A stretch of DNA of 64,000 nucleotides from Neelides folsomi (lineage: Eukaryota; Arthropoda; Collembola; Neelipleona; Neelidae): assembly GCA_034687125.1 (NCBI GenBank), contig JAQGBZ010000017.1, positions 248,001-312,000 of the forward strand. The letters are read 5' to 3'. The notes beneath the pieces were generated by a model. That model was not told where the DNA came from, did not search any database, and was given only the letters and a program-made list of their open reading frames with translations. Shown piece after piece: positions 1 through 64,000 of the stretch (position 1 is the first letter of the stretch; every line of letters begins with the position of its first letter). The position numbers were made by a program, and so were the translations under genes.

Positions 1-3000
1 CCCTTTTGCGTAAAAAATGAAGATTTCCAAGCGGTCACGGAAAAGCGCACGACTCACTCGGTCACCTCCATCAACCATGTTCAAGTTTTCTGTGAGCTTT
101 GTGAAAGCCTCTCTCATACCCTCCTGACTCTCGCTATCTCTTCGGGACGCAATCAATTGACTGGCTAACTCTTGAAAAGTTTCCTACATAAATAACATTT
201 TAATTTAATTTCAGTACCCTGATAGATAAGAGAGTAAAATATAAGTTTAAATTGAATTTGGGTTTAATTAACTTACGCTGAATGCAGAGATACATGCAAA
301 AAGTACGGCAGAAATCTGAGCCATTGAATCTTTACTGACTTTCTGTGATAAAATCATTTCCAAGAAGGTCTAAAAATTAAACAATTAGAATTAATGTAAA
401 TACATTATATAATATTTAGCTCTATTTGACATGTAAAACTTAAAAATAATAATCACTTAATATCACCTTAAGGAACGGTTTGCATAATTGAGCAGGATGA
501 CTTTCTTGTTGATGATGTTTTGCAACGTATTGTCCAACAGACTATAAATTACACAAATGAGTTAATTTCTGTTATATTGTAAAAGGCTGATAGAGCTATC
601 ACAGCACAAATCAAAGTAAGATACTAAATAAATTAATGTAGGATAGCTTACAGTAATGAAATCACAACAACTTGAAAAAGATTCAGAAACAGTCCCTTGA
701 AGTCCAGCTTGAATTTGTGAGAAAAGAGTTTGAATAATATCCGGAGGCAAAAGCATAATTTTGTCAGGATGAAGCTCGCTGAGGAATGCGATCTAAAAAT
801 TTAAAAAAAAAACAAATTCAATCATATCGAAAATCCTCCACATAACTATAATTAAAATAAACAATACAATTCTAATAATAATAAACAATTATTCAACTTA
901 CAAGTCTAAAGTATTTCGAGCTGAGATTCGGGTACTTGAGCATTTGAGAATTGAGAAGAGGAAGGACGATGCCAAGGCCAAGGAGCGAAACATCACAAGC
1001 AGAAAGTGGACGCACACCGTCACCCCCATCTGAAAACAATTCAATTACGACTGAAAATTTCATAGACAACTCTCATTGTCTCAAACTCACCCGGACTCAG
1101 GTCAAGGAAATCTTTGGTGAGAAGACAGGTCAACATGTCTATGAGTATAATGAGATCGTTGTAGGTATCTTCTTCATCTGTTTTCTCAGAAGTTCTTCGC
1201 CCACTAGCATGGACGGCATAGGATTTAACAACCGACATTGCAGACTCATATAAATTATTCGACTCTGGCTGAAATCCATAACAAATCTTTGTAATTCTTT
1301 GAAACAATTTATTTTTATAGATTAGCCATGAGGTTAAAATAATGTGAACTTACGATAGCAAGATAAGAAAGAGATCGACGTGCAAGCTCAGTAAGGAATT
1401 CCAGGCAAAGCTCAACAACGTCGATATAATTGTGATACATTTCTAAAACTCCACCGGTTTGAGTTACCACCGTCGCAATCTTTCGGTACAAAGAATTGGC
1501 TGTCCTAGAATTGAGACTCATCGCAGTTCCAATAAAACCGCTAATGACACAAGAGATTTCATGACGAACATCGTCCCGATGCCTTTCGGCCGGATTCACT
1601 CGAACGCAATTATTCCATCGATTAACCATTTGTCCAAATATCTATAATATTTATTAAAGTTTCATAGATAAAATAATAGCATATGGTATAAGGTATAATG
1701 AAGCAAAATTCAAGTATTATAAAAACATAAAACTCACTTGATCCCAGTATTGTTCTCGTTTCTCTTCAATTTCACAAAAACTTCCGATGCTCACAACTGC
1801 TCTTACGAACTTTCTGTACATAGCATTTGGCATTTGATACAGCCCCGGGCCTACTTGGTTTGTTAGTTGTACTAAAAGTCCCAACTCGGGGCAATTAATG
1901 GCAGTTTCTGACCTTAAGATTAAAAAAACCATTTAGTAAGAACTCAATTAAATAAATACAATTATTTACTTTTTAACAGAGTCAACTAGCGCTAGAAGTA
2001 AATTGATTGACTCGCTCATCACATCAAGTTCTCCATTGAACTTTAAAAGGTTCTCTCGAACACGGCGGAACAAAGCACTTTGAGTCTGCAAAGCCACTTG
2101 ACTTGTGTGACCCCAACTGCTCAGGTAACATGGACTAATCTAAAGGTGATGAAGATGGCATTATAATTCCAATTTATCATAGTTTAGTACATAATAAAAA
2201 ATTTATTGAATATTTATTAGCTATTGGTAATTGTTGATTAAACATACATTGGCGTAATATTCTTCGTTTATGGCAAAATAGGACAAAGCCCAGCGTTGAA
2301 GGAACCAGTCAACATTGGCAGTAACCTCGGGACTCAGCAAATGTCCCAAATTTGACTCAATCACTCGATGTTCCATTTCACTGAGGGACAAAATACAGCA
2401 AACAAGCCTGACCATCGGATCAATGGAATTTCCTTCTGGTAATGGTAGCATTTGAAGAGAATTTTGAGCAGCAATTGCTGAAGCATTTGGATCGCCTCCA
2501 GTAGCCAAACTATATTCAATAATTTCCGGTGGAATTAAATTCGTTTCTCCAAGTCCGTCAAAAGCAAAGATGTGTCCAGCAATGAGGATCACCCAATGAA
2601 GATCTTCATATAGAGATACAAGGGATTCTTTGTTCCCATTTCCTCCAGCAACGTGTTGAATGGCATTTTGAAAGGCAGAACATCTGAATGTGAGAAGCGA
2701 AGTGAGAATGGGAACGGAATGTGGGAGAATGTAGCGACCGATGACTCCAATGGCTTGCAACTGATCATGAAACTGATTCACGTCCCCTTCGTCTTCGTCC
2801 TCAATATCTTCATTAGTGTTGTCGCTCTGGCGGAATCCTTCAGGAGGTGACAAATGGGCTTGAAGGTACGTGTTGAAGATCTGAGTCACGATCGGCTGAA
2901 TGATGGACTTTGAAACATTTTCCGGATCTGTCAAAACATTCATCCATGCTTCCAATACACGTGTTAGTGAATCCCGAAATACTCGATCGTCAATTGAACA

Positions 3001-4689
3001 TTTCTACATTATAAAAAATAATTTTAATAAATAATTAAATTAGATTTTCATTAGATTTTGATCATTACGCTTTCTTCAATGATCGAAAGTTGAATGACGG
3101 AACAGGAAAAATCCCCCACAGCTTTAATGAACCTTTGTAGAACCTCAGGGTGAAGGCCACTAAGAGTCGAAGATCGATGAAACAATAGGATTTTCCTCAC
3201 TACGTCACTCAGGCCGAATATCTCAAGTGGGAGTTTATTATCCCTGTAAGGGAAGAAATAAATCTTGTAATCTTACGGTTAATCGTTAATAGACCTATGA
3301 ATGTGTGACAAGTACATTTCAATGAGGGTCGTAAAAGATGGAAGGATTCTTGAGAGAAAGTTAAGCCGCATTTCCTTCGTTTGAACCAATGGGCCATGCA
3401 TTGAAATGAGTTGGATCATTAAATTCAGTGTCCTCTGGATAAAATTTTCGTCTTTCCGGATTTTCATATGAAGCTATAAAGGAATCAAACAAAGGTTAGA
3501 TTTGTTTATGTTGCTGCACCGGAATTCGGATATCAATAAAACAAAACTGGAATGTAGAGTATACATTGAAAAATATTGGAATGAATCCATCGTCCCCAAC
3601 AGTGTCCATCCACGAGAGCGGAGGTTTGAACGTAGGAGTTGCCTCTTGCTCAATGACACTCGCGACTCGTTTAGGCAAATTAATTTTGGAAAAATTCCAA
3701 TAAAAAATATTTTCAAGGATCTTGAGAACATGATCAAGATCTCGAGATGACGAAGAAGTATGACTATAATTATCAAGGAATCGAAGGCAAAATTGAAAAA
3801 TTCGTAGGAGATCTAAATCTTCAAATTCTTTCTTAGCTGCAAAATGCATTTCGTAAGTGAGAGATGCATCGGTCGCGTGAACCACGTACAAATGTTCTCC
3901 CAAAATAGCGTCTATGAGACAGCAACTCACTATCTGGAATTTAAAGAAATTACAAATAAATACAATATTCATACAAGTTGTAATAAATATATAAAAGATT
4001 AAAGCTTTAATACTTCTGGTAAAATATTAAGTATTTACCAGCCTATGTCCAGAAGTTGCCATAAAAGATTCTAAATGAGTTATAAGCTCCTTTCGTTGTT
4101 GCCCATTATTTATAAGACTCTGATGCTTGACAATGACAGCTACGACGGTTGAAAGACGTCGTAAAACACTGTAACTCAATTTCCTCCTTTCATCCAAAAG
4201 GATTTGAAGAATGTGGTTATTTACAAGTTGGATTTCATCTGGAGGAATCTTATTCCATTCTTGTATTAAATTATTCTTCAAAACATCTGATGCTTCAAAT
4301 AAGACGACCTCCGTGCTGGAATTTTCTGTATAAACATTTATGAACAATATCCAATAAATTTCGATTACTAATCGTTCAGACTGCCATTATTCCAATACTA
4401 AAATGTAAAAAATTACCAAAAATAAATTTGCAAAGTGAGAATGCATTCCTTGTTTCGCGAAAAGTGATGAAAATGTTCTCTGCCGAATTCCTATCGTCTT
4501 TAGTGACTTCAGATGGTGATGCCTTGAATGATAAAGATACATTATAATGAAACCATATTGCATTAAATGAAATACGCTTTTATATTTATTTATAGGAGCA
4601 GAACAATTAAGTTATAATAAAATTAACCAAATTACCATTAAAACTCTTGCAGCGTGTTCTAATTGATCAAGTGAAGCTCGAAATTCCAT
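1..4689 (-). CDS. XPO4: Exportin-4 (3'-truncated by window edge)
   Basis: Importin-beta family nuclear transport receptor that exports cargo such as eIF5A and SMAD3 with RanGTP (family knowledge). The minus-strand exons give one continuous exportin-4-like protein. The first exon (4636-4689) encodes MEFRASLDQLEHAARVLM, matching the family start (LExAAKVLM). A following exon near 4430-4519 resembles the importin-beta N-terminal repeat. The large exon at about 2250-2955 carries the family-typical acidic insert, then LYEDLHW and LIPPEIIEYS. Exons at 1717-1932, 1315-1629 and 1041-1307 resemble the C-terminal HEAT repeats (EQYWDQVSF; DLIILIDMLTCLLTKDFLDLS). The last visible exon is 1-183 and reads FRDRLEIFIFYAKG, close to the family C-terminus, so probably only a few codons lie off the left edge. 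At least ten short introns interrupt it. I did not close every exon phase, so the exact protein length is open; orthologues are about 1150 aa. Confidence 0.93.
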
Positions 4690-5399
4690 TTTAAAAATTA
4701 TTTTAATAAGTATGAATCTTGGAAAATGGAAAGACCCCTGTTCACTATCTCTACTCCAGTATGAAATTAATTAATCAATTAAATTGCTTCTTGACTCTCA
4801 TGCAACTTTTCAGATTGGTCAATAAATCATTATCAAAGAAATTCCAAGAAATCTTTCGTGATTAACTGATGGTTAAATTCTTTAAAGTAGGCCGATCGAA
4901 CCTCCCTAACAAGTGTTTTCCTAGAGGCGTGAATAAAAATATTTAATATAATTTAAATGAAATTAATAACCAGTGGAATGAGAAGAAGTGTCAAAAGTGG
5001 TTCTAGGGAAGAATATAGGGGAAACGCGAAAAGTGTTAAGACGCCATCGAGTGGGAAATGTCTTCGGATGAAGGCGCCGTCGTGTGCAAAAACCGGCACG
5101 CAGGGTCTCGTGTGAAACTATTATGCAACACTTGACTTGACATTGAAGTGGCTTCCTCCTAATTACCAATTTCATTCACTTCTACGCTTCTACACAGAAC
5201 GCACTCGGAAACTTCAATTGATATTCAACTCGTCGCTGGTACGTTGTTTAACTACCTTTAGCTCACAACATTTAAATATCGCATTTTTATTACATGTCCC
5301 GCTCGTTGTCTCTCAAACCCAGTCGAAATGAACTTCCATTCCCACTTCCACTCCCACCGGTTTGATCTCTAATATTAATTATTTTCAGACAGTCAAGAA
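4690..5399. promoter_or_regulatory. Shared upstream region of XPO4 and SOD1
   Basis: About 710 bp separates the divergent start codons of exportin-4 (4689, minus) and SOD1 (5400, plus), so the promoters lie here back to back. A likely SOD1 non-coding first exon ends at 5238 before a GTACGT donor. The acceptor TTTTCAG sits just upstream of the SOD1 start codon, giving a 5'-UTR intron of about 150 bp. Short open frames here on both strands have no family resemblance and I treat them as chance. No clear TATA box can be assigned. Confidence 0.6.
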
Positions 5400-6151
5400 A
5401 TGGCAACCAAAGCAGTTTGCGTCTTGAAGGGAGATGTGGTGAAGGGGACTGTCAAGTTTACCCAAAACGTAAGAAATCTAATTCTAATCGAGTTTCTTAG
5501 CTTAATTAATTTACAATGGGATAAATGATAAACAGCATCAAACCATACACAATGTACTATAATTTATATTGATTGATTGAATTTAGAATGACATTTTGGA
5601 GATCACTGGAGAAATTACTGGCCTGAAAGAGGGACCTCATGGATTTCATGTTCATGAATTCGGTGACACCACCGATGGTTGCATGAGTGCAGGGTAAAAA
5701 GTCATAAAACTTACAAAAAACTTGATCGATTGATCATAAACTTATATTTAAACACTAACTATTATTTTAGACCCCATTTCAATCCACATGGAAAAACTCA
5801 TGGGGGGCCTAATGACGCAGAACGTCATGCTGGGGATTTGGGAAATGTAATTGCTGGAGCTGATGGTGTCGCTAAAGTTGACATCAAGGACAAAGCTATG
5901 TCCCTTTCTGGTATTACTTCCATCGTTGGACGAACTATGGTGGTATGTTAATTATTCGATTATTATAAACGTTAATTTATAGTAAAATCTCTTTAATCTT
6001 TTATATTTAAAAGCAATAATTTTGGTATGAAATCATTAAGGTTCATGCTGACGTTGATGACTTGGGCAAAGGTGGTCATGAGCTCTCTAAGACTACTGGA
6101 AATGCCGGAGCAAGAGTCGCTTGTGGTGTCATCGGATTAGCCAAAGCATAA
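5400..6151 (+). CDS. SOD1: Cu/Zn superoxide dismutase, cytosolic type
   Basis: Converts superoxide to hydrogen peroxide and oxygen. Four exons (5400-5468, 5587-5693, 5771-5942, 6041-6151) close to a 152-aa protein, the usual SOD1 length. All metal ligands are visible: copper ligands His44, His46, His61 and His118, zinc ligands His61, His69, His78 and Asp81, plus the GFHVHEFGD and [13 protein letters not shown] signatures. The first residues [12 protein letters not shown] are the standard cytosolic start with no signal peptide, so this is the intracellular enzyme and not the extracellular form. An AATAAA signal lies about 280 bp downstream. The start codon follows a 5'-UTR intron. Confidence 0.98.
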
Positions 6152-6431
6152 ACTCATAAACTTTAAAGCCAGTATGGATCAAATGGAACTAAAGATGCAT
6201 CATCTACATAATGTAGATATGATACTTCTACTTAAATTCAAATCTAATATACTAATATACCGAATTGAGAAATTGATTACCTATAATTAAACATGTATCA
6301 ACTATTGACTATTGTAAACATTTGTTCTGTAGTTGTTTGATTTGATCTACATAAATATATTATGCATTCCTTGTTGGTTCACCAGTTGTAAATCGAAGCA
6401 TAAATCAAATATCTAAAATGATTCGGAAGCC

Positions 6432-6437
6432 AATAAA
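6432..6437 (+). terminator. Poly(A) signal of SOD1
   Basis: Canonical AATAAA about 280 bp after the SOD1 stop codon, on the coding strand. It is the best candidate cleavage signal; other A/T-rich hexamers nearby are weaker. Confidence 0.5.
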
Positions 6438-7121
6438 GTTTTCATTTAATTGAATGTCAACATTTATTTAACTTGGATAATCAAATTACACAGAAGTAAA
6501 TTTATTATCATTTCATAGCATGCTACATACTTATGAATATTTAGGTTGTTGTAATAAGTCATTTATATATATTTATATATAATATATTTTTAATATTTCA
6601 TTCGTTCCAATATCGTAATATTCATAGCTATCTACGACAGAGATACAATTCTTTAATTGTTGAGAGTAAATCAGTCAAAATACATAGGTGAAGGCTAGCC
6701 TGTAAAGACAAGTAAGGGACATACAAAATGATTTCGTACAATATGATCCAACGAAGCATAAAGCTGTTGATTCAAAATTTAGAATAAATATTTAACAAGG
6801 TTCAACAATGTTAACAATAGAGGATTTGAAACTGACAAATCATTAATCTAAATATTTTAGAAATTAAAAAATATATCGTATAAACATAAGCTAGAGGCTA
6901 GAGCCATTAAGAGACTTTCAATAATCAATTTTTTAAACTTTTATAACCAAAAGTTAAAATATTAGTAAAACATAAGTTAAATACCAAATGAAGGTAAGTA
7001 GGTCAATTATTGATAAATTCATTTTAACTAAAATATTTTTATAATGTAATAAAGATAAGTTACAAACTTACAAACATGATGAAAAAACTTAAAAGAATCT
7101 TGAAATTGGTCATTGATGTGA
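6438..7121. other. Convergent intergenic region SOD1 / AT-hook gene
   Basis: AT-rich sequence between two convergent genes. It should hold the SOD1 cleavage site and the 3'-UTR of the AT-hook gene. I see no open frame, RNA gene or repeat structure worth naming. Confidence 0.5.
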
Positions 7122-8807
7122 TTAAATAAACTCGTCGTCGAAATTCCTCTTTTTTCGTTCTCGCCCCGAACGACGGATGGAAGAGTCATTGGCATTGGCT
7201 GCAACGGGAGATTCCTTCTTCCCCACCGAGGCTTTTTTCCCATTTGTCATCTTCCGTCCCACCTTCTTCACTTCTTTCTCTTCCTCAACTTCCTCTTCCT
7301 CCTTAGCTTTCTTCCCGCTCATCTTCGGCTTCTTTTTATTTGTTTCTTCCGGCGATGCAGGTGTGACAGGATTTGCACGTTTTCTCCCTCGCCCTCTTCC
7401 TCGACTCACAGGCTCTTTCTTCTCCTCCTCTATTTCCTCTTCTTCCTCGTTAGCTTCTTCTTCAGATTTTACAGCTTCCTCAGCAGCAGCTGCCTCGGCT
7501 GCTACAGCTGCAGCTCTTCCTCTCTTCTTCGGAGGAACGGCAATTTCCCTCTTTTCAGGAGTTGGGGGCTCAACTGGTTCAGCTGCAACATTGGACTCGT
7601 CACCTCCACTCCTGCCTCGTCGAACCGGCGTCGAAGACTTCATCGGAGACTTGGTCGGAGTAGTTGGTGGCTTCTTGGGCGATGCAGGAGTTGGAGTTGC
7701 GTCGCTCTTTTTCGGTCTTCCCCTTCCTCTGGATGGTGGTGGGGGAGAAGATTTGCTCATCCTCTCACCTCTTTTTTGAACTTTTTCCTCTATGTCTCCT
7801 TCTTTCTCCTCGTCCTCAGCAACATAATTGTCGTCGACAAGGGCGAGTTGTGGAGCCGCAACGACTGGTTCGAACGAAGAAACCTCGACTGAAATTATGT
7901 CCCCACCTTCAATTTCCTCGATGTTGATCCCGTCGGTCGAGATTTCCACCTCGGTGATTAATTCTTGTGGTTTGGGTGGAGCTCGCCTGTTTAATAAAGT
8001 ATGATATGGAGAAAATGTTTCCTCCTTGACCCTCTTCTTAGGAGTTGGCTTTTTTCGCTCTTTCAAGGGTTGTCGACGAACGTATTTCCTTATCATGAAC
8101 GGTGGTCTAGGCCCTCCATTTCCATTCACACCAGGCGGGGTGAGTGGCGGAGAGTAGGACCGAGATACATAAGGAGAATCTTTGTTATTCGCTTTGTCTT
8201 GGGCCCTCTTGATCTTCATCATTTCGCGTACAAGAGCCGCACTCGTCGATGGTCTTGGATTATCCGTCTCCATGAGGGCTTCTCTGTCGGCTTTGGACTG
8301 TCGGCCACGTTTGGCAGGAGGCTTCTTGGTGGAGGGCGGGGTGGTCGTAGCTTTCCTGTAACTCGTCGAAGGCTCTATGGAGAAGTCGTCGTCAGAAGAG
8401 AAGTCGTAAATGTCGATTGGAGGCTTAGCCGCTTCTCGCTTTGGAGGCATTGGAGTCAAGGGCGGGTGCTTCTTCCCTCTTCCTACGGGCACTGATGTGT
8501 CGGAGACTTCGAAGAACAATTCCTCCTCTAATTCAACAGCAAAACCTTGAAGAAATGAAAATCTAATGAGTTGAGGAATTTCCCCGGGATTTAATTTGGG
8601 GACTTTCGGACCGGGAAGGGACAATCTGGAGGAGAAAAGCGTTATAAAATGTAATTTACCATTAGTAGGTCCATTGGTGTGATTTTTTGTTGGCTCCTGA
8701 TGAGTCGCGGTGCTGGGGATCTCTCTCCCCTCCCCATTTTGTGAAATGTCAGGCGAGTCGGCGACGCTCTTCACAACCACGTCAAACATTTTATTCGCCC
8801 TCGACAA
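7122..8807 (-). CDS. AT-hook chromatin protein, unrecognised family
   Basis: A single uninterrupted 561-codon frame. The protein is mostly disordered and of low complexity: long Lys/Pro/Ser/Thr-rich stretches and Glu- and Ala-rich runs (about 430-465). There are several AT-hook-like cores: GRGRPKK at about 361-367, KKRGR at about 428-431 and RGRGRGRKR at 469-477. It ends in a basic SGRERKKRNFDDEFI tail. AT-hooks bind the minor groove of A/T-rich DNA, so a nuclear, chromatin-associated role is inferred. An acidic SSDDD patch lies at about 136-141. The only folded-looking part is at about 60-105 (LSLPGPKVPKL to ELFFEV). A second Met at residue 7 could be the real start. It lacks introns although every neighbour is rich in them; splice-like signals near 8627-8661 would break the frame if used. 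It could be a fast-evolving HMGA/D1-like protein, but I cannot assign an orthologue. Confidence 0.75.
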   Translation of the reverse strand: MSRANKMFDVVVKSVADSPDISQNGEGREIPSTATHQEPTKNHTNGPTNGKLHFITLFSSRLSLPGPKVPKLNPGEIPQLIRFSFLQGFAVELEEELFFEVSDTSVPVGRGKKHPPLTPMPPKREAAKPPIDIYDFSSDDDFSIEPSTSYRKATTTPPSTKKPPAKRGRQSKADREALMETDNPRPSTSAALVREMMKIKRAQDKANNKDSPYVSRSYSPPLTPPGVNGNGGPRPPFMIRKYVRRQPLKERKKPTPKKRVKEETFSPYHTLLNRRAPPKPQELITEVEISTDGINIEEIEGGDIISVEVSSFEPVVAAPQLALVDDNYVAEDEEKEGDIEEKVQKRGERMSKSSPPPPSRGRGRPKKSDATPTPASPKKPPTTPTKSPMKSSTPVRRGRSGGDESNVAAEPVEPPTPEKREIAVPPKKRGRAAAVAAEAAAAEEAVKSEEEANEEEEEIEEEKKEPVSRGRGRGRKRANPVTPASPEETNKKKPKMSGKKAKEEEEVEEEKEVKKVGRKMTNGKKASVGKKESPVAANANDSSIRRSGRERKKRNFDDEFI

Positions 8808-10376
8808 TTTTTAATTCTTCTGGGAGGTCAAGTGGGGTCAACCGACAATGTTGAGACGAAGGCCCGGAAGCCGTGACCCTTATCTTCATCAAAATCTATA
8901 CGTTTGAATTAAATTTTTCGTTAGATCTGGAGAGAAAGGTTGAGGGTGGTCAGAGATCATGCATGGGGATTTGAGCATATGGAGGATAGAAAAGAGTTGG
9001 GGAAGGTTCCATGATTTCATTTATCATGTTTATGCGGGAAGTGCGACCGCCACGAGTCCCAACGCATTTTCCTATTTTCTTTCTGGGAAAATACGTTGTG
9101 TGATATAGGATTGATAGCTTGATAAGATATATTACAATACTACGAAAAAGCGGGTTAAAACCAACGTGCAATAAACCTGTTTGCCGCCCAAATATGCCAT
9201 GCTTCTAATTCCTTTTATAAATGAAATGAAAATGTCATTTATTTCGCTACTAATGATTATGATAAGAATGATTACATCGTTCAAAATGTTGCTTCACCTT
9301 TCATCTCATTCAACTTCATAATTATATATCTGATATAGACATATTGTATTTTAAAATATAAAATATATCCGGGTATCTTTCATTTAATAATAACGTCAAA
9401 CCTCGAAATTAAAACTCTAAATAAATCCAATGATGATACTTTGTAATTGTAACGTAATGCTTCATGTTATCATGCATAAAAAAAGAAAAGTGATTGGAGT
9501 TTTTAATCTTTAATTAACCAATGATCCATTTAATAATCAGTACAATCTTAAAATTATAGTTTATAACAAGTTAAATGTAGAAATTACAGAAATAAATTCT
9601 ATAAACATGTCGTAATATTTTGAAATAAATAATTTTGATTCGTAAGTCATATCGTAAACTTAAAGTGTGTGTAATTCATACTGGTGGTCTGCTAATCCTA
9701 GATTTTCAATTCAATCAAGTTCATTAATACACTATATCTAAAAAATTAATCTTAGGTCTTTTAATTTGTATTTTAATACAAATCTCACTTTATTACAAAT
9801 CTTAATTAGCTACAATAGCTCTAAAATAGTCATAATTTAAACAACGAAGCATTTTCTCTTTATTTCATATTTTGTTAACTCAGCTTTTATTATGAATTAG
9901 CTCTAGGCATATATTATACGTAATGTTTATTTATAATGATAAACTTTATTGATTATATTATATGCAACATTCTTCGTCTTTTCAACTCTAGTTAAATCTC
10001 TCTATAATAATATAAGATATATTGTGATTTTTAACTTTGCTGGAAGGAATGGTTTTATATATCAACATTGATGATTATCAAAAATGTTACTTTAATTTCA
10101 GAATAATAACAATAACAGTTCATTTTTAATATATAATATATACTTAAATGGAAGAGCAACCTACTAAAACAACTTTTTAGTAAGTAAGAGATATTTTAAG
10201 AAACTTTTATACAATTCCTCTCGGCTTAATTTACAAGAAAATCTTATTAAATAAAACACTAAATTGACCAAAAATGCCAAGTGTGATGGAAAGTGGGCCA
10301 AGCCCTACTCGTAATTCTGAATGGAAGGACGGGAGAGAACTACAACTAAGCTTCTCGAATTGAGACTATGAAATGT
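8808..10376. other. Intergenic region, AT-hook gene promoter and moesin 3' UTR
   Basis: Non-coding by inspection. The part next to 8807 is less A/T-rich and probably holds the promoter and 5'-UTR of the minus-strand AT-hook gene. From about 9200 to 10376 the sequence is strongly A/T-rich and should include the moesin 3'-UTR. I see no RNA gene or mobile element. Confidence 0.45.
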
Positions 10377-13300
10377 CTACATGTTCTCAAACTGGTCAAC
10401 TCGTCGCTTAGTATTTCCTTTCCTGATTTCCCTCAACGTCTTGTATTTGTCTCGTCCCTGTCGAACATTCTCTTTGTGGATTTTGTCCAGCGTCGTTTCC
10501 TTCGTATCGTCTCGTGACTCGGCCAAATCATGTTTAAGCGCCTAAAAAATAAAGTTTATATATTACATGACGGTTAGTAGAATAATTTGTTCTCGAAATC
10601 GCCGAAATTGAATAATAGTATTAAAGCAAAACATTAAAACTTACTCTGAGTTGCTCTTGAAGCCGTGAGTTTTTCTCTGCTTGAGTCTTCATGCCCTCAA
10701 CTGGATCGTCATATTCCATATCTCCAGATGCGAGAGTGTGTGAGACACCGTTAACCATTTGCTCGTCGTCGTCATCAGCATCAGTAAGGTGATGATGAGC
10801 CGGGGTGGCATTTGCCAAGGCAGCTTCTTCTTGGCGTCTACGAGCATTCTCAACTTCTTCTTGAAGTTTACGTGTTTCCTCATCCTTTTCTTGGACCTCT
10901 TCTTGAATCCTCCTAACTTCCTCTTGTTTCTTCCTAAATACACATAAATAACGATTCAGCATTTAGTACAAACATTATAGTATTGATATTGTAAGATAAG
11001 TAATTGATAATGAATTTACATGATTTCGTCTTCTAATTTCTGTTTCTCGGCCTGTTCGAGTTCCTTGCTTGCCTCGAGTCTTTCCATCATTACCTGGAGC
11101 TCGTTTTGCCTTTGTTCGAGTTCGTCTTTGGCCTCCTGGAGTTTCCTTAGTTGTTCCTCGAGTCTCCTAATGGTGTCTTGAGCATCAAGGAGCTCCTTGT
11201 CCCGCCGTTCCATTTCTTCCTTCATGGTTCGGAGTCGCTCCTCGTATTCCTGCTGCTTTCTCTCTGCTTGTTCTCTAGCAGCAATTTCTCGCTGCAGTTT
11301 CTCTCGTTCCTGCTGCTTGGCCATTTTTTCCTCTCTTGCTTGGGCCTTCATTTGCTGGACTTCAATTGTGTCCGGCTTTCTTCGCCTCATGTACAATTCG
11401 TGGTTTCCCATGCATAGGGCCAGAATTCGTTTGTTGATCCTGAGCCGAGGAGCAAAGAACACAAAGTCCGGTGCTTTCTTGTCAATTGGCTTGATGACAA
11501 ATTTCCGGTCGTTGAACGAAATGTTTCGAATCTCAGACCATGGGAAGCCGATCTTTGGCGTGAGACGATCTTCACGTTCATAGATGTTAAGACCAAGGGC
11601 ATCAACGCCAAGCCAAAGTTCTGTCCCCTTCTTGTTCTTGATCTCAAAATAGTTCACTCCATACATTTCGAGGTCTTGAGCAATCTTCAGGTATTCCATC
11701 ATAGCGTCTTCGCGCATCATTCCCTTATGTTCCTGGAAAAATAATTATGTATTTATTCGTTTCTAAATAATAATAATGGAAATATGTAAAAAGCTAATTT
11801 ATTCATCTTTGAATCTTTTCTCAGGATAATTAATGTCTTTACCTTCCACCATGTGAGGATCCGCTCCTCCCATTCGTCACGAGACATGTTATGCTGGTCC
11901 ATGACCCGCTGAGGCAAAATTCTGTCATTCGCAAGATTTGTGTGAAGTTCTTTGTTGAAATCTCCATATTTGGCTTGAACTGCATAAGAGGCCAAGAGAA
12001 CCGAAGTTTCGGGAGGACAATAGATCTCATCAGATAAAATGGCATTTTTTACTTGAAGGTAAAAGAGCCTCTAAAATAAGAAAATTTTAATTAAGTAACC
12101 TTGTATCAAATTCTCATTAAATATTTCTAATAAAATAAGGTTCTTTCATCTACCGTCGTGATATCTTGAATTAACTCCTCTGCAACGTCTTCTGGATAAA
12201 ACTTGGCTCGGAACCGGAACTGAAGTGGAGACTCTTTTTTAATATCTTGACTTAGAACCTACAAAATCATTGTTATTAGTAATTAGGCAAATATGATTCA
12301 AGGTTAAAAGATCAGAATCTAATTATATCATATTAACCATACAATATTTTAGTACATATGACACAATAAAAATTTTTATCAAAAGTTTCTATATTAAAAA
12401 GGAACAAGAAGGAAAAACATAACAAAACAATAAAAATGTACTAAAATGTTTATTTCCTTCTCCCACGTGCTCATAAAAATGAATAGTAAAAACATGCATT
12501 CACTTAGCATTGAACATATTTACATAAACGCGAGTGAATAATTAAAGTACAAAGGGATGATGCAAGCAGTATAAATAAAGAATTAGGAGAGAGGAATCGG
12601 AAAGGCACTCTAGGAATTTAAAATCCTCACTAAGCTCATAGCTCTTTCATAATGAACTCGCCTATTCTGCTAATAAATGAGTTAAAATAAAAGGCTACTC
12701 TGCTTATCTCGTCAAAAATGAGCGATAAAAACAGAATTTTATCGACAACGGTTTAAGTTGAGCAATGTCACATTTAATCTCTCTTACAGCTCATAAATAA
12801 CAAAACGATAGAATGGACATTCTTAGCAAATAAATACAATAGGAATGAATTGATAAAAAATGATAAGCCAATGATTAAAAAATTATAAATCTCTTTTCAA
12901 ATACAAATTACAAAAGAATGGGACATTAATTACCAAATTTTGAGATATTCCCTATGAATAAAAGCAGAGATAAAAAATACTTTGTGTAGATTTAAACTCA
13001 AGTTGAAGAAAATTTAACCTTCTCATTCTCATTTCAAATTATTTTCTAGGACAGAGTAATTTAAACCAGGAGTTTAACTGCATATATATCTTTTAAATTA
13101 GCTCGAGTTAAGAATTGAAAATGCATATTAGATAAATCATATACCAAATAATGCTTCAAAGCAAAGTATAAATGTGAAGATATGAATGGTAAGTAAATAT
13201 AATGTGAATATAATGATGGTAATTGGTGAAATAAGTAAAGGAAGTGCGTATTCAAAATGTTGATTTTTTAAATAATAAATCAAAGTAAACATTTACCAAA

Positions 13301-16300
13301 CTACCTCTATAAACTTATGATATTATCCTTCCCTAAAACAATACTAACAATAAAACTAAATACAAAAACTTAAATTCTTTAACACTTTAGCAATTACAAA
13401 CTAAATTCGTTTAACTCCAACCTTTATGATAGATCCTTTAGGAAGCAAGACAGAACAAACATGTTTTTTCATTAATTGCACTTGATCATTTCTACATAAT
13501 TTTTATATAAAGACATTGGATTTGTATTTAGAGTAAGCATTTTTCCTATCCTTACCTTTTTATTTAGTTTGAGCCAAGTAGTGTAGTTTTTGCTGTCGAC
13601 ATACTGTAGACCAAAGAACCAGATTTCTCTTAGTCCGATCGTCTTCACGACCTGGTCAAATAGTTGTTTTCCAGTTGTCGAAGGCTGGATGGCAAATTCC
13701 AGCTCCGCATCCATCGTCGTCACCCGCACATTCACCTATTATTTAAACAAACAAAAATGTTTTAAACAAATGTGTAAAATTTTAATTTCAAGCATCATCA
13801 GTTCAAAACAATTGGTATTTGGTTAGTATTGATGGTTGAAAACTCATTTGGTTTTGGCATGTGTTGACATTATTTGGTTTCATTATGTAAATAATTTCAC
13901 TTCCCGACTGGAAAAATCCAGAGTATGCCAGTTTCATAGTATGAAATAAAATTGCTGTATTTATCAGTATAAACTTATAACAGTATAAACTTCCTTCATA
14001 ATTTGATTTTAATGAATTTGCTCTGCTTTGCTTATTAATTTGCTTTGCTTATTATAAATAGGTAATCACCTACTTAATTAAAACCTTGTCTTATCTAAAA
14101 TAAATCTATGTGTTTGAATGAAAAAGTGAAAAAAGTTACAAAAATTATATTCATATTCATTTCCATCAATCATTATCATAATAAGATTCTATGAGGGCGT
14201 ACATATAGCATAATAATTTATATTAATGTACACATTAAGAAAAATTGAAACAATGAGCATAATTTCTCATCATGCGGTTTTCATTGAGGTAATCATTTAA
14301 TGAGCGAGCGTGGTTCAATTCCTCCTCGTTCCATCGTTAACCTATTACCTTATGTGAAACATGAAATGATGATTTGACCAAAAGGAAAAAAGTGCCTTCT
14401 TTCCCAAGGACCTTTTTCCTCGCCCTTCTCACTTATATAAAATGGAGAGTTTTCATACGATTAGCCCAATTTCTTTCCAGAATAAGGAGGAAATTGTAAT
14501 AACCTTCACTACTATTGTTCGACATGCGTCTACAAGATATGAACATAAGGATATGTAACATGGCATTATTACAGTAATTCCCCATCTTTCTCCTAAAGAA
14601 ATGGCAAATCAACATTACACAGGAAAACTCTACTTCATTTTCAACAGAACCATTAAAGGTTTTTTTGCAAACTGTAAAAATACGGCGCCGGCGGTTCACA
14701 TATGCCAATCTCTTTGTGATACAATTCTCCAAACAATGGGAGCAAATTCATTAAAATCAAATTATCTTCCAATATTAAACCAATTCCATGATCAGAATAG
14801 AATGACATTCATGAATTACAATTTATCCATTTACCTGTCTCAACTCGAATGAACCATTATATTCAAAAACATTTAGGAATATTTTACAAAAACAGTACGT
14901 CAATTGGAACTCTCTCTCGACCTCATCGAGCCTCTTCATCCTCATTCAATTCAATATTGACACTCCAATTATATGAATTATTTTATATAAATCCAAATAC
15001 ATACAGTACATGTCTAACCATATTATGGAAATGAGGAGAAAGAAAGATCAAAGGAAAAGTCGAGGACAAAGTTCAATTAGTCATTTTCCAATTCCACTCA
15101 TTTGGTCTACATTTCAGGCCCCAGTTAATTCGTACTAAAGAAATGAATTGAAGTGACGATAAAGGCCAAATGAAATTGGCTAGCCTTCATTATGTAACCT
15201 CACAAGTTCAGTTTCAATTGATTCAAAGGAGATTCGCGAGTCTGCTCAAGCATTAACTAATCCCGATAGAGGTGAAAGAAGGGTTGAGTCTCTCCTTTAA
15301 CTCTCTCATATCTCTTAATCATTCATTTTCCCTCGACTAAATCAAACACCTGACTCATACATATGAAAATCATAATCATCGCTTAAGAAATTATTGTTCA
15401 ATTAAAATAAAAAAATCGTGAGTCATTCTCAAACAACATCCTTGCCATAATATTCACATTGCATTCCCAAGTCCTAAATCTCCTAATTGAAGTGTCGAAA
15501 CTCCAATCTTGAAGTTCAAATCTCCACATGTCAATAAATAAATATTTGCATCCACTAGGCATTGAAAATACAAGCTTTAGGATTTCCACCAAGTGTGGCA
15601 AAATATCTTCCTTGAATCAATCAATGTCTACTGATAGCACACATTCGAAACTCATCACTTCAAAGGTGAAGAGACGCCATATCTCTAATTCCATTACAAA
15701 TTCCCTCAAAAAACATACACATGTTCATGTCAATCTTCTTCTCCGAGTGACTTCATTATGCAAATTTGAAATAAGATATCCTTCTCTTATATCCACACAC
15801 ATCCTATCCATCATTACCAACATTAAATATTAAGATCCATATAGCAAATAAACACATTTCTCCTCAATGTCCTTCTCAAAATCTCTTTACTCAAAAAATC
15901 CTCCCATTTTCTGTCATTTTCCTACCAAGGTCTCAATAATGAAAAAATCTTTACCGTTGATAATAAAATGAATGAAAAGTAGGCAAAGAAGTAGGAAAAA
16001 TTTCCAACACTCACCGATCGACTTGACGCGACCATTTTCACTTCTTCTTTCCTTCAACTGAAGAGGATTGAAAGTAGTTCGTTAAGTTTGAAAGCTCCAA
16101 CTTTGAACAATAGGGCTTGTGGGAGAGGAGAGAGTGACGGGGAGTGCGGCGAGAAGCAAACTGACTCTCCACCACAACTCACCATGGATGAAAATAGAGG
16201 TTAGATCGAATGGGAATGGATGATGTCATGAAGGTCTCTCTATGTTCCGCCTCACCTTTCCTCAATACTACAACACTACAAGGAACAACCAACCTTCCAG

Positions 16301-17650
16301 AAAGTCCCTCTTTGCATGTTGGAAAGAGTCCTGGAGAGTCAAAAGTTTGTCAAAAGCCTACACACATCCCCTGACCTCACTCCTGATGTTCAATACACCT
16401 CCCAGGAGGATTCCCTCAAAACCGACGGAATGAGGATGCAATTATGTGGTGGAGTGCTTTCGAACCCACGTGGATATGCAACATTAATTTACTCAGCAGA
16501 GTATCACGCTTCAATTCTCATTTAAAGAACACGCCCACGAAGAGTCTTCGGGTGGAATCTTCCATTAAATCCACAATGGAAGGGGATGATGAGGACATTC
16601 ATTACCTACCCCGGCAGAATCTAATAGGAAGTGGGAAGGAGATTCCTTCTCTATCTCCCTCATATCCGCTCATTTGCTTGCCCAGCAGCTCTCCAATGAT
16701 TCACTCCCACTATGAACAAACATGAATGAGCATCATCGTCACTCGGAGATGTGCCGCCATGAGGAATTCATGTAAATAACCCTCCAAGCTCGACTCACTT
16801 GTGTTTTCCCTACCTTTGTCCCAACCTTAATCATCATTTTACTTGAAAACTGATTAATTTATTCTATCACATCAGTTTACACCCAAGTAATGTATACTCG
16901 ATTCACCGTGATTTACCGTTTTAATAGTAATTGTATTATAAAGAACTTATCATATGTATTAATCCCCAATACCTTGATTATGTATCTAATTTATTTTACA
17001 AAATGGCCAATTAAAATTTTGACTAATAATAATTAAAACTTACATTTGCAATATTCTCATTAATGAATAAGCAATTTGTTATCAAAATTCATGACATGGG
17101 TTGGAGTCAATTAATTAACACTCTCATATAGGTAGTTACAATTACAATGAATGAACTATAGAAAATAACATAGAGATATTTAATGAGAAGATATTCTTAT
17201 TACTATTCAAGCCCGATTGGCTAAATAAATAAAGCTGGTGAAATAAATGGCTTAATTCGACATAAATGAAGGATATTTCATAGCTGTTCAAATGATTCCG
17301 ACAAACGAATGTAGTTAAGTCATATCACTTCATCACTCTCAATTACGTTTCATTAATTCAATAGGAGGAAAGTTAGAGGGAGATTTAAATATGGTTTTAT
17401 TAGTTCTTGACTCTTGGAAAAGTATTCATGCTAATAATTACATAATTAGTAGCTGATCAAGATTAATTGTTTAATTAGCTTTTTAAAACTGATGCTGGTT
17501 TCCTCTCGGATGTTGTCGGTATATTTTATATAAATGTTAAATTATAGTATTTCATTATAAATAATCAAAACATTTGTCTATCTAAACCCAAATACTTTTC
17601 CAAATGTAACATATTAAATTTTAATATAAACAATATTTGTAACCAATATT

Positions 17651-17688
<38 letters not shown>

Positions 17689-19148
17689 AAGAGAGATTTG
17701 TAAAATGTAGTAGTGTCATACGACAAATGAAATTAGTTTGATAGAAGGATGACAATGAGATCCGCGCGTCCGTTTCCTCTCATAGGTAAAAGAGGTTATC
17801 AAACGGAAAGAATAATGGGAAAGATATATCCAGATTAGAATAATTAGGTATTTTTACTCTCAATTCATTATTCAGCTTTACCTTTATCTTTATCACCGTT
17901 TATATCTCAATCTCGGCTATCAGTCCTACTACATGTCAATCATTCGTGAATATTAATAACATACACATAAATACAATAAATAGACAATGATTTGATTGGC
18001 TACTGTAATATTTTGGTTCTCTTTTCTATCAATAATAAATATTCCTTTATCCCGTATCGGGTAAATAATGTAACCATCAAAAAGTCATCAAATAGGTAAG
18101 TGTATTTAGATGCGCGAAGTTCCTAAAATTTATTTCAAGTAGATACCAGTAGGTATCAGAATTAGGATGTGATGTATTTTAGTAAACAAGGAAGAACTCT
18201 CCATGTTGGGTAGAAATAAATAAACAACTACGCAGTGAAATGTTGGAAAATTTTATCTCTTCTAACTTTTTCTAGTATTTGTCGGTGTTCCAGATTCATT
18301 TATAGGTGATGACTGATGAATAAACAGAAAAGGTATATCTGGAAAAAACTATTTTTCTCAAAAGAGATGTTTAGAGATTTTATGATCAATTATTCTGATT
18401 AGTAGATAAATAAATTCAGACGTCAAAAGTCTCACGACTTTTCTATTATTCGCTCCATTTGAACAGACTAAAAGTTTAATATGTTATTCTAAACCTAAAC
18501 CTCCATGATGAACTTTTATCATTACATGCATCAACGAAATCGTCCAATAGCAGATGGAATTTCCCAATGACATGTTAATTTAAACTCTGGTTCAATAAAT
18601 TATTAAATATAATATTTAGCTATATACAATATATTGATGTGATTTGTTTAGCTCTTCAAATTCTAGTCGTAAGTTTCGTGACCCACTACCCTATCTACCA
18701 ATAAAAATAAACTCAACAACGAATTATTATATAAAAGTATGGAAATTATAATGATTATCTAACTAAATTTCAACCGATTAAAAAATGAATGATTAAAACC
18801 TCGTTAATTTATCAATTAAAATCAATCATTTTCAAGTGCCCATTGTCTTTATATAAATCTTTATTATGACGTTACGAACGAAAAATTAAATATTATAATA
18901 TTTAATATTTAATAAATTATATTATATTAAAGCTAATCACTAATCAGATAATTTTCGACAAAGTAGTAGAATATTATAAAATAAACAACTTTAAAACAAA
19001 AAAAGAAAGTTCTTCTAAAGTTTCAAAGGGAGTGGCTATAATATACAATGTGTAAAAGTAAAAAGAATGACTATAAAATAAGCACTATAAGATAATTTAT
19101 ATTTATAAATATGATTTAGATTGAAAATTATCTTACCGATTTCGGCAT
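10377..19148 (-). CDS. Moe: Moesin / ERM protein, distal-promoter isoform (MPKS start)
   Basis: ERM protein linking cortical actin to membrane proteins. Exons on the minus strand are 19137-19148 (MPKS), 13556-13735, 12154-12258, 11843-12070, 11020-11732, 10645-10933 and 10377-10541, closing to 563 aa. The FERM domain spans about residues 1-300 ([53 protein letters not shown]). It is followed by a charged coiled coil to about 470 and a C-terminal actin-binding domain. The regulatory threonine is present in KYKTLR (Thr544), whose phosphorylation opens ERM proteins. MPKS matches the canonical vertebrate and insect moesin start (MPK). The first coding exon has a 5'-UTR part and an acceptor at about 19227, so transcription starts further upstream, near the Gemin5 promoter. 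A single ERM gene is usual outside vertebrates. The symbol is given by orthology to the fly gene. Confidence 0.95.
12259..13555. other. Moesin intron, 1.3 kb
   Basis: A/T-rich sequence between the second and third coding exons. No coding potential, repeat or RNA gene seen. Confidence 0.55.
16015..16035 (-). CDS. Moe: Alternative first coding exon of moesin (MVASSRS)
   Basis: Seven codons, ATG to TCG, then a GTGAGTG donor. The exon is phase-compatible with the shared exon starting at 13735 ([11 protein letters not shown]), giving a 566-aa isoform whose N-terminus is [12 protein letters not shown] instead of MPKSVNVRV. The exon is preceded on the minus strand by a purine-rich leader, and less A/T-rich sequence upstream (about 16050-16780) could be an internal promoter. 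The open start, strong donor and matching phase support a real alternative exon. Transcript evidence is lacking. Confidence 0.6.
17653..17686 (+). repeat. (AG)17 microsatellite
   Basis: Thirty-four uninterrupted bases of AG dinucleotide repeat inside the moesin 5' intron. It is probably length-polymorphic. No function is implied. Confidence 0.97.
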
Positions 19149-20606
19149 CTTGGTGTAATTACAGTCGAAGATTTCAGAAAGTTTCTTCACTCACTGCGGC
19201 CTGTGTTCGAAACCAATTGTATTTCCTGAAATAAAAATAAATGATATATTAATGAGTCAAGCACAAATCCCATCGATTCAAATCCTAACCTAGCCCACAA
19301 TGGATAATCCACATCAGAAAATTTAGTAAACAATCTAGGAAAAACTATTTATTTTAAGAAAAGTAGAAATATCGCCCTGAATGAAGGAAAAACCACTTGT
19401 TACTCAAATCAAACACGAGTCAACTCTCTCTCCGTCAAATGACTCCGAATTTCTCAGATCCTCAAATCACTCAATTTCCAACTTGTTTAACCAATCCCGA
19501 TAAAAATCAAAGTGTCACTAAAATGACAGTAAAATGACATTTACACAACATTCCCCCTAACCTATATTTAAATAAGGATTAAATTAATAGTGTCAAAGGA
19601 TAGAATCAAAAATGTCAAATGTGATACCTCCTCCGGGTCGTAAAATGAATCGGAGGAAGGTCCACACTTAGACCAGCCTTGCCTCTGACCTTGCTTTGCT
19701 TCAATTCGGTGTTGGTGGTCGTAGGGTTGATGAAGTAGGTGGTTGTCGGAAGAAGGGCGGCCGGACGGAGAAATCTTCTATAGATGGTTGAAGGAGGGAG
19801 TGTGTATGGCAAATCCCTATGTTCCCTTTACTTTGCACATCACCACAGCAGATCGCCAGGCCGAGTCCATTCCTCCCGCAGTGAGGCTCCACCAGTAATG
19901 CAAGGTCAACCTTACGATCAAATAACATGAACCTTATTTCAACACATCTCAACCATATTGAATTCACAATGAAGGTTGATTAAGACATAGGAGTTTATAA
20001 TACTAGTCTCAAGGAACGTTCTTCTCATTGGAGTAAAAGAGAAATGATGAAATTAGACGAACGTTTCTGACCGAGAGTGAATAGGAATAGGAGTAAAGGA
20101 CTTGACAGGTTACAAGCGCCAAGACCCGCGCATGACCAATTCTATTCAACTTCGGCTCCTCATTTCCATTCTCATTCGTTCGTCTCGTCCGGCCCGGCTC
20201 GTGTGCTCGTGCTCTTCAGGTGAGTCTCCGGCAATTAAAGATTTTGGGTAGTTAACTGGTTAATTTCATTATTATCGGAGTAAAAAGATACTATTAATAT
20301 ATTAGACAAGGCATGGAGAAGTTTTGGTGAAGTGACATGATACGGCATGGGTTCATTTTCGACCTTATAATTTCTCTTGTATAATGCTGTAATATTTCAT
20401 TGTGTAAAACTTTATCAGATTCAATATTCAAATTACGTTTGATATTCAATTATCCTTGAGAGTTCCAGACCCAAAACGTATTCGTTAAGAAAAGGAGTAT
20501 AGACCATGCATAGTCGAATTCGAATATGGATTCTAGGCTCCAAATCCAAATTTTAAAAATTAAGATTTAATTCAAATTAATATGATTTCAGGTTGGTATT
20601 TCGAAA
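19149..20606. promoter_or_regulatory. Head-to-head promoter region of moesin and Gemin5
   Basis: About 1.45 kb between divergent start codons. On the minus strand the moesin leader exon runs to an acceptor near 19227, so its UTR first exon and promoter lie upstream, probably around 19600-19950. On the plus strand a GC-richer Gemin5 leader exon ends at 20219 (CTCTTCAG before GTGAGTC), and the coding exon acceptor is just before 20592. The open frames at 19615-19967 look like leader or promoter sequence, not genes. Confidence 0.6.
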
Positions 20607-23600
20607 ATGTCGGCAGAACCGGCACCTATTGAAGTATTAGATGAAAGCGCGGAAAAGAAAATGGAGTCAGCGGCCATTGTTAATTCCAAGGAAGTGAAGG
20701 AAGTGGAAGTCATTCTGGCTGAACCTAAACCTATTGAAATATTGTCTAATGCTGATGACAAGACAAAGGTTTCGATCAAAAAACCAGTTGAAGTTTGCTC
20801 TGACCATCGATATGTTTTTCCTTCTCCTTCATCATGGTTCAAAGTAAAGCTTATTTCATAATGATAAATGATAAAGAACTTAAAAAATTACTTTTGTTCA
20901 ATTTCTAATTTCTATTCAAAACTAATGATTAACTTTTATTCAATAGAACCCTATCTCAGCGGGAAGGGAAATTGATGGCATTTGGGCCTATTTGTCTCTC
21001 AACACAATCGTCATCGTTAAACCTAGGAGCAAGATTGCTGAGACAGAGGAACTTCAAAATGGTCATGCAAATGGAACAGCAGACGTTTCCTGGCCTGAAT
21101 TTTCGCTTGTAGGAATTCAGCGGGAGAAATTCCTCTCGATCAGTTTCTGCCAGGCGGCACACCAAGATTTGCCAATCAAAGATGTGACTCTAGTGTCGGG
21201 TTGTGAGGGAGGAATGGTCAGCATTTGGAATACAAACGAGAAAAAACTTGTCTCATCTCATAATATCCATAAGGTATTATTGTATTATAATATCAATAGA
21301 TTAACAATTATATATTCATTTCTTTCAACATGTTTATAATCTTATCTTTATCTTAAAAATATTTGAATGAAGGGACAACAAGTTGTTGGAGTAGAGTGGT
21401 CGACGAGGAATCCTAATTTGATTTATTCCATTGATGACAATGGTAAACTCTGCGTTTGGAACGTTCAAAAATCTACCGTCCAGACATTAAACCTCGGAAA
21501 GCATACTCCAAATTGCATTGCTGTAAGCCCATTTGAAGACCACATTGTGGCAATTGGAACAAAAGCTGGATATGTATGCATCGTGGAAGCCCTTGGTATA
21601 TATTCAAATTATCGTCTTTTGTATTTAGATTATGTATAAATTATAGATAAATAGAATTTAAATATCAATTCCAAGTTTTTCAATAATGACGTTTCTTATA
21701 GACGGAGGAAAGTTTCTCCAAAAGATGAGACATGACGAGGAAGTTGTTTCTTTGAAATGGGTTCCAAAAGGAAATTGGCGACTCTTTTCCGAAGAAACAT
21801 CCCAGCCACTTCTTGTTTCCGGTATTTCATCATCAAAGGGCCCATCGATTCGGGTGTGGGGACGAGATGGAAAAGATGTCAGTTTCCTTACCCCTTGGGA
21901 TAAAGATAAGGATAAACGATCCTACGGATCTTACAAAAGCTTCAGTATTGTGAGCTTCTTCAAGGACCCCGTCACCCAAAACCTTGCACTTTGTACTGGA
22001 GGCAAAAGTGGAGAGATTCTGTATTGGGAAGCTGGCATTGTACCTGAAAAACTTCATTTTCTTCATTCAAGTCCACTCATTTTTGACGCATTCCAATTTG
22101 GAGATATTCTCTGGTCATTTTCATTTGAGGCGATGATTGTGGGTTGGAATTTGAGATTCCAAAAGCTTGAATGTGTTATTCCAACCTTTAAAGGAGTTTC
22201 CTCAGCTATGGTTGCAAACGAGCACACAGACATTGCCATTGGTGGGATCGATTCTATTATTCGAATTCTCAAGTTCGTCCCTGACTACCCATTCATTTCA
22301 TCTTTGGAAGTTCCGACGCTCTCGAACAGAGTCAAAGGAAAGATTTCAGCTGTAAGTTAAATCTTTTTATACTAGTTTAATTAAATTATGATAAATCTTA
22401 TAAAATAAATCAAATGAATTCTATTTTGTATGATTTAATAATTCATTTTGTTTTATTCGCAGGTTGGTTGGCATTTGCAAAAAGAGAATCGGATTGCTTT
22501 TGGAACGGACGAGGGAGTCGTTGGATATTTGGATATTAAAGGCGGCTACAAAAATGTCTTCATGTTCAACAGGTTTAATTAATTTTTACAAATTATTTTC
22601 TAAATATTAAATATTTTCAGACGAGCGAATGGAACAGTTTATACAGTTTGTTGGGGGCCGTCGGTCGACATTTGGGGTAATTGATTCCCTTTTATTATTT
22701 ATTTTTACAATTTTTTTCTACTAAATGATTACAACTATTTAGATAAATGCAATAAGCAATGATTTATTTACTTATTCATTTTTATTGATCCATATTGTTT
22801 CTAATATAAAGAAATATTATTTAGGAGATAAAAAAGAGAGAAAGGCCGAAGACGGATCACCAATATCCTACCAAAAGGGTTCTGATCTTCTCATTTATGT
22901 TTGCGATGGAAAATCCGTAATAAAGCACCTATTACTTATTTGATAAAGTTTAATAATTAACAATGAAATAACAATAATTATTAATACCTATATTTTATGG
23001 TGTGCATATTTTTATTGCAGATTTACATGATTCACACTGGAGACCACAATAATGGTAACGATTGATTTTTATGGAAAATTTATGATTTCATTCAAATAAA
23101 ACATTGTAATAAAAAAGCATAACACAAATAACACTGTTAATAAAATTGAATATCGCTAAATAAAATTATGTTGTCTTTTAGTTCTAATTAACTTGGGGAA
23201 AGCTTTGTCCAAAATTGGATTTGAAGAAAAAAAGAAAATGACCCCTGACAAGCCCACTGAAATCCAATGGTCTCCTGATCAAACATATTTTGCAGTTGGC
23301 TATAATAACGGGTAAATTCCCACATTTAATAATATTTTTGGAAAACAAACTATTCACTTATTATATTATTCACTTACTATATTCACTTATTATTATAGAT
23401 TACACTGCCTTATTGAAACTGATGGACTTTTCCTAATATTCCATATACTTTTCTTTCAGGACTATTGAATTGTACAATGCTCCAAAGCTGCAGCTTCGAT
23501 GCTTCATCAATTGCCATAGCCGGGGCATTCAATACATGGCATGGAGACCTTACGATTTCAATCCTGATAATGAATCCGGAAAGAAGATTTTTGCCACTGC

Positions 23601-26025
23601 TTCCAATGATGGAACTACGAGGCTCTTTGATCTCAATAATCTATTTGACAAAGCACTTCTTGAATCTACTGATGTTCCGCCACTTAAGATCGTGTCTTGT
23701 TTGACCACATTGCAAGGACATGGAGGAGTTAGGGTAATTTCACTCGCTTGGAGTCCACATGATCCGAATCTCCTTGCCAGTGTTTCCTACGACAGGACTG
23801 CCATTGTTTGGAACATCTCGACAGGAGTTGGAATTTCCAGATATATGGAACATCAGCACAGGCTCATTTCAGTCCTATTTCATCCTGCAGATCCTCATCA
23901 CTTGATCACATTTTCTGATGAGAATTCTCTCGATTTTGCCATTCATATTTGGGACATGAGAAAGCATCCATTTAGAGTTGGAAACCCGAAACCGATCGTT
24001 CTTCCCACCGTCAATAAGCTAGAAAAGCTCAATGAGAAGCTCATTGAGATCAAAACTTCAAAAGATCATAAGGGTCAAAAGCCATTGAGTAATATTGAAC
24101 AAAATGGAAATAGTCATATGCTTTCACTCCTTACAAAGTCAACAGGTGAATGAATATGTTACTTTATAATTTAACGTTAAAGTATGTAGGAAGTTAAAAG
24201 GCAAATTCTATTAAGATTAATGATATGTATGATATAAATATCCTACATATTTTTATTTTAGAATCAAAGAAAACCAAGAAGATTCCAAGCTTGCTTCCTA
24301 TGACTGCGAATGCACTTGTGAATGGAAAACATTCCTCATTGGCTGATGAAATCAAATATTTGGTTGAAAAGACTCCGTTGCCCACTGACATTGACGCCAT
24401 TACAAAGAACAATATCGAGGCGGAGAATTCTCAACTCGAATTGGTCAAGTTAATCGAATCACTCGAAATGACCCCAGAATCTCAAATTGAAGACATTCAA
24501 TCAAAGATGGACGGGACTAGACATTTTGATGAGGCTCTTCATTTGGAAGTGTTTGGCAATTCTGAAGCATGCACAAAAATTGTCAAGGCTGAAATGGACT
24601 TTCATCTAAAATTGAAAAAGACTGAGCCGGCATTTTATCTTTCGCTTTGGCTCAAAGAACCTGCGGATGTGATCGAGCAAGCCATCAAAGATGATGTAGT
24701 TACTGAAATGATGATCAATGTTGCGTATCGTCACTCAAAGTCGTAAGTATCATGATTTATTAATCTAGATAATTAATAATTTAGGACTGATAATTAAGAT
24801 ATGTAGAATTGATAAATAATTATTTTAAAGTTTTAAGATGAGTTATTTTAAACAGATTGTGGAAGAAGGCCGTACATTCATATGTAAATCAATTGAAGGC
24901 GAGCAAAGAGTTTTACAAAGCTGCCAACTACTTGGCTGAGATTGGAGAGCCAGAAGAAGCTGTGAATTTGCTCGCAGATGAGAAATTTTATCGTGAAGCC
25001 ATTGTATTGGCTAAACTTCTCTTTACCGATGATCTCCCCATTATTGGAGAATTGCAGATGAAATGGACAAATTATTCTCTTCTCACTGGGAATTTTGAAT
25101 TGGCTGGGAAAATGTAAGAAATTAAAATCTAAAATTAAACATGATTTTTTAAATTGTACTTTTTAGTTTGGCTTCACTTGGGAAATATGATGAAGCTGTT
25201 ACCGCCATCCAAAAAAGGAATCTCCCTTACATTTGGAAAACAGCAATTTATCTTTCAACGAAAACTTCAAACTCCGAAGATGTTCATAAGTTTGGGTTCA
25301 AGTATGCTGAATATCTTATGAAAGGCAAATATCATTCTGCTGTCTTTCAACTTACTGAGCAGTATCCTTCTTTGAAGGTTTTCTTTAATACAAATATTTA
25401 AATATTATTACACTTTGAAGATGATTTAAATAAGGCACAGGGATAACGAATTAACTTTATTATTTCAGTGGCTCATACCAATTTCTGTCATCCACCAGAA
25501 ACTTTTCAATTTTGAAAATGAGTTCTCAGGAGATTCAGTTCAAGGAGTCGAATGGGAGAAGACGATTGAAGATTTCAAGGTCGACAGTTTTGCTAAGCTC
25601 TTGGCCTTAAATGTCACCCAAGAGGATTTGCTCGCTCTGCAAGAGAATATTGTTCAATTCATCCAAATGGCAATTCCCCAAACGATTGATGAAGCTCGTG
25701 TTCTCAATGCCAAGCTCGTGACCCTCAATCTATTGAAAGAAGACCAGGCGAACTTGAAGGAGCTGATTGACAATTCCAAAAATTGGTTCCTAAAATCAAA
25801 ACCAGGTTTCATTTTTGGAATCGGACGACTTGCTAAAAAATTTGGTATGATTCATTAAGATTAAATCAAACTTATTGATTTATTTTTTAATGTTAAAGTT
25901 TTAATGTGATGTATTTTAATATTTGTCATCTATTTAATTTTATTTTAGGATACGAGGAGATGACGGTCGAAACTGAAGAGGTGAAATCAAATGGAGTTGA
26001 CCCGACCACTGTAACTCCAGCTTAA
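20607..26025 (+). CDS. GEMIN5: Gemin5, WD-repeat snRNA-binding protein of the SMN complex
   Basis: Gemin5 recognises the m7G cap and Sm site of snRNAs and delivers them to the SMN complex; it also binds mRNAs (family knowledge). Fifteen exons close to 1315 aa: 20607-20843, 20947-21273, 21373-21595, 21702-22351, 22463-22572, 22621-22676, 22825-22916, 23021-23054, 23182-23311, 23460-24145, 24262-24742, 24856-25113, 25167-25377, 25469-25844 and 25949-26025. Two tandem WD40 propellers fill roughly residues 70-790 (VSGCEGGMVSIWN; GYNNGTIELYN; LLASVSYDRTAIVWN). A linker with KIPSLLPMT, the Gemin5 SLLP motif, follows, then a helical TPR-like region (YKAANYLAEIGEPEEAVNLL; FYREAIVLAK). The protein is shorter than the human one (1508 aa), mainly at the C-terminus. 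The first 65 residues are an acidic, lineage-specific extension with two similar EPxPIE(V/I)L segments. One exon is only 34 nt. Confidence 0.92.
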
Positions 26026-26213
26026 TGAGATTTCTTTTCATCTTCAAATATCAAATATCTTTAAATACAGGTACTTTAACTATTGATTTATCGAGAAACA
26101 TGACCATTATTTATTTGTTGAGTTTTAGATTTATTATTTGTAAAATTCTTGTTTAGTGATGAATTTATTAAATTGTTCTTCATGTTTACTTTCATAGTTG
26201 TAATGTGATATTA

Positions 26214-26219
26214 AATAAA
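26214..26219 (+). terminator. Poly(A) signal of Gemin5
   Basis: AATAAA about 190 bp after the Gemin5 stop codon, on the coding strand. Confidence 0.55.
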
Positions 26220-27362
26220 GTTCTCGTTTGCAAATGAACATAAAGAGATTTATTCTTTGCTCAACTTCCTATACATGTGGAAAATGACGGACGGGTTGCA
26301 TTCCGTAAATTCTTCATTTGATGGACTGTTTATCTTAAATACGCATATTTTTATATCTATTTATCAATTAGTTCGGAACAAGCTTAAAATTGTCATTTAA
26401 ATAGAAATTTGACATTGAACACTTGATCAGGCAAATGAAAATTGAAATAAGTGCCAATATTGCGAGCAATTATAAATAGGTAGATAGTTTTTTAAGGGTA
26501 TTAGTGATTTAAATATTTCCAATATTTTAGGTTAATACCTTATTAATTTGGCTGTTTGGTGAAAAATTAGCTCGATATTTAATTATATTAGAATTGCTTA
26601 TTTTATAGATTAAACTGCATCAAATATAATATGATTTTCCTATTTCAAACCAATTTCAAAATCTTGCGTTTATTTTATGATGAATAGAGTTGAATCATTA
26701 ATTACAGTACGCATCTGAAACATAAAAAGATTCAATCAACAAACGGCATAACATTCAACAACAATTGTAAAAGGCAAGCGATTTGTCTCAATTCAAAACC
26801 CATCCTTGATTATTTGACTGTTTTTAATACGCTTAACAATTAGGTAAATATTCATACAGTTTTTAGCCCTATTTTTCACAATTACATATCGAGATTACAA
26901 AGTTCAGGAATATGAGCAGTTTCAACTTTCAACACATGTAGCTCTTCAACGGTATTGTTTTGTACATCGAGATCTTTGTCAATAGCTTTTTACAAGCGAA
27001 AATGATTCCAAGCACCACGATGACACGAAGCAAATTTTCAGCTTTGCTTTTCAAATGATTAAATTAATTTAAGAAACTTTTATGATATCTTTGAGACGGT
27101 TGAGTTAGGAGTTTGTGAAAACATGTTTTCGCATTTTAATGTAATAACTAATAACCCTTTAATGTTAGAAATTCTCCTAACTATAATAGGCTTATCTAAC
27201 TACACATTTACTTAAATGTAGTGTAGAACATTATAGTATTTGAAAGAATCTCCTCATGTAGGAATGGTTGTAAATTAGTTCAAAACAAAGGTTTGAATAC
27301 AATCTTTCCTGAGATTAACTGTTTCATTCCTAAGAAGTTCCTCGTTCATTTGGCTTCAATAT
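26220..27362. other. Convergent intergenic region Gemin5 / TULP4
   Basis: A/T-rich sequence between two convergent 3' ends. It presumably includes the TULP4 3'-UTR. No coding or repeat signal seen. Confidence 0.5.
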
Positions 27363-30300
27363 TTATTTTAAACGTTGAGTGACGTTGGCGAGGGCGACGG
27401 CGAAGGCCTGGATGGCTGAGAAAGGATACTGGAAGTCGAGCGTATAACCAGCCGTGTCAATCCGCCCGAACTGCATCACCTAATTCATTACAACCCAGCC
27501 GTTAATTAAAATATCCAAAAAGGAAGGATTTTTAATCAAATGCTCAAAGTCCTTCATGAATTCAAATTAGATTTTTAATTAATTGCTCCACTTCCTCTCT
27601 CCATCAAGGAATAAATTCATATCAAACTTGTCTTCTCCTCCTTACCTGTTTTCCTCTAAACTCAATCTGGAAATTTTTAGCCGACTCTTGAGTGACTCGA
27701 CCTCCAAAGTCAAGTTGGTAAACTTGAGAGTTTTCATTCCACATTGGAGCTTTGTTATGCATGAGGAATTCTCTCCTCCGAGGGACCGTCATGCTATTCC
27801 CCACATTATGAATCTTTTTATTCCGCAGCTAAAAACAATATTTAATTAGAATTTTTAATTAATTGCCACATCCAGCTCGCAAATTGTTCACAGTGAAATG
27901 AATGCAAAAATGTTTATAAATGTAAATTAGCACCTTAACTCTATAGGCTTTTATTACCTTTTGCCTTAGTTGATTCTTTTGGAAAGTCTCGATATCTTTA
28001 AACAAGAAGGGGTTGAATGTCTGAGGTAAAGATCTGTAATTGAGTGCAAGGGTTGAAGGCCCAACTTGATGGCCGCTTTGGCTCGTCCCTTCCTCGTCAT
28101 CCGAACTAATGTCAATAGTTTGAGTCTCCTGACTTTTGTTGTTTTTGTTCCGCCTCCGAGAGAGGAGCGGGGAATTGGCAAAGAGTTGGCGAAACGGAGA
28201 TGAGGCAGAAGAGAGATACCCGCCTTTCTTCTTCCTCGGGGGATTCGGGGTCGAGGGGCTGCTCCGTGGTTGATGTTGAGGAGAAGCAGGAGGAATAAAA
28301 GAACTGCTAGAAGGATTTCTTTTGTTTGCTGCCATTTCTCTCCTCTTTAACAAGGGAGTCAGAAGGCCCATGGATCTCCTATGAACTGGTGGCGGCGGAG
28401 GTGTTGGATTCGGACTCGGATTTGTTACAACTTCGACACGCTCGATTGAATCTTCTGCGGGTCCAGGGCGATTGACTGATGATTTGTACGGGATTCTCGA
28501 GTTCCGTTTCATGCTTCTCCTCATCGTAAGGGTATTGGTGAATAAGTCCTTAGCTAAACTTTCTTTGTGAGTGGTTGGGAATGAGCATTTGGGGCAAGAA
28601 GCAGCTTCTTTTCCAGAATTGCTCTTCCACCAAGAGAGATCATAGGAATCCCACGACTTGCTTTTACCACAATCTTTTAATCTCGGCTTTCCATTCTCTG
28701 GAGAGATGAGTTCGGGAGGCGGCTTCTTCACAAGGACGAGTCTCTTTGGCGGCGATTGCTGGGCTCCAACTTCTCCTAATACAACATCAAGCGGAATTTG
28801 ATGAGCCGATCGAACGTTGTCTAAGAAAGAGGCGCTCATGCTCCTCCTAACATGTATTGGAGCAGCCATGGCTCCATGAACTTCACGATTCCACGGCTTT
28901 TTACTCGGACTCATCCGTATAGATGTTCTAGACGAAGAAGGATTTGTTGTGGTGGAAGTTGAGGGTTTGTCCTCGTCGATTCTTTCAATTTGAGCACGAG
29001 TGACCAAACCGTTGCGAATCATTCGTTGTTGGAAATTTTGCCTGGCTGGAACCGGCGGTGGGATCTCAACTTCAATTTCTTTCTCATTAATTTGAAGAGG
29101 CTGGAAAGAGCCGAATGCACCAGGAGACCCGAACTCGTACCCCGCGTTGTTCCGGAGATCCGGGAGGGGAGCGAGATCAACGTAGGGGAACTCATCACTA
29201 TCCACCGAGATCTCGGAAGGGTTCTTGGAGAGTCGTCGACCCTCAGGCTGGGAATCTTGAGATCGAAGGAAACAACGGTTGGTGGGGACAATAGGCGGAG
29301 CCTCTTGATGGTGAATGACGAATTCGTCCGCAGCTCCCGAATCCCCTCCAAGAAGAACCGAAAATTCCTCTTCGCCCTCAGCTTCCCCTTGGTACTGGGA
29401 GTTTAGCAGATAGCCCAGCTGAGTGTCGGGGCTGAGAAAAATGTCGTCGCGGAGCTCGGTGATGAGAAGGGTCATTTGTCTCGGCTGGAGATGGAGAAGA
29501 GACGTTTTGTACGTCACCTGGCCGAGGTTCTCAGGAAGGTTGAGGGAAAGACCATTGATTTTAAATTTCGTCCCCCAGATATTGGATGTCACCTCGACGA
29601 GGCGGAGATTCTGAATAAATTATTACAATAATTACCACACTTCATCATGCACTAATGCGAGGAGAATATCGTATTATAAAATATGCGTAAAATTATTTTT
29701 TGAGAAAGTTGTCCCCTTACTTCTGGAAGAACATCGTTGTACACAAGCTGTGCCGGAGTCGAAGTAACGTCGGGCGGAACGTGCAACCCGTTCCACATCT
29801 GTTCCCATTCCCGTTCGGCCTCGAGTCTCCGTTCTCGCTCCCGCTCTCTCTGTCGATTCCGATGTCGTTTCCTTTGCATGCGGGGACTGGCACATAACTC
29901 AACTTCTTCCGACTCGGACGAGTCGGTGAAATCTACGAGATCTTCTTCCCGATGTCTCCTTTCAGAATCCATCGTTCCTCGGCGGACCGGCGGCCAAATT
30001 GCACTCTTCGGCCTTTCTGCTCCTTTAATAAGAAAGCTTGATTTAAAACTTTGATCTGTTTTCTTTTGAGCTCCAATGTCTTTGAGGATCATTTTTCTTT
30101 TATTTAAAAGAAAGATTTGTATGGGTGGGAGGGAATCCGCTTACCTTCGGCAGTTTGAGGATCAAAAATGACGAATTCTGGGCGTATCTTTGATGTTCGC
30201 TTTCCTTTGAGAATGGGAATGAGACCTCCAAGGTATTCGAGGTAGAGCGTGTAGACCGTGCCGGGACTCTGACTTGATTCTTCCTCATGACGGATCATGG

Positions 30301-33300
30301 TGCAATGGAGACGGAGATTCCCGCCCGGCGGGTGGCTCACAAACTCCCTCAGGTCTTTTGTGTTCGGATTTGGCAGAATTGACTATGAAAAGATTTCCAA
30401 GAAATAAAAAGATTTTCATTAAATGAAAAGAAATAGTTTAGAGGGAGAAAGCGAAGAAGGTGAATTGAATTTATGTCTCTTACGAGTATCGTTTGCGTGT
30501 GAAGGGAGGAAATTAAAGCTCTGACTGGGAGAGGAAGAGGAAGGTGCGAGACACACGTCTCAGTGCTCAACGACTTGTAGATTGCCAGTCGACAGAGGAG
30601 CTGAAGACTCGCGATCCGCTTTGACACCCATCCGACGTGGATCAACTAAAGAAAATTGAATTCCACTTTACTGCTCCTCTCACTCTCATCGGGAACTTAC
30701 TTTTCCCGTAGCGACGAAAATCCGTTTGTCGTTGTGGCCCCATGTCAGTGCCGTTATCGGGGCCTGGAAAAAGAAAAAGTTTTTATTTTATTTTCCATAT
30801 TACTCAATTTGCAATTCAATGGAAATTTTTCACTTATTTATGAATCCCAATGGAATTTAATTCATTGGCGCGCTTAATTCAATTCCGAATCAATAATCTT
30901 ACCTGAGTATGAGGAATGAGGACGTTGAGGACCCTGGTTCCCAAATGGTCGTAAAAGGCTAAGGAATTGATGTAGTGATGAACGCGGACGCCGGATTCGT
31001 CGAGGCTCTCAAGCGGACGAGTTCCGGCAACCGCGAGGACTTCGCCTGAATTGCTCCACTCCATGAAAATCCCCTGCATCCCCGTATGGATGGTAATGGG
31101 GGAAACGTCGTCGTAGCTCCTCATGAGAAAGATGATTCCGTTCCGAAAACTAACGGCTAAAATGAAATGTCGCCGGCGATCCACTGAAAAATTGCTTCCG
31201 GTCGACGGCTCGCCATCGTCATTCTCCTCCATTTTAAACTTCTCACAACTCCATGACATGGATCCAATGGGAGACTCCACACACAATTGGACTTGGGACA
31301 CCATCATGCCATGGACGTCCATCACTATCACTTGCCCATTACTCGTTCCAAAATATACCTTTAAACCATTGGAACAATTAATTACATTTCTAACAATTAA
31401 ACAACATTCATTACAATTTGGACAAATGCATAAAATGATTGTTATTGCTCAAGCTGTAAGTTCAGATTATATGAGACTGGAAGAGTTTAGTGGATCTCAT
31501 GTATAATAAGAATTTGTTATGGGCGGATATATTAAAAGGACAATTAGGTAGAGACATAAATTTTATCTAATGTTTAGTGGTTGGTTCGGAACGGGGTGAA
31601 ATTGGTCTTGTGAATTCGCCAGCGGTTATAAATGAGACAGTAAATGAGCGTCCGAACCATTGTGTCGTCAGGAGTCCAAATCCCGCATGTGATCGTAGAG
31701 TCCAAGTTGAGCATGGAAGACCAATAACGTTGGCCTGCGACGGAGCCGACAAGGACGAACCCATCCTGATTTATCATCGAGTTAGAAGGAGCTTGGGGAT
31801 CTTTGTTTACTATTAGATCTATTTGATTTTACCTGGTAGCAGATGAGGGCCATTCGGCCATCATGAGACCACGAGAAGTGAGTGACTGGCGTGCTCCGAT
31901 CATTAATGAGCTCAATACTCCACCGCCCTTCGAATTTAATCCAAACGAAAATGATGCCTGAAGAGTCACAGGAAGCGAGCTTTTGGTACGGCTCATTCCA
32001 TTGAACAAGCGTAATCTGTAATTACGTCAGAGGATAATTAGTAATTAGAATCACCCGTTCATTCCAACCAGAAACCCCTGGACTCAATTTCCTCTTTCAC
32101 GGAACTTCGGACCAAATTAATTGGCTCTTTGTGAAAATCAATAATATCATGTTCATAGTTTTCTATTTATCTTTCTAGTAATATCTTGAACATCGCACAC
32201 TTGAACTTATTCCAACTGAGCAAGTATTATTGGTGAGTGTGAGGTTAAATGTTTATATTGAGAATGGGGAAATAAATAAAAGGTTAGTCAATACCTATGT
32301 ATACAGTTATACGGGCATTATATTAATGGACGGTGTGAGTGACAGGAAAGTTAATAATTGCCAAAGAGCTCCATTTACTCTCATGTTTAATCGTAAATGG
32401 AAAGTAGAGAAGAGGCGAAACGTCATTAGTTTCAACTAACGGACCCCAATTGACGACGAGTTGTTCGCCGTACTTTATTGACTCTTTGACGCGACCGCCA
32501 CTTCCCCGATTGAAAGGGCTCTAATGAAGAAAAAGCGAAGGCCAGTTGGGTAATTGGATGAGTGCTTTCCCAAACCCAAAATCAAAGACAACTTGGGTAA
32601 TCCACTTCCCTTAAAATTATATTTAGAACTAAATTGCGTCTCACAGTGGTCTCTACAACATGGATTACCCTAATTCCTTTTCTTCCCTGTAATGAACTAC
32701 AAACTCCCGGAATCCTCAAGCCCGCATTCAATATATAAGTATGTAGGCTAATGGAATTGAATTTAAATGGCCTTCACTCAATTATTCATCAACAAAATAA
32801 GTATGAAATGAGCTGAGCTTCGTCGATTCAACTTGTAATTCACTTGTGACGTTTATTTATATGGCGGCCCATTTATTTAAACAGCCTTATTTGAGTTATT
32901 TGATAAAAAGAAAGTGAACTTGATTAACAATTAATTTTCTTTCAACTTATTAATTTTCCAATTATCTTTAAATGAGACTCGTAATAGTTTTTCTTCAACT
33001 TTTTTTTGGAAAGATTTACTTTAAACTGAATTTCTTTTTAATTTAAAAATTGGCCCTTTCTCCACTCACAAAAGTTAGGACATTAAACTTAATAAAATGT
33101 CAACTTTTATGTTTTTCTTTCATAAAAGAAAAGTGACGCACTCAGGATCGGAGTTATGTCCATTCCATTCCTTTAAGAATTTATACGCAATTGTGAAGCA
33201 ATAATAGAAAATAAGTGTTATTAAATGGGTTAAACTCACGGGGATCACAATTAATTTATTAATCCCCTTGTGCCCAACGGGGAAATTACATAAAAACTAC

Positions 33301-36300
33301 CTGAGTTCGTTAAGAATTCCAATTCATTGGAGAGGTTTTGAAAAAGAGCTCCATATAATTTTATTTTTATACTTAATGATACATTTACTTTTACAGCAAC
33401 GTGTGAATGTTAAGTAACATACATGTTCTTAACACTGTTGGTCCACTATGGCACTTTTCCCTCGTGCTTTCTCAATTTTACAATTTGGGTCAATTGTACG
33501 CACGTAGGAATTCTTGGTCTTTTCTTACAAGCACAAGTGCATTATGAGAGTTTCTAAACATTGAATTGCCCAAGAGGAAATGGAGAGATTCTCAGAAAGT
33601 CGAATTTTCCCATAGGGGATTTTATTTCACTTTATTCCCCCCTTTCGCCTCATCTCATGAATCGACGGCCAACGTTCCTCTACTTCTCCGCTCTCAAATG
33701 AAAAGAACTTGGGCTGCGGGGAATTTTATTGTTATCTCCAAGTTGAATTCAAAAAATTAATCGGATCCAACAGGGGAACGTGATCCAATTGAGCACGCAA
33801 GACGTCCGTTACCTCATTTCCTCAAATTTCATCTCATTTTAATTACTTCCTCAGCCTCTCCAAATTCTCATTTCCTTCCTCATTAATTCAAGACGGGATT
33901 AGGATTGGAGAATAAAAATAAAAAGGGCTGGCGGTGTTGCGTTGTAATGACGATTTTGTCACCAAATTGCACCGCTCTGGGACCCAATGTTATCTGACAC
34001 TTGATAAGAGTCAATTTGTCGTAAAAAAGTGTCGAGAATAGTAAGGATAGAAAGAACCGTCGTGGGACTGACTGATAAGGAATGATAAACCGATGGGTTC
34101 TCTATAGGCTAATCCCCCCACGATAGTGAAATGGGAGATAAAGATGAAATATTTTCTTTCTCCTCCCTACTTCCGAATTGATCGATCGAAACTCCCCGGG
34201 GCGCCCCATTAATGTATTAGCCCATCTTCTCCTTCTTCCCCCATTCATTATGAAATCACTAAAGGAGTTCCATGCAAAGTCCTAAATTTGACTTCATATC
34301 GCAAAGATCCCATATAAGATCCACCAACTGATCAATTTCCTTTTTAGAGTATTAAATTCATTCTTATGTCCACGGGAATATGAGCGGATGGAAAATAAAA
34401 ATACTGTGGTGAATTCATCTCTAATGGATCTTCCTCATTCCTTTCTCAAAGAACCATCCCATGCATCAATTTTCTGAGTAAAATGTCAAAAACCATGTTA
34501 TTTATACCAAAACCAATGATTTTTCCTTCGTCATATAAGTCATTCTTCTTTAATGGTCCATTAAGAAAATGTGTGGAAGATATGCGTATGATATGCCTTT
34601 CATGTATTGCGTTCATAACTCGCATATAAAAATACATAAAATACATATTACGCCTTGGAATAGACTAAAATTTATCCAATACTACCAAATTGGTATATAT
34701 GGTACATTATGATATGAGGAATATGAAAGAATATAAGAATGTGGAATGTAAATACGTCGATATTCCAATACGTATTATGTATGCTTACACACGACATTTT
34801 ATTTATTGTTAGTATTACTTAGAAGGGATAAAACTGGAAATTGGGGGATATATTGAAAAATTTGCATTATCAATCAAACGATCAAATTCTGGGGGAGTGA
34901 TTGTATTTTTCCATTAGTTTCAACTTGATGGAGGAAAAGATGAAGTTTATTGACATCTCATAAAAGAGGGATGGAAGTGTGAGGGCCGTGCAGGTTGGGG
35001 AGAAACATCGGAATTTATTAAAAGTTAAAAAGGAGGAAAGGGGTGATGAGTTTTGGATGAACGATTTGCGGAGTCGAAGTTGCCAGAGAAGGGGGAACGA
35101 ACCTTTATTTGGATTCAAGAGAGTAGAAACTCCCGGTCGTTTTAATGAGAAAACCCCATTCGCAATTCACAGACTCTCAATAGAAGCTCAAGAGGGATTG
35201 ATATGAAAAACTTTCCCTTCCACTTTGACCCCTTGCATTGGAGCTCTCGGGTGTGACGAGACGCGTGTCATGGATTAACAGCCAATTTGCCTCCTCGGTT
35301 CATGGAGATCCCCTTTAAGGCTCTTTTAATACTGCCAACAGACCCATCTTTATTTACTACTTCGGCTCATCGGAGAAAGTTTCGAGGTTTCCCATCTTAC
35401 CCACTTCAGACGGAAGCCATAAATTAATGGAATGTGCGGAAAATGTCGGTAAATAATAAAGAAGAAGTTTCTCGAGTTCCTTCATATTGTAAGTCCATTT
35501 TCAAGGTTGTTCGTCGTATTAAGCCTTCATCGCTCCAAATAATTTCCGAAGTTTAATACTATGCAAAACTGTGCAAACCACGGTGGGAGTAAATCACATT
35601 ACGCTAACTGACGGGGATATAACATAGTAAGCGTATGAATAAGTTATATAAGTAGAGTACATTGGGCGGAGATAGGGGATCTCATCATAAATCACATTTT
35701 AATACTTTCATCCGCTTTTACTCAACTTTCCCGCTGAGAGATTATTTGGAAGTGAAGATTCTTTCATAATAAACCCTCTCTCACAGATTAGGTATTCAAA
35801 TGTAAAGTGGGGCTGTGAAAGTCAATTTACATTTTCTTCAAGGAATATTACACTCCAACAAAGACTAAACTTTGGCGACAATGATTTTATTATCAAGCCT
35901 GAGACTGAAGTCTTATTAAATGTATACGGACATAATCTATTTATCTCGGATGTGTGCTCATTAGTAAAAAGAGAATCGCTTGCCTGAGCACGGTGACCTC
36001 GGAGGTTGTAATTCGTCCTCGTTGGAACTTCTGAGTTTTTCTTCCAAGTTGAGGTTGAGAAGGTGACGCCAAGGATACCCCGGACGTTGCCAGTAGCCAG
36101 CCAACCTTCCTGGTAGTAATGAGTTCGGTTCAGCTTCCAACCCTCCTCCTGAAATTACAATCAAGACCCATTTACACCAACTGGTTATGAATTCAAATCT
36201 CCTTTTATGAATTATTGAATTTCTCCTAATGAGGATCTTTATTTCTTTACGATCTCATACTTTGTTCCATTTATCCTTATTGGATCTTTTATGTAAGGGC

Positions 36301-39300
36301 GTAAATATTAGGTATAATAAAATATGGATTACCATCTATATGATATAATATCCGGAAAGTAATATACAGGAAATTGTAAGGAAAGGAAAGGAAAACCACA
36401 AAAAAGAATATTTGACCTTGAATATTTCCTAAATTCTCATTGTTCAATTGAAGACATAATTTATAATTTGATAATAGAGACATAGCATTATAGTAGTAAG
36501 TTTATAAAAGATCAAAATTTATGAACTTGAATGTCTGGGAGTTCCTAAATATCCTTCAAACTCCAATATTGTTATTAAACAAGTCAGGTTCCGATTCATG
36601 CTCAATGAATTTATATAAACTTATAAAGATGTATGAAACTGAAGATTTATTTGGGGCAGTGAAACCATTTTTCTGATGTATGAGGAAGTTTATAAATACT
36701 AACAGGAGACTGAAATATTGGAAGCAACATAAGATTCATGAAATCATGGACGTGTATCTGATCCTAAATTTGGGCCGAAGCCACACAATACATTGGGATA
36801 AATATAAAAGACCAACGCGATCCATAAATTGTGTATCGCGTTTAGATTGCCCGAGATTGTGTTGAAGAGATTGGAAGGTGGATTAATTTTATTCCATGTC
36901 CGTCCGCCCTTTCTCAAAAAATAAATGTCAAAATATGAGGTCTTCATCGACTGAATTGAAATTCAAGCCGAGGGACTGTGGAGGAACGGGGAGAAACAGG
37001 GAGGAGAAAGGAGCGTATGACTCCATTATTATGACTCCACCCGCCTCTCACCCTTCATGTCTCCCTCTGGGGAAGGTGGAGGGTTCGTGGCCTTTTTAAA
37101 AGCACAGCTTCTTTAATATTTAATAACTAATGGGTTCCTTAACTCACGTTTTAATCTCCCGTCCTCTCGAGAGGAACTTTCTATTTATTTTTCCGGAGAG
37201 TTTGAAAGGAGGTCTTAAATTTTTCATCAACTCGCATTCGTCGCTCTTCCCCCTTTTTTCTAAAAAAGAATTCTTTTGACATTCTCCCAGTTTTTTTGTG
37301 TGTAAATACCACAAGAATACGTAAAGATATCTGAGGACTCCTTTCATCTCTTCAAAGAACAATACAAAGTTAGGTAATTTAACAATTCACCACCACACGG
37401 CCGAATAAACTTTTTCTTCACCGTGTTGAAGTTCTGAGGGAATTACTTGTATAATCCGAAGGGATAAATGTAGATTTACCATTTCAACGGTTTTGATGTT
37501 GAGCAAATGAGAAAAACGTGCAGGATATACTTAATATCCGACTTAGTCCCATGTGTTTTATACTAATGTACATAAAATAAATACAAAGTAATTCAGGTTA
37601 TATTGTGAAAAGGAGAATTAAAGATATATTTACATAGACCGCTATATACCTATTTCCTATACTCTACACTCTACTTAAGATTAGCTAGACCTTGTAGATA
37701 AGTATATGCACCTTATACGCTATAAGGATTATTGTTGGAGTTGGAATTAATTCGGTTTTATGTCCATTAGGTTGGTTAGGTTTCTGGGATTTGGGGAGAG
37801 CGAATGGAAACCGCGAGACATCTGTAGCTAATACAACTTCATCTTTTGTGTTGTATTGACAAGGTCTGAGGACATTGAGGAGAGTGATGTCGGGGAGAGT
37901 GCAGAGAGATCACGGGCCAAGGGAGACTCATCAGTTGTCGAGACCCCAAAAAAGGTATAGAGATAGCTATGTTAGAGGAACTTCCCCTCTCGCGTTAAGA
38001 AGATTACCTTTCTCCTCCATCCGCCTCCTTCCGCATTATCTGAATTCGGAATTCGGAGGGGGAATCTTATCACATATTCTGCCCCATGTTTGGACCCCTA
38101 GACCTCCCCAAGTTGTTCCTTTAAGATAGGAACCTGTCTTACCTAATAACACCCAACAGCTACTCCCAGTACAATATCCAATCTTGGTCGGAGTCGGAGA
38201 GGGAGCGAGAGAGATTTGAAACATAAATCCTCTTTTTAAAGACCTTTCTCTTCCCTTCATGTCAAGGTCCTGAAATTATTACAAAGAGCCACTCACAAGG
38301 CCGCACCGCTCCTTTTCGACCCAATCAACTTGGAGAAACTAGCTGCTGTAAATGAAAGGAAATTTCAGGAAATCTTGATGTATTTTCTTCATTTTTTAGC
38401 AATCTCTTGATGGGGTAAATAAATCCAATATGAACACGAAGCATTTTTTCTTGGAACTTTCCATGTGTTTAGTTTTTTTCCTTTCATACTATTTGCAGAT
38501 GTGAAATAAAGAAGAAGAATGGAAGTGGCAAAAGGGGAAAGTTCGGTTTATTGAGAATAAACTTTACCATTTTGACCACAATTCATAATTACTTTCTTCG
38601 CCTCTCTAAGAAACTTTGAACCCCAGGACAAAGCTTTGGCTAAATAAACTATTAATTCCCCCCTTTCTTCCATTAACTACTCCAATGAGCTTGGGCTGTG
38701 ACGACCAAGTATTAAATTTCTATTATATTCTGGAAATTAGTTTACCTAATGGCTTTACCATTTAAAAATCTCTCAACTTTTGGACCATTTTGAAAAGAAG
38801 ACCCGGCGGCATTTCGTGGAGGGAAGAAAGTGAAATCAGAACTTTTTTACTTAATGACGCACCCAGCTTTTTAAATCCACTTTCAGGGAATGCTCTCCGG
38901 GTAAAATCTTCCCCTCCCGAGAATTCGTTAGAAGGTCAATTAAGAGAAATTTATGTTGGCGCAGAGAAGATGGAGTCGCTCTTTTCATACAGACCCCAAT
39001 CCCATCTCAAAAATTTATTTCATTCAGGTCTTCTGGAGAATAATGCAGGTCTATTAATTAAGAAAGGGGGTGATTAAGCAGGGAATTTCAACTCAATCTC
39101 CATACTGAACACTATCCGTCTGTCAAGAACTTGGGAGTGAAAAGGAAGAATAGCCAAATCAATAAAATGGGTTACATTTTCTCCCACACTCTCCCGAAAA
39201 GCCCGAATGGTCCGTCGAGTTCTTATCACCCCCATCTCAGTCCACTTACCTCCCCAACACTCGGTCTAATCATTTGCTCCATCATTGTTATTAATAGAAG

Positions 39301-41091
39301 CCCATTCTTCCATGGAATTCGATTACAGTCAGTTAATTTTACTTGTTTAACAACGTTTTATTGTAGAGAATATCAGGACTCCTCGGGGCTTAGGAAATGA
39401 GTTTCGCATTCGAATGAACTCAATTCATTATTCCCCTCTTTCACTCTAGCCATTTACAACTTTTACCCTATAATATAATATTATTATTCAGATTCAATCT
39501 CTTGTGTCTCTGATCTGACATTGAGTGGCTTGTATTGTATAACATCTTATTATTTACATGCAGTTACTGATAAAAAGTATAGTAGCTTAAATTACAGTAT
39601 ATGCAGTACTTAAGAATAGAAGTGAAGGAAAACTTTTTAATAAGCATTTCTTATCAAAATAAGCTCCAGACATAAAATAGCAATAACCTCGCTTGCCGAC
39701 TTAAGTTTTGAAAGGGCATGGAAGCATTCTTAAGAATTTATTATTCCTTTGCGAATTGGAGAAACAAAGCTAAATGAATAATTCATTTTACATAATATAT
39801 TCGACCAATAAACAAATGAGCTATGCATAATAAATATTATTTTAATCTCGTTATAAATGCTCAAAACTTTCATGTCCATTCGGCAGATCGGATCGAGTAG
39901 GGTATTATTTTCAAATTGCATTTTATAAAGAATATGAGAATCGTTGAGCAATATTAAAAAGCAACAAATGTTCTCGTCTTTCCGAATACAAATAACAGAC
40001 CGTATCCCCAAACAGGTTTACGCTTCAAATATTTAATAACGACATTCAGAAGTCGTTCCGTCCCCGGCTCTTCCTCTGATAGCCTCCACTTTCACAGAAG
40101 AATTCACCTGCCTCGATTCGATGGCATTTCAATCCAATAAATGTGCGTTCAAATTCAAAGTTTCTTTCTATGGATAAACTAATGTTGGGGAAAGTGAATG
40201 GTTTGAAAGTCTCCTGCCATTCAGAGATTCAATTATCCAATAATCCATAACGCGAGTGGCAATTAGGACCAGCCCCTCTTCCAGCCCTTGAAGCCAAAAT
40301 CTGATCGAGAGGGGTTGGTATTGTAAATACATACATTGAAGCAGAACGAATCCCAAAGGGAAGCTCGACCGCAGTTGCCCCACGAGAAAGATACAAATAA
40401 AAGATACGGAGAGATATGCTTTTGTGAATAATGACATTACTTTAAATAGGGAAGAGAAATGGAGAGGGTCAATGTCAAGTCGGTGGCTCAAAAACGAAAT
40501 TAAATTCTTTATCAACTCCCACTTAATTAAACTTTCATTTTCAATGCAACTTTGCAAATATGGGAGTTTACACTTTTGAATGAAATTCATAGAATTCACC
40601 CTTTGGCCAAAGTTTTAGAATTAAAATGTTCCCAAAAAGTTTGTTTATCAATAGTGCAGAAATAAATTATAAAGGTAGATATATGTAAATATTCAATAGC
40701 TTAAAGGTTCCTGAGTTAAGTATCTTATGAAATATTAATATTTCTCTTATTATAAAGTAGGTTTATATTTATGAATTTCTCCTGTCCTCCTTTTCACCCA
40801 TCAACGTCAAATTGAAGGTGACTCGGCCCAAAACTTTTCCCTCGTAAGAGTTCATGGCTTCAAAGGGTTGGAGTATTCTGCGAGCGGAAAATTGATCTTA
40901 TTTGGCAAGGTGTGAGGAAGAGGGAAAAGCTCCCTGTTTGACAGATCATTTATCTTCTCTGTCGATTCCATCGCTATCGAATTGTTTACCTCTGATGTCC
41001 CGAGATCGTCAGGAACTTTTCCCATCCAGGACATGGAGAGGATCGTGCAGTCGGTCTTCGCATTGATCGACTTCTCAAAGTGGAGATGCAT
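27363..41091 (-). CDS. TULP4: Tubby-like protein 4 (WD40 - SOCS box - tubby)
   Basis: TULP4 combines WD40 repeats, a SOCS box and a split tubby domain, and is thought to be a substrate adaptor of Cullin-RING ubiquitin ligases (family inference). Twelve exons on the minus strand close exactly to 1243 aa: 40990-41091, 35984-36148, 31833-32015, 31658-31765, 30903-31358, 30701-30763, 30484-30645, 30145-30382, 29721-30022, 27958-29610, 27646-27828 and 27363-27479. Hallmarks: EGWLATGN and [15 protein letters not shown] (WD40, residues about 45-120), [33 protein letters not shown], the SOCS-like [16 protein letters not shown] (about 364-380), and the first tubby part with [21 protein letters not shown] and [26 protein letters not shown] and [13 protein letters not shown] follow, then a long Pro/Ser-rich disordered insert (about 650-1140). 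The C-terminal tubby segment is [20 protein letters not shown], ending [10 protein letters not shown]. Two introns exceed 3.9 kb, one with a GC donor. Confidence 0.96.
32016..35983 (-). other. TULP4 intron 2, 3968 bp, GC-AG type
   Basis: The intron between coding exons 2 and 3. On the minus strand the donor reads CAG then GCAAGCG, and the acceptor reads TAATTACAG. The interior is A/T-rich with scattered less A/T-rich blocks. Small open frames such as 33566-33760 and 34979-35206 show no family resemblance. No transposon ends were recognised. Confidence 0.75.
36149..40989 (-). other. TULP4 intron 1, 4841 bp
   Basis: The intron separating the first coding exon from the WD40 exons, with a GTAAAC donor and a TAATTTCAG acceptor on the minus strand. 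Open frames on both strands (for example 38790-39077 plus and 40168-40599 minus) lack recognisable domains. Blocks near 37850-38260 and 38790-39060 are less A/T-rich and could be regulatory. Nothing else was identified. Confidence 0.7.
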
Positions 41092-42345
41092 CCCGGGATC
41101 CTCTGCGGATAATAGAAAGGTTACGATGAATTTCTCCCCTTTCTCACAATCTCTTTTTCTCCTCCCTCACAAAGAGAAGAAATTGCGGAATTCATGATTC
41201 TTTGGATTCAAGGGAGTAAAGTTGTCGGATGATTAATTAGTTGGTTTTAACTTACCCGTGTCGCTCCCGCCTTCTCCTGTGAGCCTAGAGGGGTGATAAT
41301 ATTGACATTTCGAGTGGGGTGAAAGGAATCGGAGAGGACCGAGACTCTCGCACCAACTGCTTAGGATCTACTGGGAAGGCAGGCAGGAGTTGCCAGAGAA
41401 AGGTCTCCAACTGATCGATTCTTCTCCTTTCTCGGTTTCCTTCGGATTCCGACGAGCCCGTAGGTTCAAGAACGATGGGGGCGCAATTGCAGACCTCACT
41501 AACAGTTTCACCTTCGCCCGCACAAGAGCCACATCCAACCGAATTTCACACCTCCAATATGGGGTAATTGGATTTCCGTGCCGGGGATCTAATGCATTCG
41601 GTATCTGCAGTGCAAGCCTCAATTACGTGCATGCCTGCATACAATTCCCCCATTCACTCTTTTCTGGCCTCAAATTCCAAGGAGGAAATTAATAAATAAA
41701 AAAATACGAATGGTTGGCATAAAGCTTTTAAAATGACACGGATTGTGTTTGCTTGCGAGGTGAACATAAATGTGTACTTCAACAAGGAATGACATTTTGG
41801 GAATGTACCGTGCTTAATTTGCGACTTTTTAAAAGTTAAAATTCGCCGCATATTTTATATTATGAAAATATTTATATTTGAATCCGATGTTAACAATGAA
41901 AATTAATAAGGAAATATTTCAACAATTGCTCTAATCGCGTTTATATCTTTTGATTTGATAATGATTTATCCTTCATCAATTCTGCACACATTTACATTTT
42001 AGTATTTATGTCTTATGTATTCAGATACATAGGCTTGGGTATTAAGTATAATATTTATGTATATATATATATCTAAATATTTTTGCTCATTTACTTATTT
42101 ATAAGCAATTCTTAAGATTTTCATTTTTTGATAACAAATAAAATTTCAATATTTGACATTGGACTGTTTATAGTTAATTACGAAATACCTTTTAATCAAA
42201 AATCCCTATAATATGAAAACTTCCAGAAGGTAAAACAATCAGAATATATCGAACAAACCTATATCGAATATATTTAATAGAAAAGATTGAACATTATATC
42301 AAATATAAACAATTGATAATTAATTGAATAATGTTGAGCAGTAAA
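41092..42345. promoter_or_regulatory. TULP4 5' leader and promoter; RWDD1 3' side
   Basis: On the minus strand the first TULP4 coding exon extends into the leader up to an acceptor at 41105 (ATCCGCAG). An upstream non-coding exon ends near 41257 before GTAAGTTA, so the promoter lies about 41260-41700, a less A/T-rich block. From about 41700 to 42345 the sequence is A/T-rich and should carry the RWDD1 3'-UTR. No gene seen. Confidence 0.55.
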
Positions 42346-43285
42346 TCAATCATCATCGGAATCTTCTCCAGGCACATAATCCTCATCGTCATCATCGTCG
42401 TCGTCCAAGTCGAGCCCGTCGAGGTCTTCAAACAGACTTTCGTCAATTGGCATGTCATCGCCTTCCTCAACGAATTTAAGATCCGACTCGTTAAGCGTTG
42501 TGTCTTTCATGAAAAGCTCTCGTCCGTTAAGTTTCTTGCTGGCGATTTCTTTTTCTATATCTATTTTCTTCTTTAATGACATTTCGTGGTCGAAAACAGC
42601 CTTCCAGGCAGCAAAGGACTCAGGAGTTACTCGTGTTCCATCAAACCGATGTCTTTCTGCTTCTTCCTCTTCGAAGAGTTTCCTTTCGGCTTCTTCGTCT
42701 CGCTCCCTTTCAAGAGTTTCCCATCGTGTATTGAGCCATTCGGTTGCAGCAGTTACAAGAGTGTAGACCATGACCATCCCTAAGTTTTCTGAGGCCTGAA
42801 TGTCAAAAGTAAAATAGTTATTTAATAAAAATACCTAATAAATACACTTATTTATCTAAGTCATACAACGCTTACAAGGTCTTTAATAAGTTTTATGAGA
42901 GCTACAACATCCTCAGGTTCCATATTAGTTTCCGGATCTTCATCCTCTTCATTGAATATTGATACAAGTGGGATTTCTTCCGGGTAAGTTGGTGTCAATT
43001 CAAATTTTAGATTAGCAAATAAACCCTCTTCTCCTTCTTCGTTATATTTATCAGATTTAACTGAGATTGTGAAAACAAATGGACTCGAGTTCAAAACTAT
43101 AAAAAAATAATATTCTTTTGCATGATATACAGAAAATCGTCATTCTTATATCATTGATATTTACATTAATCTTTATACATTACATCTACATAAATCAACT
43201 TTTTAAATGATTTACGTTTATATTCATTGTAGTATATTGATTCAAGAGCCTCTGCTTCATTGGTCTGTTCTTCCAAGTAGTCCAT
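42346..43285 (-). CDS. RWDD1: RWD domain-containing protein 1 (DFRP2/Gir2 family)
   Basis: RWDD1 partners the DRG2 GTPase on translating ribosomes and, as yeast Gir2, binds Gcn1 (family knowledge). Three exons (43216-43285, 42876-43096, 42346-42795) close to 246 aa; human RWDD1 is 243 aa. The RWD domain fills about residues 1-110, with the start EEQTNEAEALESIY and the core YPEEIPLVSIF. SENLGMVMVYTLVTAATEWLN follows, which matches the family ENLGMVMIFTLVTA motif. Then comes a charged DFRP region (RKLFEEEEAERHRFDGTRVT; KLNGRELFMKD) and an acidic DDDDDDDEDYVPGEDSDDD tail. It is head-to-head with DCP2, about 725 bp apart. Confidence 0.95.
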
Positions 43286-44010
43286 TTTTCTAAGGTTTGA
43301 GTTAATTAAATATGTGAAGTGACTTTGGTAATTTAACTAATTTTATGAAATTAAACTCGAAGATAAATATTCCACACAGCTGCTTATTCACCGGCATGTG
43401 CCATTATAATTTTGCAAAAAAAATTAATCTAGGAAAAGTTAAACAAATCGTCTGTTTATGACTTTCAAAATTGTAAACTTGTAATTTCAATTAAAAACGC
43501 CAAAATGCAATAAATGGTTTTCTTTTCAATCAATTTCAATCATTTCGTCTCTTCAGAATTTCAAAACTCAAAACACTTCTTTTCATATATGTATTAAAAA
43601 TATAGAAAAAGAGAATGGACTCTAATCTTTGCTCAAAAAGGTCCGCCAATGTTCCATTATATAGATAGCACGAAACTCTGTCTTCGTCTTTTAAAGCAAA
43701 ACAGAGTAAACTCTCACCAAAGTGAGTCACATCTATTCTACTTTGCTCTTGATTTTAAATACTTTTAATAATGCTCCCATTCTTATTTTAAACGTTTTAT
43801 TTAGATCATTTAGATCTATTAAAATAATTAGTTACATTAGTTTTTAACAATCAAGTTAATTAGGTTCGATAACTTGACATCCAAGAAATCGATTTGGCTG
43901 AGCTCGCTTTTGTAAGGTAAAATTTCATATTTAACTATTTTTATTTAATTAATATTCCATAATGATCTAATAAAAATTAAATTCATTTTAATTTCAAGCT
44001 TATGTAACAA
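43286..44010. promoter_or_regulatory. Shared upstream region of RWDD1 and DCP2
   Basis: About 725 bp between divergent start codons, presumably with both promoters. It is A/T-rich. The open frame at 43536-43730 has no family resemblance. No binding sites can be assigned by eye. Confidence 0.5.
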
Positions 44011-46280
44011 ATGAAAATTTTTAATTTAGCAGCCAAGATGAATAAGCACGGACAGAATGCGCTATTGCCAACTCCAATAGGATTCGAATTGGCAAAATTA
44101 ATTGGACTTAAATCGGAAGCAACTACTTCCTCGACTTCGACGCCATCCACTTCTAAGAATATCAAAAGGGCTATGTCAGTTCAAGAAGTTGAGAGCTCGT
44201 TCTTTAGAGCAAGCCCTAGCATCGGAATTGGAATTCAACAAATTCTTGCCAAATATCCTGTAACGACTAAGCAGAGCAACATGATTCCCGAACAAATTCT
44301 CGACGATTTGGTCATGTAAGTACATATAAAGTACTCATAATTAAACTCACACTATTCTTTATTCCAACCCGGAAAGGACGTGAGTTTGAACGAACCGCTA
44401 AATTATTATTGAAAATGCATATGTTGGGCCCAGGAAACTCTTGTGCAAGTTACCATGTAAGCCCCATCATGAGCATTTTCAATAATATTTTAGAGTTTGG
44501 TTCAAACTCCTTTCCGGGCTGGAATAAAATATAGTTATTATAGTTTATACTATAATGACTTAATATGTATTAAATAATAGCTTATAATTCATGTTTGATT
44601 TTTAATTGAGTTTAATTCGAATTTACAGCCGGTTTGTAGGGAACATTCCGGAAGAAGAAAGAGACCCAATTCGCGTTTGCTTTCAAATTGAACTCGCGCA
44701 TTGGTTTTTTGTCGATTTCTAGTAAGTGATAATTAATATACAAATTACCATTACGAGCCCAATTTATATAAGCTATGTTTATAATATTACAAACTAAAGG
44801 CTAAAAATTAAAAACTCATTTTAGTTGCGGTGAAGGGAGCAAAGGATACCTCGCCCATTTATCTCAAATTCCTTACAATGTCTTTGCAAATCTTATCTTT
44901 CAAGTAATTTTTAATAATTTTTTTTATAAACTCTGTATATTTTATACTTATATTTTTCAATATTAATAACGTTATATTTCATTTTTATCAAAAATAATAA
45001 CAGCTTTGTAATATTTTATTCTAATTTTCCTAATTGTGCTATATCCAAAAATTACAGAGAACTCCATTTTTACAACCTCTGATGAGCAATATTGGAAACA
45101 TCCTGCAATTATTCAAGGAATACAAATGTCGAGTTCCAACTTACGGTGGCATCATGCTTGACAAATCAATGACACACGTACTTCTGGTCCAAGGCTTCCG
45201 AGGAAGTTGGGGATTTCCAAAGGGAAAAGTGAACGAGCAAGAAGACCCCCTTGTTTGTGCTCATCGAGAAGTTCTTGAAGAAACTGACTTTGACGCTTCA
45301 AACCTTTTAAATCCAAAACACTTCATTGAGAGCTCGGCGTATGAGAGAAAATCTCGACTTTACATCATCCGGGGAGTGAGTCAAAAATATCCCTTTAAGC
45401 CTCAAACGAGATACGAAATCAAAAACATTGCCTGGTTCAAAATTTCCGAGCTTCCAGAAAACAAAAAAGACTCATGCGGAATCAACAAAAGAGGATACCA
45501 AAATAACCAGTTCTTTTCGGTTTTTCCATTCACAAGGTAAAAATCTTGAAATGGTCGTTTTAATGCAAGGATTGTAGATTTGGTTTTAATGTATATCATG
45601 ATCAAAAGTCATTTTTTATGTAATTCATTAAATCCTTTAAGTGCATTAAGAAATATCAATTAATAAATATTTATATTTGTAGGCGATTGAAGATGTGGAT
45701 CAAGGATAAATCAGATGGGAGAAATAAAATCGATTGTTATAGAAGTAAACAAATGGACGACTTTGTGAGCATTTATTACCACAACGAAGGATTCGAAATT
45801 TACTATGAAGATGAGAAAGAAGAAGAAATCGAAGATCGGCACTCGCCTTATGGGAAAAAGAAACCCCAAGCTATTCCACAGCAGCAGCAACCAATAAGAC
45901 CTCTTATGCCAATAAAACAAGAAAAGTTCGCTGTTCCGCTGGGGATATTTCCACACCAAGAGCATCCCAAACCCGCGGCAACATTTCCGCAACATCACGT
46001 AGCATACCCAAAAGACATTCCAAATGTCGCTCCTGTTGGAAAGAAAAATCCAAAGAGGAAACTTTTTGAAGACCCTGTTGAACCAAAAGGAAATATGAAA
46101 AACAAGTCTGACAAAGCTGCTCCAGTTAATGCAAAAAACGTTCCGTTCTTTCCAATATTGCAAAAGGGCGGGAGTTCAAGACCCGAAGCGATCAATCCGT
46201 TCAAAGGGTTTTGTGGCCCAAAGAATTGGACTTCATTCACCCTCGACAAAGCTCAAATTCGTGAGGCAATGAGGATGTAA
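44011..46280 (+). CDS. DCP2: mRNA-decapping enzyme 2 (Nudix hydrolase)
   Basis: Catalytic subunit of the decapping complex, which removes the m7G cap and commits mRNA to 5'-3' decay in P-bodies. Five exons (44011-44315, 44629-44721, 44825-44903, 45058-45536, 45683-46280) close to 517 aa. A start at Met10 (44038) would give 508 aa. Features in order: an unusual about 100-residue Ser/Thr-rich N-terminal extension; the DCP2 regulatory box A ([22 protein letters not shown], about 107-128, compare human [13 protein letters not shown]); [10 protein letters not shown]; a Nudix box from Gly215 with [11 protein letters not shown] and HREVLEET; and box B near [14 protein letters not shown]. The disordered Pro/Lys/Gln-rich tail ends with [13 protein letters not shown], resembling the conserved C-terminal motif of animal DCP2. 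The Nudix box has Asp236 where the consensus has Gly. A foldback element sits in intron 1. Confidence 0.94.
44359..44527. mobile_element. Foldback / MITE-like element in DCP2 intron 1
   Basis: Two long inverted arms, about 44359-44418 and 44473-44527, are near-complementary: the left arm begins TTATTCCAACCCGGAAAGG, and the right arm's reverse complement begins TTATTCCAGCCCGGAAAGG. Both continue through a TTTGAAC segment to TATTATTGAAAATGC. The loop is about 54 bp and begins ATATGTTGGGCCC. It is too short to encode a transposase and lies entirely inside an intron. It looks like a miniature inverted-repeat element. A target-site duplication is not clear. Confidence 0.75.
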
Positions 46281-46340
46281 TGGGATTTTATTTTCAGATT
46301 GTTTGAACTTTCAATTCTAAGTATTTTGATTATTTGCTAA

Positions 46341-46570
46341 TTAACCCTTCCGGATGCACGTGAGCATCATAGTGGCCAATTTATAGAAAACAGGGAACGC
46401 GCAGATGGACAGTATAGTGACCATTTTGAAATGTTATGTAAACTGCAAATGATCACTATGCTTTCCATAACTTTAGTAATTATTTTCTTTGCATTTTATG
46501 AAATTATTAGTTACTAACGCTCGCAAGTTGATAATAAATAGGGAAAAAGGCGTTTGTTGGAAAGGGTTAA
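46341..46570. mobile_element. Candidate piggyBac-like MITE flanked by TTAA
   Basis: A 230-bp segment bounded by TTAA at 46341-46344 and 46567-46570. The inner ends begin CCCTTCCGG on the left and, reverse-complemented, CCCTTTCCA on the right. The TTAA duplication plus short CCCT-starting inverted ends is the known signature of piggyBac-family insertions. The interior has related copies of an ATAGTGRCCA motif at about 46369 and 46411 and no open frame. The inverted ends are short and imperfect, so this remains a candidate. It would lie in or just beyond the DCP2 3'-UTR. Confidence 0.4.
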
Positions 46571-46725
46571 ACATTAACCAAGTGATTGTTGTTAAATTGA
46601 TTTAATATCCTATATTTTGTTGTTTTATGATTACTATTTATTTTTTTAATTTTTATTATTTGACCCAAATTATAGATTACACGTGTACGTATTTTATATG
46701 AATTTATGATCGCGTGTGAATGATT

Positions 46726-46731
46726 AATAAA
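46726..46731 (+). terminator. Possible DCP2 poly(A) signal
   Basis: AATAAA on the DCP2 strand, about 445 bp after the stop codon and beyond the TTAA-flanked insert. If used, the insert would be part of the DCP2 3'-UTR. Confidence 0.3.
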
Positions 46732-46933
46732 TTATTTATAATTAACAAAAAAAAACGAAATTAATGTTTTATTCAAATCTATTCTATGCTGATCCTCCAT
46801 TTCTCATACACCATATTCAGCATTTACATTCCAATTTGCTAACTATTATTTTATACATACCATGAAAAATAAATGCTATATGTAATAGTAACTTTGTAAC
46901 CTTATTTTGCTTACAACATCGCAATTATCTTAT

Positions 46934-48671
46934 CTAATCAAGCTCAAAATCGTAATCATAGTCGTTTGTATAAGTTCTTGAACTCCTTGAGATGCGAACC
47001 ATCTTTTCACTTTCTTCAATTCTTTTAACCACCCGGCCTCTTTTTGGAATGTCACTAACATCAATAATCGACGACGAAGGATTTCGCGAAATGCGGATAA
47101 CTGGCTCATCGTCTTCGGCACGGCCCTTTAGAACAAAATCTGCTGCGTTGTAAGGCGTGTAGATTTCGAAAGAATCGATAGGCTTTCGATACGCTGGTTT
47201 GTCAGGAAGTTTTAAGATGGAACCAACGAGCAAAATTTTCTTGGCTTCTTTTTGAGGATCCAAATTCTCTTGTTTCCGAGAAAGTATTTGTCTTAGTCTC
47301 GAAATTTTTGTGAGTTCTTCCGACTTCTCGACCTTCAATTCTTTTGGCTCATCCATCTTTTCCGGTTTTTCCGGCTCTTCAAACTTTTTCAGTTCTTTCG
47401 GCTCTTCCACCTTTATCTGAACTTTGATCTCTTCCAATTTGTGTGGTGATTTTGAAACGACTTTAATATCCTCACTAATTGTAAGCCGTTCCATATGCCT
47501 TTGAACCGAAATGTCGGTGTTTTCGCAATTTACAGATACATCCGCAACAATATTTTTCTGAGGAACAATTGGTGTGGACCCAACAGCACTAACGATTGTT
47601 GGTTTTCTCTAAAATAGTTCAAAAAATCAAATTACATAATTAAATTGAACAGTCACAGATATAACTGTTATAATATAAATACATATATGCATATGGAATG
47701 GAGTAAAAAAAAGTATCTTACGTATTGCATAGTGACTCTTGCTAAATACTCTTCATGAGATTGATGAAAATAACTCGATGTCAGTGGTTTCGGTGGATTC
47801 TGTAACAATGGTGGGTTGTTGGGAAGTTGTCTTGCAGCAGGCAAGAACATTGGTGGAACAGGTTGAGATGAATAGGCATCGCTAATTGGAAGATAGTTAG
47901 TTCGAAATGGAAGCATCATTGGTGTAATTAGTCCAGGAAAATTTAATGGCATAAGCGGTCGAGGTTGAGAGTTTACGTTCCCCATCAGGTGCGATTCCTG
48001 TCGATAGAATGTCGGTGGAGAAACGTAGTTGTCAACGTAGGGTCTGGGAATCAATACGTCGGGCTAAAATATATTTTATTTTAGTTGAAATTAAATTAAC
48101 TTTTTTGGCATTCTTCTGCATTTAAATAATTTAATTATCAACTCACGGAAACTTTTGTTGTGTTCGAGAGCAGAGGACGGGCTCCATACTTGTCAGACAC
48201 TCTTTGTTGAAGAACTGTTCTCCGAAGGCTTTTACAATCTTGTGGGATTTGGAATTCATCACTCAACTAAATTATTTGATCAATTACTAATAAGTTTCGA
48301 TAGAATACGACATCGTTAAATTTTATATGCCTTATTTTCAATGAGTAATTACAAAAAAATAATAGCGTCCATTATAGAATTGGCGAATTTGGAAGATATC
48401 CCTCATTGCATACAAGAATTCCTTGATTGTTTCATACCCAAAATCTTTGTATGGGATAGGATCATCTTGATCGCTGAAGAAATCTAAAAATTGAAAAGTG
48501 TTCAGATAATTAAAGCGAAGCATCATCATTTGGACTTTTACTAATTAATTTAATTATTTATTGGCTACACATACCATTCAAGAATTGGAGTGTGCACCCT
48601 TCTTTGTTGGATACGAGGAACATGGCAATCTCTTCCTTCCATTGCTCAAACGACTTCTTCTTTGGAGGCAT
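46934..48671 (-). CDS. LOTUS (OST-HTH) domain protein
   Basis: Five exons on the minus strand (48575-48671, 48353-48483, 48147-48266, 47722-48063, 46934-47608) close to 454 aa. Residues about 7-76 resemble a LOTUS/OST-HTH winged helix: SFEQWKEEIAMFLVSNKEGCTL, then IPYKDFGYETIKEFLYAMRDIF, where the family has a (I/L)PxxxLGFxxLxxFLxSMPD pattern. LOTUS domains occur in Oskar, TDRD5, TDRD7 and MARF1, bind RNA G-quadruplexes or Vasa, and act in germ granules and piRNA biology (family knowledge). No Tudor domain follows. The middle is Pro/Met/Tyr-rich and disordered (about 130-230). The rest is Lys/Glu-rich with repeated EEPKELK-like units, ending in a YTNDYDYDFELD tail. I cannot assign an orthologue. 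It is tail-to-tail with DCP2. Confidence 0.75.
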
Positions 48672-49727
48672 TGTTAGTGATTAACTCCCAACTCCTTGTC
48701 AGAATGATAATGTCGTTAAACCCCGAATTGGTTTAAAGATATCTAACTGTGAATGACCTCAATGAGTGGCGGTCTCGGGATGGAACTGAAATCTCAACTC
48801 AATTGACATTTTAATAAAATACGACACAATGAGGACAAGCAGAAGCAGATTATGCTCGCAAGCGGATAAATTGAGAAAGGTAATGGCGCGGATGCCTGGA
48901 ATTATGAATTTGTCTCTGAAATTTGTTGGCCTTGTTGGTATGATTCCTTTTATGAATGGTTATGAATTATGACTCTTTCCTAATTTAATGGATTTATGAT
49001 GAAGTGATCCTTATCGTAGATGTTTTAGATTTTATGAAATTATTGCAATGGTGTGCTATGAAGCTGTTGAGATAAGATATGCTCATTGTCAGTTTGCCTG
49101 CTTGTGGGGAAAAAATTCTTGGGAATGAATGGGGCAGTAAACATTGAAGCAAAATGATTCCTTTTATGAATGACACTGGAAGAAATTAGTTATATCATAA
49201 AGAAACCCCCTTTTAAACGTGAATATCTTAATAAATAATAAATACCAATTAATGTAATTAATGTTATTTATTACGTTCAGAACTGACAGCATCATTAACC
49301 TATTAAGCCCTGAACTCGAGACATACTCGAGTCTATGGAAACCTCCTTTACTTCCTGAACTCGAGAATGTCTCGAGTCAAACAAAATCACCTTTAAAACC
49401 TAAACTCGAGTATGTCTCGAGTTTGAAAAAACTTCCGTTGCTTCCTGAACCAAAGAATGCCTCGAGTTTGACATGACAAACATGGCCCGAGAGAAAAATG
49501 ACGAATCATTTTTGCAGATGAAAAAAAATTAACGAATATTTAAAATAGTAACAAAATTAATGAAAATAAATTATAAATATTTAGTGTGCAAATGAAGGTT
49601 ATATACAATTTGATTGGGAGTAAACTGGAGTCGCTAGAACCAGCATCGCTTATTTTATATAAATTAATAAATTGGTAATAATAATTTAACGAGTTATGTT
49701 ATGATTAAGATAGGTTGGTTCTTGATA
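48672..49727. other. Upstream region of the LOTUS gene with a 45-bp tandem repeat
   Basis: Between two minus-strand genes. The side next to 48671 should hold the LOTUS gene promoter. A four-unit tandem repeat occupies about 49309-49488, and the rest is A/T-rich and should include the 3'-UTR of the MDM2-like gene. The open frames here are unsupported. Confidence 0.5.
49309..49488 (+). repeat. 45-bp tandem repeat, four units, with paired CTCGAG sites
   Basis: Units start at 49309, 49354, 49399 and 49444 with CCTGAACTCGAG (third unit CCTAAACTCGAG; fourth CCTGAACCAAAG, degenerate). In units 1-3 two CTCGAG hexamers are separated by five bases (for example CTCGAG AATGT CTCGAG), forming a near-palindrome. 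Unit 4 keeps only the second site. The period is exactly 45 bp, a multiple of three, so the plus strand stays open as a 15-residue repeat resembling PELExxSSxxKxPLL. Unit-to-unit divergence is moderate. Confidence 0.9.
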
Positions 49728-51691
49728 TTATGAGACAATAATTTTGACAACCCGAAGAATTCGTTCTCTGCAAATAGGACATTGACCAGTTTTTTTCAAA
49801 ATTCTAAAAAAACAGTTAATTAAAAATTGTAGCACAAATGAATATAAAGGATACATTTATAAAGACTTACTTATCAGCACAAAAATAGCAACAAACTTGG
49901 TGGGCAATCTTGTTGTGAACGAATGCAGCATTCTGTAAATGAAACACGTTTAATTTAATCTAAAATTATTATTTTTTAGTTAGGAAGAAAAATAATTTTA
50001 AATATTTTATACTTTTTCGCGAATGAAACAATATTGGCATATTGAATTTGGAATTTTTTCTTTATCTTCCGGGCCAATATTTTGTTCGGGTGAGTTCATC
50101 GTTGGTGATTTTTCAATTTGACTTTCAATTTTAGTTGATTGGGACAAATCTTCCAAAGCATCAGTGTCTTGAGAACTCAAAGATTTTGGCAAACTCCCCA
50201 TTTGAAGAACAATGGGATTTTCTGTGTTTGGCCCCGACTTTGTTCTTGTTTTCGTTTTACGTGATTTTGGTCGACTTGGAAGCCAATTTCTCCTTATCTT
50301 TAAGTTAAAGTATTTTTAATTTTTATATGGTTTTAAAAATATTGACCAAATTCAATTTACATTATAAATAAAACATTTGAATTGAATTTAGATTACAATG
50401 AATTGGATTTGTATTCATTCATATAAATATACCCGAAAGCAACGATTGCATAAACTCAAATGGGGACTCGTCTTCGACTTGCATTGAGTGCATTGCCATT
50501 TGTCACGATCTGAAAGTTCAGAATCATCGCTCATGGCTGGTTCTCCTTTGTTCCCGTCTGACTCTGAATCTGCATCTCCAAAGTTTTTTTCAACTTCTTC
50601 CCCTTCTTCAATGACACTCGGAAGTTCAAGTCTAGACTAAAATAATTATAAAAATCATTTAATCATTTTCCATTTGAGGATCATTTTGCTTACTTCAAGA
50701 TACGCATCAACTCCAGAACTTGAATTGCAGTCTTCAATTGGATTGTCATTGATTTCATCATTTGAAGCCACTTCCAATTCATTCCTGTAAAGATCGTCCG
50801 AATCATAATCAACTGAAGTGTCAGAAGGAAAAATCCGAACAGGATTGATTAAGATTTCGCTCTCAGTATCATTTGTGAGTACAACATGTGATGGTAGACC
50901 CTTTGTCATTTCTTCATTGTCAGTGAGATCTGAATCGCTTGTTAAAGCACAAGCTGATATACTGCTATTTGAACCTTCAGAAACAATTTTTAATTATAAA
51001 CGTTTTCAATTAATCAAACATTATTTAGTGATATCCTCAGAATATAGATGGCCATACTGAAAGAAAAGGAAATTCGCAATCTTTCCCGCCCAATCTTTTT
51101 AGGAGGTGGTTGTCCCTCCTCTTCTGATGTACTAGAACTGCTGCATTGGCAGTTGGAATTATGTTCATGTAGATTTTTATCAGACCTCCGATGAAGACTT
51201 TTTATAATCCCTTGAAAAATATAAGAACATTACATTAAAAAAAACTCCAACGATACCTTTAAAAGTTTTAACTCATAAAGCTTATTATAGCTGCGAGATT
51301 CGTATGATCCTAGGTCGTAACTCCTAAGATGAATGAGAGTGGTGATGAAGAGATGGATGATTGGATTTGAATTATATTTGAGGTTTATTAGAGGAGAATT
51401 GACATTCGTTCTGTTTTACAATAGGAATCGAAGTGAATAATAATAAACATAAATGAGTGAAAATACAAATAAACAGTATAATGAATTATCATAACAACGC
51501 TAATACACTTATAATCTAAGATTCTAAATTAGAATTAGAATATTACTTGGCCCTTCTTCACTCAAATGAGGATATTCATAATGTAACTGATCCAGTGGAT
51601 TTTCTTCCCCATTCTCATTGCATCTTATAATAACGCTCTCATCAGGTCTTTGGGGTATATCAATTTTCTTTTCTTCTAAATTGGAATCCAT
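49728..51691 (-). CDS. MDM2: MDM2-like E3 ubiquitin ligase lacking the SWIB domain
   Basis: Seven exons (51547-51691, 51058-51210, 50694-50974, 50433-50636, 50013-50297, 49871-49932, 49728-49803) close to 401 aa. The RanBP2-type zinc finger of MDM2/MDM4 is at about 240-261 (WQCTQCKSKTSPHLSLCNRC), followed by NWLPSR as in vertebrate MDM2. The C-terminal C2H2C4 RING has ligands Cys348, Cys351, His362, His367, Cys371, Cys374, Cys385 and Cys388. Spacing is identical to human MDM2, and so is the 13-residue tail after the last Cys. A Ser/Asp/Glu-rich acidic region (about 100-235) precedes the finger, and a KKIGRER basic patch lies near residue 85. The p53-binding SWIB domain that normally begins MDM2 is absent. 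The start Met has an in-frame TGA in the probable upstream leader exon (about 51835-51950). In other animals MDM2 ubiquitinates p53 via the RING; here that target contact would have to be different. Confidence 0.85.
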
Positions 51692-54600
51692 CAGTCTACT
51701 ATAGTTTCAATAACAGAAAAAATTTTATCAAGTGATTTTAATAAATTAATAACCAAACATTTAATGATTATACGCTTATTATTTAAAAGTTACTAAAACG
51801 CTGTATGAAATGTAAGTTGTATATTTGGATACCTCTTGGTCTTAGAAAGGTCGAAGGTTGATATCGCGTGCTGACCGTGCAGAGTTCAGTGATTCGATGA
51901 ATCGTAATCTAAATTGACTCGTAATGTACGTTTTGAGCCCATGCCGAATAGAAAAATAAATGAATGAGCGGAAAGCAGGACAAGATGTGAAGAAATAAAT
52001 ATTCAAGAATGAACATGAACTAAGGGCGCCTCTTATTCTGTTTCATATTTTGAAAGAGCAAATTCGCAAATGTTAAATGGTGTTAGCTGGCTAGGGGAAA
52101 TATGAGATTTTCATCTTCCCCTTCACTAAACAAGGATTGGTCAAATTATTCGTCACTCATAGTATTCATATTCATTCACCATTCTTCATAAATTGTTTTC
52201 AAGAGATCATTCCAATCTTTTTCCTCTTCTAAATAAATGTAAGGATTAACTTAATTTAAAGTCACAATTAGGGAGAATTTACCTTTGATTCCTTAATTAG
52301 ATCCGTTTCAATTCTAATAATTAATTATTAAGATAAAAATGCTGAAAACACCGGTAAATTCGCTCTTACTCATCTTTAGCTTTTTAGCTGAAATCTGAAA
52401 TTATTTAATGTGCAGTGACAGACAGTTAATATTTAAACCTTCTTACAGTACAGTGGTTTGACTTCTACTTTTATTGATTTTACTCTTTTAATTTTCAAAT
52501 CAGTAAGTAATCTCAACTCAGGAATATAAACATTACAAAAGGTGAGTTATAAAAATAATTTTATAAATATACACATAATATTTATATGCTGGATGTAAAT
52601 GATTCAAAATATTTTAAATATTAAATATGATGCATAACATTACAATTAGAGCAGGTATTATATAATGATTAAAAAGTTTAAAGGCCATAAGAATAGAACT
52701 TGTTCTCTGTGTTACATCTGTTCATAGGCTTCAAGGTCATAATTTCAGGATTTCATGAATTATTTCTCACTCACTCTCATTGCGAGGAACGTGCGAAAAT
52801 GTCTAAAAGTTTCATAATTGGAAGTTAATTTAGTACACTTGCTATTTGACAAGTTGGTTATCCTCTTGAGCCTAGAGCACTTTAGGTATATTTTATTAAT
52901 TTTATCATCGTTTATTTGATTTTACATTTGGACAACAATTATATCAGGATATATTCATTATTATCAATTTTATTTATCTTGTATGACTTTATATTGGATT
53001 GGATGCTTATGATGTTCTATTACAAGATTATTTTATGTAATTTCATTTCGAGTTATATAAATATTGCCCGATAATATAACGTGATGATGACCAATCATTG
53101 ATTTTGCTGATCTGCAAACACCAATGAAACCATTGATTATATGGGTTATTTTATTCATGCCTATCTAACTAACAATAATTCCAATTCCAATATTAACAAT
53201 ATAGCCTAGATAGTTGACTACAATATCATAAAGGACACTTGGGGTGTAACATAAATGTACAACATTTGGTCACTTTTCTTTTGTAAAATTGCAAAAATTC
53301 ATTCTATCATTCATATTACTTACCATTATTTTGCTTGATATCAAATTGACGCATTCGCATCCATTGAATTCATTGAATGAATGAGAACAATGAAAAAAAC
53401 TATCTTACATATCTAATCCATTTGATTATAAAAGATTTCACTTTATGAAAAAAATTCTCCGAAATTGGATTCATCGCTTCCTCAATAAAATATAAGCATA
53501 TTTTGATAAATAATGGGATTATCGGATTTACTGAATGATTTCCACGAACTCCTCTCCCGCTTTATACATCATTGGGGAATTTGGGATTTCTATTTTCCTT
53601 TTTTGTAGAGGGATGATAGGTATTTTGTACCATCTTATTCATTTTCAAAATGATGAAAGTTTAGGCTAGCGTGCTTTACATCAATGCAATGTTTCTTACT
53701 ATGCTATGTATTAAACCTTAATTAATTTTCCAATATTTAACCACATTCGATTAGTTGATTAAATATAATACAATAGAAAATGTTCATTTAACATTGGAAT
53801 TGACGTATAGATAAAACATATATTTATTATTAACATTTTTTCTTGAGATGAGCTTTGACATCACTTTCCTTATTATAGTGTTTTTTATTAAAAGTTTCTG
53901 GAATTTCATCGGCACTCGAAAGATTAGAATTTCCAATACTGTAAGTTCCAGTTATAACAAGTTTCCCACGAACATATCCCTTTATTCAGTTGTTTTTCAT
54001 AATTAATTAAGGGTAGCGTGTAATTCAACACTATGAGTTAAAATGAGTCGGGCAAATAATGCAACGTGTGGGTTCGATTGTAGGAATCGAGTAACTTTTT
54101 TCCTTCCTTGTTAATTCCTTGAAGAAATTTAAGAAAATTTAAATCCTTTACCAGTCATTCATTCTTGTACTGGCATTGAAAGTGTTTTTATAGTAATATA
54201 TATGCCTGCTTGTGCATAGAGTTTCTCTAGTGTGCATCTTAAGGAGTACATTGTACTTGTGGTTTAAGGTAATTAATATATTTATTAATATGGGTAACAT
54301 TCAAATAATAATGTTAACCTAACAAATAAAAAGATTAAAGAGTGATGAGGCTTTTATAATGGAACTTTTTTTAATTTCCAATAATGAAACCCATTCATGT
54401 TTAAAATAAATCAATAATTACTTCTAGATTAGATTACGCCTATGAAATGTGCTATTTATCATTAATATTATTTATTGAAAAATTCTCTATTCATAGGTTT
54501 TTACCTATTTGTTTGGCATAATTATTGAATTTGACCAATTTTTAAGGAAGAGATTGTTTTTTAATCATCTTTAATCGCCTCTTTATTCAGTGGATTTAGT

Positions 54601-55055
54601 ATTTAAATTTTTATAGCATTAAAAATTTATATTTTATATCATTAAATACTCCTTTAACTGTCACCTAAAAGTACCATAATTGGTGATTATTAGGAAACTG
54701 AAAGAGTATTGATATTCCATAATAGGTAATCGCAATGGCTATTTTAGCTTAATTTACTCTTCGTGCATCATTAATTATTTAGAAAATCAATATGGTGAAG
54801 CAATTCAATTATCTATTTAAATAGTAGATACGTTATGGTTTCTAATATCATCTATAGTCTACCTACTTATAATGACCATCTGGATTTTTTTCTATTCTAT
54901 CAATAAAAAGAAAGTTTGCTTACAATATACCTACAGTATGTACAAACTGTTTTTATTACTTATTTTCAGGATCTGAGGTTGTTTAAATTAATAACGTGGT
55001 TTGTGCATCGTGGTTCAGCTAATTTAGTCATTTGCTCTTCAAGAATCATAACATA
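51692..55055. other. Intergenic region between MDM2-like gene and DEGS1
   Basis: About 3.4 kb between divergent genes. On the minus strand a probable MDM2 leader exon ends at about 51833 (ACCAAGAG before GTATCC), with the acceptor CTATAG at about 51698. On the plus strand the DEGS1 coding exon belongs to a leader exon starting after TTTTCAG at 54969. I looked for a missing SWIB exon on the minus strand near the leader and saw no open stretch resembling it. The remainder is A/T-rich with no coding signal. Confidence 0.5.
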
Positions 55056-56446
55056 ATGGGACAAAAAGTTTCGAGGACAGATTTTGAATGGACTTACACA
55101 GAGGAACCCCATGCCTCGCGTCGAAAAGAAATATTAAGTAAGTTATTTCCATATTTCAAATAATGAAAAAATTGGAATTAAACCTTTATAATGTCTTAAT
55201 TTTTTTGTTTAACTCAATTGAAATCTGAATTGAAATTAATTGATAACTCTTTTTGCGCAGAGAAATATCCGGAGATCAAAAACCTTTTTCGTCCTGATCC
55301 TAAATTCAAATGGACGGTCTCCTGCATGGTTCTAGTCCAAATAGGAATGTTATTTATTGTTCATGACATTCGATGGAGTTACCTTTTTTTACTTGCCTAT
55401 TGCTTCGGCGGAGTCATCAACCATTCACTTATGCTTGGTATTTAAATTATTCATTGATAATTATGATAATACTGTAACATAAATTATTAAATTATTTTCA
55501 AACAATGAATATTTTTATTGAAAACTTACAGCCATTCATGAAATTGCTCATAATCTCGCATTTGGACATTCAAGACCAATGGCTAACCGAGCACTTGGAA
55601 TGTTTGCCAATTTGCCAATTGCAATTCCATTTTCAATCTCTTTTAAAAAGTATCACCTGGAACATCATAGGGTAAGTGTTTTAATATAAATCTTATAATT
55701 TTCTTGGTTTTTGTAACAAATCTATTAACATTGATTGGTATGTAATTGCATTTGCAGTACCAAGGAGATGAAAAGTTCGACACGGATATTCCAACAGGAA
55801 TAGAAGCAAAACTCTTTTCGACAACATTTGGGAAGCTTATTTGGGTTTTTCTCCAACCATTGTTTTACGCTCTCCGTCCTGTCATTACGTATCCTAAAAA
55901 CCCAAATAAATTAGAAATCATCAATGTGGTGATTCAAATGAGTTTCAACTACTTTGTTTACCAATATTTTGGAGTGAAAGCTATCGTTTATTTGTTCGGT
56001 GGGAGTCTTTTGTCAATGGGTTGTCACCCTGTCGCCGGTCATTTCATTTCGGAACATTACATGTTCAAAAAAGGATTTGAAACTTACTCCTATTATGGCT
56101 TCCTTAACTGTATTACTTTTAATGTTGGATACCACAATGAACATCATGATTTCCCAGCCGTTCCGGGATATAATTTACCAAAGGTGGGTTACTCTTACTC
56201 ATTTAACTGGTTATAAAATTATTAATTGTGTGCATAAAATTAGTAATTATGATTCAATTTTTAAAGGTTCGTGAAATTGCAAGAGAATATTATGACAATC
56301 TTCCACATCACGACTCGTGGGTACGAGTAATCTACGACTTTGTCACTGATCCTGACATTGGACCATATGCGAGGATTAAAAGGAAACACAGAGATTCTTC
56401 GGCTATTTTAAATAGTGACGAGAATGGAAAAAGTAAAAGTCTTTGA
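55056..56446 (+). CDS. DEGS1: Sphingolipid delta-4 desaturase DES1
   Basis: Endoplasmic-reticulum enzyme that converts dihydroceramide to ceramide by introducing the 4,5-trans double bond. Five exons (55056-55137, 55261-55437, 55532-55671, 55758-56183, 56267-56446) close to 334 aa; human DEGS1 is 323 aa. All three di-iron histidine boxes are in place: HEIAH at 89-93, HLEHH at 128-132 and HNEHH at 259-263. The N-terminus [12 protein letters not shown] fits the family, and Gly2 with Ser at position 6 is compatible with N-myristoylation, which is known for mammalian DES1. Hydrophobic segments flank the histidine boxes as expected for a membrane desaturase. [18 protein letters not shown] is the typical C-terminal block. 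The leader contains a 5'-UTR intron. Confidence 0.97.
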
Positions 56447-58115
56447 GTTACCTGAATACGACAATAAAATATGCCTGGTACTTTAGCTATTTTGATTCCA
56501 AAACACAAAAGAAATTATTTTACAATGAAATGTATGTATATAACGACTACTATCTATATTAAGTTTTGAAATTAACTTTACCTGAAAAACGTACCGTGTG
56601 AATGAACTGCAAAATTTAAAAAAAACTAGGTTTAAAACATTGAAATGTTAAAAAAGTGAACATAATCTATGGATTATGGATTTTAGGTAACTAATGATAA
56701 TTAAAGAACTTTATCATTACTTGTTCCAATTAAATGTGCATACCCATTATATTAAAATAATAATGAGTCTCCAGTAAATTAATAAATGAACATTTTTTGG
56801 CTGGACTTTACTTTCCGGAAAAACGTCACAAAACTCCATGGAGCCCCTATCCTCTAATACAAAACTTAACCTAACCTAAACCACGCGAACAATGTATCAA
56901 CATACGGGCTCCATGGAGTAGCATAGAGTTTTTCCGGCAAGTAAAGTCTGGCCCATTTTTTGTTATTTTATGTGTAGGTTAGGTTAGATTTATAATATTA
57001 ATTATTACTTAATTAACGCTACACATTGTTGCAAGTTTAAGATGTAAACTTCTTTTTAAATCTTATGAATTTTTATAAAATCTTTAATGCGCTTTCCTAT
57101 TACCTATATCAATCGATAAACTTAAATTGTTCATATATTACAAATTACAATGATAAACTTCAAAGATCTATTTTATTCCAACTCTTCGTGTTTGGGAGAT
57201 TAATTTGTAAAATGAATCTACATTAACTAGTCGATGAGTAATAAGCTGAATCATTAAAAAATCAATACATTTTATATAATATATTAATTAATTTAAAAAA
57301 CACATCGTTTTAAAAGTTTTATTTTTAATGTTTTACTAACTAAAAACATACTTTTTATGATTTATGTAACACATATTTACGTTTACTTTGTATATTGAAT
57401 CTGTTGATCAATAAATTGTCGTATTCTAACAATTGCGTATTATTGCGATAATTTCATCAAGATGTAAAATATTATTTATCTTTAAAATATTTAATTTTAT
57501 GTGTTTTGACTCTTGTTAGAATAAAATAGTGAATATTGTAAAAGGTAAAAATTCTTAAGGAGTCAAATTGTGTTAGTAGCACCATCATATGAATTTATGC
57601 CATTAGCCCAATAGACATAATATTTATGCACAAGGTTACTGTATGGGATTGTCATGTCATTGTTCAAAATCATTATGAAGGTCGCTTTTGTTCAAGCAAT
57701 TTTTATGTTCTTATTACGTAAGATATTTACGCGTAGACGCGTATAAAGATCCCATACTCATTTTCATTTCTTAATATGCAGGTATTTGTATTTGAAGTGC
57801 TCAAAGATATGTGCTCAATAAGCTAATATTTGTCAAATTGCAAAATATTGAAAACATTGGTTGTACAACACAGTACAAGCTATAATAAATAAATACCTAT
57901 CCTGTGTTTGTATGTGAGCTATGGGATATAAATTTAATGAATTTGCATACATGAGAGAATGAATTAAAGTCAGATATTAAAGTTGAGAATTTGGAACATT
58001 TTACTCGCTCAGTCAGATTATGTTATTAACTGGTTAATGGCACTGGTAAATATTCATTAGTAGAAATAAAAGCAAATTTTGAGAGTGTGGATCCGCTGGA
58101 GTGTCTTTCTGATCT
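56447..58115. other. Convergent intergenic region DEGS1 / transgelin
   Basis: A/T-rich, non-coding. It contains one clear hAT-like miniature element (56799-56953). The remaining sequence should hold the DEGS1 and transgelin 3'-UTRs; nothing else seen. Confidence 0.5.
56799..56953. mobile_element. hAT-like MITE, 155 bp, with 8-bp target duplication
   Basis: Left end GGCTGGACTTTACTTTCCGG; the reverse complement of the right end reads GGCCAGACTTTACTTGCCGG, and similarity continues inward to a shared CTCCATGGAGCCC block, about 48 bp of inverted repeat. The element is flanked on both sides by the same eight bases, CATTTTTT (56791-56798 and 56954-56961). An 8-bp duplication is typical of hAT transposons. 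It has no open reading frame, so it is non-autonomous. The centre carries CTTAACCTAACCTAAACC. Confidence 0.85.
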
Positions 58116-61100
58116 TTACATGTGTCGTGTGTTGCCCATATTGAGGCCGGACTGGTTCGCTCCCTTGTTTGTTCCCATCTGAAGTCCAATGACGGTGTCG
58201 CCGGCCTTAAGGACCTCCTCAGAGAAATTCCTCTCGTTCTTGGTCGACTCACGTGGGCCGATGACCGATTTGCCGAACTTGGACCCCTTGCGGCCCAATG
58301 ACTGGAGACAGATCACGACGGAGTTAAGGTTCTGCTTCTCCCAGAGATCCACCGTCTGGAACTGTTCTTGTTTGGGGACTCCGAGGTCAGTCGCAGCAGA
58401 GAGGAAATAGTTGATATTCTCCATGCATTTGAACGCCATGGTCGTGTTATTGACCTTCTTGATCGTGTTCGGCTTGAGCTCGTTTATCAACCTGAACAAC
58501 ATTCATAAAATGTTATATTTTTCTTAATTATTTTCTTAAAGTTTATATCACTTGATAAGATTTTACTAACAATGACCAAAATATCATTAAATTGAAATAA
58601 TGAATATTTTTGAGATTTATTACCTGCAAAGGACAGTTCCGTCCTTGAGGACTTCAAAGAAATTCTCCATGTCTCCGGATGTGTTGATGTTGTCTCCGGT
58701 GACTCTCTTGATCCATTCCAAGACCTCTTGGGCATGTTCGTCATTGTATTTACTTATGATCTGTAGAAAAAAATATGCATAAATTGAGTGGATTAGAAGC
58801 TAATTACTAATTAATCTTATTGTCAGGTTAATTTCCACATATGCCCATTGGTTCTTTATTTGAAGCGTAGGTGATAAAGCTTAGCGAACTGTGAAATTCT
58901 AAGAGCTCATGAAAGTGAAAGTGTCAATGATTCACAGAGAAGTGAGCTGCCATTTCGGCTAATAAGGGAAAAGCCTGAGTCGTGAGGATCGACCTTAAAT
59001 GGGAAAGAGCTGATCCTCCACTGCCATGCATCGACTCACCTGAGGTCATCATCCAGAAAAGATCCTGCCCAATCTACCCAACACCCTCGTGTCTTTCCTT
59101 TCGCACATTCAATCATTTTAATCGCATGATTTTGACCATTTATTATGGACCATTCCTGTTGCTGATTTTTCTTGTCTCAAGAATTTTTTCACAACACCCA
59201 TTCGCAATCGTTGAGCATATTAATTTTCACTCTTTAAAATTTTCACTTTTCACATTGAAAGGTGAACGCTTAAAATAGGATTTTGAATCAATTGTGAAGA
59301 ATAGGCAATTGAAAGATTAACGAGCTTTCCTTATCTATAAATACCAATATATTCACAGGTAAACTAAACTCTATACTTTGTTAGCTCTTTTCATATGTAT
59401 AAGTAAATACAGTTTACATGTACAGGTACATATGAAAAGAATGATTTTACATCTTTCAGGCAATGTTCAATTTGCTAAATTAAATATAATAATTTAATAG
59501 AAAAAAGAACAAATATGACCAAGTGCATTTTTATACCTACTTTGACCCAAAGATTAGATAATAATTGGGAACAATGCAGAAACCGATAAACTGGGAGTTA
59601 AACTTTCACCGTGTCTGTATTTAAAATTGCTTCATGTTTCATAATCATTAGCCAATTTAATCTCATATTTTAAATTGAATTTTCAATTCAAGAATATTAT
59701 TTAAAACATAAATGAAAAATTTAACTGAAAGTAATTAAATTCAACAATAAGCAAATAACGTTCCTTTGTATTCATACGAAGGTAAAAAGAGAGCCGAACA
59801 AAAAATATGCCATCCGACCTTTCAACCTTGAATATATTTTTTCATATGAGAAAAGTCATTACAATTGTTTGTTTATTCTTGGATTACATCATTGCTTAAT
59901 CACCATTATTTGATTCATCATTGAGATATTGGGATCTATGAAATGTCATAATAACATTTAGAGGATGGTTCCACTAAATCGAGAGGATGACAGATAATTT
60001 AATTAAATCGTGACAAGCCTTCCTCACATTTTCATTAAATTCCCGTGCACAATGTAATGAAAAAAGGACGCGTGGATTTAAATACTTGGTATCTCTGTAT
60101 TTGTTGATTGGTGCAATAACAAGTTGATAGCTAAAATTACAAAACTTTGGCCTTTGAATCAAGTTTTACTTTGTAAAACCGTAACGGCAAATTAAACATC
60201 CTTCCTTTAATAAATTGTCTTGAATCAAGATCGTAAAAACTTGATTACAAATTCAATTGAATAGAAACTCGCTCCTAAATAAATAAAAAAGAGTCTTTGA
60301 TGCCATGAAGTTGAGTTCTCCCATTCGCCAGAGATTCTGTCCTGATGTCACACTTTATTTCTCAAAGGCTCACAGAATTAAAAGACATTTCAAACTTTTC
60401 ACACAATTCCATTCCTCATACATTTTAGTATACAAGATAGGGAAGATACGTTTACAGTACCTACACATTAAATAGAAGTGGAACTAAACATGATGGAAAA
60501 ATAGGCTTGTTGAATACAATACTCAATTCTTCTCTTTTAGATATTATGTTAGCAAGTTGTATTTTAAAGAAGATAAGTTCTCTCTCATGAATTGCATTTT
60601 CCATTGTGTTCTCCGTATAAAGAAATGCATTCACTAAGGAGTAAAAATGCAAGTACAGCCGAGGTACTTAAAATTTCTAGTTAAACTCTCCTTAACCTCC
60701 CTTCCAATCCTCTTCAATGACAAAAGCACTAAACACTCTTTTCTAATCATTCCCATTAGCCCCAAACACAAACACACTTTCATTTGAATATTAAACCCTA
60801 TTATAATTTCAAGTGTTTAATAATATTATCGGTTTCTCTTTCAATATTATATTTACCTGTGAACTTTTTGGTAGGTGTAATGCCTGTACTAATGTACTCG
60901 TATGTAATTTATAATTTTATGCTCAGGGATTTATGAACATTAGAAAAGCTCGATAAATACATATTTACATATTCTATGCACAACTTAATTGATTTTACTA
61001 ATGAAGGATGTTAGTTAATAAGCACACACGTACTTGTATCAATTAATAAGTGTGTTATGATAAATTCCTAAAAGTATGCGATGGCAAAATTATGTCATCG

Positions 61101-61435
61101 TGGTTCTCCTTGAACATTTAACGATAACATAAACAGCCAAATTGACAAATTCACAAACTATTTGACGTAAAATAAGAATGGGCCTTCTAATGACTACATT
61201 AAATTCCACCCATTTTTCACATCCTGTCTAAAAATTGACAATCTGTGGTCCTATCCTATACATACTATATAGATAATTGGTATGTATATTATACAACTTC
61301 TCAATGTCAACATGAGAGTTTACAAAATAACATAATGGATTGTTAGAGAATATTTAAATAATTTTAACAAATTGAACTGACCCTTCTTTGTGCCTCGGCA
61401 GCGAATCCGGATTTGGTGGCGCGGGTCGCGGCCAT
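58116..61435 (-). CDS. Transgelin / muscle protein 20 family (CH domain + calponin repeat)
   Basis: Small actin-binding calponin-family protein of muscle. Three exons (61382-61435, 58624-58760, 58116-58491) close to 188 aa, the normal size for transgelin or Drosophila Mp20. A single calponin-homology domain spans about residues 20-135 (EVLEWIKRVTG; FFEVLKDGTVLCRLINELKP; FKCMENINYFLSAATDLGV; FQTVDLWEKQNL). One C-terminal calponin-like repeat follows (GLQMGTNKGANQSGLNMGNTRHM). The first 18 residues (MAATRATKSGFAAEAQRR) come from a separate exon 2.6 kb upstream with a GTCAGT donor. A non-coding leader splice acceptor (TATACAG) lies ten bases before the start codon. I leave the symbol open because transgelin, Mp20 and Chd64 paralogues cannot be told apart by eye. 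Confidence 0.93.
58761..61381 (-). other. Transgelin intron 1, 2.6 kb
   Basis: Between the first and second coding exons. A/T-rich with chance open frames (58982-59278 plus, 60461-60652 minus) that have no family resemblance. No repeat or RNA gene recognised. Muscle genes of this type often carry enhancers in the first intron, but no site can be assigned here. Confidence 0.6.
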
Positions 61436-63366
61436 GCTGTTCAATCTGTATACGAAAATGTCTAGAAGAAGAGAAAATGAATTAAACGTCGTTGACGCAG
61501 TTGGTATGGCGAGCCAGTGAAGTTCATCCACTCGAGTTTACACTCTTTATGCTTTGGCTCTGCCTTGTATTGTAGATACAAATTGTCCTATCTATTGTAC
61601 CTTTAGAGGAGCCTGAGCTGGCTTGATAGGATTTAGCGAAGGAGATTGGCGAGTCTTATCTGCTCGAGTTCCGCCGGAGGAGTGAAATGACCCAGTCTGA
61701 CACCCAACAGCCAACGAGCCTTTAAAACGAGGAAGAGTCGGGGGACAACAATGGGATTTGTTCTCCTCCTCATTTGCATAAGAGCAATTTCTCCCTCCCA
61801 CCCGGTCCCTAAAAGAACTTATGGACAACGTGACGATAGGATCTTCGAGCCGCCCTCACCCATCCCTTCAGTTGGCTCTTCTTGGTCTGTCTTGAGTCCA
61901 CTTGACCACAAATCCTGTCCTTTTTTAGTCAATCCAACTGAACCTTTACGAGGTTCCAGCTGAACCAGTTTGCGAATTTTATTCGCAACTCACTCTTATT
62001 ACCAAATTTGTATCGAGGACTCGACAATTACTCCAATTTATAACATTGTCCCTCTTCTTACGCGCCTCCTTATTTAAATCTTATGTATTTAAGATGAAAA
62101 ATTAAAGAAGCGGGGTCGAACTACCATCTTCCTCCGCCCTTTTTAATACTCATTACACGTCGAGAAATGCATAAATGTGATTAGCTTGATTTGTGCTCGT
62201 CCATTCCACCCATTTCCTTTAAATGACCAGGGTGGAAATGCAACAATGCCAAAGAGCCCTCGGACTTTTATGTTCCAATGGATCATGTAAAAATGTAAAA
62301 GACGTGTTTATGAGGAAAAATGCTGTTTTCTTTTTGCCTATAGTGAAAAAGAGTCGAATTTCGTGTATTTTAATTCGCATATTGGGATGAAATGTGGAGA
62401 GGTTCATTAGTCGTTAAAGTTGCGGTCTTATCATTTCCCTTATGGTTTCCATCACCAATGTATTACATACATATGATAATCTCACGGTTCAACTTCATCT
62501 GTCCTGGAGGTGTATGGTAATATGTTGAAATTTCACTCCTAGCATTTGGAACCACCAACACCCTTAGAGAAAAATATCACTCACGAACATCCTCTCAACC
62601 CAACAATAAATTATAAACCTGCAAATTAGCAGACGCTCCTATTCAATTATTTTCTCATTCGCTTGTGCTCTATCCATTACAAACGAATTCATTCATAATT
62701 TTATTGGAGAATATGTATCACAATACTAGTTTTTGCACGCGTTGAATGTTTTTGATCTTTTATGTCATCAATATAATTATTGAAGGAATAATTATATACA
62801 CACACGAATTTATTAAATCTAAACTCATTGATCACACACCTTATCTTATATGTGCACCTTACTTTATCCTTACTTTATCTTTATCTCATATAATAATCTT
62901 ACAGACCAAGTAAAAGTATTATAAGTTATGAAAGATTAGGAGTAATAGGTGAAATCTTTAAATGGTTGTTGTCAAAATAAGAGAAAATTTTAAAATGAAA
63001 TGACTGGGATTGAAATCTAACAAGGTGCTAATTCCCATTACTAACATAACTTGCCTCCTCCGGTTAAAATATTTCCTAATAAAATGGTGGTCAAAGAGGA
63101 CCATTTAACATCAAGTTCCTCACCCTCTTTCAGATAGGAGAAACGAAGGCACCTACATAATGTGTGTGAGTGTGTTATTTTGACAGTGAGTGAATGAATG
63201 GGCAGAATTTTGAAAGTTATGAGCGTCAGCGTCAAATGGGCAGTGATTTTGGCTGACATAAAGCCTTCGTCCTCCACCTAAGTGTTGTTATTATAATGAG
63301 GATCTCTGGTGAATGGTGGAGATTTTTTGAAGCCGTGAATATTAAATGAGTAGATCTTTGAATCAC
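61436..63366. promoter_or_regulatory. Upstream region of transgelin gene
   Basis: The leader splice acceptor is at about 61446, so the transcription start lies further right, probably within the less A/T-rich block 61600-61960. The plus-strand frame at 61751-61963 begins with a hydrophobic stretch, but it falls inside this promoter-like block and I do not accept it as a gene. From 62000 to 63366 no coding feature is supported. Confidence 0.4.
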
Positions 63367-63455
63367 CTTAAAAGGCTCCCCTTCTCTCCACAAGGCGACC
63401 ACCACACAGTCCGCGTACAATGGGGGAGGAGAGTCCTCCATACAAGACACTTTGA
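63367..63455 (-). CDS. Candidate exon of unknown gene (MEDSPPPLYADC...)
   Basis: A minus-strand open stretch with protein-like composition, VKVSCMEDSPPPLYADC then VVVALWREGEPFK. It ends exactly at an AAG followed by GTGATT (donor-like), with a pyrimidine-rich tract and AG upstream (acceptor-like at about 63456). The ATG at 63441 leaves 25 codons in phase 0. I do not recognise the family. It could be an internal exon of a gene mostly off the right edge with its remaining exons unseen, an alternative first exon for transgelin (the phase fits), or chance. Confidence 0.25.
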
Positions 63456-64000
63456 CTCTCACAGTCGCGAAGAGGAAAAAATTGGGAATTGAAGATGATC
63501 TCATTTCTCTTTTCATTACCTCTTCCCTTGGGAGTATCAGCAAGTGAGTGCTTGTGAGGTAATGGAAAGGTTGGCCGTTTAATGTTTCATTAGTTATGGA
63601 CTCCCCACATCCTTCTTCTCTTCCTCTTCTTAATTATTCCAAATTGTCATCTTTATTTTCAACTACTTAACTACTTGTATGCATTCCTTACCCGGACTCC
63701 CCACCGCTTAAACAAGAATGAGACTACTTTGGTCTTTACGTCTTTTTCCAACTCTGTCATTCAAAGAGAAAATTACATAACTAATTGTAAGTTCGAATAA
63801 ATAATAATTTTTATTTTATGCATAAATATTTGTATGTATATAAGTACATGGAAGTATTATAAAAAATAAATTCAAAACCCATCTTCTGAAAATAAACGAA
63901 AAGCATTTTATCATGCAAATAACCATTTGGCAAATGGAATAAAACTGCAGAATTGAGAATAATTTTCTTGTGTGCGCCATATTTTATATTACATAAAATA
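63456..64000. other. Right edge, nothing identified
   Basis: About 545 bp with no supported coding exon, RNA gene or repeat. The last 250 bp are strongly A/T-rich. Confidence 0.4.

Follow-up and report, generated by a model that had tools for sequence, protein, structure and literature searches.

Gene organization of the locus

The window, that is, the whole stretch of 64,000 nucleotides from Neelides folsomi that was analysed, carries on its minus strand (51691-49728) a predicted MDM gene of seven exons, which join in frame into a protein of 401 residues followed by a stop codon. All seven exons are open and all six introns are of the GT-AG type; the exon structure, the start and the expression of the gene are predictions from the genomic sequence. 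The features of the locus and of the rest of the window, with the evidence used for each in brackets, are as follows.

49728..49803, minus strand: MDM exon 7, the final two RING cysteines, a 13-residue tail and the stop codon (gene model, PDB match, alignment)
49871..49932, minus strand: MDM exon 6, the RING ligands His/His/Cys/Cys (gene model, PDB match, alignment)
50013..50297, minus strand: MDM exon 5, the end of the zinc-finger motif (RNWLP), a linker and RING cysteines 1-2 (gene model, PDB match, alignment)
50433..50636, minus strand: MDM exon 4, an acidic stretch and the MDM2-type zinc finger, WQCTQC...CNRC (gene model, match to 2c6a at E 5.1e-8, alignment)
50694..50974, minus strand: MDM exon 3, a linker with many acidic residues (gene model)
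51058..51210, minus strand: MDM exon 2, Ser/Glu-rich and then a basic RERLR stretch (gene model)
51547..51691, minus strand: MDM exon 1, the start codon and 48 hydrophilic residues, without SWIB (gene model, translation, SWIB test)
51692..55055, minus strand: interval between the MDM start and the divergent desaturase, with no SWIB in its three minus frames (Pfam, raw SWIB scoring)
51833..52080, minus strand: putative non-coding leader exon, with its last base at 51833 and a guessed 5′ limit (donor sequence, in-frame stop, local G+C)
55056..56446, plus strand: divergent neighbour, a fatty acid / sphingolipid desaturase (PF00487; the 3′ limit is the end of the listed ORF)
11019-11744 (minus), 58119-58502 (minus), 23437-24150 (plus), 42864-43139 (minus) and 48341-48544 (minus): other gene pieces, namely FERM/ERM, calponin-type, WD40, RWD and an OST-HTH/LOTUS fragment (WD40 and RWD over the Pfam cut-offs, the OST-HTH/LOTUS fragment under it)

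The desaturase was matched by PF00487 at 55746-56213 (E 1.2e-13), and its Lipid_DES match reached 19.6 bits, under the cut-off of 23. Two repeats were observed in the neighbourhood. Just 3′ of the MDM gene (49303-49467) stand three degenerate copies of a CTCGAG-rich repeat at a spacing of 45 bases, which contain near-palindromes. Downstream of the desaturase (56799-56953), two arms of 52 bases each, 79% complementary and separated by 51 bases, form an inverted repeat, which could be, as a guess, a small MITE-type element.

To look for an acidic central domain between the N-terminus and the zinc finger, a composition count was made, which gave 12 Asp/Glu among the 38 residues at positions 191-228. 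Residues 1-125 showed no significant match to human MDM2 114-256. The RERLR-ISFSFS stretch was tried as a counterpart of the human MDM2 ISLSFDES region and rejected: its score of 37 was lower than the shuffle mean (38.5), and 547 of the 1,000 shuffles scored at least as high.

Zinc finger and RING of the MDM protein

Membership of the MDM family was judged by a zinc finger ahead of a C-terminal C2H2C4 RING, and both were found. The zinc finger (residues 240-259, W-x-C-x2-C-x10-C-x2-C, followed by RNWLP) has the ligand spacing of human MDM2, and the RING (residues 348-401, C-x2-C-x10-H-x4-H-x3-C-x2-C-x10-C-x2-C-x13-end) has a pattern identical to that of human MDM2 438-491. In alignments to the human MDM2 reference, a sequence identical to PDB 8bgu, the zinc finger scored 109 (shuffle mean 25) and the RING 118 (shuffle mean 26.3), values reached by none of 1,000 shuffles in either case. 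When the 401-residue protein was searched against PDB, MDM2 (8bgu, E 6.4e-13) was the top match among 33 sequences at E up to 1; all 20 matches at E 1e-5 or better were MDM2 or MDM4, and the next was MEX3C at E 0.013. Pfam at E up to 1 matched only the RING (PF13920, 33.1 bits against a cut-off of 27) and no other zinc-finger family. Alignment, PDB search and shuffles thus agree with the first-pass annotation, which had proposed an MDM2-type zinc finger and an eight-ligand RING at human spacing with a 13-residue tail. A genome search with this RING at E up to 10 returned a single locus, in three exon pieces.

The tail positions aligned to human Y489/F490 are Ile/Val in this protein. Loss of the human-type aromatic residues from the MDM2 tail could weaken ligase activity, and vertebrate MDM4 on its own is a weak ligase, so that ligase activity of an apparently single-copy MDM is not to be assumed. 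Any prediction of activity from the RING is accordingly tempered by the Ile/Val replacement, and also because MDM4 matches reach further into the tail than MDM2 matches do. The missing aromatic residues would also suit a decaying pseudogene, but seven open exons of seven, six GT-AG introns of six and the intactness of every zinc-finger and RING ligand make decay of the locus extremely unlikely.

Absence of SWIB at the locus

A canonical p53-binding MDM2 carries an N-terminal SWIB, and none was found at this locus. Residues 1-110 scored 20 against human SWIB, compared with a shuffle mean of 22.8 that left the score reached by 820 of 1,000 shuffles, and Pfam at E up to 1 found no SWIB in the 401-residue protein. 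Only 24 of the first 100 residues are hydrophobic, with a GRAVY of -1.27, whereas human SWIB has 46% and -0.2; a SWIB fold hidden in the N-terminus is therefore unlikely, given this hydrophilic composition together with the shuffle-level score.

The search was extended to the DNA. In the gene with its introns and in the upstream interval of 3,364 bases, both read in the three minus frames, Pfam at E up to 10 gave no SWIB, the reach of this search being limited by the HMMER filters, which discard most matches above about 0.1. An unsplit human SWIB, used as the positive control in that search, scored 34.7 bits, and a SWIB divided over short exons could evade these searches. The best raw SWIB score upstream was 28, below the shuffle mean and reached by 57 of 60 shuffles. 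The earlier claims that no SWIB precedes the zinc finger and RING, and that no SWIB-like exon lies upstream, were hence borne out at the locus by Pfam, the shuffle test and the upstream and intron searches, the second of them across the 3,364 bases to the desaturase at 55056.

These searches bear on the alternative that this MDM gene does encode a SWIB, in a 5′ exon that has diverged strongly and escaped annotation or in an isoform from another promoter. A plausible acceptor, a pyrimidine-rich stretch followed by ...actatag, precedes the MDM start codon; exon 1 is thus probably joined by splicing to an exon further upstream, and the TGA directly before the ATG may be intronic. A diverged SWIB is conceivable as well, since Aberg et al. 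(2017; PMC5543598) describe the p53-binding domains of chelicerates and myriapods as less conserved in length. Against this alternative, Pfam at E up to 10 matched nothing in the interval's three minus frames within the filter limit given above, and the top upstream score fell below the shuffle mean; moreover, whichever of the two acceptors preceding the ATG is used, the putative leader carries an in-frame stop and no Met beyond that stop, and a SWIB exon beyond the desaturase would require the desaturase to be nested inside an MDM intron. We therefore regard a SWIB-coding 5′ exon as improbable. The first-pass annotation had taken the in-frame stop in the leader as backing for the start codon; the stop and the lack of a later Met were seen, and the argument is plausible only, as the leader itself is predicted.

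SWIB domains elsewhere in the genome

The SWIB half could alternatively lie in a separate gene, as in a split MDM2. A genome-wide search with PF02201, in which the 75-Mb assembly served as the search space for the profiles, found two confident SWIB loci, L001 (C275:14268-17444) and L002 (C148:93486-96671), whose SWIB domains scored 91 and 88.6 bits after two exons had been joined by eye. The two genes resemble each other, and both have a DEK_C exon upstream of SWIB (DEK_C E 2.7e-10 and 1.6e-6), an architecture that we take to be that of UAF30-type proteins. Because DEK_C is in the same gene, these loci represent another kind of SWIB gene, unlike the missing half of MDM2. Two weaker PF02201 matches in short frames (E 0.45 and 1.9) look like noise, and nothing was found in the genome with the human MDM2 SWIB as query at E up to 10.

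The weight of this empty search is reduced by a positive control. BAF60/SMARCD is a SWIB protein that would be expected in any animal, and it was not recovered genome-wide with human queries of 115 and 382 residues, to which only the two DEK_C/SWIB loci answered. The non-recovery may reflect an assembly gap, masking or a real loss. The absence of SWIB from the genome is therefore weaker than its absence from the locus, since the control failed and parts of the assembly may be missing or masked. The failed control leaves some room for a split MDM2, but both confident loci carry the upstream DEK_C exon and the remaining two matches resemble noise, so that a separate SWIB gene is very unlikely; the earlier suggestion that the gene is split, with its SWIB at another locus, was not supported by this test, weaker as it is for the BAF60 result.

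The p53 partner

The only matches to the p53 DNA-binding domain in the genome search lie together on contig C366 (30.5 and 29.3 bits); the first DNA-binding exon scored alone passed the Pfam cut-off of 27 bits narrowly, at 27.4. The 180 predicted residues before that exon, encoded by three exons, contain no Trp, and the FxxxWxxL motif is therefore missing from the predicted N-terminus, in a gene model that is itself a prediction and may have additional 5′ exons. Over the 5,653 bases that precede the predicted p53 start, the FxxxWxxL pattern occurred twice, while 300 shuffles averaged 0.74 occurrences; a 488-residue frame resembling a helicase by eye holds one of the two, and a low-complexity frame the other. 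The check proposed in the first-pass annotation, a search of p53 for FxxxWxxL, was run and yielded none in the predicted N-terminal exons. The second feature of a canonical p53-binding MDM2, a p53 whose TAD carries FxxxWxxL, was accordingly not found in the predicted model. Near p53, in the region L013 (C366:45000-54500), a 229-residue minus-strand frame at about C366:47800-48490 resembles a piggyBac-type transposase, by eye only.

Mitochondrial genome

One contig of the assembly (C742) is the circular mitochondrial genome, with ends that overlap by 77 bases and close it into a circle of 15,080 bp. Its gene order is I-Q-M-ND2-W-C-Y-COX1-L2-COX2-K-D-(ATP8)-ATP6-COX3-G-ND3-A-R-S1-E-F, followed by ND5-H-ND4-ND4L-T-P-ND6-CytB-S2-ND1-L1-16S-V-(12S), where COX1 was named by Pfam, the other proteins by eye, and ATP8 and 12S by position only. 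ARAGORN placed trnL(UUR) between COX1 and COX2, which we take to be the pancrustacean arrangement, and did not find trnN. The presumed control region has 16.7% G+C. In PMC6537178 the notostracan mitochondrial order is treated as the model of the ancestral order of Pancrustacea. A separate lipocalin search, aimed at SAHS proteins of the tardigrade type, gave a single match (E 0.11), under the cut-off.

Interpretation

Judged from the sequence, the locus is very probably a pancrustacean, apparently single-copy MDM gene, encoding a putative ubiquitin ligase with an MDM2/MDM4-type RING and without the N-terminal p53-binding SWIB. Of the first-pass interpretation, the MDM gene lacking SWIB at this locus stands, its view of the architecture as unusual is not supported, and its split gene is very unlikely. 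The missing SWIB most probably represents the loss reported earlier for Hexapoda and Crustacea, and it fits the published distribution of this domain.

In such a protein, the RING would be expected to dimerise, which is probably the route to E2 recruitment and ubiquitin ligase activity, and substrates might be chosen through the acidic/zinc-finger region or through the disordered N-terminus. If p53 is controlled at all, this would occur outside the contact between SWIB and FxxxWxxL, because the predicted p53 N-terminus is also without the motif. Turnover of p53 need not depend on MDM, since HUWE1 and TRAF6 are reported to ubiquitinate p53 in a crustacean (PMC8941888).

We tentatively suggest, with some doubt, that the zinc-finger/RING half of this intact and apparently single gene, whose predicted p53 partner also lacks the MDM motif, might have a p53-independent job of its own that has outlived the canonical p53 contact. 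If this were true, these animals would be a natural test of the p53-independent functions of MDM2. The question raised is what purpose the retained MDM RING serves once the SWIB grip on p53 is gone.

Comparison with known systems

Among the papers listed by the literature searches, none names this MDM locus in its title or in the first part of its abstract. The protein is closest in description to the truncated MDM of Crustacea and Hexapoda. In PMC5543598, Hexapoda and Crustacea are reported to have only truncated p53 and MDM, without the interaction domains; a small number of species in these groups have MDM with its acidic, zinc and RING parts, and none has the p53-binding domain. A 2023 paper (PMC10303687) repeats the absence for insects, crustaceans and cnidarians. 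As in that truncated MDM, the zinc finger and RING are kept here and the p53-binding domain is absent, and the p53 TAD is absent in the group, a comparison made by published description. As both absences are already reported, the MDM studied here adds one more example to a type that is already known, and the earlier view of the SWIB-less architecture as unusual is not supported, the same absence being published for Hexapoda/Crustacea and for cnidarians. Our results fit the published view that the p53-binding domain of MDM and the TAD motif of p53 were lost together, in one genome in which both genes were examined. Cnidarian MDM, in which the p53-binding domain is likewise reported missing (PMC5543598), belongs to a distant lineage, and its loss would be independent.

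Compared with human MDM2, the protein shares the zinc finger, the C2H2C4 RING spacing, the 13-residue tail and the position of the RING at the extreme C-terminus, whereas it differs in having no SWIB, in its length (401 vs 491 residues), in Ile/Val at Y489/F490 and in an N-terminus that is not significantly alignable. Its likeness to MDM4 is seen in the RING, where the matches to 2vje, 5mnj and 7mla extend to residue 400 and those to MDM2 end at 396-397; however, the MDM4 matches are weaker than the MDM2 matches both for the RING (best E 2.1e-7 vs 2.4e-9) and for the zinc finger (9.5e-6 vs 5.1e-8), and this MDM, unlike MDM4, has no SWIB.
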